Shown: one piece after another, positions 1 to 64,000 of the stretch
Position numbering within the stretch: the stretch's first letter is position 1
Layout: the number at the start of each line of letters is the position of its first letter
Origin: Halapricum desulfuricans
Lineage (GTDB): Archaea; Halobacteriota; Halobacteria; Halobacteriales; Haloarculaceae
DNA length: 64,000 bases
Reading direction: 5' to 3'
Assembly: GCF_017094525.1 (NCBI RefSeq)
Contig: NZ_CP064788.1
Span: forward strand, 2,341,030 to 2,405,029
Program-made: the position numbers and the translations under genes
The notes under the pieces: generated by a model
The model's input: only the letters and a program-made list of their open reading frames with translations
Told to the model about the DNA's origin: nothing
Databases searched by the model: none

Positions 1-464
<464 letters not shown>

Positions 465-467
465 ACA

Positions 468-1055
468 TCATATGTATACTTGATGGTTCAAAAACGTTAG
501 GGAGTCGGCCTTGTCGTCGTCGGTGGGTTGTCGCACAGACCGTACGCGCTTCCTCCCACCCGTGCACGGGTGGGTTTCCGCGCTGTATCCGCTATGATCG
601 CGGTCGCTCGCTCCGGTCCGGTCGGCGTCGAGGTCGTCGAGCGCCCACCGGACGATCCGGGCCTGGACGAGTCGCTGTGGGCCGACAGCCTCACCGCGCT
701 GGACGGCGTCGATCGCGGCGGCGGCGTCGGCACGCATCTCCGTCTCAAGGGGCCGGTGGTCGGGTTCGTCCCGAACGTCGTTCAGCAGGGCTTCGAAGTC
801 CTCCCGGAGGTCGAAACTCGCCCGCGCAGCGTTGCACCGCGAGAGCGGGAGCACGCCGACCTCCAAGACGAGTTCTTCGACGAGTTCCCAGTCGTTCTCA
901 CAGAGATACAGCGAGACTTCACCGACGATATCCTGCCAGGCGATGGGGTCGCTGTGCTTGCACAGCTGGAGCGCCCGCGGCGGGATGTCGATCCGGGCGG
1001 TCGTCTCCGGCTCCCCGCACAGACAGCAGGGCTTCTCCCTCTTGCCGGTGTACAT
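468..1055 (-). CDS. Putative zinc-ribbon protein with a possibly transposon-derived C-terminus
   Basis: The start is taken at 1055 (MYTGKREKPCCLCGEPETTA), because the preceding 45 in-frame codons overlap the tyrS promoter side and look non-coding. The N-terminus has CCLCGEP and, about 25 residues on, LQLCKHSD, giving a CxxC...C/H arrangement that could bind zinc. An acidic helical middle follows (LVEELVLEVGVLPL, FEALLNDVRDEPDHRP). The last 40 or so residues (from SGYSAETHPCTGG) are translated from the 20-bp palindrome and the DNA just upstream of tnpB. They are low-complexity and probably replace the native C-terminus after insertion. I do not recognise the family. The gene is divergent from tyrS. 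Confidence 0.5.
   Translation of the reverse strand: MYTGKREKPCCLCGEPETTARIDIPPRALQLCKHSDPIAWQDIVGEVSLYLCENDWELVEELVLEVGVLPLSRCNAARASFDLREDFEALLNDVRDEPDHRPLETEMRADAAAAIDAVQRGEAVGPQRLVQARIVRWALDDLDADRTGASDRDHSGYSAETHPCTGGRKRVRSVRQPTDDDKADSLTFLNHQVYI
555..574. repeat. Perfect 20-bp palindrome upstream of tnpB
   Basis: CCCACCCGTGCACGGGTGGG is identical to its reverse complement. It lies 91 bp upstream of the tnpB start and falls in frame inside the C-terminal tail of the neighbouring zinc-ribbon ORF. IS200/IS605 elements carry subterminal hairpins at their ends, so this may be the left-end hairpin of the tnpB element. The element boundary itself cannot be fixed from the sequence. Confidence 0.6.
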
Positions 1056-1222
1056 TCGTCGGTTTTCGGGACTGGAACGGCTTGTATTGTTCGCCCGGGA
1101 TCTCGAGACGGTTGACGGCCGAAACAAGGGTATCGTCGCCGACGGGACGAGGGCCGTCGCCGAACCGTGATCGCTCGGACCGAGTAACAACGGTTTTGTC
1201 GCCCCCGGCGGCTACCACCTGT

Positions 1223-2275
1223 ATGAACGTCGACGAGCGACTCGAGTTGGCGACCCGCCACACCCAGGAGGTCGTCACCGAAGAGGAGTTGCGGACGCTG
1301 CTGGACGAACGCGACGAACCGCGGGCCTACATCGGCTACGCCCCGACCGGCGAGATGCACATCGGACACTTCACGACGATGCGCAAACTCGCCGACTTCC
1401 TCGATGCGGGGCTGGACGTGACGGTCCTGATCGCCGATCTGCACGCCCACCTCGACGACGAGAAGAGCCCGTTCGATCTGCTCGAGGCGCGCGCGGCGTA
1501 CTACGAGGAGACGATCCGAGCGATGATCGACGCCGCCGGAGCCGATCCCGAGGGCGTTGCGTTCGTCCGCGGCCGCGAGTTCGAACTCGACGAGGAGTAC
1601 TCGCTGGAGCTGCTTCGGATGGCCGCCGAGACGACGATCTCGCGCGCCCAGCGCGCCGCAAGCGAGGTCGTCCGCGAGTCCGACTCGCCGAAACTCGGCG
1701 GGCTGCTGTACCCGCTGATGCAGACGCTCGACGTGGACGCGCTGGACGCCGACATCGCCTACGGCGGGGTCGACCAGCGCGGCATCTACATGCTCTCCCG
1801 CGAGATCCTGCCCGACCACGGCGGCGACGCGCCGATCTGTCTGTTCGCCCCGCTGCTGTCGGGGCTCTCGGGCGGGAAGATGAGCGCCTCCGAGGAGGCC
1901 TCGAAGGTCAACCTCAACGACTCGCCCGAGGCGGTCGCCGAGAAACTGAACGACGCCTACTGCCCGATGGGCGAACGCGAGGACAACGGCGTCCTGGAGT
2001 ACGTCCAGCACCTCGTGTTCCCGATTCTCGACGAACACGACGAGTCGTTCGTCGTCGAGCGTCCCGAGAAGTACGGCGGCGATCTGGTCTACGACAGCTA
2101 CGAGCAACTGGAATCGGATTTCCTCGAGGAGGAACTGCACCCACAGGATCTGAAAAACGCTGCAGGCGAATACATCTCGGACGTGATCGACCCGATCCGA
2201 ACCCGGCTGAACGACAACCCGCAGTTGCTGGCGGACGCATATCCCGAGAAATACGGCGACGAAACGAGCGCGTAG
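1223..2275 (+). CDS. tyrS: Tyrosyl-tRNA synthetase
   Basis: This class I aminoacyl-tRNA synthetase charges tRNA-Tyr. The 350-residue protein starts at ATG 1223 (MNVDERLELATRHTQEVV). It contains the HIGH-type signature GEMHIGH preceded by AYIGYAPT, the LIADLHAHLDDEKSP segment, the tyrosine-site region YPLMQTLDVDALDADIAYGG and the KMSKS-type loop GGKMSAS. Its length matches archaeal/eukaryotic compact TyrRS without a bacterial S4-like tail. The in-frame region upstream of 1223 overlaps the divergent zinc-ribbon gene and is not part of the protein. TrpRS is the nearest alternative, but the DxDxxYGGVDQR region and compact size favour TyrRS. Confidence 0.95.
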   Translation: MNVDERLELATRHTQEVVTEEELRTLLDERDEPRAYIGYAPTGEMHIGHFTTMRKLADFLDAGLDVTVLIADLHAHLDDEKSPFDLLEARAAYYEETIRAMIDAAGADPEGVAFVRGREFELDEEYSLELLRMAAETTISRAQRAASEVVRESDSPKLGGLLYPLMQTLDVDALDADIAYGGVDQRGIYMLSREILPDHGGDAPICLFAPLLSGLSGGKMSASEEASKVNLNDSPEAVAEKLNDAYCPMGEREDNGVLEYVQHLVFPILDEHDESFVVERPEKYGGDLVYDSYEQLESDFLEEELHPQDLKNAAGEYISDVIDPIRTRLNDNPQLLADAYPEKYGDETSA

Positions 2276-2420
2276 CGGTCGCCTGACAGAGCCGACCCGA
2301 CCGTCTGGCCCAAGCGCCCAGATCGAAGAGACAGCGTGGTATCAGAAAGACGGCCCTATCGGCAATACGAGATTTGGTGGCCAATATGAGATGTTTGATA
2401 TATCGAGGGCTCCCGCACTG

Positions 2421-2502
2421 ATAGTGACCGTTGTAACGATGTACCGGTGCGACCGCACGACGGCGTGTGATCGAGCCGGACCAGACGTACAACGGTCACT
2501 AT
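2421..2502. repeat. Palindromic element, type II (82 bp, 15-bp terminal inverted repeats)
   Basis: The left arm ATAGTGACCGTTGTA (2421-2435) is exactly complementary to TACAACGGTCACTAT (2488-2502). The interior (for example GTACCGGTGCGACCGCACG) aligns along its length with the reverse complement of the element at 62074-62154. The two copies have different arm sequences that still pair. It occupies the tyrS-proC intergenic region, ending 75 bp before the proC start. Confidence 0.85.
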
Positions 2503-2577
2503 GACAGACGACAGCGGGCGATTGTCTCAGGAGAAATCGCAGTTGGTATGTCGCCCAATACACTCTACTCGGGCAAG

Positions 2578-3354
2578 ATGGTAGACGTCAGCGTCATCGG
2601 CTGTGGAAACATGGGCGGCGCTTTAGTGAAAGGGTTCGCCCGGAGCGGCCAACACCGGGTGACGGCGATCGACGCCGACCCCGACGCGCTCGAAGCGGTC
2701 GAAGCGTACAGCACGACAACGACGACGGACCTTGCGGCCGCGGGAGAGAGCGACGTGGTTGTCCTCGCGGTCAAGCCGGACGTGGTTGCGACAGTACTCG
2801 ACGAGCTGGAGCTGTCGACCGACCAGACGCTCGTCACGGTCGCGGCGGGCGTCTCGCGGTCGTTCGTCGCCGACCGCACGGACGCGACGGTTGTCCGGGT
2901 CATGCCGAACCTCGCCGCCGAGACCGGCGACATGGCGGCCGCTGTCACCCGCGATGGACTCTCCGAGGACGTCCGCGAACTGCTGGAGACTGTCGGGGAG
3001 TACGCCGTGATCGACGAAGCGTTGATGGACGTCTCGACGGCCGTCAACGGGAGCGGGCCGGCCTTCGTCTTCTACCTCATCGGCGCGATGAAAGAAGCCG
3101 GTATCGAGGGGGGTCTCGAACCCGAGCAGGCCGAGACGCTGGCCGCACAGACGTTCAAAGGCGCGGCCGAGACCGTCCTCCGGGACGAGCGCAGCGTCGA
3201 CGAACTGATCGATGCCGTCTGTTCGCCCAACGGGACGACGATCGAGGGCATGGAAGTCCTGTGGGACAGCGACGTCGAAGACCGGATCGTCGAGGCCGTC
3301 GGGGCGGCCGAGCGACGCTCCGCCGAGATCGCGGAGGCGTTCGACGATGAGTGA
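2578..3354 (+). CDS. proC: Pyrroline-5-carboxylate reductase
   Basis: ProC catalyses the last step of proline synthesis, NAD(P)H-dependent reduction of pyrroline-5-carboxylate. The 258-residue protein starts at ATG 2578 ([20 protein letters not shown]), which places the Rossmann GxGxMG motif at the N-terminus as expected; the upstream in-frame ATG codons lie in the palindromic-element region. Other family features are [23 protein letters not shown] and the C-terminal dimerisation segment with [21 protein letters not shown] and [13 protein letters not shown]. It is the first gene of proC-proB-proA and overlaps proB by 8 bp (ATGAGTGA). Confidence 0.95.
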
Positions 3355-4207
3355 GGAAATCGACCGACCCGGGGAGATCGAACAGGTCGACGCCGAGGAA
3401 GTCAAGCATGCCCGCCAGCTGGCCGCGGACGCACAGCGCGTCGTCGTCAAGGCCGGGACGAACTCCCTGACCGACGAAGATTCGCGGCTCGATCGCGTAA
3501 AACTCGACAAGCTCGTCAGCGACATCATGGACCTGCGCCGGCGGGGGAAGGACGTCCTGCTGGTTTCCTCCGGTGCGATCGGCGCGGGGACGGGCCTACT
3601 GAGCAAGGACGGCGACACGGTCGAGGAGGGACAGGCGCTGTCGACGGTCGGCCAGAGCCATCTGATGCACCACTACACCCAGAGCTTCGATCGATACGAC
3701 CAGCAGGTCGCGCAACTGCTGTTGACCGAGCACGACCTGAAAAACCCCGAGCGGTTCACCAACTTCCGCAACACCGTCGAGACGCTGTTCGAGTGGGGCG
3801 TCGTCCCGATCGTCAACGAGAACGACGCGGTCGCGACCGAGGAGATCCAGATCGGCGACAACGATATGATTTCGTCGTCGATCGCAGTCGGGATCGGCGT
3901 CGACCTGCTGGTCACGCTGACCGACGTCGGCGGCGTCTACACCGGCAACCCGAAGGACGATCCCGACGCCGAGCTGATCGAAGCGGTCGGGGACAACTAC
4001 GACGCCGTCCAGGAGATCGTCGACGAGTCGACGACGGCGGAGTTCGGCGGCATCCAGACCAAGGTCCAGGGCGCCCGCGACGCCAGCGAGTACGGCATTC
4101 CGGCGATCATCGCCAAATCGACTGAACGGGACGTCCTGAAAAAAATCGCCACAGCCAAACCAGTCGGGACGCTATTCGTCCCCATAAACGGTGTCCACGA
4201 TGAGTGA
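3347..4207 (+). CDS. proB: Glutamate 5-kinase (no PUA domain)
   Basis: ProB phosphorylates glutamate as the first step of proline synthesis. The 286-residue protein is one amino-acid-kinase domain: [14 protein letters not shown] near residue 35, [15 protein letters not shown], the catalytic and substrate segments [37 protein letters not shown] and a C-terminal [22 protein letters not shown]. Bacterial ProB is about 367 residues because of a C-terminal PUA domain, which is missing here. The start ATG overlaps the proC stop and the end overlaps proA, so the three genes are probably translationally coupled. Confidence 0.94.
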
Positions 4208-5543
4208 ATACGACACAGACGCCCAAGTGACCGAGGCACAGCAGGCGGCGCTCCGGCTGGCGAACGTCGACGAGGCGACGCGCAACGCCGCGCTCAACTC
4301 GATCGCCGACGCGATCCGAGACAACGAAGACGACATCCTCGAAGCCAACGCCGCGGATGTCGAGGAGGCCGAGGCGATGCTCGAACGCGGCGAGTACACG
4401 CAGGCGCTGGTCGACCGGCTGAAGCTCGATTCGGGCAAACTCGAGTCCATCGCGGAGATGGTCGAGAGCGTCGCCGAGCAGGACGACCCGCTCGGTGAGA
4501 CGCTGCAAGCCCGGGTACTCGACGACGACCTCGAGCTGTACAAGGTCGCGGTCCCGATCGGCGTCGTCGGGACGATCTTCGAGTCCCGGCCCGACGCGTT
4601 AGTCCAGATCGCCGCGCTCTCGCTGAAGTCCGGCAACAGCGTTATCCTCAAGGGCGGCAGCGAGGCTGCCGAGTCCAACCGAGTCCTCTATGAGACGATC
4701 GTCGAGGCCACGGCCGAGGCCATCGACGCGATCCCGGAGGGGTGGGCCCAGCTCATCGAGGCCCACGAGGAGGTCGACCGACTGCTGGAGATGGACGACA
4801 AGGTCGACCTGCTCATGCCGCGTGGCTCCTCGGAATTCGTCTCCTACATCCAGGACAACACCCAGATCCCCGTTCTCGGTCACACCGAGGGGATCTGTCA
4901 CGTCTACGTCGACGAGGCGGCCGACCTGGAGATGGCCGAGGAGATCGCCTTCGACGCGAAAGTCCAGTACCCCGCGGTCTGCAACGCCGTCGAGACGCTG
5001 CTGGTCAGCGAGGCCGTCGCCGACCAGTTCCTGCCCGACATGGTCGAGCGCTACGAGGGGGCGGGCGTCGAGTTGCGCGGCGACGAGCACACCCGCGATA
5101 TCGTCGATATCGACCCCGCGACCGAGGCCGACTGGGACACCGAGTACGGCGACCTCGAACTGTCGATCAAGGTCGTCGAGGACGTCTACGAGGCCGTCGA
5201 ACACGTCAACACGCACGGCTCGAAACACACCGAGTCGATCGTCACCGAGGACAGCGAGGCGGCCGAGGCGTTCATGACCGGGATCGACGCCGCCAGCGTC
5301 TTCCACAACGCCTCGACCCGCTTCGCGGACGGCTACCGCTACGGGCTGGGCGCGGAAGTCGGCATCTCGACGGGCAAGATCCACGCCCGCGGTCCGGTCG
5401 GGCTTGCTGGATTGACGACCTACAAGTACTACCTGGAGGGCGACGGACAGCTCGTGGCCACCTACGCCGGCGACGACGCCGCGCCGTTCACGCACGTCGA
5501 TTTCGACGGCGAATGGACGCCCGGTCATCGCAGCGACGAGTGA
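4200..5543 (+). CDS. proA: Gamma-glutamyl phosphate reductase
   Basis: ProA reduces gamma-glutamyl phosphate to glutamate semialdehyde, which cyclises to the ProC substrate. The protein has 447 residues from ATG 4200; a GTG three codons upstream (4191) is possible, but ATG 4200 gives the same ATGAGTGA overlap seen between proC and proB. Family segments are [63 protein letters not shown], the catalytic-cysteine region [15 protein letters not shown] and a C-terminal [20 protein letters not shown]. It completes the proline operon; a palindromic element lies 52 bp downstream. Confidence 0.95.
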
Positions 5544-5595
5544 CGGTGACTGCTGTGACGAACTACCGGGCCAACCGCACGGAATCGTGCAGTTG

Positions 5596-5675
5596 ATACT
5601 GCCGGCTGTAACAAACTGAAGGAATTCGCCACCCCGGGGTGGCAAATATCTTTACGAACTTACAGCCGGCAGTAT
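5596..5675. repeat. Palindromic element, type Ia (80 bp)
   Basis: The terminal arms ATACTGCCGGCTGTAA (5596-5611) and TTACAGCCGGCAGTAT (5660-5675) are perfect inverted repeats. The centre GCCACCCCGGGGTGGC is a 16-bp palindrome. The flanking interior boxes are asymmetric: an AAACTGAAGGAATT-like box on the left and a GTTCGTAAAGATATT-like box (reversed) on the right. This gives the element a polarity opposite to the copies at 33730 and 34750. Confidence 0.9.
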
Positions 5676-5763
5676 GAGCCGGAACAGACCGACAGCGATA
5701 GCACTGCGGTACGTGGCATCGACGTCACGGCCGAACGGCCGGTTTCCACTGCAGGTGTCCGGT

Positions 5764-5879
5764 ATACTTATTAAGGGCGAGCGAAATGCTAACAGACGAA
5801 TGCGGCCGATTCCAGTGTCTGGATCGCAGTTCGATGGCGTCGCGCCCAGCCCTGTTTTCGTAGGGGCCGCGTAGGCCCC
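5764..5879 (+). promoter_or_regulatory. ilvB leader: TATA-like box and GC hairpin
   Basis: TACTTATTAAGG around 5764-5775 resembles an archaeal TATA box. About 90 bp downstream, GGGGCC (5863-5868) and GGCCCC (5874-5879) form a 6-bp GC stem with a 5-base loop. It is followed by pyrimidines (TTCTCCC) rather than a clean T-run. The hairpin lies in the untranslated leader of the small ORF and ilvB and could act in attenuation or mRNA stability. Function is unproven. Confidence 0.4.
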
Positions 5880-5913
5880 GTATTCTCCCTTTGTCGAAGT
5901 TCGTCCGGTTTCG

Positions 5914-6018
5914 ATGGCACAGGAGTCGAACAGTCGATCCGCGACGCGAGGACCGACGACACTCACGTGGGACGCCCCCATCCACGAACGGGACCCATAC
6001 AGCGGGGGAGAAAAATGA
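5914..6018 (+). CDS. Putative 34-residue leader/upstream ORF coupled to ilvB
   Basis: ATG 5914 opens a reading frame (MAQESNSRSATRGPTTLTWD, ending ...PIHERDPYSGGEK) whose TGA stop overlaps the ilvB start as ATGA (6015-6018). The 4-bp overlap is the arrangement used for translational coupling. The peptide is rich in charged and hydroxy residues and has no run of Leu, Ile or Val codons, so it is not a classical branched-chain attenuator peptide. No homologue is recognised. It could be a short conserved protein, a regulatory upstream ORF or a chance frame. Confidence 0.4.
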   Translation: MAQESNSRSATRGPTTLTWDAPIHERDPYSGGEK

Positions 6019-7757
6019 GTGAGCGAACGAAAGTGAGAGACAGCGAGCAAGCACAGCGCGAACGACAGCGACAGATAACGACAGGTGCGGAAGCCGTGGT
6101 GGCCGCGCTCGAACAGGCCGGCGTCGAGGATATGTTCGGCGTCGCCGGTGGCGCGATCATGCCCTTCTACGACGCCCTGTACGATTCCGAGATCAGCCAC
6201 TTCACGATGGTTCACGAACAGGGCGCGGCTCACGCGGCGGACGCCTACGGAATCGTCTCGGGCGAGCCCGGCGTGGCCTCCGCGACGTCCGGTCCCGGCG
6301 CGACCAACCTCATAACGGGCATCGCCGACGCCTCGATGGACTCGGACCCGATCATCGCGCTGACCGGCCAGGTCGAGACGGACTTCGTCGGCAACGACGC
6401 CTTTCAGGAGACGGATACGACCGGGATCACCCGACCGATCACCAAGGAGAACTACTTCGCCGGCGACAGCGACAGCGTCGGCGATACCGTCAGCGAGGCG
6501 TTCGCGCTCTCGAGGGCGGGCCGCCAGGGCCCGACGCTGGTCGACCTCCCGAAAGACACCACGGTCGGTGAGACCGATTCTCAGCCGGCCAAGCCCGAGA
6601 CACCAACGACGTACGATCCGCCCGAGACTGCCGACGACGGGACCGTGACGGCCGCCGCTGACGCGCTTGAACGTGCGGATCGGCCCGTGATTCTCGCCGG
6701 CGGCGGCGTGGTCAAGGGAGAGGCGACCGACGAGCTGCGCGGGTTCGCCCGCAAGTACGAGATTCCCGTCATCACGACGATGCCCGGACTGGGGACGTTC
6801 CCGGAGACCGACGACCTCTCGCTGGGGATGGCCGGGATGCACGGAACCGGCGCGGCGAACATGGCCGTCACGAACTGTGACGTGCTGCTGGGCGTCGGCA
6901 CCCGTTTCGACGACCGACTGACCGGCGGCGTCGACACGTTCGCGCCCGACGCCGAGGTCATCCACGTCGAGATCGATCCCGCCGAGATTTCCAAGAACAT
7001 CGAGGCGGACTATCCCCTGCTGGGTGATGCAAAGCGTGTCCTCGACCAATTAAACGACGCGATGACGGACGCTCCCGAGGTGGACCAGTGGCGCGAGCAG
7101 TGCCAGGCCTGGACCGAGGAGTATCCGCTGACCTACGAGACGCCCGACGACGAGCCGCTCAAACCCCAGTGCGTCGTCGAGACGTTCGACGAACTGGCCG
7201 ACGACGATGCGATCGTCACGACCGGCGTCGGGCAACACCAGATGTGGGCGGCCCAGTTCTGGACCTACGAGTACCCGCGGACGTGGGTCTCTAGCAACGG
7301 GCTGGGGACGATGGGGTATGGCGTCCCCTCGGCCATCGGCGCGAAGACGGCTGCCCCGGACACGGAGGTCGTCGCCTTCGACGGGGACGGCTCCTTCCTG
7401 ATGACGATACAGGAGCTGTCGGTCGCGGTCCGGGAGAACCTCGATATCACCTACGTCGTCCTCAACAACGAGGCGATCGGGATGGTCCGCCAGTGGCAGG
7501 ACGGCTTCTACGAGGGTCGCCGGATGGCCTCCGAGTACCCCTGGGTGCCGGAGTTCGACAAACTCGCGGAAGCGTTCGGCGCACGCGGGTTCCGGATGGA
7601 ATCCTATGAGGACGTCGAAGACGTGATCCAGCGAGCGCGGGCCTACGACGGGCCGGCCGTGATCGACGCGCTCATCGACCCCACCGAGAACGTCTTCCCG
7701 ATGGTCCCCAGCGGCGGCGACAACGGACTGTTCGCCCTGAACGAAACGCAACTGTGA
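6015..7757 (+). CDS. ilvB: Acetolactate synthase large subunit-like ThDP enzyme
   Basis: The 580-residue protein (start MSERTKVRDSEQ at 6015) condenses two pyruvates, or pyruvate and 2-oxobutyrate, in branched-chain amino-acid synthesis. It has the three-domain thiamine-diphosphate fold. The N-terminal part has TTGAEAVVAALEQAG and the catalytic-glutamate region MVHEQGAAHAADAYG. The central FAD/nucleotide-like part has PVILAGGGVV. The C-terminal part has ThDP-Mg residues FDGDGSFLM and LNNEAIGMVRQWQ. No small regulatory subunit (ilvN) or ilvC follows, unlike the usual haloarchaeal ilvBNC arrangement, so this is a solo copy. A related ThDP decarboxylase cannot be excluded, but motifs and length fit IlvB. 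Confidence 0.88.
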   Translation: MSERTKVRDSEQAQRERQRQITTGAEAVVAALEQAGVEDMFGVAGGAIMPFYDALYDSEISHFTMVHEQGAAHAADAYGIVSGEPGVASATSGPGATNLITGIADASMDSDPIIALTGQVETDFVGNDAFQETDTTGITRPITKENYFAGDSDSVGDTVSEAFALSRAGRQGPTLVDLPKDTTVGETDSQPAKPETPTTYDPPETADDGTVTAAADALERADRPVILAGGGVVKGEATDELRGFARKYEIPVITTMPGLGTFPETDDLSLGMAGMHGTGAANMAVTNCDVLLGVGTRFDDRLTGGVDTFAPDAEVIHVEIDPAEISKNIEADYPLLGDAKRVLDQLNDAMTDAPEVDQWREQCQAWTEEYPLTYETPDDEPLKPQCVVETFDELADDDAIVTTGVGQHQMWAAQFWTYEYPRTWVSSNGLGTMGYGVPSAIGAKTAAPDTEVVAFDGDGSFLMTIQELSVAVRENLDITYVVLNNEAIGMVRQWQDGFYEGRRMASEYPWVPEFDKLAEAFGARGFRMESYEDVEDVIQRARAYDGPAVIDALIDPTENVFPMVPSGGDNGLFALNETQL

Positions 7758-7885
7758 ACTACCGCGCGCGGTGGCGCGGGGCATCCGTGTTTACTCTGGC
7801 ACTGCTGAGGCAACGGACTTGAATTCACCTCGCGCTTGACTCTGCGAGTCTCGCGCCGACGGTCCGTGTCGGTCAACACCCGAAC

Positions 7886-8106
7886 CCAAAGTGGGTCCCC
7901 TCGTAGCCGGCATCCCAGACCGCCGTGTCCAGCATGCAGGAGTTGCGCAGCAGCGACGACCGGAGGTACAGGAAGCCGATGTGGTCCTCGGGAATGCGAT
8001 CCGGTCGGCGTATCGTATGACGTACCCGCCGGGTGAGAGCCGTAGACGCCGGCGTCGGCGTCGATCACCTCACACTCGTCGATCTCCTTGCCGTCGGTTC
8101 CGATCG
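7886..8106 (-). pseudogene. Broken internal fragment of dut (duplicate of the gene at 9012-9476)
   Basis: About 200 bp align closely with the middle of the intact dut gene. Reading the minus strand gives IGTDGKEIDE...VIDADAGVY, then after a frame change a stretch like YVIRYAD, then after another FLYLRSSLLRNSCMLDTAVW. These match the intact IGTDGKEI, IDADDGVY and FLYPRSSLLRNSCMLDTAVW. The start codon region and the C-terminal third are absent and several indels disrupt the frame. The fragment is in the same orientation as dut, with vapBC and one palindromic element between the two copies. The rest of 7758-8245 shows no gene. Confidence 0.85.
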
Positions 8107-8245
8107 TTCTAGCAGTGTGAGCTGTGTGATCCGCTGCGCTGTTGTTCCATGGACCGTGAGCGAAAGAGAGTCCTCGAATCGAGACATCTCGGTCGAAGAT
8201 GGCGTCGTGTCTCGAACTGCTTCATCGCTGCACCGCCACTATTTT

Positions 8246-8680
8246 TCACGTGTTGGTGACTCCGATAACGTCCACGTCGACGAGTTGGTGAATCTCCGGC
8301 TTATCGAAGTCAGCCGCATCGGCAGTGACAAAGGTCCCGCTGTTGGCTCGTGCGATTGCCGCGTGCAGGAGATCGGCAGCGTCCAGCGAGACCCCTTGCT
8401 TGGCGAGCAGTCGCGACAACTCCGCGGCCTCCTCGGCGACGTCAAGCGTGAGCGGAGCGACTTCCTGGAACGCCCATTCGAGATACTGCCGCTCGCGCCG
8501 CCGTCGGCTCCGGGAATCGAAGAAATCGAGATACTCCCACGCGACCGTCGCCGGGATAGCCCAGCTATCGCCGCTGTTCGCTCTGAGATACGCCGCGACG
8601 GCCGGATCCGGCGGGTCGTCGGTAGCTTTCCGAAGAACGCTGTTGTCGAGGTACAACATCTCAGTCTCGGTTCGGGTCAT
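8246..8680 (-). CDS. vapC: PIN-domain ribonuclease toxin, VapC family
   Basis: The 144-residue protein has the PIN-domain acidic residues: Asp in MLYLDNSVLRKA, Glu in TVAWEYLDFF, and Asp residues in VSLDAADLLHAAIA and TFVTADAADF. VapC toxins are Mg-dependent RNases inhibited by VapB. The upstream gene overlaps it by 20 bp if ATG 8680 is used; an internal ATG at 8659 (MLYLDNSVL) is equally plausible and would start just after the vapB stop. It forms a two-gene toxin-antitoxin unit between intact dut and its broken copy. Confidence 0.85.
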   Translation of the reverse strand: MTRTETEMLYLDNSVLRKATDDPPDPAVAAYLRANSGDSWAIPATVAWEYLDFFDSRSRRRRERQYLEWAFQEVAPLTLDVAEEAAELSRLLAKQGVSLDAADLLHAAIARANSGTFVTADAADFDKPEIHQLVDVDVIGVTNT

Positions 8681-8885
8681 TTGCGAGCGATTCCGACAGC
8701 TCCTCGTTCTTTCGTTTCATGTGCTCGTCGATGCCCGCTCCTGCTCGTCCCAGGAGATGCTCTACGTCCGCCTCCGTCCGGTCGACGACGATCCGATCGA
8801 GTAACTCGTCGAACGTCTCGTCGTCGCGCTTCACCGCCTCGAGTTTTCGTTTCGTCTTCTCAGAGATCCGAATAGACGTGCTCAT
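8661..8885 (-). CDS. vapB: VapB-type antitoxin
   Basis: The 74-residue protein starts at ATG 8885 (MSTSIRISEKTKRKLEAVKR). The N-terminus resembles a ribbon-helix-helix or AbrB-like DNA-binding segment (TSIRISEKTKRKLEAVK...TFDELLDRIV) and the C-terminus is acidic, as in antitoxins that wrap around a PIN toxin. It directly precedes and overlaps vapC. Promoter-side DNA is short because a palindromic element starts 41 bp upstream of its start codon, and it may influence expression. Confidence 0.8.
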   Translation of the reverse strand: MSTSIRISEKTKRKLEAVKRDDETFDELLDRIVVDRTEADVEHLLGRAGAGIDEHMKRKNEELSESLANDPNRD

Positions 8886-8925
8886 GCGAATACATTGTAT
8901 GCAGACACACAAAATCCTTGTCCTG

Positions 8926-9005
8926 ATACTGGTGGCTATAAGTTCGTAAAGATATCTGGCACGACGACGTGCCAGATCATTTCGAAATGTTATAGCCACC
9001 AGTAT
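8926..9005. repeat. Palindromic element, type Ib (80 bp)
   Basis: Arms ATACTGGTGGCTATA (8926-8940) and TATAGCCACCAGTAT (8991-9005) are perfect inverted repeats. The interior has the AGTTCGTAAAGATAT box shared with type Ia copies, a central CTGGCACGACGACGTGCCAG palindrome and an ATTTCGAAATG box. It sits between dut (minus, ends 9012) and vapB (minus, starts 8885). Confidence 0.9.
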
Positions 9006-9011
9006 GAGTCC

Positions 9012-9476
9012 CTATTCGATATTTTCACCGTGATAGGACCCCTCGTAGGTCCCCTCGTGGTCAGCCTCAGCGAGAACCAGTTGGGCGATGCGCGCGCCGG
9101 CTTCGAGTTCGATATCATGATAGACCTCCAGCAGCCCCTCACCGCGGCCCACGTAGCCCGCATCCCAGACCGCCGTGTCCAGCATGCAGGAGTTGCGCAA
9201 CAGCGACGACCGCGGGTACAGAAAGCCGATGTGATCCTCGGGAATCCGAATCAGATCTGCGTAGCGCACGACGTACCCGCCGGGCGGGAGGTGGTAGACG
9301 CCGTCGTCAGCGTCGATCTCCTCGCGGTCGCCGATCTCCTTGCCGTCGGTCCCGATCCGGCCGGGCGAGACCTGCTCGAAGACCGCATCGAGCGTCAGAT
9401 CGACGCCGTTGGGCTGGACCTGCTCGGGCGCGACGCTGTCGAGGTGCTCGGCCACGAAACGGCCACTCCTGAACAT
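9012..9476 (-). CDS. dut: Archaeal dUTP nucleotidohydrolase (dCTP deaminase/dUTPase fold)
   Basis: The protein has 154 residues from ATG 9476 (MFRSGRFVAEHLDSVAPEQV); an ATG six codons upstream (9494) is less like the family. It carries QPNGVDLTLD, GTDGKEIGDREEI, LPPGGYVVRYAD, the phosphate-binding YPRSSLLRN, LDTAVWDAGYVGRGEG and a C-terminal ARIAQLVLAEAD. These are typical of the haloarchaeal dut family, which removes dUTP and supplies dUMP. It is divergent from the aconitase gene. The neighbouring broken copy implies a past duplication. Confidence 0.87.
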   Translation of the reverse strand: MFRSGRFVAEHLDSVAPEQVQPNGVDLTLDAVFEQVSPGRIGTDGKEIGDREEIDADDGVYHLPPGGYVVRYADLIRIPEDHIGFLYPRSSLLRNSCMLDTAVWDAGYVGRGEGLLEVYHDIELEAGARIAQLVLAEADHEGTYEGSYHGENIE

Positions 9477-9691
9477 ACCCGGACGGGCGGCCACCGGCGA
9501 CTAAACGACTCCGGTTTCCCGGTCGTCTCTGTCGATCCGCTCGCCGGTCTGTGGCCGCGCCGTCGCGGCCGTTCCTTCCCCGACCTTCATCGTCGATTCG
9601 TATCAATTATCGAAACCGCAAGACGGCAAGCAGGCAGTTTTCGCGTTAACACGCGGGATTTATGTCGATCCGCGGCGGACTCTGTGACGCT

Positions 9692-11665
9692 ATGGGACAG
9701 ACGCTCACGGAGAAGATCCTCTCCGATCACCTCGTCGAGGGCGAACTCGAGCCCGGCGAGGAGATCGGGATCGAGATCGATCAGGTCCTCACACAGGACA
9801 CGACGGGCACGCTGGTGTGGCTGCAGTTCGAGGCGCTGGACCTTGACGAAGTCCAGACGGAACTGGCCGCACAGTACTGCGACCACCAGACGTATCAGTT
9901 TGACTTCAAAAACACGGACGACCACCGCTTCCTGCGGTCGGCGGCCGGCAAGTTCGGCGCGCACTTCTCGCGGCCGGGCAACGGGATCTGTCACAACGTC
10001 CACAAGGAGAACTTCGCCGCGCCGGGCAAGACGATGCTCGGCAGCGATTCGCACACGCCGACGCCCGGCGGACTGGGCGAGCTGGCGATCGGCGCCGGCG
10101 GGCTGGACGTCTCCGTCGCGATGGGCGGCGGGGCCTACTACATCGACATGCCCGAAATCGTCAACGTCCGCCTGGAGGGCGAGTTGCCCGAGTGGGCGAC
10201 CGCAAAGGACGTCATCCTCGAGCTGTTGCGCCGCCTGTCGGTCAAGGGCGGCGTCGGCAAGGTACTTGAGTACACCGGCCCCGGCGTCGAGACGCTGTCG
10301 GTCCCCGAGCGGACGACGATCACCAACATGGGGACAGAACTCGGGGCGACGACCTCGATCTTCCCGACCGACGAGAAGACCAGAGACTACCTCGAACGAC
10401 TCGGTCGCGGCGAGGACTACGAGGAGATCGGGCCCGATGAAGACGCCGAGTACGACGACGAAATCGTCGTCGACCTCTCGGAGCTGGAGCCGCTCATCGC
10501 CGAGCCTTCGATGCCGGACAACGTCGTTCCCGTCCGGGAAGCCGCCGGACAGGACGTCGAACAGGTCATCATCGGCTCGTGTACCAACGGCGGCTACGAG
10601 GACATCCTCCCGGCCGCAAAGATGCTCGAGGACCGCGAGGTCAACAAGACCACGGAGATGATCGTCGCGCCCGGTTCGAAGCAGGCAAGCGAGATGCTCG
10701 CCCGCGACGGGTGGGCCTCCGAGCTGATGGCCGCCGGCGTCAACTTCTCGGAGTCGACCTGCGGTGCCTGCATCGGGATCGGCCACGTTCCGGCCTCCGA
10801 TTCGGTGAGCCTGCGGACGTTCAACCGCAACTTCGAGGGCCGTTCGGGCCTGGAGGACGACAACGTCTACCTCTGCTCGCCGGAGGTCGCCGCCGCGGCC
10901 GCGATCAAAGGCGAGATCGTCGACCCCCGGGATCTGGCCGACGAACTCGGCGATCTGGAAGCGCCGGGCTTCGAGATGCCGGACGTCTACGACGGCTCGA
11001 AGGCCGACCTGATCGCGCCCGACGAGGCGGTCGACGACGAACTCGTGAAGGGGCCGAACATCGGCGGCGTGCCGCTGAAAGACCCCCTCGACGCACACCT
11101 CGAGGGGCCGGCGCTGCTGAAGATGGACGACAACATCACGACCGACCATATCATCCCGGCCACCCAGGACATCCTGATGTACCGGTCGAACATCCCCAAG
11201 CTCTCGGAGTTCACCCTCTCGCGGGTCGACGAGAGCTTCGCCGACCGCGCCCTGGAGAGCGACGGCGGCTTCCTCGTCGCCGGCGAGAACTACGGGCAGG
11301 GCTCCTCGCGCGAACACGCGGCGCTATGCCCGATGTACCTCGGTGTCGAGGGCGTGCTCGCACAGAGTTTCGCCCGCATCCACAAGGCGAACCTGTTCAA
11401 CTTCGGGCTGCTCCCACTGGAGATCGACGAGGACACCTACCAGAAGATCGAGCAAGGCGACGATATCGAGATCGTCGATAACGTCGACGAGGCCGTCCGA
11501 TCCGGACAGGAGGCGTTCACGATCCGGGTCAACGACGAGTGGGAAGCGACCGGCTACCTCGACGCCTCCGAACGCGAGCGTGAGATCCTCGCCGACGGTG
11601 GTAAGCTCCCCCACACGAAAAAGCAGTACGAGCAGGACAGCTCCGGCGCGCCCGCCGACGACTAG
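9692..11665 (+). CDS. acn: Aconitate hydratase
   Basis: This 657-residue enzyme isomerises citrate and isocitrate in the TCA cycle using a [4Fe-4S] cluster. The start is set at ATG 9692 (MGQTLTEKILSDHLVEG), where homology begins. Visible features are GSDSHTPTPGGLGELAIGAG, the cluster cysteines in IIGSCTNGGYEDI and ESTCGACIGIGH, a linker near residue 430, and the swivelling C-terminal domain with TTDHIIPATQDI, GENYGQGSSREHAAL and FGLLPLEID. The length is shorter than AcnA (about 890 residues) and fits the mitochondrial/archaeal-type family. An inverted repeat follows 55 bp after the stop. Confidence 0.93.
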   Translation: MGQTLTEKILSDHLVEGELEPGEEIGIEIDQVLTQDTTGTLVWLQFEALDLDEVQTELAAQYCDHQTYQFDFKNTDDHRFLRSAAGKFGAHFSRPGNGICHNVHKENFAAPGKTMLGSDSHTPTPGGLGELAIGAGGLDVSVAMGGGAYYIDMPEIVNVRLEGELPEWATAKDVILELLRRLSVKGGVGKVLEYTGPGVETLSVPERTTITNMGTELGATTSIFPTDEKTRDYLERLGRGEDYEEIGPDEDAEYDDEIVVDLSELEPLIAEPSMPDNVVPVREAAGQDVEQVIIGSCTNGGYEDILPAAKMLEDREVNKTTEMIVAPGSKQASEMLARDGWASELMAAGVNFSESTCGACIGIGHVPASDSVSLRTFNRNFEGRSGLEDDNVYLCSPEVAAAAAIKGEIVDPRDLADELGDLEAPGFEMPDVYDGSKADLIAPDEAVDDELVKGPNIGGVPLKDPLDAHLEGPALLKMDDNITTDHIIPATQDILMYRSNIPKLSEFTLSRVDESFADRALESDGGFLVAGENYGQGSSREHAALCPMYLGVEGVLAQSFARIHKANLFNFGLLPLEIDEDTYQKIEQGDDIEIVDNVDEAVRSGQEAFTIRVNDEWEATGYLDASEREREILADGGKLPHTKKQYEQDSSGAPADD

Positions 11666-11720
11666 GGCGGCGTCGATGTCGGCGATACGGATTTTTGTAC
11701 GTCGTTGCGTTCCAGACGTG

Positions 11721-11766
11721 AGAACACGGTACTGGATCGGTACCACGTGACATGATACTGTGTTCT
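11721..11766. repeat. Imperfect inverted repeat downstream of aconitase
   Basis: AGAACACGGTA (11721-11731) pairs with TACTGTGTTCT (11756-11766) at 10 of 11 positions, with a nested GGTAC...GGTACC pair in the loop. It could be a transcription-end structure for acn or a protein-binding site for the next gene. No T-tract follows it. Confidence 0.35.
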
Positions 11767-11781
11767 TCCCGGAAGGGTAGG

Positions 11782-11808
11782 CCATATAAGCGACCGTGAC
11801 CTATATGG
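11782..11808 (+). promoter_or_regulatory. TATA-like box within a CCATATA/TATATGG inverted repeat
   Basis: CCATATAAGC resembles an archaeal TATA box. CCATATA (11782-11788) and TATATGG (11802-11808) are exact inverted repeats 13 bp apart. A GGAGGTGA Shine-Dalgarno-like sequence at 11807-11814 is too far from ATG 11862 to serve it, so transcription probably starts near there. Confidence 0.35.
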
Positions 11809-11861
11809 AGGTGACTACCAGCGCGGGCGACCGACCGCGACCGCCGACTCCCCCCACAACT

Positions 11862-12458
11862 ATGACCAGTCGCGTATACCGACTCCATTCGACACTCGAA
11901 CTGCCACTCGAAGACGTCTATTCGTACTTCGAGGAGCCGGATCTCCCCGAGGAGATCGAAGACGTAGAGATCACCAGACGAAACAACACGCTCATTTTGA
12001 GCGCCGTCGCCACCGACAGCAGCATCAGCAAGTACACCCCGACGGCACAGCTGAAAGCAAGCGTCACCGAAAACCGGGTCTACGAGGAGGACCCTGAAGA
12101 GATGGACGGCGGCCCGCCGTCGCGGAGCAACAGCGGCCCGCAGTGGGGTGCCTTCGAAGAGGAAGAAGAGGAGATCGAATCCGAGCTGGTCGAGTACGCC
12201 TGCTTCAAGGGGGATCGAGAGACCGTGCTACAGAACACGGCTGTCCAGTACCCGATGTTCACCGTGCTCCGCGACATCGCGGAGATCGCGGAAAAGGGCG
12301 CACTGACGGCCATCGTCGTCAACGAAGACGACGAACTCGAAGCCGTGCGGGTCGTCGACGGCGAACCCCAACCGGCGACGATCACGGTCACGGACGATCC
12401 GTCCGAGGAGCAGGACGGCAACGGCGTCGACTGGCGCAGCAACGAATTTATCAGCTAG
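11862..12458 (+). CDS. Conserved-looking haloarchaeal protein of unknown function
   Basis: The 198-residue acidic protein starts at ATG 11862 (MTSRVYRLHSTLELPLEDVY). The N-terminal half has an alternating pattern (VYSYFEEPDLPEEIEDVEIT, then NNTLILSAVATDSS) that suggests a small alpha/beta domain. The middle holds a low-complexity acidic insert (EEEEEEIESELVEY). The C-terminal half (YPMFTVLRDIAEIAEKGALT, AIVVNEDDELEAVRVVDGEP) looks like a second beta-rich domain. No catalytic motif, signal peptide or membrane segment is seen. I do not recognise the family. Its TAG stop shares the CTAG tetranucleotide with the stop of the convergent regulator. Confidence 0.75.
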   Translation: MTSRVYRLHSTLELPLEDVYSYFEEPDLPEEIEDVEITRRNNTLILSAVATDSSISKYTPTAQLKASVTENRVYEEDPEEMDGGPPSRSNSGPQWGAFEEEEEEIESELVEYACFKGDRETVLQNTAVQYPMFTVLRDIAEIAEKGALTAIVVNEDDELEAVRVVDGEPQPATITVTDDPSEEQDGNGVDWRSNEFIS

Positions 12459-14350
12459 TTGGCCGCTGTCGATTGTGCCGTTTCCTCGTCCAGCAACAGT
12501 CCGAACGTCTTTCGCTGTGCCGTCCGGAGGTGCTGGAGGAACGTCGTCTGCGAGACGCCCATGAGTTCCGCGATGTCCTCCCCGGTGTTCTCGCGCGGCC
12601 ACTCGAAGAAACCACCGATGTAAGCCGTTCTGAGCGCCTCGAGTTGCCGGTCGGTCAGGTCGGTCTCGAGCTGGGAGCGGATCTCCTGGTCGGTTCTGGC
12701 CGACCGCTCGTGCTCGCGGCGGGCGAGCAGACTGATCCCGTCGTGAGCCGACGTCACCGACTCGACGAGCGATCGCACGTCCGTCCGCTGTGGGAACTCG
12801 ACGGTCAGCCGTCCCGATCCGTCCTCGACGGTCTGACCGGTCACGACGCCGCCGTGATCGAGGAACGTCGATTCGACGCTGTCGTCGGTCAGATCCAGCC
12901 GGAAGAGACTGCCGCCGTCGTGATCGCAGACGAACGCGGCGTCCGCGACCGTGGGCACGTCCTCGACGGCGGCCTCGACGTCGGACCGGGGACACCCTGT
13001 CAGCGCGGCGTACGCGACGAGGTGGCCGTCCGGCGACCGAGTCAGTCGCTTCAGCGTCGCGTCGGCCGCAAGCGCCCGCGCGAGCGTCTCGAGTCCACCG
13101 GACTCCGAAAGCTGGAACTCCAGTTCGACGACGCTGTCGGCAAGCAGTGCCTGCTTGCTCTCGGTCGCGTTGATCGCGTAGGCGATCGTTCGCCCCAGAT
13201 CGACCAGCACGCTCGTGTCGATCGCCTCGAACGCCCGCGGCTCGGTCGAAGCGACCTCCAGCCCTCCGTAGACGGTCCCGTCGTAGACCAGCGGCACGGC
13301 GGCGACCGACCGGTAGCCTCGATTTGCGAGCGCCGACAGCCACTCGGCGCTCGACGCGTCGTCGATCTCCTGGACGACCTGCGGGGTTTCAGTCCGGATC
13401 GCCTCCCGGAGGACGTCCTCGGCGTCGCTGTCGTTGTGTGCGCCGACGATCGCGCCGATCACGTCGTCGTCCACGCCGGCGTGTCGGCTGGCGCGCAGCG
13501 AGTCGTTGACCATGTTCCGCGTGCCGACCCAGGCGAGGCTGTACGGTCCGGCGTCGGCGAACTCCGCACAGACCGCGCGTTCGATCTCGCCGCGGCTCTC
13601 GGCCTGGACCAGGGCCTGATTGACGTCCCTGAGGATCCTGTTGGTGGTGTTCAGGCGCTGGAGCAGCTCGTTCTGGTGTTCGATCCGTTGCTCGCGCTCC
13701 TTTCGCTCCGTGACGTCGGTATCGACCGCGACGAACCGCTCAATCGCACCGCCCTCGTCGGTGATCGGCGCGATGGTCATGTCCACCCAGCACTGCTCGC
13801 CGTCCTTGCGCTCGTTGACGATTTCGCCCTCCCAGACCTCGCCGTCCCGTATCGTCTCCCACATCGACTCGTAGAACGCTTCGTCGTGTTCGTCGGACTT
13901 CCAGATCCGGGGGTTGCGGCCGACCACCTCGTCGCGGTCGTACCCGGTGAGCGTCTCGACCGCCGGATTGGCGTACTCGATCGTCCCGTCGGTGTCGGTG
14001 ATGAAGATGCCGTGTCCGGCGTGACGAATCGCCTTCCGGAACCCCCGTAGCTGGTCGTTTTTCGCGGTGAGCCGATCCTTCGTCCGCTGTTCCTGGTGGA
14101 CGTACTGGGAGAGATAGTAGACTGTCAGTACCGCGAGTCCGCTGACGATCAGACCGGGCAACTCCTCGATTCCGGGGCTCGCGACGGTCAGCGTCAGCGC
14201 CTGCCGGACGGCCATCAGCGTCAACATCAGCGTCAGGAAGCCGAATCGAAGGTCCCGAACCCGGTAGAGCAACAGCGCCGAGTAGCCGACGCCGGCGACC
14301 CGAAGCGAGACCGACAGCAGCGCGATCGCCACCGGGAACCAGTCGGTCAC
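12455..14350 (-). CDS. Membrane PAS-GAF sensor with HTH-10 (bacterio-opsin activator type) output
   Basis: The start is taken as GTG 14350 (VTDWFPVAIALLS), giving 631 residues; an in-frame ATG at 14491 would add an unlikely arginine-rich tail. Order: about three hydrophobic helices in the first 95 residues, a short coiled coil, a PAS domain (ITDTDGTIEYANPAVETLTGYDRDEVVGR) with PAC motif (VDMTIAPITDEGGAIERFVAVDTDV), a GAF domain (about 240-400), a bacterio-opsin activator domain, and a C-terminal HTH-10 (LTDRQLEALRTAYIGGFFEW...DIAELMGVSQTTFLQHL). It is a one-component sensor-regulator divergent from the first molybdoenzyme operon, which makes that operon a candidate target. Confidence 0.88.
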   Translation of the reverse strand: MTDWFPVAIALLSVSLRVAGVGYSALLLYRVRDLRFGFLTLMLTLMAVRQALTLTVASPGIEELPGLIVSGLAVLTVYYLSQYVHQEQRTKDRLTAKNDQLRGFRKAIRHAGHGIFITDTDGTIEYANPAVETLTGYDRDEVVGRNPRIWKSDEHDEAFYESMWETIRDGEVWEGEIVNERKDGEQCWVDMTIAPITDEGGAIERFVAVDTDVTERKEREQRIEHQNELLQRLNTTNRILRDVNQALVQAESRGEIERAVCAEFADAGPYSLAWVGTRNMVNDSLRASRHAGVDDDVIGAIVGAHNDSDAEDVLREAIRTETPQVVQEIDDASSAEWLSALANRGYRSVAAVPLVYDGTVYGGLEVASTEPRAFEAIDTSVLVDLGRTIAYAINATESKQALLADSVVELEFQLSESGGLETLARALAADATLKRLTRSPDGHLVAYAALTGCPRSDVEAAVEDVPTVADAAFVCDHDGGSLFRLDLTDDSVESTFLDHGGVVTGQTVEDGSGRLTVEFPQRTDVRSLVESVTSAHDGISLLARREHERSARTDQEIRSQLETDLTDRQLEALRTAYIGGFFEWPRENTGEDIAELMGVSQTTFLQHLRTAQRKTFGLLLDEETAQSTAAN

Positions 14351-14464
14351 GACCGACCACCCCGTCCGTCCCCTCGTGCGTGCCAGTCCATACGTTACTG
14401 TTCCGGGCCGCGCCGATAAATGTCGCTCACTCGTTTTCAGTCGGTGGGACCGATCTGTATTGGC

Positions 14465-14482
14465 CCGTCTGTAATAAAAGGC
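14465..14482 (+). promoter_or_regulatory. TATA-like region of the first molybdoenzyme operon
   Basis: CGTCTGTAATAAAAGGCC is the most AT-rich block upstream of the Fe-S subunit gene and lies about 100 bp before its GTG start, with the divergent HTH-10 sensor gene on the other side. The assignment rests only on composition and position. Confidence 0.3.
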
Positions 14483-14582
14483 CGAGCCCACCCAAGCGAT
14501 ATTGGTGGTACGCTCTCCCCGGTGTGCGTGCTATCTCTACGTGTATGTCACAGCATCGACCGGGCTGGTCGGGTGTCGACCC

Positions 14583-15617
14583 GTGAGCCAGTCTAACACG
14601 CCGGGCGTACCGGACGTAGACGCGATGGACGTAGATCGGATGGTCGAGACCGAACGCGAGGACCCCGAGTCGGTCCTCGCCGAAACCGACCACAGCACCG
14701 ACCTCGGGCTGGCGATGGCCGAGGACGCCAAACGCGTCGGCCGGGGCGAACTCTCGAGCGAGCGGTTCTGGGCGAAATACGACGAGGCCGCCCGCGCGGA
14801 GTTCGGTGAGGCATACGAGGCCACGCCCAACCCCGCGGTCGACAGCGACGATCAGACCATCGACGAAGCGGCCGCCGAGGCGCTGTCGTGTTCGGTCGGC
14901 TCGATGGACTCGGTCGCCGCGGACCTCGACGGGTCGGAAGCCGCCGCGGCATCGGCGGCGGAACCCGAAACGGACGCCGGTTCGGACGACCCGACCTACG
15001 GGATGGTGATCGACCTCCAGAAGTGCGTCGGCTGTGACTCCTGTACGGTCGCCTGCAAGGCCGAGAACCGCACGCCACCGGGAGTCAGCTACAACGTCGT
15101 CATGGAGGAGGAACACGGGGAGTACCCCAACGTCTCCCGGACGAACGTCCCCAGACCGTGCATGCAGTGTACCAATCCCCCGTGCGTGCAGGTCTGTCCG
15201 GTCAGCGCGACCTACAAGATGGACAACGGCGTGGTCAACATCGACTACGAGCGCTGTATCGGCTGTCGGTACTGCATGATCGCCTGCCCGTACGGCGCGC
15301 GGTACTTCGACTTCGGGGAATCGTACGACGACGAGGTGATGGAGGCCGACGAGATCGACAGCCCCGAGTACGGGATCGACCGCGACGAGGACGGACGGGT
15401 CGAACCGGTCGGCAACGTCCGGAAGTGTTCCTTCTGTCACCACCGGCTGAACCGCGGCGAGGAACCGGCCTGCGTCGAGACCTGCATCGGCGACGCACGC
15501 AACGCCGGTAATCTCGACGATCCCGAGAGCGAGGTCGCACAGCTGGCCGACTCCGATCGGGCCTTCCAACTGAAAGAAGAGGGCGGCACCGACCCCAACG
15601 TCTACTACCTCAAGTAA
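14583..15617 (+). CDS. Molybdoenzyme Fe-S electron-transfer subunit with an N-terminal DmsE-like domain
   Basis: The 344-residue protein (GTG start 14583, VSQSNTPGVPDVDAMDVDRM) carries electrons between a membrane anchor and a molybdopterin subunit through four [4Fe-4S] clusters. The binding motifs are CVGCDSCTVAC, CMQCTNPPCVQVC, CIGCRYCMIAC and CSFCHHR...CVETC. This DmsB/TtrB-type part begins near residue 138. The first 130 residues are unusual: LGLAMAEDAKRVGRGELSSE and FWAKYDEAARAEFGE match the stand-alone small proteins at 25889-26104 and 40444-40698, so a DmsE-like domain is fused here. There is no signal peptide, which fits export with a Tat-targeted partner. It is the first gene of a B-C-A-D operon. 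Confidence 0.88.
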   Translation: MSQSNTPGVPDVDAMDVDRMVETEREDPESVLAETDHSTDLGLAMAEDAKRVGRGELSSERFWAKYDEAARAEFGEAYEATPNPAVDSDDQTIDEAAAEALSCSVGSMDSVAADLDGSEAAAASAAEPETDAGSDDPTYGMVIDLQKCVGCDSCTVACKAENRTPPGVSYNVVMEEEHGEYPNVSRTNVPRPCMQCTNPPCVQVCPVSATYKMDNGVVNIDYERCIGCRYCMIACPYGARYFDFGESYDDEVMEADEIDSPEYGIDRDEDGRVEPVGNVRKCSFCHHRLNRGEEPACVETCIGDARNAGNLDDPESEVAQLADSDRAFQLKEEGGTDPNVYYLK

Positions 15618-15619
15618 CC

Positions 15620-16894
15620 ATGGCAGCAGAAACAGACACCGGTCGCCTGGAGTTCGACACCGACTTCGGCTTCGAGAGCGACCGGATACGGTACGGCTGG
15701 TACGGACTGCTCGCGATCCTGTTACTCGTGGGCGCGTACGCCGTCTATCTCCGGATCACGCAGGGGATGGCGAGCACGAACCTGACGAGTACGACCCCGT
15801 GGGGCGCGTGGGTCGCCTTCTACATCTACTTCGTCGGCCTCTCGGCCGGCGCGTTCCTGGTGAGCACGCTCTCGAACGTTTTCGGGATGGCGGGCATGGA
15901 AAAGGTCGACCGCGACGCGCTGTTCGCGGCGGCGATCAGTATGGCCGTCGCCCTACTCTTCGTCTGGATCGACCTCGGGCGGATGGACCGGATGTACTAC
16001 CCGTTCATCTGGCGACAGGTCACGTCGCCGCTGGCGTGGGAGGTCCACGCCTACGTGGCCTACATCGCGGTGCTGGTGACCGAGCTGTACTTCGCGATGC
16101 GAGTCGATCTGGCCCGGCTGGCAACGAGGGTCAGCGGCTGGCGCGGGACGCTGTATCGCGTCCTGACGCTGGGACGGACCGACACCGGCGAGCACGCACG
16201 CGAGCGCGACGAGACGTGGCTCAAACGCGTCGGTATCCTCGGGATCCCGCTGGCGATCTTCCTGGTCCACGGCGGGACGGGCGTGCTGTTCGCGGTCGCG
16301 AAGGCCCGCCCCTACTGGAACAGTGGCCTGTTCCCGATCATCTTCGTCGTCTCCGCGATCGTCAGCGGGGCGGCGCTGGTGATGGCGCTGTACGTGCTCC
16401 GAGGCAAGGTTCTCGGCGGGGACCTCGATCGGTCGCTGCTGGATCGGCTCGCGAAGCTGACGGCCGCGTTCGTGCTCGTCGATCTGGCCTTCTTTTTGAT
16501 CGACATGCTGATCGCGCTCAACAGCCTCCACCCCCACGACGTCGAGACCTGGCTGCTGGTGTTGACCGGCGAGATGGCCTGGTCGTTCTGGCTCGTGATG
16601 GCCGGACTCGGCTGGGTCGTCCCGCTCGCGCTCCTCTCGAAGCGATCCTGGCGTCGAACGCCCGCACTGATGGCGCTGGCGGCGCTCAGCGTCGTCGTCG
16701 GCATCGTCGGCGTCCGGTTCAACATCGTCGTCCCGCCGCTGATCGTCCCCGTGATGGGGGGGCTGCCGGCGGGCGAGTACTTCCCGACGCTCGTCGAGTG
16801 GACGAGCAGTCTCGGAATCGTCGCGGTCGGGCTTGCGCTGTACACGCTCGGCGTCGAACTGCTTCCCCTCGAACCCCTCGGTGATGACCAATGA
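15620..16894 (+). CDS. NrfD/PsrC-type membrane anchor (quinol oxidoreductase subunit)
   Basis: The 424-residue polytopic protein begins 2 bp after the Fe-S gene. It has about nine to ten hydrophobic helices, starting with YGLLAILLLVGAYAVYL, then the family segment WGAWVAFYIYFVGLSAGAFL, then WIDLGRMDRM and a late GEMAWSFWLVMAGLGWVVPL. NrfD-type subunits lack haem and exchange electrons between the quinone pool and the Fe-S subunit, so this anchors the complex. The catalytic-subunit gene overlaps its end by 4 bp (ATGA). TtrC or SrdC would be the equivalents if the operon is of the tetrathionate/selenate type. Confidence 0.88.
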   Translation: MAAETDTGRLEFDTDFGFESDRIRYGWYGLLAILLLVGAYAVYLRITQGMASTNLTSTTPWGAWVAFYIYFVGLSAGAFLVSTLSNVFGMAGMEKVDRDALFAAAISMAVALLFVWIDLGRMDRMYYPFIWRQVTSPLAWEVHAYVAYIAVLVTELYFAMRVDLARLATRVSGWRGTLYRVLTLGRTDTGEHARERDETWLKRVGILGIPLAIFLVHGGTGVLFAVAKARPYWNSGLFPIIFVVSAIVSGAALVMALYVLRGKVLGGDLDRSLLDRLAKLTAAFVLVDLAFFLIDMLIALNSLHPHDVETWLLVLTGEMAWSFWLVMAGLGWVVPLALLSKRSWRRTPALMALAALSVVVGIVGVRFNIVVPPLIVPVMGGLPAGEYFPTLVEWTSSLGIVAVGLALYTLGVELLPLEPLGDDQ

Positions 16895-19800
16895 GCACTG
16901 ACGACACCACTGACGACGCATCGAACACGACAGACGACCGATCGGTCTCCAGACGCGAGTTCGTCGCCGCCGTCGGCGGAATAGGCGCGGTCTCGCTGTC
17001 GACGAGCGCCACGATGAGCGGGCTCGATCTGGCCTCGCTGTGGGAAGACGACCCCCAGCACTACGTCGGCACCGACTACGGCGACTACGAGGCCAGCGAC
17101 GTCCTCTATACGACCTGCGGGCAGTGCAACACGTTCTGCCCGATCAAGGTCCGGCTGGCCGACGATAGCGGGAACGGGGGATACACCTCACTGATCCGCA
17201 AACTGGCGGGCAACCCCTACTCGTTTCTCAACACGCAGCCGTTCTCGCAGGTTCCCTACAGCAGCGACCCCGAAGACGTTGCGACGGGCGACCTCGAGGG
17301 GACCGGCGACGTGGACGGCGACCGCTGGTCGCTGTCGGGCGGCCGGATGTGCCTGAAAGGCCAGGCCGGCATCCAGACCGCCTTCGACGCCTACCGCGTG
17401 CGCAAGCCGATGAAACGCGTCGGCGAACGCGGCAGCGAGGAGTGGCAGACCATCTCCTGGGAGCAGGCCATCGAGGAGATCGTCGAGGGCGTCGACGGCG
17501 AGCACGTCAGCCACGACGGCCTCCGGGAGATGTACGGATACGCCCCGGAAGACGAGGTCATGGACGACTGGGAGGCCGTCCGGAACGGCGAGATGGACAA
17601 GGCGACCTTCGACGAGAGATACGAGGACGCCCTGATCGACACGGACCATCCCGACCTCGGCCCGAAGGCCAACCAGATCGTCGACGTGGGCGGGTTCCGC
17701 CGGAACTTCATCCGGACCCGGCTCTGGAAGCAGGGGCTGGGCTCGGTCAACAGCCACCACCACGCCGGGACCTGCGGGTTCTCCAGCGTCCTGGGCAACG
17801 TCCGATCGTACGGCGCGGGCAAGAAACGCCAGTACCCCGACATCGAGAACACGGAGTACCTCATCGTCTGGGGGACCAACCCGATGGTCGCCAACAAGGG
17901 GCCGACCTGGCTCGCGCCCAAACTCACCAACGCCATCCAGGACGGCATGCGGATGGACGTGATCGACCCGCGGATGTCAAAGACCGCCGAGAAGGCCGAG
18001 CAGTGGGTGCCCGTCGATCCGGGCTCGGACGCGGCGCTGGCGCTGGGCATGGCCCGCTGGATCATCGAACACGACCGCCACGATCTGGCGTACCTCCGCA
18101 ATCCCGACAGCGGGGCTGCCGAGGCCGACGACGAACCCACCTGGAGCGACGCGACGCATCTCGTGGCCGTCGAGGAAGACGCCCAGCCGAAGGCCCGGGC
18201 GGGCGATCTCGGCCTCGACGGCGAGGGCTACGTCGTCGTCGACGCCGAGACCGCCGAGGTCCGGCCCGCGAGCGAGGTCGACCGCGGCGCACTCGACGTC
18301 GACATCAGGATCGACGGCGATCGCTACCGCAGCGCCTGGTCGCTGTACCGCGAGCGCGTCTTCGAGCATACCCTCGAGAAATATGCCGAGATGGCCGGCG
18401 TCAGCGAAGACACGATCGCCGAACTGGCCGACGAGTTCACCAGCCACGGCAAGCGCGCGGCGATCATGGCCTACCGGGGCCCGGCCAAACACAGCAACGG
18501 CTTCCAGAACACCCGCGCGATCGCCACCCTGCAGCACCTGATCGGCAACTACGACTGGCAGGGCGGCCAGATCACGCCGTACGCCGGCTACGACACCATG
18601 AGCGGCCGTTACCAGCTGGGCACCGTTCCCGAAGGGAAATCCCCCTGGGGGCTGCCGATCCTGCGGGCCGGGACCAACTACGAGGACACGTCGCTGTTCG
18701 AGCGCGACGACGGCTACCCGGCCGAGCGGCCGTGGTTCCCGGTCGCGCCGCCACACCAGGTCCAGGAGCTGTACGCCAGCGCCGCCCACGAGTACGAGGC
18801 CGACGGCGAGCGCCGGAAAGGCTATCCCTACGACATCGAGGCGCTCTTTATCCGGCCGTACTCGGAGAACCACGTCATGGCGGCCTCCGGGGGCGACAAG
18901 ATCCCGGGGGCGATGACCGACACCGACGCGATCTCGCTTTTGGTCGCGTTCGACACGGTGATCGGTGAGACCAGCAAGTACGCCGACTACGTCCTGCCGG
19001 AGCCGACCTATCTCGGCCGCTGGGAGAACTTCGGCACCTACCCCAACAAGCGCCTGGCCGACGAGAAGCTCAGCCAGCCGACGATCAGCGTCGTCCCGGA
19101 CGCCCGCCCCGCCGAGGACGTGCTGATCGACGTCTGGAAGGAGATGGACTTCCCGGGCGTCGGAGCGGGCGCAATTCCCGATGCCGAGGGGAACACCGAC
19201 GGCGAGACCGCCCGACTGGACAGAGCCGAGGACTTCTACGTGAAACTGGCCGCGAACCTCGCGTACGCGAGCAAGGACCACCCCGCGGCCGACGCGGACG
19301 TCGAGGGCGCCTCGCTGCCGGGCGACGCGACGCTCGACGATCTCGGCGAGGGGCCGGTCCCTGACGCCGACGAGGCGGAACTGTCGATCTTCGAAGAGTC
19401 TCACCGCAAGGGGCTGGGCGAGCGGTTCGACCTCGAGCAGTGGCAGCGGGCGGTCACCGACGAGGAGTGGCGCAAGGTCGTCACCGTCCTCAACCGGGGC
19501 GGCCGCTTCGAGGAGCCGGTTGTCAACTACGAGCAGGCCTTCGCCGAGCACGGCCACGACTACGACTACGTCGACCGCTATGAGCCGTCGAACGGCTACG
19601 TCGACGGGAAGATGCGGTACAAGCTCGGCACGCGGGTCAACTTCTACAGCGAGGTCCCGCCCAAGGGCAAAGACGCCTACACCGGCGAGCGATTCGACGG
19701 GCTACCGGGCGTCGAGGACGTTACGCACTTCGACGGGAGCGTGCAGGTGCCGGTCGTCAGCGACGACGAACCCGAGCGCCCGCTGCATCTCATCAACTGG

Positions 19801-20280
19801 AAGCCCCGAACGCAGGGGATGCATCGGACGACAAACTCCCCGTGGCTCAGAGAGACCCGCCCGGAGAACCCGCTGTGGATCAATCCCGACGACGCCGAGG
19901 AGCAAAACATCGAGAACGGCGACGCGATCGAGATCGACGCCGGCCGTCGAACCGTCGAGGGGACCGCGATGGTCACCGAGGGGATCCGGCCCGGCGTCGT
20001 CGGCGCGATGTGGGGCTGGGGTCGCGACGCAAACGGTGCGACCGAGACGAAGGTAGACGGCGATATCCGCGAACCAGCAGGCGACGACGGCCACACGCCC
20101 TACGAGTTCGACCAGCCGATGACCGACGACGCCGGGATCGCGGGGCCGCGTGACGCCGGCTTCGCGATCAACCACCTCCAGCCGCTCGACAACGAACTCG
20201 GCGACATCGGGATGAGCGACCCCGTCGGCGGGAGCAACGCCCAGTACGACGCCTTCGTCGAAGTCCGCCGGAGGGACTGA
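16891..20280 (+). CDS. Large Tat-exported molybdopterin oxidoreductase, TtrA/SrdA/ArrA-like
   Basis: The 1129-residue catalytic subunit has a twin-arginine signal (SVSRREFVAAVGG). A [4Fe-4S] site follows: C76-x2-C79-x3-C83 in TTCGQCNTFCPIKV and C154 in GRMCLKG. The molybdopterin-binding body includes YLIVWGTNPMVANKGPT and VIDPRMSKTAEKAEQWVPV. The likely Mo-ligand region HHHAGTCGFSSVLGNVRSYG offers C295, as in the sulfur, arsenate and tetrathionate group. A molydopterin-dinucleotide domain with LHLINWKPRTQGMHRTTNS lies near the C-terminus. The large size and gene order B-C-A match ttrBCA and srdBCA. The substrate (tetrathionate, selenate, arsenate or a sulfur species) is not determinable here. 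Confidence 0.85.
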   Translation: MSTDDTTDDASNTTDDRSVSRREFVAAVGGIGAVSLSTSATMSGLDLASLWEDDPQHYVGTDYGDYEASDVLYTTCGQCNTFCPIKVRLADDSGNGGYTSLIRKLAGNPYSFLNTQPFSQVPYSSDPEDVATGDLEGTGDVDGDRWSLSGGRMCLKGQAGIQTAFDAYRVRKPMKRVGERGSEEWQTISWEQAIEEIVEGVDGEHVSHDGLREMYGYAPEDEVMDDWEAVRNGEMDKATFDERYEDALIDTDHPDLGPKANQIVDVGGFRRNFIRTRLWKQGLGSVNSHHHAGTCGFSSVLGNVRSYGAGKKRQYPDIENTEYLIVWGTNPMVANKGPTWLAPKLTNAIQDGMRMDVIDPRMSKTAEKAEQWVPVDPGSDAALALGMARWIIEHDRHDLAYLRNPDSGAAEADDEPTWSDATHLVAVEEDAQPKARAGDLGLDGEGYVVVDAETAEVRPASEVDRGALDVDIRIDGDRYRSAWSLYRERVFEHTLEKYAEMAGVSEDTIAELADEFTSHGKRAAIMAYRGPAKHSNGFQNTRAIATLQHLIGNYDWQGGQITPYAGYDTMSGRYQLGTVPEGKSPWGLPILRAGTNYEDTSLFERDDGYPAERPWFPVAPPHQVQELYASAAHEYEADGERRKGYPYDIEALFIRPYSENHVMAASGGDKIPGAMTDTDAISLLVAFDTVIGETSKYADYVLPEPTYLGRWENFGTYPNKRLADEKLSQPTISVVPDARPAEDVLIDVWKEMDFPGVGAGAIPDAEGNTDGETARLDRAEDFYVKLAANLAYASKDHPAADADVEGASLPGDATLDDLGEGPVPDADEAELSIFEESHRKGLGERFDLEQWQRAVTDEEWRKVVTVLNRGGRFEEPVVNYEQAFAEHGHDYDYVDRYEPSNGYVDGKMRYKLGTRVNFYSEVPPKGKDAYTGERFDGLPGVEDVTHFDGSVQVPVVSDDEPERPLHLINWKPRTQGMHRTTNSPWLRETRPENPLWINPDDAEEQNIENGDAIEIDAGRRTVEGTAMVTEGIRPGVVGAMWGWGRDANGATETKVDGDIREPAGDDGHTPYEFDQPMTDDAGIAGPRDAGFAINHLQPLDNELGDIGMSDPVGGSNAQYDAFVEVRRRD

Positions 20281-20281
20281 G

Positions 20282-20992
20282 ATGGCCGCGACTGCATCGG
20301 ACGCCGAGTTCCTCCGGGCGCGGGCCGCCGTCTACGACCTGCTGGCGGCGGCGTTTGACGGAGACGTCGAGAGGCTGACGGCGGCGATGGCCGACGGCTC
20401 CTTTCGCGAGTTGGCGTCGGCCCTGCCGGTCGAACCGGACGTCGGCCCGCTGGTCGTCGAGGACCCCGACCCTGAGGCGCTGTCGATCGGCTACGACAAC
20501 CTCTTTGTCGTGCCCGGCCCCCACTACGTGCCGCCCTTTGCCTCCGCGCACGCCGACGAGCCGAGCCACGAGTTCGAGTCCGACTCGGCCTTTCACGAGG
20601 CCGGCAGCGCGGGCGAACTGTACGGCGATCCCGCTGCCCGGATGGCTCGCCGCTACGAGCGACTCGGCTTCACGCCCGAGCGGGGCGACGGCATCCCGGA
20701 TCACCTCGCCGTCCAGCTGTCGTTCCTGTCGTCGCTCGCGGCGGCGCGAGCGGACGCCGACGACCTGACGACGCGGGACGAACTCCGGGAACTCGAAGGT
20801 GAGACGCTCGCGGCGATGGGCTGGCTTGACGCCTTCGACGAGAGCGTCGCCGATCAGGACCGGGCCGAGGGCGTCTTCGCGGCGCTCACACGGCTCACGC
20901 GAACGATCGTCGCATGGGACGCAAAGCGAGCGCGTAGCGAAGCCGAGGCTGATTGTGACGAAGACGAGAGTCGGCCGACAAGCTCCGGCTGA
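20282..20992 (+). CDS. TorD/DmsD-type molybdoenzyme chaperone (operon A)
   Basis: The 236-residue all-helical protein follows the catalytic gene by 1 bp. It has the TorD-like pattern: AEFLRARAAVYDLLAAAFDG at the N-terminus, LSIGYDNLFVVPGPHYVPPFAS in the middle (the family LFxxP motif), and a terminal helical bundle with DHLAVQLSFLSSLAA. TorD-family proteins bind the Tat signal and help insert the molybdenum cofactor before export, so its client is most likely the 1129-residue subunit. It ends 3 bp from the convergent chaperone gene of the opposite operon. Confidence 0.85.
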   Translation: MAATASDAEFLRARAAVYDLLAAAFDGDVERLTAAMADGSFRELASALPVEPDVGPLVVEDPDPEALSIGYDNLFVVPGPHYVPPFASAHADEPSHEFESDSAFHEAGSAGELYGDPAARMARRYERLGFTPERGDGIPDHLAVQLSFLSSLAAARADADDLTTRDELRELEGETLAAMGWLDAFDESVADQDRAEGVFAALTRLTRTIVAWDAKRARSEAEADCDEDESRPTSSG

Positions 20993-20995
20993 CAG

Positions 20996-21688
20996 TCACT
21001 CTCTGAACGATTTTTCCTCGTCGATGCCTGCGGTTCCTTGCTCGACGCGGTTGAGCATCGTCGCGATAGTCGCCGAGTCGGGTTCGGGCACGCCCAGGCG
21101 ATCCCGCTCGGCAGCGACGGCCTCACAGACCAGTGCGACGGTACGACGGTAGAACGGCGCGTCGGCGCCAGCGCCGTCGACGCAGCGCCGCAGCGCCGGT
21201 AGCCAGTCCAGATGCTCGTCGACAAACGTCGCGTAGGCGTCTCGATCACCGCTCTCGACCAGCAGCGAGGCGTACTCCAGCAGCAGCGCGAGGTGGTCGG
21301 GCTGGTACGCGGCCGGGGGCGAGACGTTGAGCGTTGCGTACTTCCGGCGCATGTCGTCGGCGGGCGGTCCGCCGAGCAGTCCGTCACTGCCAGCACCCTC
21401 GTGCCACTCCTTGTATGGCGATTCGACCGGCGGCGCGTAGGGCGTCTCGAGGGCTTCGAACAGCGCGATGTACTGGTTGTCGAACGCTGCTTGACTGTCC
21501 GGCAACTGCTCGGCTGAGGGAGCCGCCTCCGTGTCGAGGCCGAGCGCCGAGAGCAACTGCTCGCGTTCGGCGTCGAAACGACCTGCCGAGATGTCCTCGT
21601 AGAACGCCTCGTCCGGGTGCTTCAGACACTCCGAGAGCAGCGAATACAGCCGTGCCAGCGCCGTCGTTTCGATCGTGTTGTCGGTCAT
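20996..21688 (-). CDS. TorD/DmsD-type molybdoenzyme chaperone (operon B)
   Basis: The start is ATG 21688 (MTDNTIETTALARLYSLLSE), giving 230 residues; the in-frame upstream region overlaps the cytochrome gene in another frame. It contains the helical TorD pattern: LARLYSLLSECLKHPDE, FDNQYIALFEALETPYAPPVESPY and YQPDHLALLLEYASLLVESG. It is the last gene of the minus-strand molybdoenzyme operon, 20 bp after the cytochrome b subunit. The two TorD genes at 20282 and 20996 share the general fold but are clearly diverged, which is consistent with separate clients. Confidence 0.83.
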   Translation of the reverse strand: MTDNTIETTALARLYSLLSECLKHPDEAFYEDISAGRFDAEREQLLSALGLDTEAAPSAEQLPDSQAAFDNQYIALFEALETPYAPPVESPYKEWHEGAGSDGLLGGPPADDMRRKYATLNVSPPAAYQPDHLALLLEYASLLVESGDRDAYATFVDEHLDWLPALRRCVDGAGADAPFYRRTVALVCEAVAAERDRLGVPEPDSATIATMLNRVEQGTAGIDEEKSFRE

Positions 21689-21708
21689 GAGTGTCAGCGA
21701 GTGCGCTA

Positions 21709-22665
21709 TCAAGCCGCCGTCCGCTCGGCGAATCGTACGTACAGCCCGTACCCGATGGCGAAGACACTGACGATACAGACCAGCGCGGCGAGGTTCAGAC
21801 CGACAAGGTACACGAGCCCGAGCGTGCCGCCCGGGAGCGTGTTCGGCGCGATGGTCTGGGTCAGACTCGGTCCGGTCGGCAGCGGCGAGAAGACGTACTG
21901 GAGGATGACGCCGGTCCAGATGACAAAGAACAGCAACATCGTGAAGACCATGCCGGAAGTCAGAATCGTCGAGTGTGTCCGTTCGTCGCAGGGAAGCGTC
22001 GAGCTGCCGATACTGTCTTTGGCCCACTGCTGCCACTCGTTGCAGGCGCGCCCGACGTCGACCTGTCCGTGGAACATCGATCCGTCCATCGGGAACTCCT
22101 TGACGTGGGTCATGAACAGATGGAACGAGACGCCCATCAACATCGTCACGGCGACGATCGCGTGGACGTCGCGCATGATCAACATTGGCAGGTTCGGTGA
22201 CGTTGACTGTAACATACCCAGCATCCACAGCAGCAGCCCGGTGACGATCATCACGCCGACCTCGAAGGCGATGATCCAGATCTCCGCCTTCTGGAGGAAC
22301 GTATACTTCCCGGACTCGGGTTCCGGTCCCAGTCCGGCCAGCCACTTGAGTTGCGCGACGACCTCGTAGATGTCGTCGACGCCGAACATGAAGTGTTTCC
22401 ACGTCGAGGCACCGGTCACGAGGCCCAGCGCAAGGTACACGCCGTAGTACAGCATCGTGGCGATCAGGACGACGCCCGCGGCGATGTGGATGTCGATGAC
22501 GTTCGCGTACCCGAACACCTCGATGAGCCAGCCGAGCGGCTCGTTGAACGTCAGCGGCAGGCCCGTCAGCCACAGCACGAAGATGCTGATCGCCAGTAGC
22601 GCGTGGACGTACACTTGCACGCTGTTGAACCGCTCGATCGTCGCCCGGGTTCTCGCCGCACTCAT
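21709..22665 (-). CDS. Cytochrome b-type membrane subunit of the molybdoenzyme
   Basis: The 318-residue protein has about five hydrophobic helices carrying histidines suited to haem b: H21 in VQVYVHALLA, H60 in VIDIHIAAGVVL, MRDVHAIVAVTML and VSFHLFMTHVKEFPMDGSMF. It resembles the FdnI/PhsC-like b561 subunits that oxidise quinol for formate dehydrogenases and thiosulfate reductases. It overlaps the small membrane-protein gene upstream by 4 bp. Use of a haem b anchor separates this operon from the two NrfD-anchored operons in the window. Confidence 0.85.
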   Translation of the reverse strand: MSAARTRATIERFNSVQVYVHALLAISIFVLWLTGLPLTFNEPLGWLIEVFGYANVIDIHIAAGVVLIATMLYYGVYLALGLVTGASTWKHFMFGVDDIYEVVAQLKWLAGLGPEPESGKYTFLQKAEIWIIAFEVGVMIVTGLLLWMLGMLQSTSPNLPMLIMRDVHAIVAVTMLMGVSFHLFMTHVKEFPMDGSMFHGQVDVGRACNEWQQWAKDSIGSSTLPCDERTHSTILTSGMVFTMLLFFVIWTGVILQYVFSPLPTGPSLTQTIAPNTLPGGTLGLVYLVGLNLAALVCIVSVFAIGYGLYVRFAERTAA

Positions 22666-22979
22666 AGGTTCTCACCCGCCTCGACGACGTAGCGACGCCA
22701 GTGGCCGAGCAACTGACCCGCGATGATGAGCAACACGAACGAGATGTACAGCCCCATCATCGCCCGTACTGCCAGCCAGATCGTGTTGAACTGGTCGTAG
22801 GAGTACTCCCGCGTCAGGTGTCCGCCGACGAGCGGCTCCCAGCTGTTGACAACTGGCGGGATCCGACTGACGATCACCAGCAGCACCGCCGTGCCGACGA
22901 TACCGAGGGTGATCGACACGGCGTTGCGCCACCACGGGTTTCGAGCGAACCACGACTGGTCTTGGGTACCCGTCGCCAT
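22662..22979 (-). CDS. Small two-helix membrane protein of molybdoenzyme operon B
   Basis: The 105-residue protein has one hydrophobic helix near residues 20-42 (AVSITLGIVGTAVLLVIVS), an external loop with VVNSWEPLVGGHLTREYSYDQF, and a second helix (AVRAMMGLYISFVLLIIAGQ). It lies between the Fe-S gene (5-bp gap) and the cytochrome b gene (4-bp overlap), so it is probably an accessory part of the membrane anchor. No cofactor-binding motif is evident and I do not recognise a named family. Confidence 0.72.
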   Translation of the reverse strand: MATGTQDQSWFARNPWWRNAVSITLGIVGTAVLLVIVSRIPPVVNSWEPLVGGHLTREYSYDQFNTIWLAVRAMMGLYISFVLLIIAGQLLGHWRRYVVEAGENL

Positions 22980-22984
22980 ATGTG

Positions 22985-23575
22985 TCAGTCACCTCCCGAG
23001 TCGGGCTCGACCGGCTCGATGAGGGCCCGACGGTTCCCGTTCACGAATCGTTCGACGGCCGCCTCGGACGCCAGTTCCATCATTTCCGAGACCGGCCCGG
23101 CGTGGAGCGCGTCGGTCACGCAGTTGTCGACGCAGTTGGGCGTGTTGTCGCCGTCTTGTTCCTCACGCGGCGGTTTGCCGTGGCCGTCGCCTTCGCCCTC
23201 GCCCAGACAGAGGTGACACTTCGACATCTTGCCGTCGTTGTCGGGGTTGTACGTCGGCGCACCGTACGGACAGGCCCACCCGCAGTAGTGACAGCCGATG
23301 CACTTGTCCTGATCGACTGTCACGATCCCGTCGGATTCGCGTTTGGTGATCGCGCCGGTCGGACAGACTTTCTCACATGGGGCGTCACCGCAGTGGAAAC
23401 ACGCCGACGACACGGCCGTCTCTTCGTAGTCCGGGAACGAGCCCGTGGGTTCGTGTCTGAGATTGCGCCAGTTGTCGTCGTCGACGCGGTCGTTCTGGAC
23501 GTCACACGCGACCGAACAGGCGTGACAACCGATGCACTTGTCGGGTTCGAAGTAGAACGTCCACTGTTCGCTCAT
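22985..23575 (-). CDS. Four-cluster Fe-S electron-transfer subunit (PsrB/PhsB/DmsB-like)
   Basis: The 196-residue protein carries cysteine motifs CIGCHACSVAC, CFHCGDAPCEKVC, CIGCHYCGWAC and CHLC...CVDNC, sufficient for four [4Fe-4S] clusters. The fourth is interrupted by a glycine- and glutamate-rich insert (GEGEGDGHGKPPREEQ). It has no signal peptide and would be exported with the Tat-targeted catalytic subunit, whose stop codon overlaps its start. Unlike the operon A homologue it has no N-terminal DmsE-like extension; that domain is encoded by the separate small gene at 25889-26104. Confidence 0.9.
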   Translation of the reverse strand: MSEQWTFYFEPDKCIGCHACSVACDVQNDRVDDDNWRNLRHEPTGSFPDYEETAVSSACFHCGDAPCEKVCPTGAITKRESDGIVTVDQDKCIGCHYCGWACPYGAPTYNPDNDGKMSKCHLCLGEGEGDGHGKPPREEQDGDNTPNCVDNCVTDALHAGPVSEMMELASEAAVERFVNGNRRALIEPVEPDSGGD

Positions 23576-25896
23576 CAGTTCCCACCTCCGATCTTCTCGA
23601 CCTCGACAGGGTGGTTGCGCGCGGTCATTCCCGTCACCGGTTCGACGTGTCGTTCGCGGTTGAGTATCATCGTGTTAGCACCTGCACCGTCCGGGTGGGC
23701 CGACGTGTCGCCGAACCCTGACAGAGACACGACCCGGCCGGGTCGTATGCCCTCGTAGACGTGTGCCATCAGTTCGATTTCGTCATCTGTCGATTCGATC
23801 CGCACCATGTCGCCGCTCTGGATGCCGCGCTTGGCGGCGTCCTCCGGATTGATGTGGAGCAGGTTCCCGTCGTATCCCTGGTCTTCCATATCGTACCGTG
23901 CCTGGTAGGCTTTGACCGACCGTCCGATCGCCTGATCGTGACCCCTGTTGATCTGCTCGACGAACACGTCGTTGTACAACAGGGGGTAGTCGTCGTCATC
24001 GGTCGTCTCGCCGTAGTGTTCGTCGTCCGGCGGGTGCCACTCGGGTGCTGTGCTCGCACCCATCTCCTCGGCGAGTTCGGCGTACTTCTCGACCACGTCG
24101 AGGTCGAAGTTGAACTTCCCGTTGACCGTATCGAAGTCGCTCTCGCCGTCCTCGCCCTTCCACTGTTCGTACTCCAGGTCCGAGACGATCGCGAAGCTCT
24201 GGGTGTCGAGCTCGTCGAAGGACATGTCGATGGCGTCGAGCTGGTCGTCCCAGTACGCCTCGCCACTCTCCCAGCGGAAGTACTTGTCCCAGTCCGTGTC
24301 CATCTCCTCCGCCAGCGCTTCGGCCAGCAGCTTGTAGATCTGGTAGTCCGGCTTGCAGTCGCCGATCGGATCGATCGCCGCCTTCGATCCGGTCACCCAC
24401 GTCTTCGTACTGTATGAACTGTCGCCGCCGGTCTTGAGGAACGGCTGTTCGATCTGGGAGGCGCCCGGGAAGACGACGTCGGCGCGTTTGCTGTCGCTGT
24501 CCCAGAACGCGTCGACGATGATGACCAGTTCCATCTCCTCGATCGCCTCGAGCCACTCCTGGGTGTTGCCGCTTTTGGGCGGCGACGACCAGTTCGAGAC
24601 CATTCCCTTGATGTGGCCGTCTCTGACTGCCCTCGGGACGAGATTGTGTGAGACGTTGCGAATCCCGTGTTTCTGGAACGGATAGTCGTCGTAATCGGCC
24701 GGATTGGGCGCGTTCTCGTGGTTCGACGGGACATCGAGGTCGTATTTCTCGTGCGGATCCGCGAGCGACGCCGACTGCCACTGTCGCGTGCCGCCCTCTC
24801 GATCGATATTCCCGACGAGTCCGTTCAGCGCGTGGAGGTTCTGACAGTTCTTGAAGCCGTTCGACTGGAAGGCCAGCCCCGTCCACGGCAGCGCCACTGA
24901 ACTGGGCGCGGCCCTGGCGAACCCGCGTGCGATCTCGCGGATTTCGTCGGCGTCGACACCGGTGATATCAGCGGCCCACTCCGGGGTCTTGTCTTCGACG
25001 GCCTCCCGGTAAGCATCGAAGCCGTGCGTGTGGTTCTCGACGAACGCCTCGTCGTAGCGGTCCTCCTCGATGATGACGTTGGCCATCGCCAGTGCCAGCG
25101 CGCCGTCGGTCCGGGGCTTGATCGGGATCCACTTATCGGCCTTCTGAGCAGTCTTCGTATATCGCGGGTCGATGCAGACGAGCGTCGCGTCGTTGTTCTC
25201 CTTTGCGTCCAAGATGGCCTTGGGCTCGTACTGGCCGCGGAAACACTCCATCACGTTGCGGCCCCAGGCGATCATATATTCGGAGTTCTGCCAGTCAGGC
25301 CACTCCCGGCCGTAGCCTGACATCCACTCCCAGGACGTCGAGAACGGACCGTGACAGGTCGTCTTCCGGCCGACTTTCAGCGGTGCCCCGTAGAGGTTCT
25401 TGAACAGCAGGTTGTGCCAGGGGTGTTTCGCGATCGGATAGCCCTGATAGCGAAGCAGCCGCTCCGGGCCGTGCTCCTGATGGAAGGCTGCGAGTTTCTC
25501 GGCGGCGTATTCGATCGCCTCGTCCCAGGACACCGCGGTCAGCTCTCCGTCTTTACGGACGTGTGGCCGGGTGATCCTGTTGGGGTTGTAGGTCTTCTCC
25601 AGCTGTGCCATCCCCTTCGAACAGAGCGTCCCCTCCCTGTCCTGACCGGCACTGGCTTTCGGATGGCCGTCGACGCCCGTGAGGTTGATCGCACGGCCGT
25701 CCTCGACGGTGATCTCCTGGCCGCATTCGGCGCGACAGATCCAGCAGTTCCCGTGAACGACCTCGCGATCGCCACTCGGAGTCGGCTCCGACGACCGGTC
25801 CGCCTTTCCGGTACAGCCTGCTGTGGCAGCGACCGCTGCCGCCGCGCTCCCCGCGAGGAACGTTCGCCGGGAAACAGTCGGGTTCTCGCTACTCAT
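23575..25896 (-). CDS. Tat-lipoprotein molybdopterin oxidoreductase, polysulfide/thiosulfate reductase (PsrA/PhsA)-like
   Basis: The 773-residue catalytic subunit has a twin-arginine signal with a lipobox (VSRRTFLAGSAAAAVAATAGC), so it is likely anchored outside the membrane as a lipoprotein at C28. The [4Fe-4S] ligands are C51-x2-C54-x3-C58 and C92 in GTLCSKG. C181 in GRKTTCHGPFSTSWEW sits where PsrA/PhsA-type enzymes have a cysteine Mo ligand. YMIAWGRNVMECFRG, CIDPRYTKTAQKADKWIP and the C-terminal VEPVTGMTARNHPVEVEKIG complete the fold. With its Fe-S and cytochrome b partners it probably reduces sulfur, polysulfide or thiosulfate. Formate dehydrogenase is less likely because of the CHGP motif. 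Confidence 0.85.
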   Translation of the reverse strand: MSSENPTVSRRTFLAGSAAAAVAATAGCTGKADRSSEPTPSGDREVVHGNCWICRAECGQEITVEDGRAINLTGVDGHPKASAGQDREGTLCSKGMAQLEKTYNPNRITRPHVRKDGELTAVSWDEAIEYAAEKLAAFHQEHGPERLLRYQGYPIAKHPWHNLLFKNLYGAPLKVGRKTTCHGPFSTSWEWMSGYGREWPDWQNSEYMIAWGRNVMECFRGQYEPKAILDAKENNDATLVCIDPRYTKTAQKADKWIPIKPRTDGALALAMANVIIEEDRYDEAFVENHTHGFDAYREAVEDKTPEWAADITGVDADEIREIARGFARAAPSSVALPWTGLAFQSNGFKNCQNLHALNGLVGNIDREGGTRQWQSASLADPHEKYDLDVPSNHENAPNPADYDDYPFQKHGIRNVSHNLVPRAVRDGHIKGMVSNWSSPPKSGNTQEWLEAIEEMELVIIVDAFWDSDSKRADVVFPGASQIEQPFLKTGGDSSYSTKTWVTGSKAAIDPIGDCKPDYQIYKLLAEALAEEMDTDWDKYFRWESGEAYWDDQLDAIDMSFDELDTQSFAIVSDLEYEQWKGEDGESDFDTVNGKFNFDLDVVEKYAELAEEMGASTAPEWHPPDDEHYGETTDDDDYPLLYNDVFVEQINRGHDQAIGRSVKAYQARYDMEDQGYDGNLLHINPEDAAKRGIQSGDMVRIESTDDEIELMAHVYEGIRPGRVVSLSGFGDTSAHPDGAGANTMILNRERHVEPVTGMTARNHPVEVEKIGGGN

Positions 25897-26104
25897 CGGC
25901 GTCGCCCTCCAGTCCCGGATCGCGTTTGTCCTCGCCGAACTCCTCGAGGACCCGCTCGTGGTACTTTTCGTAGAACTCGGCCTGACTCATCTCGCCGTCA
26001 GCGACTCGCCGGGCGTCGCTGCCCATCTGCTTCCCGAGCTCCTGATCGTATTCGGAAGCGCCGTCCCGATGTTCGCCACGCGATTTCTTTACTGGGAAGT
26101 CCAT
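25889..26104 (-). CDS. DmsE-like small protein heading molybdoenzyme operon B
   Basis: The 71-residue acidic protein is the first gene of the operon and overlaps the catalytic gene by 8 bp. It contains ELGKQMGSDARRVADGEMSQ and AEFYEKYHERVLEEFGED. This LGxxMxxDAxRVxxGExSxxxFxxKYxxxxxxEFG pattern is also in the small protein at 40444-40698 and in the N-terminus of the Fe-S subunit at 14583. In Halobacterium a small gene of unknown role, dmsE, has the same position. The consistent linkage suggests assembly or electron-transfer support. There is no signal peptide. Confidence 0.78.
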   Translation of the reverse strand: MDFPVKKSRGEHRDGASEYDQELGKQMGSDARRVADGEMSQAEFYEKYHERVLEEFGEDKRDPGLEGDADE

Positions 26105-26157
26105 TATAGAAGTAAAAAACGGACGGAGACGTTTCCGGATTGTTCTTGACTGAGAAA

Positions 26158-26168
26158 GGATTTATACC
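26158..26168 (-). promoter_or_regulatory. TATA box of molybdoenzyme operon B
   Basis: On the minus strand GGTATAAATCC lies 54-64 bp upstream of the ATG at 26104, so transcription would start about 30 bp before the coding sequence. It is the clearest TATA element in the intergenic region between the operon and its divergent-side neighbour regulator gene, which is also on the minus strand (26301-26909). Confidence 0.55.
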
Positions 26169-26300
26169 AGGTTGAGAGTTCGACACCGCTCAGACCGGAA
26201 CTGCCGGCGGAGAGACAGCTGTAGCCCGAAGTAAATCGAGAACTCCGACAGAGTTGTATGACCACCGGTAAAGAAGTGCTGGACCGGAGACAGGACCGGG

Positions 26301-26909
26301 CTAATCCGGAAACAGCTGGGTGAAAACCCGTCGCTCGGCGGTAGCAAGGCGCTGGGAGAGCGCCTGTTTGGAGATGTCCAGTTCCGAGGCAATCTCCGAC
26401 AGCGAGACCTCGCTGGGCTGGTCGTAGTAGCCGTGTTCGACGGCGAGTTCGAGCGCCTGTCGCTGTTTGTCTGTCATCGACTCCATATCGATCGTACGCG
26501 CCCGCTCGGCGCTGGTGCCCTGCTCCTCGATGATCTTCCGGAGGACGACCCGCTCGGAGATCTCTTTGAGGGCAGAAACGAGGTCCCAGATGACGTCGTG
26601 ACCGGGTAGATAGACGCTGACCACGATGCCGTCCGGTTCGACACCGACGATCGTGGGCACGCAGTCGAATTCCGCAAACACGTGACAGCTGCAGGGGTCG
26701 TCGTGAGCCTGACTGGAGTGTTCGATGGTGATATCGCCGTCGGCACCGGTCGTATCGACCATGAACTCGCAGTGGCAGACGTCGTTGGCGAGTAGCATCT
26801 GCGCGTCGATCACGTCCTCGCCGGTCGTCGTGAGTGGACACCACTCGCTCGGACGGATCTCGAGAACCGCTTTGATCGTGCGCGCCTCGGAGTGGTTCTG
26901 GATAGTCAT
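26301..26909 (-). CDS. DmsR-like HTH-10 regulator with a Cys-rich sensor part (operon B)
   Basis: The start is ATG 26909 (MTIQNHSEARTIKAVLEIRP), giving 202 residues. The N-terminal 90 residues hold cysteines 24, 45, 47, 73, 75 and 83 (EWCPL, NDVCHCEFM, DPCSCHVF, FDCVP), an arrangement fit for metal or Fe-S binding. A helical region precedes the C-terminal HTH-10 (MTDKQRQALELAVEHGYYDQ...ASELDISKQALSQRLATAER). Its place directly upstream of the DmsE-A-B-cyt b-D operon and its similarity to the regulators at 39683 and 45749 suggest control of this operon, perhaps in response to oxygen or redox state. Confidence 0.85.
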   Translation of the reverse strand: MTIQNHSEARTIKAVLEIRPSEWCPLTTTGEDVIDAQMLLANDVCHCEFMVDTTGADGDITIEHSSQAHDDPCSCHVFAEFDCVPTIVGVEPDGIVVSVYLPGHDVIWDLVSALKEISERVVLRKIIEEQGTSAERARTIDMESMTDKQRQALELAVEHGYYDQPSEVSLSEIASELDISKQALSQRLATAERRVFTQLFPD

Positions 26910-27208
26910 GGTTGATGGTGAGACAGCCCGAGCGTCTCTGAACGGATCTGCCACCACAGTAGATACCAGTGGCGATAAAATAGCCCTTTCTTGCGCTCCC
27001 AGTTGTTCAGAACGCGCCCACATCCCCAACAGGACGAACCCCGTACACGGCCGAGACGAATGCCGCCCCTCCCGCGAGTATGCTTGATATACGATACGGA
27101 TACGGGATTCTCGGGTCCGCGTTCACCAACTCTATTTTAGCCTAACCAAAATACTATTTTCGTAGAAGAAAAAGATTTTAGTGTGTTCCGTTCAACGGTA
27201 CAGATGCA

Positions 27209-27439
27209 ATGGGAATCGAAGCAGACGATCTGCGCGAGAAGCTCGAACAGAACGGCGAACTGATGATCGCGGTCTCGGAGTTCGAGGAGCCGCTCGAACT
27301 GCATCTCCACGACACGGAGATCGAAGACGAGACCGTCCGGATCCAGCTGACCGACGGTGTGCTGACCTTCGAGACTGACGCCATCGTCGGCACGTGGCAC
27401 CACACCCACTCCCTCGAGGACCTCGGTCTCGAAGACTAG
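27209..27439 (+). CDS. Small acidic protein of unknown function
   Basis: The 76-residue protein (MGIEADDLREKLEQNGELMI) has a short helix followed by strands rich in Glu and Asp, with GVLTFETDAIVGTWHHTHSL near the C-terminus. An AT-rich stretch (AAAATACTATTTTCG) about 50 bp upstream could supply the promoter. I recognise no family or motif. It is flanked by convergent genes of unknown function. Confidence 0.65.
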   Translation: MGIEADDLREKLEQNGELMIAVSEFEEPLELHLHDTEIEDETVRIQLTDGVLTFETDAIVGTWHHTHSLEDLGLED

Positions 27440-27496
27440 ACGGACCGCTGATCGAGTCGGTCGTTCGCTGTTTTCGACGAACGCGCTTCCGCCCAC

Positions 27497-27742
27497 CTAG
27501 CGGACGCGACAGGTGACAACGGTGTTCATCCCGTCCTGTCCTTCGATCGATTCGGTGGTCACGTTCACGCCGAGAAGGTCGTCGTCTGCGAAGGCGTCGG
27601 CTGCGATCGCGCGCACCTGTTCCGCGTCGGCCCGGTCCTCCTCAAGAACGGTCCGGACCTGGTCGCGGTTTCGTGTGACCTCCAGTACCGCGTAGCCGCC
27701 GTCTTCGAACGCCGTTTCGAGCGCCGAAAGCTGGTCGTCCAT
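27497..27742 (-). CDS. Small alpha/beta protein of unknown function
   Basis: The start is taken at ATG 27742 (MDDQLSALETAFEDGGYAVL), giving 81 residues; ATG 27778 would add 12 residues. The alternation of helix and strand (GGYAVLEVTRNRDQVRTVLE, EDRADAEQVRAIAADAFADD, DLLGVNVTTESIEG, NTVVTCRV) resembles a ferredoxin-like fold. No catalytic residues are recognised. Confidence 0.65.
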   Translation of the reverse strand: MDDQLSALETAFEDGGYAVLEVTRNRDQVRTVLEEDRADAEQVRAIAADAFADDDLLGVNVTTESIEGQDGMNTVVTCRVR

Positions 27743-27863
27743 ACTCGGTGGCTCGGTCCCCGAGACCGTAAAACCCACCGACGAAGCGTTCCTAGATTGG
27801 GTTAATCCGGGTTGACTACCACGTCCGTACTTGTCCGCGGGGCCCGATCACCCGGGCACACGC

Positions 27864-28367
27864 ATGATTCCCACGTTCGAGAGCGATCGATTCGAACCGA
27901 GTCGCGAAACCACACGCTCGATCGGCAAGCTGCTGTTCGGTGCCACCGGGACTGCGTTCGTGCTGGGGCTCGTGACGCTGCTCCCGGGCGTCGACCGGCT
28001 CTTGCCGGGCACCGACGTCTCGATCGGGGCGCTCGTCCGCGCGGTCGCCGCGCTGGTCGTCGCGGGCACGCTCGTCTATACGGCCTCGGGACTGGCGACG
28101 CTGGTCGCGCCGACAGGTCGGGGCGAGCTGTCACGGAACGCGGCGTCGATCGGCTACTGGCTGTCCGTCCTCGCCGCCGTGCTGATCGCCCACTGGGGAC
28201 TCGCCCCGCTGGTCGCCGGCCTGTTCGGCGGCCTCCTGTGGGTCTACGACACGGCGTTCCTGCTGGCGGCGCTGGGGCCGCTGCTGGTGATCGCCGTCCG
28301 GCTGTACGCGTCGCTCGATCCGGCCGCGGACGTGTTCGCCGAGAAGGTCTCCAAGGGAGGGACGTAG
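27864..28367 (+). CDS. Four-helix membrane protein of unknown function
   Basis: The protein has 167 residues from ATG 27864 (MIPTFESDRFEPSRETTRSI). It has four hydrophobic segments: GKLLFGATGTAFVLGLVTLL, GALVRAVAALVVAGTLVYTA, IGYWLSVLAAVLIAHWGLAP and VYDTAFLLAALGPLLVIAV. The following membrane-protein gene starts immediately after its stop, so the two are probably co-expressed. The family is not recognised. Confidence 0.72.
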   Translation: MIPTFESDRFEPSRETTRSIGKLLFGATGTAFVLGLVTLLPGVDRLLPGTDVSIGALVRAVAALVVAGTLVYTASGLATLVAPTGRGELSRNAASIGYWLSVLAAVLIAHWGLAPLVAGLFGGLLWVYDTAFLLAALGPLLVIAVRLYASLDPAADVFAEKVSKGGT

Positions 28368-28973
28368 ATGACGGCTCGATCGTCGGTTTCGACGGCCCAG
28401 CCGTCCCGCCGTTCGATCCTGCTGGGGTCCGTCACGGGCGTCCTCGCCTGGATCGCCGGCTATCTCGTCACGTACCTGGTCGTCGCTCCGGACGTCAGTG
28501 GGTCGGATCTCAACCGCCTGATCGAGGTGCTCGACGGTGAACCGGCGACCGCAGAGCTGGTCGGCTGGGTGTTCTTCAACGCTCACTTCGTCGAGACCGT
28601 CTTCGAGGGGCTACCGGTCCTGGGCAGCCGGACGGCGTCGTACGTCGGCGGCGAGGGCGGGTTCTCCGTCCTGCTGTATCTGGTCCCCGTCGTGACGCTG
28701 TCGGTCACGGGCCTGCTGCTCGCGAGAGCGGACGGGGCGACCGACGTCTCCAGCGGTGCGCTGTCCGGCCTGACGGCGCTTCCCGGCTACGCGCTCGCGT
28801 CGGCCGTCGCTGCGGTCGCGATCGAAGTCACAGCCGCGGGTGCGAGCGCCGGGCCGGACTTTCTCGCCGCCCTGATTCTTGCGGGTATCGCCTATCCGAT
28901 GGTCTTCAGCGGCCTCGGCGGCGCGCTCGCGGCCGTGGCCAACCGGCTGCAGCGCTCGCCATCGACGGTCTAG
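28368..28973 (+). CDS. Membrane protein of unknown function
   Basis: The 201-residue protein starts one base after the preceding gene ends. A basic N-terminus (PSRRSILLGSVTGVLAWIAG) leads into about five hydrophobic stretches, including GFSVLLYLVPVVTLSVTGLL and DFLAALILAGIAYPMVFSGL. PSRRSILLG could be mistaken for a Tat signal, but the helix continues into a multi-spanning protein. Its TAG stop lies in CTAG shared with the stop of the convergent flippase-like gene. Confidence 0.72.
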   Translation: MTARSSVSTAQPSRRSILLGSVTGVLAWIAGYLVTYLVVAPDVSGSDLNRLIEVLDGEPATAELVGWVFFNAHFVETVFEGLPVLGSRTASYVGGEGGFSVLLYLVPVVTLSVTGLLLARADGATDVSSGALSGLTALPGYALASAVAAVAIEVTAAGASAGPDFLAALILAGIAYPMVFSGLGGALAAVANRLQRSPSTV

Positions 28974-29998
28974 CGACTTCGAACGGTTCGGGCCCCGAGT
29001 CCGGTCGCGACGAGACCGCCGACGACCGTCGGGAGCCAGTAGGTCGCGAGCCGATAGACGAGGACGGCAGCGACGGCACCGCCGTTCGACACCGGCGTGA
29101 GCGACACGAGGATCGCGGCGATCGCCGTCTCGATCGCACCGGATCCGCCGGGAAGCGGTGTCGCTCCGGCGATCAGGCCGATCGGGACGGCGACCAGCGC
29201 GGCAGCCAGCGGAATCGAGGCCTCGACGGCGATCACCGCGGTCCAGAGCGTCACGCCGAGCGTGAACCAGCCGATCGTCGAGAACCCGCCCGCGAGAGCG
29301 AGCGCCCGTCGGTCGGCCCCGACCCGGTCGATCGACTCGAAGAAGCTCCCGATCCGGTTCTCGACGGCTCGCATTCCAGGGGGTGTGCGGCCGGGAACCA
29401 CCCGCGAGAGGGCGCGAGCGATCGGCGTGACCACAGTCGCGAGCGCCTGCTCGATCCGGTGGTGGTAGTGATAGATCAGGACGGCGGTACCGACGACGAG
29501 GACGAACAGCCCGACCAGGATCGCGATAGAGATCGCCAGGTCCCGGGAGGCCGTTACCGCGTCCATCCCGAACAGCGCCACTCCGAGAAGCGCCATCCCG
29601 ATCGACGGCACGAAATGTAGCGTGTCGACGCTGGCGATCGCCGCGAGCCCAGTCTCGTACTCGCTGTCGGCCGCCTCGGAGATGAGCAGCGCGCTGACCG
29701 GCTCCCCGCCGGCCTGTCCGAACGGCGTGATGTTGTTCGAGAACATCGCCGCCGTGAACACGAGCACGGCCTTCGGTGCCGACACCGGCGCGCCGAGCGC
29801 GCCCAGCACGACGTACAACGACAGTCCCCAGGAGACGAGCCACACGACCGTGAGCGCGACGACGACCGCGACGAGCGGCAAGCGCGCGCGTCCGAGCGCG
29901 GTCAGCGTCTCCTCGACGCCGGCGACCCAGACGAGCGCTCCGAGGACCGCCAGCGCGACGAGAAACAGCAACACCGTCACCGTCCGGTCGCCGTTCAT
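28970..29998 (-). CDS. Flippase-like / lysylphosphatidylglycerol synthase TM-domain family protein
   Basis: The 342-residue polytopic protein has the conserved NNITPFGQAGGEPVSALLIS segment near residue 88 and a late PIGLIAGATPLPGGSGAIET segment, both typical of the UPF0104/LPG_synthase_TM (AglD-like) family. About eight to nine hydrophobic helices are visible. Members act with lipid-linked glycosyl or lipid transfer, but there is no attached glycosyltransferase domain here, so the exact role is open. It is convergent with the upstream membrane-protein pair and divergent from thiL. Confidence 0.8.
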   Translation of the reverse strand: MNGDRTVTVLLFLVALAVLGALVWVAGVEETLTALGRARLPLVAVVVALTVVWLVSWGLSLYVVLGALGAPVSAPKAVLVFTAAMFSNNITPFGQAGGEPVSALLISEAADSEYETGLAAIASVDTLHFVPSIGMALLGVALFGMDAVTASRDLAISIAILVGLFVLVVGTAVLIYHYHHRIEQALATVVTPIARALSRVVPGRTPPGMRAVENRIGSFFESIDRVGADRRALALAGGFSTIGWFTLGVTLWTAVIAVEASIPLAAALVAVPIGLIAGATPLPGGSGAIETAIAAILVSLTPVSNGGAVAAVLVYRLATYWLPTVVGGLVATGLGARTVRSR

Positions 29999-30089
29999 GC
30001 TACCGGATGCATGCCCGACGACGGCTTTAACCCTCCGAATCGAGAACCCGATCGCCGGTGCTTTTGTTGTCAGGGCTCCATCCGGTCAT

Positions 30090-30956
30090 ATGGACGAGCG
30101 GACGATGCTGGGACTGCTCGCCGATCGTCTTCCCCGGGCGGGCGACGACGCGGCCGTGATCGACGGGCTCGTCGTGACGATCGACATGCTCCACGAGGCG
30201 ACCGACTTCCCCGACGGGACGACCCGATACGCGGCCGGCTGGCGGGCCGTCGGCGCGTCGCTGTCAGACGTGGCCGCGATGGGTGCCGATCCGGCCGCCG
30301 CGGTCGCGGTCTACGGCGCGCCCGAATTCGACGACAGGGTTCTGGCGTTCGTCGACGGCGCTCGCGACGTCTGCGAGGCGGTCGGAACCGAGTACGTCGG
30401 CGGCGACCTCGACCACCACGAGGAGTTCACCGTCGCGACGACCGCTGTCGGCCGGACCGACGACCCGGTCCTGCGGTCCGGAGCCCGGCCAGGCGACGCG
30501 ATCTGTGTCACGGGGACGCTCGGCCGCAGCGGGGCGGCGCTCGAACTGTTCGAACGCGGCGAGACCGAGCGGGCGAACGGCCTCTTCCGGTTCGAGCCGC
30601 GGATCGAGGCGGGACGCGCGCTCGCGTCCCACGCCAGCGCGATGATGGACTCCAGCGACGGACTGGCCCGCTCGCTTCACCAGCTCGCCGAGGCCAGCGA
30701 CTGCGGGATGGCCGTCGAGACGCCACTGCCGATCGACGACGCCGTCGACTCGGTCGCCGGTCCGGACGAGCGACTCGAACTCGGCGCGTTCTTCGGCGAG
30801 GACTTCGAGCTCGTCTGTACGATCCCCGAGAAGCGCTATCCGGCGGCGAAAGCGGCCTCGCCGACGCCGCTGACCCGGATCGGGACGGTCGTCGAAGACG
30901 GCGTCACGCTCGACGGTGAGCCGATGCCGGACCGCGGATACACGCACGAAGGGTGA
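30090..30956 (+). CDS. thiL: Thiamine-monophosphate kinase
   Basis: ThiL phosphorylates thiamine monophosphate to the diphosphate cofactor used by enzymes such as the ilvB product. The 288-residue protein starts at ATG 30090 (MDERTMLGLLADRLPRAGDD). PurM/ThiL family features are GDDAAVIDGLVVTIDMLHEATDF, VGASLSDVAAMGADPAAAV, GGDLDHHEEFTVATTAVG, SGARPGDAICVTGTLG and MMDSSDGLARSLHQLAEA. The in-frame region upstream to 29622 overlaps the divergent flippase-like gene and is not coding. Confidence 0.93.
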   Translation: MDERTMLGLLADRLPRAGDDAAVIDGLVVTIDMLHEATDFPDGTTRYAAGWRAVGASLSDVAAMGADPAAAVAVYGAPEFDDRVLAFVDGARDVCEAVGTEYVGGDLDHHEEFTVATTAVGRTDDPVLRSGARPGDAICVTGTLGRSGAALELFERGETERANGLFRFEPRIEAGRALASHASAMMDSSDGLARSLHQLAEASDCGMAVETPLPIDDAVDSVAGPDERLELGAFFGEDFELVCTIPEKRYPAAKAASPTPLTRIGTVVEDGVTLDGEPMPDRGYTHEG

Positions 30957-31030
30957 GCCGAGGCGAGACCCATCGGGGACGGTGCAGCGGCCGAAACTGT
31001 CGGTCAGAACGGCGCTCGACGGCCCCACGT

Positions 31031-32155
31031 CTAGACGATGATCCGGAACGGGACCGGCATGAAACAGAGCGCGCCGACCAGAAACGTGAGCAGACCGATA
31101 GCCTGACGCTTGCGGTCGAGAGGCGTCTCCCGCATCGGCGTCGCCGGGCCGAAAAACGCCAGCGCAGTGGTGAACACGCCCCAGACGAACCAGATGCCGA
31201 CCTCGACGGAGACGTCACCGAACAACAGCAGAACGCCGGCGAACCCGAACAGCACCGCCGGGATCGCGGCGGCGACGGTCTCCTGACGCGGCCCGGCCAG
31301 CGCTCGCAGGACGTGCCCGCCGTCGAGCTGTCCGACCGGCAGGAGATTGAGGAAAGTCACCAGCATCCCGAGCCAGCCGGCGAACACCAGCGGATGGAGC
31401 TGTTTCGTCGGATCGGCGTACGACAGCGGCTGGCCGGTCAGCCACGCGAGCCCGCGCAACAGCAGCGGTTCGGCGAACTCGATGCGGGCGGCGTCACTGG
31501 TCGCGACCGACCGGGGGACAGCGATCGGATCGAGCGAGAGCCCGATCACCGTCACGACGACAGTCGCAACGATCCCCGCGAGCGGTCCGGACGCGCCGAT
31601 GTCGAGCAGTGCCTTCCGGCTGGGAATCCGCCCGCGCATCCGGATGATCGCTCCGGCGGTCCCGAACGGCGGCGGGATCGGGATGAAATACGGCAGACTG
31701 GCGTCGACCCGGTGGATCCGGCTGGTAACGTAATGGCCGAACTCGTGGACGCCGAGAATAGTGAGAATCGCGAGCGAGAACGGCCACGCTCGCAGCAGGT
31801 TCAGCGGATCGGCAGTCACGTCGATGTGATACCAGACCGTCCCCGCGTACAGCGTCGTCAGCACCGTCGCGAACGCGAGCGCGATGTTCTTCCAGGGGAT
31901 CCCGTCGATCCCGATCGAGCGTCTGGTCGCGACCAGGACGTGTCTCGGAGCCCGGTTCCCGGAGCGAGCGGCCAGTTGCAGATCGAACCCCCGCTCGTAG
32001 AACAGCGGCGCAAGCTCCGATTCGACGGTCGACGGCGACGCGCGCGGGCGGCCCACGTACACCACCCGATCGCCCTCGCGGCGAACCTCGGACACCTCGA
32101 ACACGGGAGCGAGATCCTCCACCGACGGGGCATCGGCTGGCGACACCGTCGACAT
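31031..32155 (-). CDS. Membrane-embedded site-2 protease (peptidase M50)
   Basis: The 374-residue protein has a soluble N-terminal part of about 100 residues, then membrane helices with the zinc-binding HExxH motif in LTILGVHEFGHYVTSR and the third-ligand motif in TFLNLLPVGQLDGGHVLRAL. The intervening PYFIPIPPPFGTAGAIIRM and DIGASGPLAGIVATV segments are characteristic of the S2P family. These proteases cleave membrane-bound regulators within the bilayer; the substrate is unknown. It is convergent with thiL. Confidence 0.9.
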   Translation of the reverse strand: MSTVSPADAPSVEDLAPVFEVSEVRREGDRVVYVGRPRASPSTVESELAPLFYERGFDLQLAARSGNRAPRHVLVATRRSIGIDGIPWKNIALAFATVLTTLYAGTVWYHIDVTADPLNLLRAWPFSLAILTILGVHEFGHYVTSRIHRVDASLPYFIPIPPPFGTAGAIIRMRGRIPSRKALLDIGASGPLAGIVATVVVTVIGLSLDPIAVPRSVATSDAARIEFAEPLLLRGLAWLTGQPLSYADPTKQLHPLVFAGWLGMLVTFLNLLPVGQLDGGHVLRALAGPRQETVAAAIPAVLFGFAGVLLLFGDVSVEVGIWFVWGVFTTALAFFGPATPMRETPLDRKRQAIGLLTFLVGALCFMPVPFRIIV

Positions 32156-32273
32156 GCCTGTCTATCTGCAAGGCCCTGTCTCATAAAATATCGACGGTTC
32201 GAAACGGTCAACACCCGAACAAGAGTGAACGGGGACGGTTTTGAGAACGCCACTCGTCAGGCTTCCGTTGCAG

Positions 32274-32540
32274 TCACACGGGTTCGATCCGCCAGGTTGT
32301 CGCGCTCGTGTAGGACCACTTCTCGACCTCGAGGTCGCTCGCCGACTCCGTGAGCTTGACCATCAGCGCACCGATCTCCTTCGGGGAGAGGCCGACCTCG
32401 TCGGCGATGAACTTGCTTTTGAAGTAGAGCTCGCCGTTCTCGGCGACCTTCTCGCGGAGATACGAGCGGAGACGCTCCTCTTTGGACGCTGTCGACTCCG
32501 GCTCGGCACTGTCAGGGGAGGGCTGTGTCGTCGCACTCAT
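32274..32540 (-). CDS. Small winged-helix-like protein (DUF7123-like)
   Basis: The protein has 88 residues from ATG 32540 (MSATTQPSPDSAEPESTASK). After a disordered N-terminus, RLRSYLREKVAENGELYFKS, KFIADEVGLSPKEIGALMVK and LEVEKWSYTSATTWRIEP follow, a helix-helix-wing pattern seen in haloarchaeal DUF7123 proteins (name from memory). It could be a small DNA-binding regulator. A TTTATATTGACC block about 30-40 bp upstream on the coding strand is a likely TATA region, and paired TTTTAAAA direct repeats lie about 100-146 bp upstream. Confidence 0.75.
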   Translation of the reverse strand: MSATTQPSPDSAEPESTASKEERLRSYLREKVAENGELYFKSKFIADEVGLSPKEIGALMVKLTESASDLEVEKWSYTSATTWRIEPV

Positions 32541-32639
32541 GTGAATCGCCTCACTCACCCCTATTGCCCGAGGGTCAATATAAACGCAGGAAGCTTTGGG
32601 GGAGTTCGATCGATTTTAGACTGATCCGCGAATCGAAGA

Positions 32640-32686
32640 ACGTTTTAAAACCGCCACAGAACCGTCAAGACATTTTAAAACAGCCA
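32640..32686. repeat. Two 17-bp direct repeats 30 bp apart containing TTTTAAAA
   Basis: ACGTTTTAAAACCGCCA (32640-32656) and ACATTTTAAAACAGCCA (32670-32686) match at 15 of 17 positions, with starts exactly 30 bp apart, about three helical turns. They lie in the 263-bp region between mobB-moaE and the DUF7123-like gene, both on the minus strand, upstream of the latter. Same-face spacing suggests cooperative protein binding. No binding factor can be named. Confidence 0.5.
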
Positions 32687-32803
32687 TTCAGAGAACCTCT
32701 CCCATATCATAACTTCGAATATATCTATGCAGTATTCGGGTCAGAAACGTCGGTATCACGAATCGTGGGACAGGTGCGTCCCGTGACGACGCGTCCGACG
32801 GGG

Positions 32804-33628
32804 TCACCGCTCGTGCACCCAGAAGGAGTCCTCGACGGTGATCTCTTTTTTGAATATCGGGACGTCTTCCTTGAGCCGGTCGATCCCGTCCGAGACGGCC
32901 TCGAACGCCTCCGTGCGGTGGCCCGCGAGCACGACGACGAAGACGATGTCCTCGCCCGCTTCGATCGTTCCGGTCCGGTGGTGGAGTTCGACCGACAGCA
33001 CGCCGTCCCGTGATTCGAGCGCACGCTCGATATCCGCGAGTCGCTGCTCGGCGACGCCCTCGTACTTCTCGAAGGTCAGGTGTTCGGTTCGATCGTCGCC
33101 GGGTGCGTCTTTCGCTCGGACCTGACCGGTGAACGTCGCGATCGCTCCGGCGCGTTCGGCCGCGGGGTCGTCTTTGACGCGCCGGACGAGCGATCCGAGC
33201 GTCTCGAACGGCTCCGTCGCGTCCAGCGCCTCGATGACCTCGTCGACATCGATCGCGTCGGCGTCCGGTGCAGTCGCCAGCGCCTCGCCGGCGTGATCTC
33301 GGTCACCGACGACGACCTGCGGGATCGGGACCCGACTGAACCCCTCGACGAGCGCGTAGTCGAATTCCGGCGCGAGGTCTTCGAGCGTCCCCTGAAGCGT
33401 CCGATCCGATCCCGTGGCGAACCACTCGCCGTCATCGATGATCCCGTACGTCCGGTCGGCCCCGGCCGCGCGGTGGCGGGCCGTATCCTTGCCCTCGACA
33501 TCGATATCGAACTCGTGGAGGTGTTTGACCGTCGCCACGCGCCCGCGCTCGGCCAGACGCTCTGCCAGTTCCTCGAGCAGCGTCGTCTTCCCGGTATCGG
33601 AGTAGCCGACGACACCCAGTACGTGCAT
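32804..33628 (-). CDS. MobB-MoaE fusion, molybdopterin cofactor biosynthesis
   Basis: The 274-residue protein joins two functions. Residues 1-130 are MobB-like, with a P-loop VVGYSDTGKTTLLEELAERL and DYALVEGFSRVPIPQVVVGD; MobB assists guanine-nucleotide attachment to the cofactor. Residues about 150-274 are MoaE, the large subunit of molybdopterin synthase, with GAIATFTGQVRAKDA, LTFEKYEGVAEQRL, HHRTGTIEAGEDIVFVVVLA and PIFKKEITVEDSFWVHE. It sits in the same window as moaA and three molybdoenzyme operons, which need the cofactor. Confidence 0.92.
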   Translation of the reverse strand: MHVLGVVGYSDTGKTTLLEELAERLAERGRVATVKHLHEFDIDVEGKDTARHRAAGADRTYGIIDDGEWFATGSDRTLQGTLEDLAPEFDYALVEGFSRVPIPQVVVGDRDHAGEALATAPDADAIDVDEVIEALDATEPFETLGSLVRRVKDDPAAERAGAIATFTGQVRAKDAPGDDRTEHLTFEKYEGVAEQRLADIERALESRDGVLSVELHHRTGTIEAGEDIVFVVVLAGHRTEAFEAVSDGIDRLKEDVPIFKKEITVEDSFWVHER

Positions 33629-33729
33629 GTCCTACCAGAGGGGAGCCGGGGGTTTGACAGTAGCGGTCGTCCCGAAAGGGCGTATACCACAGGTCAAACG
33701 TGGGAGTCGCCACACCGGGCTGGCGAATC

Positions 33730-33808
33730 ATACTGCCGGCTGTAAGTTCGTAAAGATATTCGCCACCCCGGATGGCGAATTACGTTAGTTTGTTACAGCC
33801 GGCAGTAT
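33730..33808. repeat. Palindromic element, type Ia (79 bp), 3' side of the heliorhodopsin gene
   Basis: Arms ATACTGCCGGCTGTAA (33730-33745) and TTACAGCCGGCAGTAT (33793-33808) are perfect inverted repeats. The interior runs GTTCGTAAAGATAT, CGCCACCCCGGATGGCG, then an AAACTAACGTAATT-like box (reversed). The right end supplies part of the heliorhodopsin TGA stop. Just left, at 33708-33729, TCGCCACACCGGGCTGGCGA resembles the core of another copy without arms. Confidence 0.9.
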
Positions 33809-34617
33809 CAGATCGGGGAGTTCAGCGTGCCGAAATAGACCTGCCACGCGAGCACGGACTTGGCGACGAGGCTCAACAGCACGTACGTCTTCTCGCCGAA
33901 GAGGTAGTTCTTCCACCGGGAGACCTCGAGGTACTGCAGGGCCATATTCAGCGCGAAGAGGTTGAAGAAGACGAAAATCGAGACGTAGATGTAGATGACG
34001 AACTCGGGGAACTCGCCTCCGCTGGCCGTCACTGTCCCGATAAAGGTGATCCCGATGACGATCCAGGGCACGATGCCGGCGAGGACGCCGACCCAGTACG
34101 GCGTCCAGTCGGTCTCGGCGGTCGACTCGTTGCGCTGTTCCATCAGGAGTCCGGCGAGGTTCATCACCGCGACGAGTCCGAACAGCGCGACGAGCGTTCC
34201 GAGGTCCCAGACGCCGGCCAGCATGCCGATGACGACGATCATCAGCGAGGCGCTGACGGCGTATTCGTACCAGCGGTAAGGGTTCATCCCCCGATCGAGG
34301 TACGCGATATATCGCTCGTACAGCACCGTGGCAATCGCGGTGTGTGCCAGCGCGGAGATGAACAGAAAGCCCGCCACGAGCAGGGGCAGGTTCGCGTCGA
34401 TAAACGACACCGTCGTCGGAAAGATCGTCTCGGTCTCGGCGTTGAAGCCGTATCTCGTTCGCGTGATCGGCCACAGCACCTCGTCGGCCAGAACGACCAT
34501 CGCCACCCCCTGCAGAAAGTGCAGCACTGCCATGACGCTGTTCCACAGGCGGAGTCGAGTGTCTCGTGCGGAGGTCGCGTCGGCGGTTCCGGTAGCTGTT
34601 GTGCTCGCTGTAGACAT
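33808..34617 (-). CDS. Heliorhodopsin
   Basis: The 269-residue seven-helix protein has the heliorhodopsin signature in helix 7, SLVAKSVLAWQVYFGTL, with K253 as the retinal Schiff-base lysine. E118 in YRWYEYAVSASLMIVVIGML is the expected counterion. LRLWNSVMAVLHFLQGVAMV in helix 1 and the helix-3 histidine (SALAHTAIATVLYERY) also fit. Heliorhodopsins are light-responsive, with inverted topology relative to type 1 rhodopsins, and mostly do not pump ions; their role is poorly known. The gene stands alone and is bracketed by palindromic elements, two type Ia copies in the same orientation 1.0 kb apart plus a type Ib copy upstream. Confidence 0.92.
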   Translation of the reverse strand: MSTASTTATGTADATSARDTRLRLWNSVMAVLHFLQGVAMVVLADEVLWPITRTRYGFNAETETIFPTTVSFIDANLPLLVAGFLFISALAHTAIATVLYERYIAYLDRGMNPYRWYEYAVSASLMIVVIGMLAGVWDLGTLVALFGLVAVMNLAGLLMEQRNESTAETDWTPYWVGVLAGIVPWIVIGITFIGTVTASGGEFPEFVIYIYVSIFVFFNLFALNMALQYLEVSRWKNYLFGEKTYVLLSLVAKSVLAWQVYFGTLNSPI

Positions 34618-34668
34618 GGGTAACCTATCACGTCACGTGGCAATACCTCTTTGGGGACCGCGACAGTC

Positions 34669-34748
34669 ATACTGGTGGCTATACCATTTCGAACTGATCT
34701 GGCACGCCGTCGTGCCAGATATCGTTACGAACGTATAGCCACCAGTAT
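34669..34748. repeat. Palindromic element, type Ib (80 bp), upstream of heliorhodopsin
   Basis: Arms ATACTGGTGGCTATA (34669-34683) and TATAGCCACCAGTAT (34734-34748) are exact inverted repeats around a central CTGGCACGCCGTCGTGCCAG. The orientation box (GTTCGTAACGATAT) is on the right, so it runs opposite to the copy at 8926. It is separated by one base from the next element. Confidence 0.9.
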
Positions 34749-34749
34749 C

Positions 34750-34829
34750 ATACTGCCGGCTGTAAGTTCGTAAAGATATTCGCCCCCGGGGGGTGGCGAA
34801 TTCCTTCAGTTTGTTACAGCCGGCAGTAT
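34750..34829. repeat. Palindromic element, type Ia (80 bp), between heliorhodopsin and pyrH
   Basis: Arms ATACTGCCGGCTGTAA (34750-34765) and TTACAGCCGGCAGTAT (34814-34829) are perfect inverted repeats. The interior GTTCGTAAAGATAT is followed by a CGCCCCCGGGGGGTGGCG core and an AAACTGAAGGAATT box (reversed). It has the same orientation as the copy at 33730 and ends about 105 bp before pyrH. A TATA-like GCTTAAGAGC near 34902 probably serves pyrH. Confidence 0.9.
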
Positions 34830-34934
34830 CAGGTCGTCGCCCGGAACTCCCGTGCTATCGCATCGCGCGGGAAGCGGACACGTCCGAAGACTTCTTGACA
34901 ATGCTTAAGAGCGCATCGCGGTTACGCCGATTCG

Positions 34935-35633
34935 ATGAAAACAGTCGTCTCTATCGGCGGGAGCGTGCTCGTACCGGATCTGGACGCCGGGCGAGTCGAG
35001 GCGTACGCCGACGTCATCGGATCGCTGGCGGCAGCGGGCCACGACCTCGGCGTCGTCGTCGGCGGCGGCCCGACCGCACGGGAGTACATCGGCGCGGCCC
35101 GGTCACTGGGTGCCAACGAGGGTGAGCTCGACCAGCTCGGGATCGACACGACGCGGCTGAACGCCCGTCTCCTGCTGGCGGCGCTGGACGAGGACCTGGC
35201 ATCGCCGACAGTGCCGACCGACTACGAGGAGGCGGCCGAGTCGCTCCATCGGGACCGCGTTGTCGTGATGGGCGGGGTCGTCCCGGCGCAGACGACCGAC
35301 GCCGTCTCGGCGGCGCTGGCCGAATACGTCGACGCCGACCGGCTCGTGTTCGCGACGTCGGTCCCCGGCGTCTTCGACGCCGACCCCAACGAGGATCCCG
35401 ACGCCGAGCGCTACGAGGAGATGACGGCGAGCGAACTCGTCAAACTGGTCGCCCGCGGCGAGTCGCTCGGCTCGGCCGGGTCGAACGCCCCGATCGACCT
35501 GCTGGCCGCGAAAGTTCTGGATCGATCGGGGATCGAAGCGATCGTCCTGGACGGGACCGACCCCCGGGCCGTCGAACGGGCCGTGCTCGAAGACGACTAC
35601 GAGGGGACTCGCATCGGGCCGAACCATGACTGA
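34935..35633 (+). CDS. pyrH: UMP kinase
   Basis: PyrH phosphorylates UMP to UDP. The 232-residue amino-acid-kinase-fold protein begins MKTVVSIGGSVLVPDLDAGR and has GVVVGGGPTAREYIGAARS, GELDQLGIDTTRLNARLLL, VVVMGGVVPAQTTDAVSAAL and DRLVFATSVPGVFDADP, matching archaeal-type UMP kinases. The gene overlaps lysS by 8 bp (ATGACTGA). A TATA-like GCTTAAGAGC lies about 25-35 bp upstream of the ATG, which suggests a leaderless transcript. Confidence 0.93.
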   Translation: MKTVVSIGGSVLVPDLDAGRVEAYADVIGSLAAAGHDLGVVVGGGPTAREYIGAARSLGANEGELDQLGIDTTRLNARLLLAALDEDLASPTVPTDYEEAAESLHRDRVVVMGGVVPAQTTDAVSAALAEYVDADRLVFATSVPGVFDADPNEDPDAERYEEMTASELVKLVARGESLGSAGSNAPIDLLAAKVLDRSGIEAIVLDGTDPRAVERAVLEDDYEGTRIGPNHD

Positions 35634-37290
35634 ACTCGACCCCTACGAGGTCGGCCGGTCCAGCGACCGTGCCTTCTGGGCCGACGCCGTCGCCGACGCC
35701 ATCGAGGCGCGCGACCCCGACGAGCCGATCGTCATCAAGGGCGGGGTCTCCCCCTCGGGCGTGCCGCATCTGGGTCACGTCAACGAGATCATGCGCGGGT
35801 ACTTCGTCGCGGCAGTCCTGCGCGAGCGCGGTCACGAGGTCCGGCAGGTGTTCACCAGCGACGACCGGGACCGGTTGCGCAAACTCCCGCGACGACTCGC
35901 GGATCTGGACGGCAACGTCGTCGGCCTGGGCGAGGTCGACGCCGGCGCGCTCGGGCGGAACCTCGGCAAGCCCTACACCGACATCCCCGATCCGTTCGGC
36001 TGCTGTGACTCGTACGGCGCGCACTTCACGGAGATCCTCCGGCAGGACGCCGAACGGCTGGACGTCCCGATCGAGTTCGTCTCGAACACGGACCGCTACG
36101 AGTCGGGCGAGTTCGACGACGCAATCGAACACGTGCTCGCGAACCAGGACCGCGCGCGCGAGGTCCTCGGCCAGTATCAGGCGAAGGTCGACGAGGACTA
36201 CGTCCCCTTCCAGGCCCAGTGTTCGGAATGTGGCCACCTCACGGAAGAGATCACGGACGTCGACCTCGAGGCCGGCGAGATCGAGTACGTCTGTGCGGAC
36301 GTCGAGGCCGGCGAGGAGACGATCGAGGGCTGTGGCCACGAGGGGACGGCCTCGCTTCGGGAGGGCAAACTCCCCTGGCGCTTCGAATGGCCCGCCCAGT
36401 GGGACGTCCTCGGCGTCGACTTCGAGCCGTTCGGCAAGGACCACGCCGAAGGGTCCTGGCCGTCGGGCGTCGACATCGCTCGAAACGTCTTCGATATCGA
36501 GCCACCGGTGCCGATGGTCTACGAGTGGTTCACCCTCGACGGCGAGGCGCTCTCCTCGTCGTCGGGCAACATCGTCACCGTCGAGGAGGTCCTGGAGTTG
36601 CTCGAACCGGAGGTGCTCCGGTATTTCTTCCTCAAAGACCCGACGACGGCGCGGGACTTCTCGATCGAGGACCTCGATCAGCTGGTCGACGAGTTCGACC
36701 GCTTCGAACGGCTCTACTTCGGGGAGATCGAGACGGGGGACGACCGCGCCGGCGAGCTTGCGACACAGGAGGGTGAACTCGCAGCGCGCGCGTATCCGAT
36801 GCTCGTCGGAGAAGTCCAGCCCGAACGGATACGGATCCCGTATACGTTCGCCGCCGTGCTCGGGATGACAGACGACGCCGACCTCCGCGAGGAGATCGCC
36901 CGCCGGGAGGGACATATTCCCGAGGACGCCCCCGAGTGGGCGGTCGAGAACGCGCTCGCGCGCGTCGAACGCGCCCGAGAGTGGGCCCGCCGGACGGACA
37001 ACGAGTTCAACTACGAGCTCAAACGCGAGTCGATCCCGTCCGTCGAGTTCGACGCGGCGACGACGTCCGCTCTCGAGGACGTGGCCGACGTCGTCGAGGA
37101 AGGCGGGAACGGCGAGGAGGTTCAGGCCGAGATCTACGAGGCCGCCGACCGCCACGGCGTCGCGGTCGCGGACCTGTTCGCCGCCGGCTACCGGCTGTTT
37201 TTCGACCTCGAGGAAGGCCCCAAACTCGGGCCGTTCCTGGCGAAACTCGATCGCGCCTTCGTCGTCGATCGGCTGCGGCAGGAACGCTAG
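35626..37290 (+). CDS. lysS: Class I lysyl-tRNA synthetase
   Basis: The 554-residue protein charges tRNA-Lys using the class I fold found in most archaea. It has the HIGH-type motif in GVSPSGVPHLGHVNEIMRGY, a zinc-like insertion (QCSECGHLTEEITD and EGCGHEGTASLREGK), the KDHAEGSWPSG active-site segment and a degenerate KMSKS loop LSSSSGNIVTVEE. The C-terminal helical anticodon-binding part holds RAREWARRTDNEFNYELKRE. Co-transcription with pyrH is implied by the overlap. It is convergent with the mrp gene. Confidence 0.95.
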   Translation: MTELDPYEVGRSSDRAFWADAVADAIEARDPDEPIVIKGGVSPSGVPHLGHVNEIMRGYFVAAVLRERGHEVRQVFTSDDRDRLRKLPRRLADLDGNVVGLGEVDAGALGRNLGKPYTDIPDPFGCCDSYGAHFTEILRQDAERLDVPIEFVSNTDRYESGEFDDAIEHVLANQDRAREVLGQYQAKVDEDYVPFQAQCSECGHLTEEITDVDLEAGEIEYVCADVEAGEETIEGCGHEGTASLREGKLPWRFEWPAQWDVLGVDFEPFGKDHAEGSWPSGVDIARNVFDIEPPVPMVYEWFTLDGEALSSSSGNIVTVEEVLELLEPEVLRYFFLKDPTTARDFSIEDLDQLVDEFDRFERLYFGEIETGDDRAGELATQEGELAARAYPMLVGEVQPERIRIPYTFAAVLGMTDDADLREEIARREGHIPEDAPEWAVENALARVERAREWARRTDNEFNYELKRESIPSVEFDAATTSALEDVADVVEEGGNGEEVQAEIYEAADRHGVAVADLFAAGYRLFFDLEEGPKLGPFLAKLDRAFVVDRLRQER

Positions 37291-37297
37291 GAGACGG

Positions 37298-38335
37298 TCA
37301 CTGCTCGGTTGCGCGTCGCCGGTTGAGAAAGCCCTGGTTGTTCGCGGTCTTCTCGACGAACGAACGGAACGCGTCGGCGGTCTCGCCGTCTTCGAAGACG
37401 ATCGGTTCGCCGCCGTCGCCCTGTTCGCGGATCGCCGGATCGAGCGGGATCTGCCCGAGGAACGGCATCGACATCTCCTCTGCGAACGCCTCGCCGCCGC
37501 CCTCGCCGAAGATTGCGTGCTCGGAGCCACAGTCAGGGCACTTGAACGTACTCATGTTCTCGACGATGCCCAGCACGGGCGTCTCGTGTTTGCCGAACAT
37601 CTCGAGGCCCTTGCGAGCGTCGTCGAGCGCGACTTCCTGTGGCGTGGTGACGATGACAGCACCGGCGACGGGGACGGTCTGGAGCAGCGTCAGCTGGGTG
37701 TCGCCGGTCCCCGGGGGAAGGTCGACAACCATGTAATCCAGCTCGCCCCACTGGACGTCCTCCCACAGTTGCTGGAGTACCTTGTCGACCATCGGACCGC
37801 GCCAGATGACGGGCGCGTCCTCGCCCATCAGCAGGTCGATGCTCATCAGCTTCAGCCCGTGTTTTTCGGGCGGGATGATCTGCTCGTCCGGTGTCGCCTC
37901 GGGCCGTTCGTCCGATCCGAGCATCCGGGGAACGTTCGGACCGTAGACGTCGGCGTCGAACAGCCCGACGTCGGCCCCGAGTTCGGCGAGGCCGGCCGCG
38001 AGGTTGACCGCGATCGTGCTCTTGCCGACGCCGCCCTTTCCGGAGGCGACCGCGATGATGTTCGTGACGTTCGGCAGGACCTGCTCGTGGGGTTCGAGTC
38101 CGCGATCGATCGACGCCGAGAGGTCGACGTCGGCGTCGAGGTCGGCGAGCGCCTCCCGAACGCTCTCGGCGATCGCCGTCTCCGTCGGGGAGTAGGGGGC
38201 CCCGAGGGCGAGATCGATCGAGACAGTGTCGTCGTCGATCGTGATGTCGTTGACGAGTCCAAGCGAGACGAGGTCGTCGCCCAGATCCGGGTCTTCGACG
38301 GTCGTGAGCCGGTCGCGGATCTCCTGTTCGTCCAT
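37298..38335 (-). CDS. Mrp/NBP35-family Fe-S cluster carrier ATPase
   Basis: The 345-residue protein has an N-terminal MIP18/DUF59 domain (LTTVEDPDLGDDLVSLGLVN), then a P-loop ATPase with the deviant Walker A AVASGKGGVGKSTIAVNLAA, VGLFDADVYGPNVPRMLG, VIWRGPMVDKVLQQLWEDVQ and DYMVVDLPPGTGD. FKCPDCGSEHAIFG supplies the CxxC that bridges a [4Fe-4S] cluster in the dimer. Such proteins load Fe-S clusters onto client enzymes; the many Fe-S subunits in this window are plausible clients. Confidence 0.93.
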   Translation of the reverse strand: MDEQEIRDRLTTVEDPDLGDDLVSLGLVNDITIDDDTVSIDLALGAPYSPTETAIAESVREALADLDADVDLSASIDRGLEPHEQVLPNVTNIIAVASGKGGVGKSTIAVNLAAGLAELGADVGLFDADVYGPNVPRMLGSDERPEATPDEQIIPPEKHGLKLMSIDLLMGEDAPVIWRGPMVDKVLQQLWEDVQWGELDYMVVDLPPGTGDTQLTLLQTVPVAGAVIVTTPQEVALDDARKGLEMFGKHETPVLGIVENMSTFKCPDCGSEHAIFGEGGGEAFAEEMSMPFLGQIPLDPAIREQGDGGEPIVFEDGETADAFRSFVEKTANNQGFLNRRRATEQ

Positions 38336-38471
38336 ACGATCGAATTGGCGCTCGACCGTCGATAAGCGTTGTGACAGCGGTCTCTCGAGACCGCGTAATC
38401 GGTCGAGGTTACGTCGGATCCCCGATCGGCGGCGGAGTTAAATCCGTCCCCGGAAAAGGTCCACAGGAGTA

Positions 38472-39479
38472 ATGCTCGTCGACGGGTTCGGCCGCGAACT
38501 GACGGAGATCCGGGTGTCGCTGACAGACCGGTGTAACTTCGATTGCGTGTACTGCCACAACGAGGGGCTGGGCGACACTCGCGGCCCCATGGCCCCGCGT
38601 GACGAGGAGATGACCACCGACGAGGTCGTCCGGGTGCTGTCGGTCGCCGCCGATCTGGACGTTCAGGCCGTCAAGCTCACCGGCGGGGAACCGATGCTGC
38701 GAGAGGACCTCGAGGAGATCGTCCGGCGCGCGCCCGAGGGCATGGAAGTCTCGCTGACGACGAACGGCTCGTTTCTCCCCGACCGCGCGGAGGGACTCGT
38801 CGAGGCGGGGCTCGAACGGGTCAACGTCTCACAGGACGCGGTCGATCCCGAGGCCTTCGCCGAGATCACCCAGAGCGGTGCCTACGATCGAGTGATCGAG
38901 GGCGTCGACGCCGCGCTGGAGGCGGGTCTCGACCCGGTCAAGCTGAACATGGTCGTCTTCGAGGGGACCGCCGAGTACATCCCCGAGATGGTCGATCGGG
39001 TCGCCGAACGGGAGGGGCTGCGGCTGCAACTCATCGAGTACATGCCCGAGATCGCCGGCCACCCCGAGTGGGCGATCGACATCGAGCGCGTCCACGAGTG
39101 GCTCGCCGAACGGGCGGACCGGGTCGAGACCCGTGACATGCACGACCGCAAGCGGTACTTCGTCGCCGGCGACGAGGGGGAAGGGATGGTCGAGGTCGTC
39201 GACCCGGTCGAGAACGAGATGTTCTGTGATAACTGCCATCGCGTGCGCGTGACCCACGACGGCTCGCTGAAGGGGTGCCTCAATCGCCCGCGCGTCCACC
39301 CGATGGGCGAGTTGACCGAAGCCGAGATCAGGGCGGCGTTTCACGAGGTCGTCGCCGACCGCGTCCCCTACTACGGGGAGTTCATGATCGAGGAAGACGG
39401 CGAGTGGGTGCGAAACGACGAGTACGTCGGCGAACAGCTGGTCGTCGAAGGGCCCTCGCTCACGGCGGACGACGACTGA
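38472..39479 (+). CDS. moaA: GTP 3',8-cyclase, molybdenum cofactor biosynthesis
   Basis: MoaA is a radical-SAM enzyme that starts molybdopterin synthesis from GTP. The 335-residue protein has the radical-SAM CX3CX2C motif in [51 protein letters not shown] and the C-terminal second-cluster cysteines in [33 protein letters not shown] replaces the commoner VNVSLDTLDP. Its TGA stop coincides with the end of a truncated palindromic element. It lies just before the dms-type operon, whose enzyme needs its product. Confidence 0.95.
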
Positions 39480-39526
39480 TACTAGTGGCTATCCCATTTC
39501 GAACTGATCTGGCACGCCGTCGTGCC
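39479..39526. repeat. Truncated palindromic element, type Ib (left 48 bp only)
   Basis: ATACTAGTGGCTAT followed by CCCATTTCGAACTG and CTGGCACGCCGTCGTGCC matches the left half of the element at 34669-34748 with only two or three differences, then stops. The right arm is missing. Its first base is the last base of the moaA stop codon. Confidence 0.8.
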
Positions 39527-39545
39527 GCGCGACCGGTCCCGCCCC

Positions 39546-39554
39546 CATATAAAG
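39546..39554 (+). promoter_or_regulatory. TATA box upstream of dmsR
   Basis: CATATAAAG is a good archaeal TATA match in the moaA-dmsR intergenic region, 52 bp before the small upstream frame and about 130 bp before the regulator start. A second AT-rich motif (GATATAAGC) follows at 39561-39569. Confidence 0.45.
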
Positions 39555-39605
39555 ACCTTAGATATAAGCGGTAAGTTGAGCGTTGCTCCGCCCGTCTGTC
39601 ACTGT

Positions 39606-39686
39606 ATGATGACCGTGTTGAGAGACGAGACCAGGGAAGACGCGCGGAACACGAACCGCACGACAGACAGCGAGGGTCTCGTATGA
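39606..39686 (+). CDS. Putative 26-residue upstream ORF overlapping dmsR
   Basis: ATG 39606 opens MMTVLRDETREDARNTNRTT..., 26 residues, with its TGA overlapping the regulator start as ATGA (39683-39686). The layout is the same as the small frame before ilvB. The peptide is basic and acidic mixed with no recognisable motif. It may be a regulatory upstream ORF or simply an open stretch of leader. Confidence 0.3.
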   Translation: MMTVLRDETREDARNTNRTTDSEGLV

Positions 39687-40330
39687 GTGGTAGCCGGACG
39701 TCCACGGAGGGTCGCCGCGACGCGGCCGTCAGCGAGTCGCGGCGAGCACTGACCGTCGAGCTGGCAGTCGAGTTCGACGCCGACGCCAGCGGCTGTCCGA
39801 TCGCCGTCGACTGCGACGCGTCAGCACCCGTCGAGCACCACGTGATCGACGACACGTGTCACGTCTCCTGTCCGAGTTCCGAAGACGGAACCGCCGTCCG
39901 GCACAGACAGGTTCACGTCGACGGCGAATGTGTCTGCCGGATCGTCGCCAGTCACGGCTGTTGCCCGTCGCTACAGGCGGCCGCTGACGGCGGACTGATC
40001 GTCCGGACGAACCCCGCCGACCGGGCGACGCTCCGGGCGATGATCGAAGAACTCCGCGGAGTCGCCGACGTCGTCCGGATCCGGAGTCTGGTGGTCGACG
40101 ACGGCGAGACGGCCACCCGATCGGAGGTCGTGAGCCTGCAGGCCCTGACCGAGATCGAGCGCGAGACGGTCGAACGAGCGATCCTTGAGGGATATTACGA
40201 TCGGCCCCGAACCGCCAGTTTCGACGATCTGGCGACCGATCTGGGTATCACTTCATCCGCCCTCTCGAAGCGCCTCGCCTCGGCGGAATCAAAGATTATG
40301 CGTAGTTTATTCGAAGATAATGATGAATAG
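39683..40330 (+). CDS. dmsR: DmsR-like HTH-10 regulator with a Cys-rich sensor part (operon C)
   Basis: The 215-residue protein has an N-terminal region with cysteines 38, 44, 59, 63, 83, 85, 93 and 94 (SGCPIAVDC, DTCHVSC, GECVCRIVASHGCC) and a C-terminal HTH-10 (LTEIERETVERAILEGYYDR...ATDLGITSSALSKRLASAES). Its position before dmsE-A-B-C-D matches the Halobacterium dmsREABCD operon, where DmsR is needed for expression on DMSO/TMAO. The cysteines could bind a metal or Fe-S cluster and report redox state; this is inference. Confidence 0.82.
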   Translation: MSGSRTSTEGRRDAAVSESRRALTVELAVEFDADASGCPIAVDCDASAPVEHHVIDDTCHVSCPSSEDGTAVRHRQVHVDGECVCRIVASHGCCPSLQAAADGGLIVRTNPADRATLRAMIEELRGVADVVRIRSLVVDDGETATRSEVVSLQALTEIERETVERAILEGYYDRPRTASFDDLATDLGITSSALSKRLASAESKIMRSLFEDNDE

Positions 40331-40364
40331 TCCGCTATATTTGTCGTTTCGTCTGACTATCCCG

Positions 40365-40377
40365 CGTACTACTTAAA
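40365..40377 (+). promoter_or_regulatory. TATA-like box of the dms-type operon
   Basis: GTACTACTTAAAC in the 113-bp gap between dmsR and dmsE is the most TATA-like block there, about 70 bp before the dmsE GTG. A second promoter for the structural genes, separate from that of dmsR, is therefore plausible. Confidence 0.35.
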
Positions 40378-40443
40378 CAAGGCCACTATTGAGGGTCAGC
40401 GGGAGGGGACAGACAGCCCTACAGAACGCCGTGGTGAATCTAC

Positions 40444-40698
40444 GTGAACGACACTGCGGACACTCGCGAGGAGATGGCGAGTGTGCTAGACGACGAGGAC
40501 TGGCAACGGACAGTCGAGAACATCCTCGAGGACGGCCCGCACAGCACGGAACTGGGGAAGATGATGGGCCGGGACGCCGTTCGAGTCAGCATCGGAGAGA
40601 TGTCCGAACAGGCGTTCCACGAGAAGTATCACGACGCCGTCCTCGAGGAGTTCGGCGTCGACGAACGACCCACTGGGTCGGAGGGGTCCGATGAGTGA
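40444..40698 (+). CDS. dmsE: DmsE-like small protein (operon C)
   Basis: The 84-residue protein starts with GTG 40444 (VNDTADTREEMASVLDDEDW). STELGKMMGRDAVRVSIGEM and SEQAFHEKYHDAVLEEFGVD match the small protein of operon B and the N-terminal extension of the operon A Fe-S subunit. It overlaps the catalytic gene by 8 bp (ATGAGTGA), so the two are probably translationally coupled. The family has no established function. The conserved LGxxMxxDAxRVxxGE helix pair suggests a small protein-binding module in enzyme assembly. Confidence 0.78.
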   Translation: MNDTADTREEMASVLDDEDWQRTVENILEDGPHSTELGKMMGRDAVRVSIGEMSEQAFHEKYHDAVLEEFGVDERPTGSEGSDE

Positions 40699-43156
40699 GC
40701 AAGACGGCGTCAGCCGGCGGTCGGTCCTTCTAGGGGCCGGTGCTGCCGCGGGTGCGCTGGGACTGGGCGGCAGTCGTCTCACCTCGCTGTCAGTCGATCC
40801 GGCCGCAGCGAGCGTCGAACAGTTCCTCGATCGCAACGACGTGTTGCACGGCTACTGTTCGCCGAACTGCCGGGGCAAGTGCCAGATGGACGTGTACGTC
40901 CGCGACGGCCAGATCCGAAAGGTCGAGCCCAAAGTCCCGGACAACCCGGACTACAAGCGCTCGTGCACGCTCGGGCTCAGTCACATGCAGCGAGCATACA
41001 ACCCGACGCGATTGAAGTACCCGATGAAGCGGACAGACTGGTCGCCCGGCGATCCCAACCCGACCGGTCGAGGCCCGGACGCGGAGTTCGAGCGCATCGA
41101 GTGGGACGAGGCGCTGGATTACGTCGCCGACGAGATGCTTCGCGTGCGTGAAGAGTACTCACCCGAAAGCGTCTACTTCGAACTCGGGTCGGGGACCGAC
41201 GGCATCGGCGCGACGGTCTACAACCGTCTGGCCGGAGCGTTCGGCGGAACGATGAAGGCGTGGTCGATCGACATCAACGTCGGACTGGGTTTCCGCCGGG
41301 TCACCGGCGCGGGGTATTTCAACACGCCGACGAACCAGGCGACCGACATCGAGAACGCCAACACCATCGTCATCTGGGGCGGCAACATCTTCGAGAGTCG
41401 CTTCCAGATGGACGCGTCGAAAGTGCTCGACGCCAAGCAGAACGGCGCGAAGATCGTCGTCGTCGATCCGGTCTACAACACGACGACCGCCAAGGCCGAC
41501 GTGTGGCTCCCGATCGAACCCGGCAAAGACGGGCACCTCGCGATGGCGATGATCTACACGGTCTTCGAGGAGGACTACCTCGACGAGCAGTTCCTCCGGG
41601 AACGGACGCTCGGACCGGCACTGGTCCGGGAAGACGGATCGCTACTGAAGACGGCAGACGTCTTCGACGACGGTGACGACGAGACGCCGGTCGCCCTCGA
41701 CGAGGCATCGGGCGAACCGGTCGCCCTCGAACCCGAGACGTACGGCGAGTACGCCCTCTTCGGCGAGTACGAGGTCGACGGCGAGACGGTGACGACGGGG
41801 CTGACGGAGATCCGGGAGGCCGCCGCCGACTACGCCCCCGAGGAGATGGCCGAGTACGTCGGCGTCGACGCCGAGAACATCCGCCAGACCGTTCGCTGGC
41901 TCGGCACGCGCGGTCCGGGCGGCATCCTGACCGGGCTGGGTGTCGACCGCTACGTCTACGGACACATCTTCGGTCAGGCGTACGCTATCCTGCTCGCCCT
42001 GCTCGGCCAGTACGGGATGAGCGGCTGCGTGACCGGCGGACTCACCCAGGGCGGGGGGTTCACGAGCGATTACGGTGCCGTCGAGGGCGCACCGGGCTCC
42101 CGGAGCCTGCAGCAGAAGGGGATCCTCTCGGCGATGGCGGGCGACGACGAGAAGCCGATCAAGGCGATGTACGCGATGGCGTCGAACTTCACCGCCAACC
42201 AGATGCCCGACCGCCAGGCGTGGCTCGACGCCCTCGAGAACGTCGACATGGTCGCCGTGGCGGACATGCAACACACGCCCAACGTCCAGCACGCCGACGT
42301 CGTCCTGCCGGCCTCTCACTGGTTCGAGCGCGAGGACGTCACCGGCTCGTGGACCCAGCCACACGTCCGCTACAGAGAGCCGGCCCACGAGCCGCTGTGG
42401 GAGTCCAAAAGTGACCACTGGATGCTCGTCCGACTGGCCGAACGGCTGGGCTACGGCGAACACTTCGACCGTGACCGAGAGACGACCCTGCAGAAAGTGC
42501 TGGACGCCGAGGACCGCTTCACGCTGGAGGATCTCCGCGAGAAGGGGACCTTCTTCGACGACAGCGCGCCCGAGATCATCTGGCAGGGCGAGTTCAACAC
42601 CCCGAGCGGCCGCCTCGAGCTCTACGACGAGGACGCGCCCAGCGAGGACGGGACGTCTCTCGAGGTTCCGGTCCCCATGGAGAGCCGAACGAGTCCCGAC
42701 TACGAACTCGCCGACGAGTACCCGCTCACTTTCCTGCAGAAACACAGCCGGTGGCGGATCCACTCGCAGTTCGGTCGGATGCCGTACCTGCGACAGATCG
42801 AGACCGAGCCGGTCGTCGACATCCACCCCAGCGACGCCGAAGAACGGGACATCGAGGACGGCGAGTACGTCCGGATCTACAACGATCGCGGTGAACTCGT
42901 CGTCAAGGCCCGATACAACGAGGGCTACCGGCCCGGGATGGTCAACGTCAACCAGGGCTGGTGGGGCGAGGACTACATCCGGGGCCACCACAACGACCTC
43001 ACGCACACGGACGTCAGCGACGCGATCGAGAACTTCGCGTTCTACGACACCCGCGTCGAGGTCGAACCGGCACCGGACGACATCGACACCAGCCAGTACA
43101 CGGACCCGGATCGGGCCCCCTGGCTCGGCGGATCGAACGGCGGAGGTGATAACTGA
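40691..43156 (+). CDS. dmsA: Tat-exported molybdopterin oxidoreductase, DmsA-like
   Basis: The 821-residue catalytic subunit has a twin-arginine signal (VSRRSVLLGAGAAAGALGLG) and a DmsA-type cluster site: C56-x3-C60-x3-C64 in YCSPNCRGKCQMDV and C92 in RSCTLGL. The body has WDEALDYVADEML, DIENANTIVIWGGNIFESRF and VVVDPVYNTTTAKADVWLPI. The C-terminal domain has FLQKHSRWRIHSQFGRMPYL. Gene order fits DMSO/TMAO reductase. However, the segment aligned with the E. coli DmsA Mo-serine (DYSS) reads WSIDINVGLG, so the ligand may be D194 or S192, and the substrate should be treated as open. Confidence 0.82.
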   Translation: MSEQDGVSRRSVLLGAGAAAGALGLGGSRLTSLSVDPAAASVEQFLDRNDVLHGYCSPNCRGKCQMDVYVRDGQIRKVEPKVPDNPDYKRSCTLGLSHMQRAYNPTRLKYPMKRTDWSPGDPNPTGRGPDAEFERIEWDEALDYVADEMLRVREEYSPESVYFELGSGTDGIGATVYNRLAGAFGGTMKAWSIDINVGLGFRRVTGAGYFNTPTNQATDIENANTIVIWGGNIFESRFQMDASKVLDAKQNGAKIVVVDPVYNTTTAKADVWLPIEPGKDGHLAMAMIYTVFEEDYLDEQFLRERTLGPALVREDGSLLKTADVFDDGDDETPVALDEASGEPVALEPETYGEYALFGEYEVDGETVTTGLTEIREAAADYAPEEMAEYVGVDAENIRQTVRWLGTRGPGGILTGLGVDRYVYGHIFGQAYAILLALLGQYGMSGCVTGGLTQGGGFTSDYGAVEGAPGSRSLQQKGILSAMAGDDEKPIKAMYAMASNFTANQMPDRQAWLDALENVDMVAVADMQHTPNVQHADVVLPASHWFEREDVTGSWTQPHVRYREPAHEPLWESKSDHWMLVRLAERLGYGEHFDRDRETTLQKVLDAEDRFTLEDLREKGTFFDDSAPEIIWQGEFNTPSGRLELYDEDAPSEDGTSLEVPVPMESRTSPDYELADEYPLTFLQKHSRWRIHSQFGRMPYLRQIETEPVVDIHPSDAEERDIEDGEYVRIYNDRGELVVKARYNEGYRPGMVNVNQGWWGEDYIRGHHNDLTHTDVSDAIENFAFYDTRVEVEPAPDDIDTSQYTDPDRAPWLGGSNGGGDN

Positions 43157-43884
43157 TGACACAGTACGGAATGGTAATCGACCAGGAGCGGTGTATCGGC
43201 TGTCAGGCGTGTTCGACAGCCTGTATCGAGGAGAACAACGTCGGACTCGGTCAGGTCTGGAACCGGGTCCTGACCGAGGGAGGCGACAGCATCGAGACGC
43301 CCTCGGGAAGCTACCCGATCGACGGGAGCGACGGCACCGCGAGCCTGTCGATGGACTTCCAGCCGACCGCGTGCCAGCACTGTGAGAACGCTCCCTGCGT
43401 GAAGGTCTGTCCGGTGAACGCGACCTACACGCGGGAGGACGGCATCGTGGAGATCGACTACGAGAAGTGTATCGGATGTCGCTACTGCATGGCGGCCTGC
43501 CCCTACAACGCCCGCGTGTTCAACTACGACGAGCCCGAGCACGTTCCCGCGGAGGGGACGGGGAACGTCCCGAAGCGATCGCAGGGCGTCGTCGAGAAGT
43601 GCACGTTCTGCAGCCACCGCGTGGAGGAAGATCTCGATCCCGCCTGCGTCAACGCCTGTCCGGCCGACGCGCGGATCTTCGGCGACCTCGACGATCCGGA
43701 CAGTACAGTCTCGAAGTACGTCGACAAATACGAGACCCACCAGCTACTCGAAGATCTCGAGACGTCTCCGAGCACGTACTACGTCCGCGGTGAGATGACG
43801 CCCGGCCGCCAGCGAGTCGGGACGGAACTGGAGGGGACAGCGCGCAAGGACGTGTCGCTGCCTGACGGCGGTGAGCGACAATGA
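43156..43884 (+). CDS. dmsB: Four-cluster Fe-S electron-transfer subunit, DmsB-like
   Basis: The 242-residue protein has motifs CIGCQACSTAC, CQHCENAPCVKVC, CIGCRYCMAAC and CTFCSHRVEEDLDPACVNAC for four [4Fe-4S] clusters, plus a C-terminal extension of about 60 residues. It starts on the last base of the catalytic gene and overlaps the membrane-anchor gene by 4 bp (ATGA). It lacks the N-terminal domain fused to the operon A counterpart, because here that domain is the separate dmsE product. Confidence 0.9.
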   Translation: MTQYGMVIDQERCIGCQACSTACIEENNVGLGQVWNRVLTEGGDSIETPSGSYPIDGSDGTASLSMDFQPTACQHCENAPCVKVCPVNATYTREDGIVEIDYEKCIGCRYCMAACPYNARVFNYDEPEHVPAEGTGNVPKRSQGVVEKCTFCSHRVEEDLDPACVNACPADARIFGDLDDPDSTVSKYVDKYETHQLLEDLETSPSTYYVRGEMTPGRQRVGTELEGTARKDVSLPDGGERQ

Positions 43885-45209
43885 GTGATGTCGCTACAGA
43901 CGGCAGGTTCGGCACGCCGGGCACGGTCTGGATCGCCGCGCTGGCCGTCCTCATCGTCGCTGGGCTGGGCGCGTGGATCTACCAGCTCAGCGAAGGGCTG
44001 ACCATGACAGGGATGGACAACGTCTTCTCCTGGGGGCTGTACATCATGCTGTTCGTCTACTTCGTCGGCCTCTCTGCGGGCGCACTGGTCGTCTCGAGCG
44101 TCCCGAGGTTCTTCCACTCGGACCGATACGACTCGATCGCCGTCCTCGGCGGGTTGCTCAGCTTCGCGTGTATCGTGGTGGCGGGCCTGATGATCGTTCC
44201 TGACCTCGGCCGGCCGAGCCGGATCACGGGATTTCTCACGTCACCGGACTTCCGATCGCCGATGGTCTGGGAGTTCCTCGTCGTCATCGCGTACGGGCTG
44301 TTCAGTGCCGGTTACGTCTGGCTACTGACTCGCCGGGATCTGGCCGCTCGTGGGTCTCGGCTGGCGTTCGGGACTACGGACACCGAAGCCGGTCGGGAAC
44401 GCGACAGGCGACTGTCGCTCTGGGCGGCGGCAGTAGCGATCCCGCTCGCGCTCGGGCTTGCGGCCATCGACGGCTGGATCTTCGCGTTACAGATCGGTCG
44501 GGGTAGCTGGTTCAATCCCCTCGTCGCGCCCATGTTCGTGATGAAAGGGCTGGTCTCGGGACTGGCGCTGCTTATCGTGACAGGTGTCCTGGCCGACAGA
44601 TACACTCGGTTCGAGCTCTCGGATCGACAGGTGCCCGAACTCGGGAAGGCGCTGGGCGTGTTTATCGCCATTCACATCGTCTTCCTGCTGGGTGCCGAAC
44701 GGCTTCCCCACGCATGGGCAGCGAACTTCGAGTTCTGGACGATTACGAGTTCGTTCCTCGTTGGCGACTCGCTGTACTTCTGGCTGTGGACCGTCGTCGG
44801 CGGGGTACTCCCGCTCGCTCTGCTCGTTGCTCCGTCCTTGCACGAGCGGACGTGGGCCGTCGTGGCCGCGAGCGTCCTCGCGATCGTCGGTACCGTCTTC
44901 GAGGGCGTGAACCTCATCTTCACTGGCTACACCGATTTGAACATCGACGCTGCTCCGGGCGTGGCTGTCGGGCGTGACTACACCGGATTCGGATCGGACA
45001 TCTGGGCGACCGCCGGAACGTACACGCCGACAGTGGTCGAACTGGTCGTCTCGGTCGGAATCGTCGCGCTGGGTATACTGATCGTGACGCTGGGGCTCAG
45101 ATACCTCCCTGTTGGCCCTGGCAGAACTGCCGGGTTCGGATCGTCGGGCGGGAAACCCGACACGGCAGTCGCCGACGGTGGCGACGAACCGATGGGGCGT
45201 GACAAATGA
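43881..45209 (+). CDS. NrfD-type membrane anchor subunit, DmsC position
   Basis: The 442-residue polytopic protein has about ten hydrophobic helices, with WGLYIMLFVYFVGLSAGALV near the start matching the equivalent segment of the operon A anchor (WVAFYIYFVGLSAGAFL), then MIVPDLGRPSRITGFLTSPD and LVGDSLYFWLWTVVGGVLPL. It belongs to the NrfD/PsrC family rather than the E. coli DmsC family proper. Both families oxidise quinol and pass electrons to the Fe-S subunit. It overlaps the chaperone gene by 4 bp. Confidence 0.86.
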   Translation: MSDVATDGRFGTPGTVWIAALAVLIVAGLGAWIYQLSEGLTMTGMDNVFSWGLYIMLFVYFVGLSAGALVVSSVPRFFHSDRYDSIAVLGGLLSFACIVVAGLMIVPDLGRPSRITGFLTSPDFRSPMVWEFLVVIAYGLFSAGYVWLLTRRDLAARGSRLAFGTTDTEAGRERDRRLSLWAAAVAIPLALGLAAIDGWIFALQIGRGSWFNPLVAPMFVMKGLVSGLALLIVTGVLADRYTRFELSDRQVPELGKALGVFIAIHIVFLLGAERLPHAWAANFEFWTITSSFLVGDSLYFWLWTVVGGVLPLALLVAPSLHERTWAVVAASVLAIVGTVFEGVNLIFTGYTDLNIDAAPGVAVGRDYTGFGSDIWATAGTYTPTVVELVVSVGIVALGILIVTLGLRYLPVGPGRTAGFGSSGGKPDTAVADGGDEPMGRDK

Positions 45210-45745
45210 GCGACGCCGCGAATCGGAGTCGCCGGCACGTGCGTGCGCAGGGATACGCCGTGCTGGCGCGGTGCTGGCGACAGCCGGACAACGACCTGAT
45301 CGAAGCTGTCAACGATGGAGAACTCGACCGCGTCGTCCCCGACATCGAGCCAGTCTCGCTTTCGGACCTGCGGACCGAGCACACCCGCCTGTTCGTCGGC
45401 CCGAAGGGGCCGCCCTGCCCGCCCTACGAGAGCGTCTACCGGGACGGCGATGGCGAGGGTTCGAGTAACGTGCTCGGACCCTCGACCGGCGCGGTCGTCG
45501 AGTGGTACCGGGCGTACGATCTGGGACTCGATCCGGACTGGCCGGACCTGCCCGATCACGTCGCGACGGAACTGGAGTTCGCCGCGCATCTGCTCGCTAC
45601 CGAGGGGGGTGTGACGCTCGAACAGTTCCTCGAGGCGCATCCCCGACAGTGGTTCGATAGGTTCCTCGGAGCGGTTCGAGCGGAGACGCGCGAGCCGTTC
45701 TACGCGGAACTGGCCGACGCGACCGAGCGAGTGGTACTCGAGTAG
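45206..45745 (+). CDS. dmsD: TorD/DmsD-type molybdoenzyme chaperone (operon C)
   Basis: The 179-residue helical protein has RAQGYAVLARCWRQPDNDLI, SDLRTEHTRLFVGPKGPPCP and PPYESVYRDGDGE, matching the TorD/DmsD motif (E-Y-x-R-LF-x-GP...PPYES). It is the last gene of the operon and likely binds the DmsA-type signal peptide and guides cofactor insertion. The next gene, a regulator, is convergent, with a 3-bp gap between stop codons. Confidence 0.87.
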   Translation: MSDAANRSRRHVRAQGYAVLARCWRQPDNDLIEAVNDGELDRVVPDIEPVSLSDLRTEHTRLFVGPKGPPCPPYESVYRDGDGEGSSNVLGPSTGAVVEWYRAYDLGLDPDWPDLPDHVATELEFAAHLLATEGGVTLEQFLEAHPRQWFDRFLGAVRAETREPFYAELADATERVVLE

Positions 45746-45748
45746 GTG

Positions 45749-46390
45749 TCACTCGCAGCCGTCGGCGAACGCGTCGAACACCTGTCGCATGACCTTCGAC
45801 TCGGCGGCACCGAGCCGCTGTGAGACGGCAGCCGCCGAGATGTCGAGCTCGTCGGCGATGTCACCGACCGAGACGCGCCGCGGCTGTCGGTAGTACCCCC
45901 TTGTGATAGCCAGCGTCACCGTTTCGCGCTGTTTGTCGGTCAGATCGGTGAGATCCATCGCCGTCTCGACCGAACTGTCGGATCCGATCTGCACCAGCTT
46001 TCGGAGCGTCACCTGCTCGGCGACCGATCGGAGGCGCTCGACGATGTCTTCTACCTCGGTCCGTTCCCCGAGGTGGACCCCGAGACGGACGTGGTCCGGA
46101 TAGATCTCTAGCAGTCGCGGGAGATACCCCGCGTCAGTCAGCACCTTCGAGGGACATCGGCAGCCACACTCCTGTGTGATCCTGACTGTCCGGGGCTCAC
46201 CGTCGTGGGTCCGCACGTCGAGCAGACACGTCTCGTCTCGGAACTGCTGGTGTTGCACCTCGACCGGCGGATCCAGTTCGACGAGCGGGCACCACTCGAT
46301 CGGCTCCACTCTGACATCGAACTCCGCATACAGAGAACACTCGACGAGATCGAACGTGGATGCCGCTGTCTGACTGGGAGTGCTGTCCAT
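45749..46390 (-). CDS. Second Cys-rich HTH-10 regulator beside operon C
   Basis: The start is ATG 46390 (MDSTPSQTAASTFDLVECSL), giving 213 residues. Cysteines 18, 34, 55, 75, 77 and 79 (IEWCPLVEL, DETCLLDV, QECGCRCPS) parallel those of the regulators at 26301 and 39683. The C-terminus is an HTH-10 domain (LTDKQRETVTLAITRGYYRQ...ADELDISAAAVSQRLGAAES). IEWCPL closely resembles SEWCPL of the operon B regulator. It may co-regulate operon C with the gene at 39683, or respond to a different signal. Confidence 0.83.
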   Translation of the reverse strand: MDSTPSQTAASTFDLVECSLYAEFDVRVEPIEWCPLVELDPPVEVQHQQFRDETCLLDVRTHDGEPRTVRITQECGCRCPSKVLTDAGYLPRLLEIYPDHVRLGVHLGERTEVEDIVERLRSVAEQVTLRKLVQIGSDSSVETAMDLTDLTDKQRETVTLAITRGYYRQPRRVSVGDIADELDISAAAVSQRLGAAESKVMRQVFDAFADGCE

Positions 46391-46719
46391 GTTTTGAAAG
46401 AGAAGAGGGCCACGAAGAGGGTTTAGACGTGGAACCACGTGCTGAGAGGAGCCGAAACTGCCATACGCTCCAGATGCCAAGACAGGGGGCTTCGTGTCAC
46501 AGCCTCGTGACCGCGTCGGGGGGCGAACGGGCGCTGTCTCGGCCCTCCGTTTCTCGTTTCGAATGTGTCGGCTCTGGTACATCGCCAAACAGCGTCGGCT
46601 TCGACCGTCAGAACTAGTGAGCCCGACGACGTCGATGTCGAAGACGTCGAGGGAAGCGACAAAGAGTAACGTAGCGGCAGCCGAGTTGCAGTTTTTTCGC
46701 GGTCGGATGCAGCGTTTCG
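46391..46719. other. Intergenic region without a recognised gene
   Basis: The 329-bp stretch between the regulator and the RecJ-like gene, both on the minus strand, holds only short uncertain frames. One plus-strand frame ends SEPDDVDVEDVEGSDKE at 46669, an acidic tail that looks protein-like but has no supportable start. It may be a gene remnant. Confidence 0.4.
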
Positions 46720-48165
46720 CTACGCGAGTTGCTCGCCGACGATCCTGTCGACGGCGTCCAGAAACGCGTCCTCGCGTCCGTCCGGAATCGTCGCCCCGGC
46801 CGCGACGTCGTGACCACCGCCGTCACCGTCGACGGCGCGTGACGCCTCGCGCATGACGGCCGACAGATCCAGCCCGTGGCCGACGAGCACGCCCGTCCCG
46901 CGCGCCGAGACTTTCAGTTCGTCGTCGTTCTTGCGGGCGAAGGCGACGATCGGTTTCGATCGCGAGACGCCGTCGTTGCCCAGCGCCATCCCGGCGACGA
47001 TGCCGACGATCGTCTCCCGAATGCGGTCGCCAGCGTGGAAATACTGGACGTGCTCGCGCTGCTTGACGCCCTCTCTGGTGACCCAGTCGATGCCTTCCGA
47101 GAGGTTTCGACGGTGGTTCTCGAGGAGTCGGCGGGCGCGTTCCAGCGGCTCACCGCGCTCGCCCAAACAGACCGCGAGTCCGACATCCGCTCGCTCGTAG
47201 CGCGCTGTGGCGTTCAAAAGCGTCGAGAACTCGCTGGCGTCCCGGAGTTCGGTCCCTTCGGGTTCGTTCGGGAACGTGTAGGTCGTGGCCACCAGTCGAT
47301 CGATCTTCTCCGCGGGGACGCCGCGGGTGACGGCCCGCTGGACGAGCGCGCTCGCGAGCGTCTGTCGCTCCTCGTCGGTGAGGTCGATCCAGCGTCGCCA
47401 CTCGCCGTCCGCCCGCAGGTCGAGATCGAGGTCCTCCAGAAACGCGATCGCCCCCGCCTCGTCGTTGGAGATTCCGGGCAGGTGGACATCGCTGGCGTAC
47501 TCGAGCAGTTTCGGCAGAGGCCGGGTCTGCTTGCCGTACAGCGAGAGGTCCCGCGTTTCGGTGACGACGCCGGCCTCGATCCCGTCCGTCACGATCGCCT
47601 CGTTCGCGCCGACCAGTTCGCCGCCGGTCGCCTGCATATCCCCCACCGCGCCGACGACGGCCAGCGCCGCGAGATCGCGGTTCCGGTCGCCGCCCAGCGC
47701 ACGCGCGAGGACGTAACTCGCGCCCGCACCCGACAGCTCCGACGCGCCGTCGATCCCCACCAGGAGGGGATTGAGATGCCACGCGAAGTCGCCGTAGCCG
47801 TCGGTCGCCTCGAACCCGGGCGCACAGTCGTCCGCGTCGGCAGGCTGGTGGTGATCGGCGATCACGGCCTCGAAGTCGCCGTCAGCGACGTGCCGGCTGA
47901 TCACGTCCAGTTGCCCGCTCCCGAAGTCCGTGAACAGCACCGTCTCGTAGCCCGTCGCCGCGATCGCGGCGATCCGCTCGGCGTCGAGTTGCTTCTCGAA
48001 GACGACCTCGTGGTCCAGTCCGGCCCGATCGAGCGCCCTCGAGGCGATGGCGGCGCTCGTCAGCCCGTCGGCGTCGATATGTGACGCCAGCAAGACCCGC
48101 TCTGCGTCCAGCAATCGGTCGGCACAGGCCGTCGCGCGCTCGTCGAGTTCCGGAACCGGTCCCAT
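46720..48165 (-). CDS. RecJ-like DHH-family single-strand nuclease
   Basis: The 481-residue protein has the DHH phosphoesterase motifs: LLASHIDADGLTSAAIASRA, TVLFTDFGSGQLDVISRH and AVIADHHQPADADDC, followed by HLNPLLVGIDGASELSGAGA. A C-terminal DHHA1 domain has KVSARGTGVLVGHGLDLSAV and GDGGGHDVAAGATIP. Archaeal RecJ/GAN proteins of this kind degrade single-stranded nucleic acid and associate with the replication GINS complex or repair. No partner gene (rps15, GINS) lies next to it here, so the precise role is unassigned. Confidence 0.88.
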   Translation of the reverse strand: MGPVPELDERATACADRLLDAERVLLASHIDADGLTSAAIASRALDRAGLDHEVVFEKQLDAERIAAIAATGYETVLFTDFGSGQLDVISRHVADGDFEAVIADHHQPADADDCAPGFEATDGYGDFAWHLNPLLVGIDGASELSGAGASYVLARALGGDRNRDLAALAVVGAVGDMQATGGELVGANEAIVTDGIEAGVVTETRDLSLYGKQTRPLPKLLEYASDVHLPGISNDEAGAIAFLEDLDLDLRADGEWRRWIDLTDEERQTLASALVQRAVTRGVPAEKIDRLVATTYTFPNEPEGTELRDASEFSTLLNATARYERADVGLAVCLGERGEPLERARRLLENHRRNLSEGIDWVTREGVKQREHVQYFHAGDRIRETIVGIVAGMALGNDGVSRSKPIVAFARKNDDELKVSARGTGVLVGHGLDLSAVMREASRAVDGDGGGHDVAAGATIPDGREDAFLDAVDRIVGEQLA

Positions 48166-48240
48166 CGACCGATGGTTGGATCCGGATCGGATAAAAACGT
48201 CCGGACGTCGATCGGTGGACGCACACGCTCGTATCGGTGG

Positions 48241-49623
48241 CTACGCGTACGCCTCGAACTCCTCGCCGTACAGCAGGAAGTACACAGTGCCGACGATCCC
48301 GACGACCGAGGCGACGCCGAAGGCGAGGACAGGACTCCCCTCGTAGAGAGTGCTCGCCGGGAGCCACTCGGGGATGCCGGCCCACAGCAGTCCCCCGAGC
48401 GCGGCGCTGGGGATGACGATCGTGTTCCGGAGCAGGTAGTACGTCCCGGTCACCCGACCGCCGGCGTCGCGATCGGCCGGACCGACGATCAGCGCCTTGT
48501 GAGAGGGGAGTCCGGCGAACCGGAGCCCCGAGAACGCAAAGAGGACGACCATTGCCAGCGGGGTCCCGGGTGCGTTGATCAGCGCGACCGGGAAGACCGC
48601 GTACACGGCGAACCCGAGCGCGACGATCGGCTTGAGTCCGACCCGCTCTGCGAGTTTCGCCGCCGGCATCATCACAAGCAGCGCCACGGCCATCTCGACG
48701 CCGAGCAGATAGCCGAAGAAGGCCTGCGGCGAGAGGTCGATCGCGACCGTCCCGATCGCGGGAATCGACAGCGACGTCTCCAGTCCGACCTCGAAAAACC
48801 GCGTGACGACGATGATAAAGTAGACGTAGACCATCCCGTTGGCGAACCGGACCAGCGTATCGCCGATCAGCAGCGGTCGCAGGGGATCGGGCATCTCCCG
48901 GAGATCGCGCCGGATCCGTGCGATCCCCTCGAAGGAATCGCCGATCGTGTCGTCGCTGGCGTCGTACAGGGCGTGCTGGACGATCGTCCCGGCGATTCCG
49001 GCCGCCACGCCGACCGCGAGGACGTACTGGAAGCCGACAGTGAACTCGGGGTGGAGGCTGATGAGCACGCCGGCGAGAACGGGGCCGACGAAGAACGCCG
49101 ATCGGCGGAATATCTCCGTCGAGGCGAACCCGGCCGCCAGTCGCGAAGGATCTATAGCTTGTTTTACAACAGCGAAGGTCGCACCGAGCCCGAAGGACTT
49201 CCAGGCCTGCGCGAGCACCAGTCCGACGAAGATCCATACCCACGGCCGGACCGTCACGCCGGCGATCGTGATCGCGCCGACGCCGGGCGCGAGCAACCAC
49301 ACCAGAAATCCCCCCGTCGAGAGCGCGCCGAACAGCGTCAGCGCGTACCGCGAACCGATCCGGTCGGACAGCGCGCCGCCCGGGTAGGGATAGATCGCCG
49401 CGATGATATTGCCGAACGTCCCGAACACGCCGACGAGAAACTCCGAGCCGCCAAGTGCGACGATGTACTCGGGCAGGAATCGATTGGTCATCTGGAAGGA
49501 CAGGCTGAACGCGAACATCGCCAGCGACAGCACCAGCACGTCCCGCTGGAGGGCGAAAAACTGCCTGACGGTCCGGAGCGTGCTCGACCCCTCGGTTTCG
49601 ACAGTCACTCGTTGCTTGCTCAT
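48241..49623 (-). CDS. Major facilitator superfamily transporter
   Basis: The 460-residue protein has about twelve hydrophobic helices and the MFS loop motif in GGALSDRIGSRYALTLFGAL between helices 2 and 3, with a second-half counterpart (AAKLAERVGLKPIVALGFAV). The substrate cannot be read from the sequence. It stands alone between the nuclease and the Gfo/Idh gene, at the edge of the sugar-catabolic region, so a sugar or organic-acid cargo or drug export are all possible. Confidence 0.85.
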   Translation of the reverse strand: MSKQRVTVETEGSSTLRTVRQFFALQRDVLVLSLAMFAFSLSFQMTNRFLPEYIVALGGSEFLVGVFGTFGNIIAAIYPYPGGALSDRIGSRYALTLFGALSTGGFLVWLLAPGVGAITIAGVTVRPWVWIFVGLVLAQAWKSFGLGATFAVVKQAIDPSRLAAGFASTEIFRRSAFFVGPVLAGVLISLHPEFTVGFQYVLAVGVAAGIAGTIVQHALYDASDDTIGDSFEGIARIRRDLREMPDPLRPLLIGDTLVRFANGMVYVYFIIVVTRFFEVGLETSLSIPAIGTVAIDLSPQAFFGYLLGVEMAVALLVMMPAAKLAERVGLKPIVALGFAVYAVFPVALINAPGTPLAMVVLFAFSGLRFAGLPSHKALIVGPADRDAGGRVTGTYYLLRNTIVIPSAALGGLLWAGIPEWLPASTLYEGSPVLAFGVASVVGIVGTVYFLLYGEEFEAYA

Positions 49624-49827
49624 GGCTGGAGCGTTGAATGGCCGGGAACTCTCACGGCCCGGCCAGCGTGCCGTTCGCTTCTCTCCGAACGGGAAAGTCG
49701 ATTTCGGTGCCGGAACCGAACTGTCCGGAGGACAACTCCGCCTAGCGGTGCTCGCCCGTCCCGACGGACAGACGGCGGCGACGTGAGCGGATCAAAGGTT
49801 TATCAGGCGGCCGGTCGAACTCCACCC

Positions 49828-50814
49828 ATGCGTTTCGGTGTTCTCAGCACGGCCAAGATCGCACGCGAAGATGTCGTTCCCGCAATCAAGAAGAGCAACC
49901 ACGAGGTGGTCGCGATCGCCTCCCGAAACAGCGACAGGGCTGCGGATGTCGCCGCCGAGCTCGATATCCCCCGGAGCTACGGGAGCTACGAACAGCTGCT
50001 GGCCGACGACGACCTCGACGCCGTCTACAATCCCCTGCCGAACGCCCTCCACGCGGAGTGGACGCGAAAGGCGGCCGACGCGGGATTACATGTCCTCTGT
50101 GAGAAACCGCTCGCCGAAAACGCAGAGGAGGCGGCTGCACTGCACGAATACTGTGACGAACGCGGGGTGACGCTGATGGAGGCGTTCATGTACCGGTTTC
50201 ATCCCCGGACCGAGCGGGCCGCTGACATCGTGCGCGAGCAACTGGACGGCGTTCACGCCGTCGACGCCTCGTTCAAGTTCGCACTCAGGGGGCGGCCGGA
50301 CGACATTCGCCTCGACCCGGATCTGGCGGGTGGCAGCGTCATGGACGTCGGCTGCTACGCGATCAGCGCCGCGCGCCTGTTCCTCGGGGAACCCAACCGC
50401 GTGTACGCGCGGACGCGAGACAGCCGAGACAGCGGCGTCGATACCGACATGGCGGCGCTTCTGGAGTACGACGACGGACCGACGGCCCGGGTTGCCTCCG
50501 GGTTCGACACGCCGGCGACCCAGACCTACCGCGTCGAGGGCGAGAACGGCTGGCTCGAGGTCGAGACCGCCTTCGACATCGCGCCCGGCGAGCAAGGGGA
50601 GATCGAGTACGAAATCGACGGCAGGCACGTGACCGAGCAGTTCGATCCGGTCGACCAGTATACGCTGGAGGTCGAGCACTTCGCCGAGAGCATCGCCTCC
50701 GGGACTGTACCCCGCATCGACGCGGCCGAGACGGTAGCCAACATGGCCGTCATCGACGCCGTCTTCGAGAGCGCGGCGAACGGCTCTCGCGTGGACGTCA
50801 AGCGACCATACTAA
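49828..50814 (+). CDS. Gfo/Idh/MocA-family sugar dehydrogenase
   Basis: The 328-residue protein starts at ATG 49828 (MRFGVLSTAKIAREDVVPAI). It has an N-terminal NAD(P) Rossmann fold with the family EKP motif in HVLCEKPLAENAEEA and a C-terminal substrate domain (GGSVMDVGCYAISAARLFLG and ATQTYRVEGENGWLEVETAF). VMDVGCYAISAARL resembles xylose/glucose dehydrogenase-like members. It probably oxidises a free or phosphorylated aldose. It is preceded by AAAGGTTTATCAGG about 20-40 bp upstream, a possible TATA region. Confidence 0.85.
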   Translation: MRFGVLSTAKIAREDVVPAIKKSNHEVVAIASRNSDRAADVAAELDIPRSYGSYEQLLADDDLDAVYNPLPNALHAEWTRKAADAGLHVLCEKPLAENAEEAAALHEYCDERGVTLMEAFMYRFHPRTERAADIVREQLDGVHAVDASFKFALRGRPDDIRLDPDLAGGSVMDVGCYAISAARLFLGEPNRVYARTRDSRDSGVDTDMAALLEYDDGPTARVASGFDTPATQTYRVEGENGWLEVETAFDIAPGEQGEIEYEIDGRHVTEQFDPVDQYTLEVEHFAESIASGTVPRIDAAETVANMAVIDAVFESAANGSRVDVKRPY

Positions 50815-50964
50815 TACCGATATATCATACTACCTAACTGTAAATTGTCATTTCTTCAGTCCCGTCAACCGCGATCATTTCCCAGCTATCAGATCACCCG
50901 GCGACGTCAGAGAGATCACCGCCGTACCGACAACGTGGGGCCTGTTCGACAGGGACGGAGAGCC

Positions 50965-51044
50965 ATACTGGTGGCTATACGTTCGTGACGATATTCGGCA
51001 CGCCGTCGTGACGAATCAGGTCGAAATGGTATAGCCACCAGTCT
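50965..51044. repeat. Palindromic element, type Ib (80 bp)
   Basis: ATACTGGTGGCTATA (50965-50979) pairs with TATAGCCACCAGTCT (51030-51044), with one mismatch near the outer end. The interior has the GTTCGTGACGATAT box and a TCGGCACGCCGTCGTGACGA core that is less perfect than in other copies, so this copy is decaying. It lies between two convergent genes. Confidence 0.85.
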
Positions 51045-51222
51045 CAGTACGATCGCTCCGATCGGATCAACTCGAAGCAGACGGATCTACGGCGTGCAGG
51101 GTTAGTGATCCGAAGGCGCTTCGACCTCGCATGTAGTGTCTGCCGTTAATATAAGATATCACTCATACATGCACAGATTATATATAATGCATTACAATCC
51201 TCTGCTGCAGGTGAGCTGCCCC
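51045..51222. other. AT-rich intergenic segment
   Basis: The stretch holds a local AT-rich patch unlike its surroundings, with TAATATAAGATATC near 51148 and the perfect 10-bp palindrome TAATGCATTA at 51185-51194. GTGAG/CTCAC at 51210-51225 forms a small hairpin overlapping the stop of the next minus-strand gene. No gene is seen. Confidence 0.4.
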
Positions 51223-51645
51223 TCACAACGAGAGGTCGAACCGGTCGACGGCGTACGCAGTCACGCGGTCAGCGCCACCGTAAAATGCGAGGTACACCGA
51301 GAGAACGAAGACAGCAGCGACCGCGGCCGCATCCAGAAGCGTCGTAACGATTCCGTGCCACCCGATCAGCAGACCGAGAAGCGTGTTGAAGACGACTGTG
51401 CCGACGAAAAACGGCATGAAATAGACGAGTATCACGGCTAGCGGCTGGCGATCCGCCCATCGGTCGTACGTTCTCCTGACGATACCGTACAGTGCCAGCG
51501 CGAACACGGCGAGTAACACGGCCGTCAGTCGTACTTCCTGTTCGATCGATGCGACCGTGATCGTCGCACCGGCTGTAAACGACGTCAGAATGGCGAGACT
51601 GACCGCCCAGAGTGCTGCCCGACCACGATCGTACCACTCACTCAT
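51223..51645 (-). CDS. Four-helix membrane protein of unknown function
   Basis: The 140-residue protein (MSEWYDRGRAALWAVSLAIL) has four hydrophobic segments: LWAVSLAILTSFTAGATITV, VRLTAVLLAVFALALYGIV, PLAVILVYFMPFFVGTVVFN and LLDAAAVAAVFVLSVYLAF. No motif is recognised. It lies downstream of the ABC importer genes on the same strand, 124 bp away, and may not belong to that operon. Confidence 0.68.
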   Translation of the reverse strand: MSEWYDRGRAALWAVSLAILTSFTAGATITVASIEQEVRLTAVLLAVFALALYGIVRRTYDRWADRQPLAVILVYFMPFFVGTVVFNTLLGLLIGWHGIVTTLLDAAAVAAVFVLSVYLAFYGGADRVTAYAVDRFDLSL

Positions 51646-51769
51646 GCGTCGCGAATAGACAGGGCGGCGTCAAAACGTTGCCGCTCGATTGTAGTCTCCA
51701 GTCCACCGATGACTATGGAGCGTCGAAAGCGAAAAGACCAGCGAGAGAACCGAGCGGTTCGCGAACGGA

Positions 51770-52690
51770 TCAGTCGGCTGCGAGCCCTTCAGCGAACTGC
51801 TCGGCAAATAGCACGTAGATAACGATCGTCGGCAGCGCAGCCAGGAAGGCCGCAGCCATCCGCAGCGGGAAGTTAGTGCCGCTGAGGTCCGCGCCGATCC
51901 CCGAGAGGATCAGCGTGATCGTCGCTGCCTGATCGGCCGCGCTGCCGATCAGCGTCAGGGAGAACAGGAACTCGTTCCAGATCTGGGTGAACTGGTAGAT
52001 GAGTACGACACCGATCATCGGCGTCGAGAGCGGCAGCACGATCCGGGTGTAGATCCGGGTCACGCTGGCGCCGTCGACTTTCGCAGCCTCGATGAGTTCC
52101 TCCGAGATGGACTTGTAGTAGCTGCGGAACAGCAGGAAGCAGATCGGGATACCGTAGGCGACGTGGGTAATCGCCAGTTCGGCCAGCGTTCCCCAGCGGT
52201 CGTTTGCGGGAATGATAGTGACGTTTCCGATGGCCAGTCCTTTGGCAAGCGGGAAGATGTTCGTCCAGAAGTTGTCCAGCGGCACCAGGATGGCCTGGTA
52301 GGGGATGAAGATCCCGAAGACGAACAGCAACACGACAAGCATCTGCCGTCGCCAGTCGACGAGCGTCAGCCCGTAGGCCGCCGTGCTGGCGAGGAGAACG
52401 TTGACCAGCGTCGCCGGGATCGCCATCGCGAAGCTGTTGATGAACCCGCGGGAGAGCTGGTCCAGTGCCCTGGTCCAGCTCTCGAGAGTGAACGTCTCCG
52501 GACCCGGCGGCAAGAGCGGCTGTGTCGCTGCTTCGGGGGGTTTCAGCGACGTGACCAGTCCCGTCCAGATGGGCGAGACGAAGAAGGCTATAAAGAGCAT
52601 GATCACGGCGTACAACCCGAACCGGCGGTAGTCGAACTCCGGTAGTAAGCTGGCGATGCCGTCTCGATCAGACGTGGTTGCTTGGCTCAT
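51770..52690 (-). CDS. Carbohydrate ABC transporter permease (MalG/UgpE type)
   Basis: The 306-residue permease has six hydrophobic helices and the EAA-like coupling loop EELIEAAKVDGASVTRIYTR, with the TRIVLPLSTPMIGVVLIYQF continuation that docks on the ATPase. The large periplasmic-side loop (ATQPLLPPGPETFTLESWTR) is typical of MalG-type sugar permeases. It starts 1 bp after the companion permease ends, and the two would form the channel for the binding protein encoded upstream. Confidence 0.92.
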   Translation of the reverse strand: MSQATTSDRDGIASLLPEFDYRRFGLYAVIMLFIAFFVSPIWTGLVTSLKPPEAATQPLLPPGPETFTLESWTRALDQLSRGFINSFAMAIPATLVNVLLASTAAYGLTLVDWRRQMLVVLLFVFGIFIPYQAILVPLDNFWTNIFPLAKGLAIGNVTIIPANDRWGTLAELAITHVAYGIPICFLLFRSYYKSISEELIEAAKVDGASVTRIYTRIVLPLSTPMIGVVLIYQFTQIWNEFLFSLTLIGSAADQAATITLILSGIGADLSGTNFPLRMAAAFLAALPTIVIYVLFAEQFAEGLAAD

Positions 52691-52691
52691 C

Positions 52692-53651
52692 TTATAGTGC
52701 CCCCTCTCTGTACTGGTAGTAGAGGTACGGTGCGATCACCAGCAGCGACATCCCGAGCAGGATCGTCGCGATCGACGCGGCATACGCCCAGTTCGAGAGC
52801 ATGAACGCCTCCCGTACCATCAGCGTCGCGAGAACGTCGGTCCCTTTCGGGGGCCGATACGTGCCGAACATGGCATAGAGGAACGTGAAGATCTTCAGCG
52901 CGAAGATCATCAGTACGACGGCGGCACTGACCGACGCGGACTTCAGCTGCGGGATGATCACCCGCCAGTACGTCTTGAAGATGCTGGCGCCGTCGACCCT
53001 GGCCGCCTCGAACTGGTCGTCCGATATCGATTGTAAGCCTGCCAGGAAGACGACCATCGTGTAGCCGCTGAACTGCCAGATCAGCGCGAATATGATCGAA
53101 CCGAGGACCAGTTTCGGATTGCCGATCCAGTTGTACGGCCCCAGTCCGAACAGGCCTATGACTGTGTTGACTAGCCCGTTGTTGTAGTTGTACATCCACA
53201 GCCAGAACTGGGCCGTGACGACGAACGACAGCGCCATCGGCAGGAGGTAGATCGTCTGGACTTTGCTCTTCTGGCGGATGTCACGATCCAGAAGGATCGA
53301 GAGAAACAGTCCGAGTACCAGCGAAATCGACGTGAACGCGACCAGGAGCACGAACGTGTTTCGTGCGGTCAGATGAACTGCTGAATCCGACAGCGCCCGA
53401 CTGTACATGTCGAGGTCGAGGCTTCCGTAGTCCGGACGCTGGAGAAAGCCCTCGTAGTCCGTCAGCGAGATCAAGACGTTCCAGATGATACCGCCGTAGA
53501 CGGCGGCACCCATCAGGAGCAGCGGAATACCCCAGTACGGGGCAGAACGAACGAAGTCACTCTTCCAGAAGCGACGCAGGCGAGCGTACCGGTCTTCGGC
53601 TACACGCTCGTCAGTGCCGGCACCAGCTACCGCATCTTGTTGACTTTCCAT
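52692..53651 (-). CDS. Carbohydrate ABC transporter permease (MalF/UgpA type)
   Basis: The 319-residue permease has six helices, the first near GIPLLLMGAAVYGGIIWNVL, and the coupling loop DDQFEAARVDGASIFKTYWR followed by VIIPQLKSASVSAAVVLMIF. YLLPMALSFVVTAQFWLWMY is a typical MalF-type helix. It lies between the binding-protein gene (35-bp gap) and its partner permease, in the order binding protein, permease, permease. Confidence 0.92.
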   Translation of the reverse strand: MESQQDAVAGAGTDERVAEDRYARLRRFWKSDFVRSAPYWGIPLLLMGAAVYGGIIWNVLISLTDYEGFLQRPDYGSLDLDMYSRALSDSAVHLTARNTFVLLVAFTSISLVLGLFLSILLDRDIRQKSKVQTIYLLPMALSFVVTAQFWLWMYNYNNGLVNTVIGLFGLGPYNWIGNPKLVLGSIIFALIWQFSGYTMVVFLAGLQSISDDQFEAARVDGASIFKTYWRVIIPQLKSASVSAAVVLMIFALKIFTFLYAMFGTYRPPKGTDVLATLMVREAFMLSNWAYAASIATILLGMSLLVIAPYLYYQYREGAL

Positions 53652-53686
53652 GGGTGAAATTAATGCTGTTCTACTGTCGGGCTAGC

Positions 53687-55033
53687 CTACGATTCCTGCA
53701 TCGCCGCCGCGTCGAGGAGGTCCGACGCAGCCGCTTCGACGTCGTACGGGCCCATGAAGTTGTTGCCGATAGCCGACATGGCAGCGTCCATCGGCTCGGG
53801 CGGCAGAGCGAGCCCGTGCGCGATCGTCGGCGGGAACTTATCGACGCTGGTGAAGTCGTCGGCCGTCATCTCGAGGAACGGCGTCAGCCGGCTCGTGTCG
53901 ACGTCGGTCCGAAGCGGGATCGCCCCCTTTCGGTTGCCGAACTCGACCTGCGCGTCCTTTGTCCCGAGGAACTCTGCCCATATCTTCTGTTTGACCGGCG
54001 TTTCGGTGTCGCGTGCGAAGGTGAACCCGTCGATGTGGAGCATGTACATGTCCTCCGTGCCGGGATAGGCCATCCAGTCCCAGTCCTCCTGGTACTCGAC
54101 GCCGCTGTCCTCGGCGCGGTACATGCCGTACGCCCAGTTGCCCTGCTGGATACAGCCGGCGTTGCCCTTCATCATCTCACTGTTACCTTCGGTGAAGCTG
54201 ATGGTCGAGGCGTCGTCGTTGATGTAGTTCCCCAGCATCTCCTGGGTGAGCTCCAGCGCCTCGGTCAGGTGCTCCTCGTCGCCGTTGCCCTCGATGAAAT
54301 CCATGTACGCGTCGTAGCCGCCCTCCATCCCGAGGAAGTTCTGGAAGACGAGCTGCAGCGTCGGCCACGTCGACGACATCGCGTGTGTCATCGGGTCCGC
54401 GTCGGTCTCGGTCTGGATCGTGTCGAACGCATCGATCAGCGCGCTCGGGCTGTCGACCGAATCCGGATCGACGCCTGCCTCTTCGAAGACGTGAACGTTG
54501 TAGAACAGGTTGTTCATCCGGTGGGAGACCAGCGGCATGGCCCGATACTCCTCGTTGAGCCGGCTGAGTTCCGCGGCCATCTCGTTCATCGTGTCGGTAT
54601 AGCCGTTCTCTTCCCACACGTCAGAGATGTTGCGCAGGAGGCCGCCGTACTGTGTCAGGTTCGCACCCGGCCACGCCTGCCAGGCCGCGGGCGGATCCCG
54701 GTTGGCGAGTCGGCGGGCGACCACCGAGTCGAGGTTGACGTTCCCCGTGCCACCGATCGGACGGAAGTCCGTCTGGAAGTCGGGATACTCCTCTTCGAAC
54801 ATCGACGTCAACTTGTCGATGGCATCGGCCCCGTCTCCGCCCGTCCAGGCGTGGAGGACCTCGAGTGGCGTATCGTTGGGCGTCCCGTCCCCATTTCCAT
54901 TGCCGTTGCCGTTGCCGTTGCCGTCGTCAGCGGTGCTACAGCCAGCGAGTCCACCCACGACGAGCCCGGCGGACGTTCCCAAGACTTTACGACGCGTGAT
55001 CGGTCCGTGATTTGCACTGCTGTCTTGTGGCAT
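53687..55033 (-). CDS. Sugar ABC transporter substrate-binding lipoprotein
   Basis: The protein has 448 residues from ATG 55033. The signal TRRKVLGTSAGLVVGGLAGC combines a twin-arginine motif with a lipobox, so it is exported folded and lipid-anchored. A short linker of repeated Gly-Asn, encoded by a 6-bp microsatellite near 54890-54925, precedes the mature domain. The domain belongs to solute-binding family 1: LEVLHAWTGGDGADAIDKLT, WQAWPGANLTQYGGLLRNI, MPLVSHRMNNLFYNVHVFEE and GKGCIQQG-like NAGCIQQGNWAYGM. It would deliver sugar to the two adjoining permeases. Confidence 0.92.
   Translation of the reverse strand: MPQDSSANHGPITRRKVLGTSAGLVVGGLAGCSTADDGNGNGNGNGNGDGTPNDTPLEVLHAWTGGDGADAIDKLTSMFEEEYPDFQTDFRPIGGTGNVNLDSVVARRLANRDPPAAWQAWPGANLTQYGGLLRNISDVWEENGYTDTMNEMAAELSRLNEEYRAMPLVSHRMNNLFYNVHVFEEAGVDPDSVDSPSALIDAFDTIQTETDADPMTHAMSSTWPTLQLVFQNFLGMEGGYDAYMDFIEGNGDEEHLTEALELTQEMLGNYINDDASTISFTEGNSEMMKGNAGCIQQGNWAYGMYRAEDSGVEYQEDWDWMAYPGTEDMYMLHIDGFTFARDTETPVKQKIWAEFLGTKDAQVEFGNRKGAIPLRTDVDTSRLTPFLEMTADDFTSVDKFPPTIAHGLALPPEPMDAAMSAIGNNFMGPYDVEAAASDLLDAAAMQES
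54890..54925. repeat. 6-bp microsatellite in the binding-protein linker
   Basis: Successive CCGTTG/CCATTG-type hexamers encode alternating Gly and Asn in the linker just after the lipobox of the sugar-binding protein. Repeat-number change would alter linker length in frame without breaking the protein. Confidence 0.6.
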
Positions 55034-55185
55034 ACACCTTGTTGTTCTACGTTCTCCTATATAGTAATTGTGGTGATCATTCATAAACGATGGATGGCAA
55101 ACCAGCAGCTGTCACGAAGCGAGAACAGTGGAGCGCTCACGATCGTCGAAAGCTGCCTGGAACCCGGCGCGCCAAAGGTGTCACA

Positions 55186-55267
55186 GCTGGCAGTCCCGTA
55201 CGTCAGGTCCGAGTCGACTGCTCTCTATCGGGCGGTCGATGCGGGAAATCGTTACAACGGCCACTAT
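55186..55267. repeat. Degenerate palindromic element, type II
   Basis: The right arm TTACAACGGCCACTAT (55252-55267) is one base off the type II arm. The reverse complement of the interior (CGATTTCCCGCATCGACCGC, GGACCTGACGTAC) aligns with the element at 2421-2502. The left arm has decayed. The end of the element overlaps the TGA stop of the ABC ATPase gene. Confidence 0.65.
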
Positions 55268-56427
55268 CAGGCCGGCTCAGCGCCGCGGAGCGGTTGATCG
55301 CTTTCGACGTCCTGGAGACTGCGGTTGTGCAGCGCGTTTCCGGTCTCGGCATCGAACACGTGGATAGCGTTCTCGGGGAGTTCGATACCCACGGACGCGC
55401 CTTCCTCGGCCGAACGCATGCCGCCGATCGTCGCAGTCAGTTCTGATTCGGTCCGGTCCTGGCCCTCGAACGCGAGGTGGACGGTGTTCTCGTCGCCCTG
55501 CGGTTCGACGACGCCGACGGTCGCCGGGAACTCGTGTGCTCCGGTCGGACTGTCGACGATGTCTATGTCTTCCGGTCTGATACCGAAAATCAACTCCGAG
55601 TGACCATCTAGATCGGCACGCACGTCCTCGCTGAGCGAGTATTCGAAGTGCTCGCCGACGAGCGTTCCGTCTTCCAGCGTGACCGGGAGGAAGTTCATCG
55701 ACGGTTCGCCGATGAAGCCGGCGACGAACTGGTTGTTCGGTCGGTGATAACACTCCAGCGGCGTCCCGACCTGCTGGAGTTCCCCGTCGTTGAGGACCGC
55801 AATTCGGTCGGACATCGTCATCGCCTCGGTCTGATCGTGGGTCACATAGATCGTCGTCGTCCCGAGGTTCTCCTGGAGCTGCTGGAGTTCGGTCCGCATC
55901 TCCGCCCGAAGCTTGGCGTCGAGATTGGCCAGGGGTTCGTCGAGCAGGAACGCCTCGGGTTCGCGAACGATCGCCCGTCCCAGCGCGACGCGCTGTTGCT
56001 GACCGCCCGACAGCTCGCCCGGCTGCCGGTCGAGCAGGTTGTCGATGTCGAGCAACTCGGCGGCATCTTCAACTTGTTCGCGTATCTCGGCGTCGGAGAG
56101 ATCGGTCGACTCTTCAAGACCGAACGACATGTTCCCGCGCACCGTCATGTGAGGGTAGAGCGCGTACGACTGGAACACCATCGCGATGTCGCGCTCCTGT
56201 GGCGTGAGATTCGTGATCGGTCGGTTCCCTAGGTGGATCGTCCCCTCCGTCGGCGTTTCGAGTCCCGCGACCATCCGGAGTGTCGTCGACTTTCCACAGC
56301 CGGACGGGCCGACGAGTACCAGGAACTCGCCGTCTCTGATCTCGAGATTCAGGTCGTCGACCGCGACGATATCACCACTCTCGTCCTGAAACACCTTGGT
56401 CACTCCGTCGAGCGTGACACTTGCCAT
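55267..56427 (-). CDS. Sugar ABC transporter ATP-binding protein (MsmK/UgpC/MalK type)
   Basis: The 386-residue ATPase starts at ATG 56427 (MASVTLDGVTKVFQDESGDI). It has Walker A LVGPSGCGKSTTLRMVAG, Q-loop VFQSYALYPHMTV, signature GELSGGQQQRVALGRAIVRE, Walker B AFLLDEPLANLDAKLR and H-loop TTIYVTHDQTEAM. A C-terminal regulatory TOBE/OB part follows, with LIFGIRPEDIDIV. It powers import through the two permeases. Its separation from the binding-protein gene by 233 bp with a repeat remnant suggests it may have its own transcript end. Confidence 0.93.
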   Translation of the reverse strand: MASVTLDGVTKVFQDESGDIVAVDDLNLEIRDGEFLVLVGPSGCGKSTTLRMVAGLETPTEGTIHLGNRPITNLTPQERDIAMVFQSYALYPHMTVRGNMSFGLEESTDLSDAEIREQVEDAAELLDIDNLLDRQPGELSGGQQQRVALGRAIVREPEAFLLDEPLANLDAKLRAEMRTELQQLQENLGTTTIYVTHDQTEAMTMSDRIAVLNDGELQQVGTPLECYHRPNNQFVAGFIGEPSMNFLPVTLEDGTLVGEHFEYSLSEDVRADLDGHSELIFGIRPEDIDIVDSPTGAHEFPATVGVVEPQGDENTVHLAFEGQDRTESELTATIGGMRSAEEGASVGIELPENAIHVFDAETGNALHNRSLQDVESDQPLRGAEPA

Positions 56428-56471
56428 GATCGATTGTGCGTTATTCTGGTACAAATAATTTGCCCAAATAG

Positions 56472-58337
56472 TCAGTCGTCTGCATACAGATCGGTGTCAG
56501 TCTCCGTCTCAAACTCGTCAAGCGCGTCTCGGAGGGGGCGAGCGTACTGGGTCAGATCACGAGCGCGATCGGATATTTCCGTGAGTTCGGCGGCCTGCTC
56601 CTCGGCGGCACCGGCGACGATCCCGGATTCGGCGAGCGTCTCCTCGCTGAGCGTCGCGATTTCGCTGATACGAGCTGCGATTTCGTCCAGACGCTCGCCG
56701 TGTTCCTGGACGTCATCGTCGCCGTGTTCAGCGAGCGTCTCGTAGGCCGCGGCGAGGTCGTCGATCTCGCGGGAGATCTCCTGCAGTTGCTCTTTCTGTT
56801 CGTCGGCGTCGTCGGCGATCCGCTGGACAGAATCGGCAACGTGACCGCTTGCGACCCGGACGCTATCCGAACTCGTCTGGAGGAGCTCCCCAGTGTTTTC
56901 CACTTCGATCGCGAATCGCTTGAGTTGGCCGGTCGCGCGCTCTAGTTCCGCAAGCATTTCGTTGAACGAGGTCGCGATCCGATCCATCGAATCGCTCTCA
57001 CCGTCGGGCTCCAGGCGCTGAGTCAGGTCGCCGTCCGCACAGCGACGCATGGTTCGTGAGTACTCTTCGGCCTTCTGCTGGAGATACTCGTTCATCCGCA
57101 TCGCTTCGGCGCGGGAAACCTCGGCCTCCTTGCGCGCGCGCTCGACTTCCCTGATTTGCTGCCGGAGCGAGCGACGCATGTCCTCGAACCCATCGTACAG
57201 CTCACCGATTGCATCGATCCGGGTTGTCCTCTTCGTGGTCTCGAGGTCGCCCTCGCGCATCCTGTGTGCCCAGTGACGGAGCCGGTTGATATCGCGAGTC
57301 GTATTGTATCCGATGGCCGTTCCAAACAGACCGACCAACAAAATCCCGCCAACCGTCGCGATTTTTCCCCAGCGCGAAATAGCTAGCATAAAACCGAAGA
57401 CGTTCGAGCGCGGTTCGTGAACGAGCACAGTCCAGTTCAGATTCACGTTCGAGACCTTGGCGGGTGCATAGCCCACGGTGTACTCCTCGTTCAGGATCGT
57501 CTCGTCCGGCGCCATATTGGGGATCACGCCGGCTTTCTGGTCAGTCCCGTCCAGTTCGGATGCGAGACGGACGGGACGCATCGCAGTTCCGTTCCCATAT
57601 TGATCGCGACCGGGTATCCGATCGCCATCGTTAGTCGCCTGAATTGTCCCCTCATCGTTGACGACCATCGTGACTCGATCTTCGGTATCGGTGTCCAACG
57701 ACATCGTGAGATCTGTGATAGAGTACTCCATCACGAGATACCGGTCCGGATGCCCGGTCACGGGACTCACAAACGCGACGACGGGCATGTCGCCGATCCG
57801 GTGAACGGTCGTGACGTGGACGTCCATCACGTCGATGGCGTCGAACGGCGCCTCCCCGACCCAGGCCCGTCGCGTCTGGTTGAGTTGCCTGTCGGCAATG
57901 AGCTGCGGGCTCGCGACGACCCGAGTGCCCGAATCTGACACGTTCAACAGATAGATCGCGTTCACGCCGTACACGTTCCCGTCTGTCGTCGCCAGCTCGC
58001 TCCGGATGTCGAATCGAGCGCCCGGCTCGGTATTGCTGAGCGCGTCGTTCTTCGAGGCGAGCGTGACCGAAATCGAGTTGCGCTCGATCCAGGTTTCTAA
58101 GGTGTTTGCCTGTTGCGACGCCAGATTCCGGTACTCCTCCTCGACGTTCTGTTCGACCTGCTGTGAGACCACACCGGTTGCTGTTGCTCCCAGGACCCCA
58201 ATAGTGACGCCCATTATCGCCACGACGAGGGCGAATTTCAGGGTGTACCGTCGACGAACCACGTCGGGAACGATCCGACTCAGTATCGACGTGCTCCCGG
58301 ACTCCGCCTGATTTTTCCCGGTGCCTGGACCGCTCAT
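56472..58337 (-). CDS. Transducer-like membrane sensor lacking the chemotaxis signalling tip
   Basis: The 621-residue protein has a first membrane helix (TLKFALVVAIMGVTIGVLGA), an extracellular Cache-type sensor of about 240 residues (AIYLLNVSDSGTRVVASPQL, VAFVSPVTGHPDRYLVMEYS), a second helix (IATVGGILLVGLFGTAIGYN), two HAMP-like segments (RLRHWAHRMREGDLETTKRT and MRRCADGDLTQRLEPDGESD) and a long coiled coil. The highly conserved hairpin tip of chemoreceptors (NMLALNAAIEAARAGE-like) is absent and the coil is short. It therefore probably does not bind CheA/CheW. Next to the sugar importer it may sense a sugar or its binding protein. Confidence 0.85.
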   Translation of the reverse strand: MSGPGTGKNQAESGSTSILSRIVPDVVRRRYTLKFALVVAIMGVTIGVLGATATGVVSQQVEQNVEEEYRNLASQQANTLETWIERNSISVTLASKNDALSNTEPGARFDIRSELATTDGNVYGVNAIYLLNVSDSGTRVVASPQLIADRQLNQTRRAWVGEAPFDAIDVMDVHVTTVHRIGDMPVVAFVSPVTGHPDRYLVMEYSITDLTMSLDTDTEDRVTMVVNDEGTIQATNDGDRIPGRDQYGNGTAMRPVRLASELDGTDQKAGVIPNMAPDETILNEEYTVGYAPAKVSNVNLNWTVLVHEPRSNVFGFMLAISRWGKIATVGGILLVGLFGTAIGYNTTRDINRLRHWAHRMREGDLETTKRTTRIDAIGELYDGFEDMRRSLRQQIREVERARKEAEVSRAEAMRMNEYLQQKAEEYSRTMRRCADGDLTQRLEPDGESDSMDRIATSFNEMLAELERATGQLKRFAIEVENTGELLQTSSDSVRVASGHVADSVQRIADDADEQKEQLQEISREIDDLAAAYETLAEHGDDDVQEHGERLDEIAARISEIATLSEETLAESGIVAGAAEEQAAELTEISDRARDLTQYARPLRDALDEFETETDTDLYADD

Positions 58338-58812
58338 TGTTTTATTCGTACATTGTTCATGGTCGTACGGGGTGGTATATGTTCTGGCTGAGAACGAGAG
58401 TGCGTCACGCGGGACAACACTGGGAACCGGCCGTTCACTATTAGAGAACGGCAGGCAAGACGACCCAATCGGTCAGTCGTAGTATCACGCCTCAAACCGT
58501 CGATCACCTGCCCTTGTTGCAGTCGGCAGTAGCTACCCCTCGTTCCGCCGCACAATCGTTCGCTAACAGTAAACGAGCGTGCGTCGATACCGTATAGTCC
58601 GTGGCGACTCTCCACGGCCTCATAGTGACCGTTGTATTACCGATACGACCGCACGCATTGTGCTCCGTGCTGTCGGCGGCCATATGACAACCCCGCGAAA
58701 CGGCAAGAGAGACACTGACGAGCGGTGCCTGATCGACAGGTGCGACCGGGGAGAGGACATCTGTTCACACAGAGCGAACGATATTTGTGCCAGCGGAGCG
58801 TTCACTCAGTCC
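58338..58812. other. Divergent intergenic region of the transducer-like and IclR genes
   Basis: The 475 bp hold promoters for both flanking genes but no supportable gene. CGTAC...GTACG near 58350-58372 is an inverted repeat just upstream of the transducer-like gene. A truncated type II palindromic element lies at 58622-58660. Confidence 0.5.
58622..58660. repeat. Truncated palindromic element, type II (left part)
   Basis: ATAGTGACCGTTGTA (58622-58636) is identical to the left arm of the element at 2421, and the following TTACCGATACGACCGCACG aligns with its interior. Similarity then ends and no right arm is present. Confidence 0.7.
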
Positions 58813-59565
58813 ATGGCCCGGTCAAACGGTAAGCAGATCAAGGCAACCCAAACGAGTGTTGCGGTTCTCGAAGCGATCGCCGAACTGGACGGGGCCGGCA
58901 TCAGCGAACTAGCACGGTACCTCGATCGTTCGAAGGGCGGGATCTACAAGCACGTGCATACGCTTGCGGACCTCGGTTACCTGGTCGAACGCGACGGAAC
59001 GTACCGACTCAGTCTCGGTCTGTGGTCGCTCGGTGCGACCGTGCCGGAGCGAGTGGTGCCGGACAGCGTCGAATCGGTCGTCAACGATCTGGCCGCGTCG
59101 GTCGGCCACGTTACAACACTCGTCCTGTACGAGAGCAAGCGGGCGATCGCCACGTACGTGCGACGCCCGACGCCCGCAGCGACACAGCCGTTCCGGGAAG
59201 GCGAGTCACTGCCTCTCTACGCGACGGCTAGCGGGAAGGCGATCCTCGCGTTCCTGCCGGACGAGGAGCGAAACGCTGTCCTCGAAGGTGAACTCGACAC
59301 GTATACCGATGCGACACTCACGGACCCGAGGGTGATCGAAAGCGCGCTCGAAACCGTTCGAGAGCAACAGCTCGCTCGCGACGATGGAGAGTACCGGGCA
59401 GACGTCGAGTGTCTCGCAGCACCGATTCTCGATAAGTCCGGGCATCCACAAGGCGCTGTGGGAGTCAGCTACAGTGGTCAGGAATCGGGAAACGACGAGC
59501 TCGATGCCGACGCCAGCTTGCTCGTCAGCGCATCGAAGTCGATCGAAAACGCGTTGACCACGTAG
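58813..59565 (+). CDS. IclR-family transcription regulator (divergent from the ABC/sensor cluster)
   Basis: The 250-residue protein starts at ATG 58813 (MARSNGKQIKATQTSVAVLE). It has an N-terminal winged helix (AELDGAGISELARYLDRSKG and GIYKHVHTLADLGYLVERDG) and the IclR effector domain (LPLYATASGKAILAFLPDEE and YRADVECLAAPILDKSGHPQ). IclR proteins bind small metabolites and control adjacent catabolic genes, so the importer and sensor genes are likely targets. The in-frame upstream part from 58579 contains the repeat remnant and is not coding. Confidence 0.9.
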   Translation: MARSNGKQIKATQTSVAVLEAIAELDGAGISELARYLDRSKGGIYKHVHTLADLGYLVERDGTYRLSLGLWSLGATVPERVVPDSVESVVNDLAASVGHVTTLVLYESKRAIATYVRRPTPAATQPFREGESLPLYATASGKAILAFLPDEERNAVLEGELDTYTDATLTDPRVIESALETVREQQLARDDGEYRADVECLAAPILDKSGHPQGAVGVSYSGQESGNDELDADASLLVSASKSIENALTT

Positions 59566-59687
59566 GTCTCGAGAGTCACGGGACCCACTCTGTCATGAGT
59601 CTGGTTCGTCGCCAGCGCCTCGAACAGTTCGCGTCACGACCTTGGTTTACGCACATACAACTGTAATTCATTCGCGCCAATCCCCTG

Positions 59688-61025
59688 TCAGGGAAAGCCA
59701 CGATCGAGCTGCTTGATCGTCGGCTGTTCACCTTCGATATCGGAAATATACGTGAGGAGTCGTTCGCGGAGGTCGTTTGCGACGCCTCGGAACTCCGGTC
59801 GACCGGCGAGGTTGACTGTCTCGCCTGGATCCTTCCAGAGATCGTAGAGGTAGCGTTCGACGTAGACGTCACTCGACTGTTCGGCGCTCCCGCCGCGCCA
59901 GCCGGTCATCGCGGGCGCGGCAACGGCGTACTTCCAGCGATCGGTTCGAAGCGCCCGACCGACCTGCGATTCGCTGACCTGAATGAACGCCTCGCCGTCG
60001 GCATCGGGGGCGTCGCCGTGCACGATCGGGAGGAGACTGTCGCCCCGCATCGCGTCTGGAACGTCGATGCCGGCAACGTCGAGTAGCGTCGACGGGAGAT
60101 CTACGAGGCTGCGGACGCTCTGGACGTTGCGACCGTTGTCGAATCCCGGTCCGGAGAGGACGAGCGGAACCCGGACCGCGGATTCGTGTGGCGTTCGCTT
60201 GTGTTCGCCGGGTCGCGTCCGGAAGTGACAGCCGTGATCCGACGTGTAGGCGAGTAGCGTCCGGTCGCGCACACCCTTTGCGGAGAGGGCGTCGAGCAGG
60301 TCCGCGATCCGTTCGTCGATCCGTTCGACGATGCCGTAGTAGTCCGGCAGTTCCTGGTGCCACTCGCCGGGGCGATCGACGAGATCGTCGGGAACGTACG
60401 GGTTTTTGGCGTGACGATCGGCGTACCCATCGGGGGCCACGAACGTCCACATGTCGTTCTGGTCGTGTGGTTCAACGTATCCGACCACGAGGAAGAACGG
60501 CTCCGACAGCGATTCGATACCGTCGATCGCGAACTCGGTAAACGCGTCGACCCGGTAGTCGTCGAACGACACCGGACGACCGTCCGCGTCGAACAGTTCT
60601 CCCTCGTGAGGCTGCGTGGTGAACTCGGGGACGTCGGCTGCGATCCAGAAGTCGTCATAGCCGCCGCGCTGTGCCGGCGGCACGGCGTCGTCGAACGTAC
60701 TCGCGAGGTGCCAGTTCCCGACGTAACCGACGTCGTAGCCCGCAGACGAGAACAGGTGTGCGAGCGTCTGTTCGTCCTCCGCGAGTGGGATCGCACTCTG
60801 CCAGACGCCCGTCTCGGTCGCATATTTACCCGTCTGGAAGGCTGCCCGGAAGGGGCCACACAGCGGTTGCGGAGAGATCGCTTGCTCGATGACCGTTCCC
60901 TCGCGCGCGAGGCGATCGAGCGTCGGGGTCAGCCCCATCGGATTCTCGTACGCCCCGAGCGTGTCCCACCGTTGCTGGTCGGTCAACACTACGACGACGT
61001 TCGGTGGGGTTCCGGCTGCGTTCAT
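59688..61025 (-). CDS. Sulfatase / alkaline-phosphatase superfamily hydrolase
   Basis: The 445-residue protein starts at ATG 61025 (MNAAGTPPNVVVVLTDQQRW). Metal ligands are in VVLTDQQRWDTLGAYE, and the catalytic-cysteine motif CGPFR (C56 in SPQPLCGPFRAAFQTGKYA) fits the CxPxR consensus needed for formylglycine conversion. GYDVGYVGNWHLAS and TLLAYTSDHGCHFRTRPGEH are further family motifs. No signal peptide is seen, so it acts inside the cell. Lying among sugar genes, it may desulfate sulfated oligosaccharides. A maturation enzyme is not encoded in the window; phosphonate monoester hydrolase activity is an alternative. Confidence 0.87.
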   Translation of the reverse strand: MNAAGTPPNVVVVLTDQQRWDTLGAYENPMGLTPTLDRLAREGTVIEQAISPQPLCGPFRAAFQTGKYATETGVWQSAIPLAEDEQTLAHLFSSAGYDVGYVGNWHLASTFDDAVPPAQRGGYDDFWIAADVPEFTTQPHEGELFDADGRPVSFDDYRVDAFTEFAIDGIESLSEPFFLVVGYVEPHDQNDMWTFVAPDGYADRHAKNPYVPDDLVDRPGEWHQELPDYYGIVERIDERIADLLDALSAKGVRDRTLLAYTSDHGCHFRTRPGEHKRTPHESAVRVPLVLSGPGFDNGRNVQSVRSLVDLPSTLLDVAGIDVPDAMRGDSLLPIVHGDAPDADGEAFIQVSESQVGRALRTDRWKYAVAAPAMTGWRGGSAEQSSDVYVERYLYDLWKDPGETVNLAGRPEFRGVANDLRERLLTYISDIEGEQPTIKQLDRGFP

Positions 61026-61100
61026 ACCTACACCTGTGTGTGGACGGACTTGTATGTAGTCCCGGACGGTCGCCACCCGTGGCTCGACCGCTATCCTCGG

Positions 61101-61886
61101 CTACCGGCCGAGTCGGGTCTGTATCGAGTCGGCCGTGCTGCCGACGAGGCTCGGAAAGTCGGCGTCGACGAGTTTCTCGCTCATCCGGTCCGACGGACCC
61201 GAAACGATGACCGCACCCAGGGGGTTACCCTCGAAGTCAGTGATCGGAGCGGCCACACATCGCTGGTCGGCCCGGTATTCGCCCCGATCGATCGCCTGAC
61301 GCTTGTTTCGCACCCGCCGGAGTTCGTCGCTGAGTTCCTCGGGATCAGTGATCGTGTTTTGGGTCAACTCGGGCAGCCCGTGGCGCTCGATGATCCGACC
61401 GCGCTCTTCGTCGGACATGTAGGAGAGTATCGCTTTGCCTCCGGCAGTCGCTGTCAGTGGCACGCTTTCCCCTTCCCTGATATCGATGTCCGGACGGCCT
61501 TCCGCGCTCACTCTGAGGACGTACACGCCGTACCCGTTCTCGGGGATCATGATGCTCGCGACTTCTCCCGTCGCCTCCGCGAGCTTCTCGACCGAGCGAT
61601 ACGCCACCTGGTAGATCTCCAGATTCGATCGGACAGTCGTTCCGAGCCCCATGAAACGGAGACTCAGTCGGTACTGCTCGTCTTCCTGAACGACATAGTT
61701 GACTTTCCGGAGTGTCGACAGGTGCTTGTGAACGGTCCCTTTCGCCAGGTCGAGTTCGTCGGCGAGCTCGCTCACGCGGGCCCGCGACTGTCGCTTGAGC
61801 GCCTCGACGATCCGAAACGTCGTCACGGTCGTCTTTGCCGTCTGTCGGTCGAACGTCGACGCCTCCGGGATGCTCGAGGTGTCCAT
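61101..61886 (-). CDS. IclR-family transcription regulator (beside the sulfatase and GH4 genes)
   Basis: The protein has 261 residues from ATG 61886 (MDTSSIPEASTFDRQTAKTT). The winged helix (ALKRQSRARVSELADELDLA and KGTVHKHLSTLRKVNYVVQE) and effector domain (VPLTATAGGKAILSYMSDEE and YRADQRCVAAPITDFEGNPL) match IclR. It is on the same strand as the sulfatase, 75 bp upstream of it. Two overlapping palindromes lie 22-48 bp before its start and probably mediate autoregulation. Confidence 0.9.
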   Translation of the reverse strand: MDTSSIPEASTFDRQTAKTTVTTFRIVEALKRQSRARVSELADELDLAKGTVHKHLSTLRKVNYVVQEDEQYRLSLRFMGLGTTVRSNLEIYQVAYRSVEKLAEATGEVASIMIPENGYGVYVLRVSAEGRPDIDIREGESVPLTATAGGKAILSYMSDEERGRIIERHGLPELTQNTITDPEELSDELRRVRNKRQAIDRGEYRADQRCVAAPITDFEGNPLGAVIVSGPSDRMSEKLVDADFPSLVGSTADSIQTRLGR

Positions 61887-61907
61887 ATCTCGTCTGTGTG
61901 GCCCCGG

Positions 61908-61934
61908 GAACATAATTGTTCATACCATATGAAC
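61908..61934. promoter_or_regulatory. Overlapping palindromic operator candidates of the IclR gene
   Basis: GAACATAATTGTTC (61908-61921) and GTTCATACCATATGAAC (61918-61934) are both perfect inverted repeats and share GTTC. Two half-site pairs in 27 bp immediately upstream of an IclR gene suggest binding by that regulator. Confidence 0.55.
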
Positions 61935-62073
61935 TTCCGTGACGGCTGTTCGCACGTCGTGGTCGACAAACGGGATTTCTGCCGGGGCCTGGACCCTCAA
62001 CAGCGACCATTACTCGAATTCCGTTCATGCAATACGAACGTCGGTAGAGACGTACCGGATAGTGGCATCCCTC

Positions 62074-62154
62074 ATACGGTCGGTTGTAAGTCTGTTCCAG
62101 ATCGATCGCATCCGTTATGCGATCGTACCGGTAAATCGTTACAACCGACCGTAT
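62074..62154. repeat. Palindromic element, type II (81 bp, 16-bp arms)
   Basis: ATACGGTCGGTTGTAA (62074-62089) and TTACAACCGACCGTAT (62139-62154) are perfect inverted repeats. The reverse-complemented interior (CGATTTACCGGTACGATCGC) aligns with that of the element at 2421-2502. The arms differ from that copy at several positions, with matching changes on both sides. It ends 15 bp from the GH4 stop codon. Confidence 0.88.
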
Positions 62155-62168
62155 CAGTCGGTCCTCGA

Positions 62169-63518
62169 TCAGTCGTCCGCCGCCGGAATCGCAACCTGCT
62201 CGTCTTCCGGGAACGTCAGCTCGGGGAGATACGCCTCGTTGGCTTCGATCAACTCCTCGGTCATCTCGTGGAGTTCCTCGAGCGTGCAGGCCGCCGCCGA
62301 GAGCGGATCGAGCTTGACCGCCCTGTGGACCTTCGATCGGTCACCCTCTAGGGCACCCTCGACGGCGAGCTCGTAGACGGCCGTGTGCTGCTGATCGAGC
62401 GTCGCGATTTCGGGTGGCAGCTCGCCGACTGAGCACGGGTGGATCCCTGCTCCATCGGCGAATACCGGCACCTCGACGCACGCGTCGTTCGGCAGGTTCG
62501 CGATCGAGTTCTCGTGGTTGGGCACGTTGAGGTTGAACCGCCGCGGCGTGTCGGTCTCCAGCGAATGGATCAGTCGCGCCGCGTACTCCTCGGAGCGTTC
62601 GACGCCAACCTCCTCGAGATCCACGTCGAGTTCTGGACTGTCGCGTTCCTCGGACCGCTCCGTCCAGCCCTCGAGGTACGTCGCCGTCGGCATCCGCTCG
62701 GCGTAGTCGGTGCCGGTCAACTCCTCGATGGCGTCCTCGTCGGTGCGAAAGTACGGGACGTACTCGCTCATGTGGTGGCTGGACTCGGTCGGGAACAGCC
62801 CGAAGTGACGCAGCATCTCGAAGCGGACCGTGTCCTTGCGGTAGGTCTCCTCGTCGTGATAGGCTTCCCGGAGGTCCGGATAGATGGACTCGCCGTCGTG
62901 TTTCGCTTCGAGGAAAAACGCCATGTGGTTGATACCCGCGACCCAGTAGTCGAGTTCGTCCTCGGGCACGTCGACGTACTCGGCGATCGCTTCGGCCGTG
63001 TGTGGAACCGAATGGCACAGCCCGACGACTTCGATGTCGGTCGCCTCGTCGACGGCCTTGCAGACGATCGCCATCGGGTTCGTGTAGTTCAAAAGCAAGG
63101 CGTCGGGGCAGACGTCCTCCATGTCGCGAGCGATGTCGAGCATCGTCGGGATCGTCCGCAATCCGCGGAATACGCCGCCCGGACCCGTCGTGTCGCCGAT
63201 GGCCTGCTCGATCCCGTATTTTTCGGGGATGCGGATCTCGTTCTCGAACGGCTCCGTCCCGCCGACGTTGATCATGTTAAGGACGTAATCCGCTCCGTCA
63301 AGCGCCGCCCGGCGGTCGGTCGTCGCCTCGACGGTAGCGTCGAGACCCTCGTTGTCGACCATTGCGTCCGCGACCGCGTGAGTCTGTTCGAGCCGGTGCT
63401 CGTCGACGTCCATCAGCCTGATCTCGCTGTCGGACAGTTCCTCGTAGGAGAGAATGTCCCCGATCAGGTTCGTGGCGAACACCATACTGCCGGCTCCGAT
63501 AAACGTGATCGTCGGCAT
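62169..63518 (-). CDS. GH4 family NAD-dependent alpha-galactosidase/alpha-glucosidase
   Basis: The protein has 449 residues from ATG 63518 (MPTITFIGAGSMVFATNLIG). GH4 enzymes use NAD+ and a divalent metal in a redox-assisted hydrolysis. Visible features are the GxGS dinucleotide fold at the N-terminus, IGDTTGPGGVFRGLRTIPTM, NYTNPMAIVCKA, the metal-binding cysteine and histidine in GLCHSVPHTAEAI, and the GINHMAFFLEAKHDG catalytic segment. GINHMAF and overall length resemble MelA-type members, so alpha-galactoside cleavage is likely. It is preceded by AGATTTATTATCC, a TATA-like block about 22-35 bp upstream, and lies next to a GH27 gene. Confidence 0.9.
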   Translation of the reverse strand: MPTITFIGAGSMVFATNLIGDILSYEELSDSEIRLMDVDEHRLEQTHAVADAMVDNEGLDATVEATTDRRAALDGADYVLNMINVGGTEPFENEIRIPEKYGIEQAIGDTTGPGGVFRGLRTIPTMLDIARDMEDVCPDALLLNYTNPMAIVCKAVDEATDIEVVGLCHSVPHTAEAIAEYVDVPEDELDYWVAGINHMAFFLEAKHDGESIYPDLREAYHDEETYRKDTVRFEMLRHFGLFPTESSHHMSEYVPYFRTDEDAIEELTGTDYAERMPTATYLEGWTERSEERDSPELDVDLEEVGVERSEEYAARLIHSLETDTPRRFNLNVPNHENSIANLPNDACVEVPVFADGAGIHPCSVGELPPEIATLDQQHTAVYELAVEGALEGDRSKVHRAVKLDPLSAAACTLEELHEMTEELIEANEAYLPELTFPEDEQVAIPAADD

Positions 63519-63590
63519 GCGAAGCACTCGCGATTGAAGGATAATAAATCTTGTCTAATTTTCACCGATCTCGGAGTGCAAAGGGTGCAG

Positions 63591-64000
63591 TTATTCGGGA
63601 ATGACTCGGAACATCGCGACGTCGTGCGGGTCGACCGTCGCGTGCAACTGCCCGTCAGTCTCCCGGACCTCGTCGTTCCAGACGTCTCGCACGGTGTAGG
63701 TCGCCGCGTCGACCGGCATGTCGACCGTCTCGACAGTCGTCTCGATGTCCGTGGTCGACTCGCCGCGGTTGAACAGGATCACTGCACACTCCTCGCCGGC
63801 CAGTCGCTTGCTCCAGACCTCCGTCTCCTCGAGTACGCCGTCGCGAGTCCCCTGGACCCCCAGCGGGTCCTGGTCGATCGCGATGGCGTCCTCGTTGGTC
63901 AGCAGTTCGCGGGTCCAGTCGTCCATCGCCGCGAGGTCGTTGCCGGCCATCAGCGGCGCGCCGAACAGACACCAGAAGCTGAAGTGCGTTCGCTCCTCGG
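63591..64000 (-). CDS. GH27-type alpha-galactosidase, C-terminal part, begins outside the window
   Basis: The minus strand from the window edge is open to the stop at 63591, giving 136 residues. THFSFWCLFGAPLMAGNDLA and DDWTRELLTNEDAIAIDQDP are the conserved end of the GH27 catalytic barrel, and GVLEETEVWSKRLAGEECAV with ILFNRGEST begins the C-terminal beta domain. The N-terminal catalytic half lies beyond position 64000. With the GH4 gene it indicates two routes for alpha-galactoside breakdown. Confidence 0.9.
   Translation of the reverse strand, partial: EERTHFSFWCLFGAPLMAGNDLAAMDDWTRELLTNEDAIAIDQDPLGVQGTRDGVLEETEVWSKRLAGEECAVILFNRGESTTDIETTVETVDMPVDAATYTVRDVWNDEVRETDGQLHATVDPHDVAMFRVIPE

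Follow-up and report, generated by a model that had tools for sequence, protein, structure and literature searches.

We propose that the heliorhodopsin gene described here is a lone gene of unstable position, which, as seems on balance probable, relocated independently of the palindromic elements that now surround it, these having been added later or having served as a recombination substrate. The gene is located in a stretch of 64,000 nucleotides (the window), which corresponds to positions 2341030-2405029 of a 2.89-Mb single-contig Halapricum genome, G000, and which was compared with five further Halapricum genomes, G001 to G005, of which G005 is the closest relative. In all five relatives, mobB adjoins pyrH without a gene or an element between them. 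As this interval is empty in every one of them, the gene appears to have arrived in it recently, and the comparison supports an insertion at mobB-pyrH in this lineage. A preliminary description of the locus had considered either a clean removal of the gene or its arrival as a cassette; it was correct with regard to an arrival, and the position of the gene turns out to be unstable.

The heliorhodopsin gene and its surroundings

The gene (window positions 33808-34617, minus strand) has an intact reading frame and codes for a protein of 269 amino acids, of which residues 22-265 cover the full Pfam model PF18761 (E-value 8e-94, 313.9 bits versus a cut-off of 26.7). The best structural match is PDB entry 6is6 (E-value 4e-77). 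In the structural alignments, K253 falls on the lysine within the conserved motif lslvaks and E118 on a position that is occupied by an aspartate in PDB entry 7clj, which bears out the initial identification of a clear heliorhodopsin with K253 and the counterion E118. With its full-length match and the conserved positions of the retinal lysine and the counterion glutamate, the protein resembles the heliorhodopsin family as represented by PF18761 and the structures 6is6 and 6su3. All six Halapricum genomes possess one copy of the gene, and S249xxxK253 (an SxxxK motif) and E118 are invariant among the six proteins. Each of these genomes also codes for two proteins of the retinal-forming enzyme family PF15461, a further point of likeness to the heliorhodopsin family, and for three type-1 rhodopsins, so that a supply of retinal for heliorhodopsin is plausible from the gene content. 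Some bacterial heliorhodopsins have reported operon partners (PMC9529153, PMC11109279), whereas the gene described here stands alone, without such a partner. A heliorhodopsin reading frame in Halorubrum kocurii (L065, 397-1206) contains one in-frame stop codon and might be a pseudogene or reflect a sequencing error.

The left neighbour of the gene is a mobB-moaE fusion gene (32804-33628, minus strand; PF03205 and PF02391) and the right neighbour codes for a pyrH-like kinase of the amino acid kinase family (34935-35633, plus strand; PF00696), which is 77-100% identical within the genus. Three palindromic elements, all on the plus strand, are present in this interval. On the left, a type Ia element (33730-33808, core 33731-33807) with five differences from the Ia consensus is flanked by TCA at 33728-33730 and 33808-33810. 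On the right, the order is TCA-Ib-TCA-Ia-TCA, with a type Ib element (34669-34748, core 34670-34747; TCA at 34667-34669 and 34748-34750) followed by a second type Ia element (34750-34829, core 34751-34828; TCA at 34748-34750 and 34829-34831), which has three differences from the consensus. The two Ia copies are direct repeats, 89-98% identical and about 1,020 bp apart, and the arrangement proposed initially, a gene between two Ia elements of the same orientation at a distance of about 1.0 kb together with one Ib element, is confirmed by these coordinates. The inner TCA of the left Ia element is the TGA stop codon of heliorhodopsin (33808-33810) read on the other strand; the element is therefore located directly after the reading frame and leaves it undamaged. 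At the outer side of the left Ia element (33703-33730, plus strand), we also found the decayed core of an older element, about 25 nt of which are 88-92% identical to the central parts of intact elements at other sites of G000 and G001. This remnant may be a trace of an earlier exchange within element sequence.

Position of the gene in Halapricum and other haloarchaea

In G005, the heliorhodopsin gene is located about 12 kb away, flanked by genes for a regulator and a DHH-family protein, in inverted orientation relative to its neighbours and without elements; the same site is empty in G000 (46464-46725, by comparison with G005). G000 and G005 are collinear over window coordinates 9016-69895, and heliorhodopsin is the sole displaced gene in this range. 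The gene loci of the two genomes have a single block in common (33808-34660, minus strand; 92.5% by blastn to G005 400790-401642), which comprises the gene with some 43 bp upstream of it, and nothing outside it is shared. A co-travel of flanking DNA was rejected, as the outer flanks in G000 do not match the flanks of the gene in G005. Furthermore, no gene remnants were seen at the alternative site of either genome, where the gaps align only at their edges. In G004, neither the G005 site nor mobB-pyrH is occupied, and the direction of the last move, into mobB-pyrH, is what we infer. The heliorhodopsins of G000 and G005 are sisters in the protein tree (support 99/97), and the two genes share 93% DNA identity, with 92-97% identity in the surrounding genome. 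Due to this sister relationship and an identity equal to that of the genome, the last step is best read as the move of one gene within the G000/G005 lineage and not as a distant import. Further to the left, from -4573 to 9016, G000 and G005 differ in length (approximately 13.6 kb versus 5.8 kb) and three palindromic elements are present; this stretch looks like a variable region.

The instability is not confined to the 12-kb shift that separates G000 from G005, as the location of heliorhodopsin differs in each of the six Halapricum genomes. The five most similar genomes have the gene at five distinct sites, which implies at least four relocations or re-acquisitions. As an internal control, for which one gene pair was used, no more than about 2 kb were found to separate a type-1 rhodopsin gene from a PF15461 gene in each of the six genomes. 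We also called and clustered the neighbouring genes of 29 heliorhodopsin loci, nearly all of them haloarchaeal. Among the other genera, an extended context was common only to two Haloarchaeobius genomes, and some neighbours recurred, for example between Halostella, a Haloferacaceae bin and Halosimplex, between Salinibaculum and Haloarchaeobius and, in this case several of them, between Halobacterium and Halorubellus. The neighbours and origins of heliorhodopsins have been treated previously (PMC8612252, PMC11109279, PMC9601134); the passages found of these papers do not cover the positions of the haloarchaeal genes.

The protein tree is in conflict with the taxonomy at several points. The gene of Halosegnis rubeus (Natronomonadaceae) is sister to that of Halorubrum kocurii (Haloferacaceae), at 93% DNA identity, the heliorhodopsin of G002 clusters with that of Halorhabdus salina (100/99), and a single clade was rejected both for the six Halapricum genes (p 2.6e-85) and for the five closest ones (p 0.024). 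From this conflict, a transfer of heliorhodopsin between haloarchaeal families is evident. Carriage by viruses or plasmids was considered and rejected: no relative was found in viral contigs, and the only plasmid matches were two distant bacterial ones, from Chloroflexota and Lactococcus. The 10.5-kb plasmid NZ_CP141705.1 of Lactococcus petauri carries an annotated heliorhodopsin gene with 41% identity.

Palindromes are present within 1 kb of heliorhodopsin at two of the 29 loci and on both sides of the gene only in G000; among the relatives, G001 has a one-sided Ia element and G002, G003, G004 and G005 have none at the gene locus. As the gene positions differ almost everywhere, elements found at two loci cannot be the general cause of its mobility, and the palindromes are probably bystanders or occasional helpers of gene movement. 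For the same reason, the initial suggestion that a repeat-flanked cassette accounts for the patchy distribution of heliorhodopsin finds no support as a general account. An excision by recombination between the direct repeats, which had also been suggested, should leave one element at mobB-pyrH, and none of the five relatives shows one. Two observations had been named as arguments against a cassette, namely that no strain lacks the gene and that relatives carry it at the same position without flanking elements; the first is the case among the six Halapricum genomes, but the second is not, as no relative has the gene at this position.

The palindromic elements

The elements are approximately 80 bp long, non-coding and have perfect arms of 16 bp, and folding of the elements that flank the gene gave z-scores of -7.6 to -9.9. 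Twelve matches to the terminal inverted repeats (TIRs) were found in the window versus 0.1 expected. Across G000, 40 Ia copies were detected by BLAST, and strict TIR matches amounted to 64 on the forward and 60 on the reverse strand versus one in the reversed control. On the basis of strict end-sequence counts on the forward strand (64 in G000, 27 each in G001 and G005, 13 in G004, two in G002 and one in G003), the element family is most numerous in G000. In nearly all of 30 Ia copies listed, identical bases adjoin ATACTG...CAGTAT on its left and right, and we therefore read the core as TACTG...CAGTA, accompanied by a 3-bp TNA duplication. In this reading of the aligned copies, which corrects the ends of the elements, the TCA (TNA) on either flank represents the target duplication; among the Ia copies, TCA is the most frequent variant (about 19 of 30, counted by hand). 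A clean empty site is available for a related palindromic element (62074-62154, plus strand), with TCA present once in G005 and as TCA-element-TCA in G000. As far as sequence comparison reaches, the palindromes are shown to be short, non-autonomous, MITE-like transposons, which insert with a 3-bp TNA duplication and are prone to stacking.

No partner transposon with the same ends was found in a genome-wide search of G000 for long TIR pairs, and we keep the label MITE-like because this search was confined to G000. The only long TIR pair (G000 2844057-2845547) was rejected as an autonomous Ia partner, as it is an Ia copy into which an unrelated insertion sequence of about 1.4 kb (L055 560-2050) has inserted; this insertion sequence codes for a 437-amino-acid transposase and has the 10-bp direct repeat CTTTACGAAC. 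In Haloquadratum walsbyi, MITEs and small mobile repeats have been described, some of them without a working transposase in the genome (PMC3119063). The elements described here are similar in that they are short and non-coding, possess TIRs, are present in many copies, stack and have no partner transposase in the genome. However, the small mobile repeats of H. walsbyi make no duplication, whereas a 3-bp TNA duplication is seen here, and the sequence of our elements has no link to a described transposon.

Several further observations were made on these repeats. A further subtype of the same build (ATAGTGACCGTTGTAA...) is located at 2421-2502 of the window. A second and more abundant type of 80-bp palindrome (L056:8360-10230, query 1792-1871) has more than 40 copies each in G000 and G005 among the matches listed and many copies also in G001, G002 and G004. 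One Ia copy is located within what appears to be a single methyltransferase gene, resulting in two frames (L056, G000 2740986-2741690), and in G005 part of this methyltransferase gene is found 2.4 kb from its neighbour.

Possible routes of the gene to mobB-pyrH

In the reading that we favour, heliorhodopsin would pass between haloarchaeal species by a general mobility that is independent of the elements, and the intergenic site at which it lands would be a new one in nearly every species. In this lineage, the gene would have come to mobB-pyrH together with the 43-50 bp or so that precede it. It would presumably have been cut or copied by transfer combined with recombination of the illegitimate or micro-homologous type, the old copy being lost. 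The elements would then have inserted next to the gene at its new site or would, at most, have supplied short homology for recombination. A weakness of this reading is that the old and the new junction both fail to align with an empty site at base level. Against it also speaks that the sole displaced gene in 60 kb is also bracketed by elements, that three of the eight elements in the window surround it and that the outermost ends with their TCA repeats resemble a composite transposon in form.

The last three points favour a different explanation, namely that composite transposition moved the 1.1-kb unit. In this case, the Ia pair would form its ends, a TNA-specific transposase encoded at another locus would act in trans and the outermost TCA repeats would be the target duplication. 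The outermost ends are indeed TACTGCCGGCTGTAA inverted repeats with TCA on each side (33728-33730 and 34829-34831), elements of this kind transpose with a TCA duplication (62074-62154), and, as in known composite transposons, two like elements bracket a passenger gene and equal short repeats are found at the outer ends. However, the bracketing elements are 80-bp non-coding repeats, and it is the form of the sequence that makes up the likeness. Each of the three elements is individually flanked by TCA, which is in any case the commonest Ia duplication, and the joined outer flanks align with no mobB-pyrH interval of a relative. The sequences of the two Ia copies are not identical, and both rank with the most diverged copies; no transposase with such ends was found in G000. 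In addition, two adjacent Ia copies of the same orientation 0.5-1.5 kb apart are to be expected somewhere in the genome with P ~0.30; its bracketing of the one displaced gene is a more modest coincidence (~0.002-0.02, estimated by hand from the eight window elements). Ia pairs as general carriers of genes were also rejected, as the other interval between Ia copies of the same orientation that was examined (2741277-2743236) is not a displaced unit; G005 has it in two pieces, both of them in the same neighbourhood. An Ia-heliorhodopsin-Ib-Ia unit was not found at a second locus in the Halapricum genomes, each of which has one gene copy, and the other loci are without paired elements. We therefore consider it doubtful that the unit moved in this way, and equally doubtful that heliorhodopsin, as one case of a habitually relocating single gene in haloarchaea, travels as the passenger of two 80-bp non-autonomous palindromes that together form a composite transposon.

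Alternatively, ectopic homologous recombination between element copies at two loci could have moved the gene, with the elements as substrate and without transposition. The older element core in the left outer flank and the Ia element near the gene in G001 would fit such an exchange, but the copies are just 80 bp long and a source locus with two elements is unlikely given the element-free loci of the four other relatives, which makes this route improbable. Still less probable is a loss of the gene in this lineage followed by its return from another species, by transfer into mobB-pyrH: transfer from family to family is seen elsewhere in the haloarchaeal tree, but the G000 and G005 genes are sisters at genome-average identity, and any donor would need to be roughly as closely related as G005. 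An assembly error that misplaced the gene between multi-copy 80-bp repeats is very improbable, as repeats of 80-160 bp are normally resolvable, the assembly consists of a single contig and G005 is otherwise collinear over the greater part of the window.

Taken together, a lone gene that moves independently of the elements remains the reading we prefer, and it bears on how heliorhodopsins are interpreted. Their function is often guessed from neighbouring genes, and since these neighbours vary by species in haloarchaea, guilt by association could mislead; heliorhodopsin here probably acts alone or with a partner encoded elsewhere. Its patchy distribution is better read as the frequent movement and transfer of a single gene, and the G000/G005 pair, which represents a recent move at about 93% identity, could with a few more strains serve to work out the mechanism of this movement.
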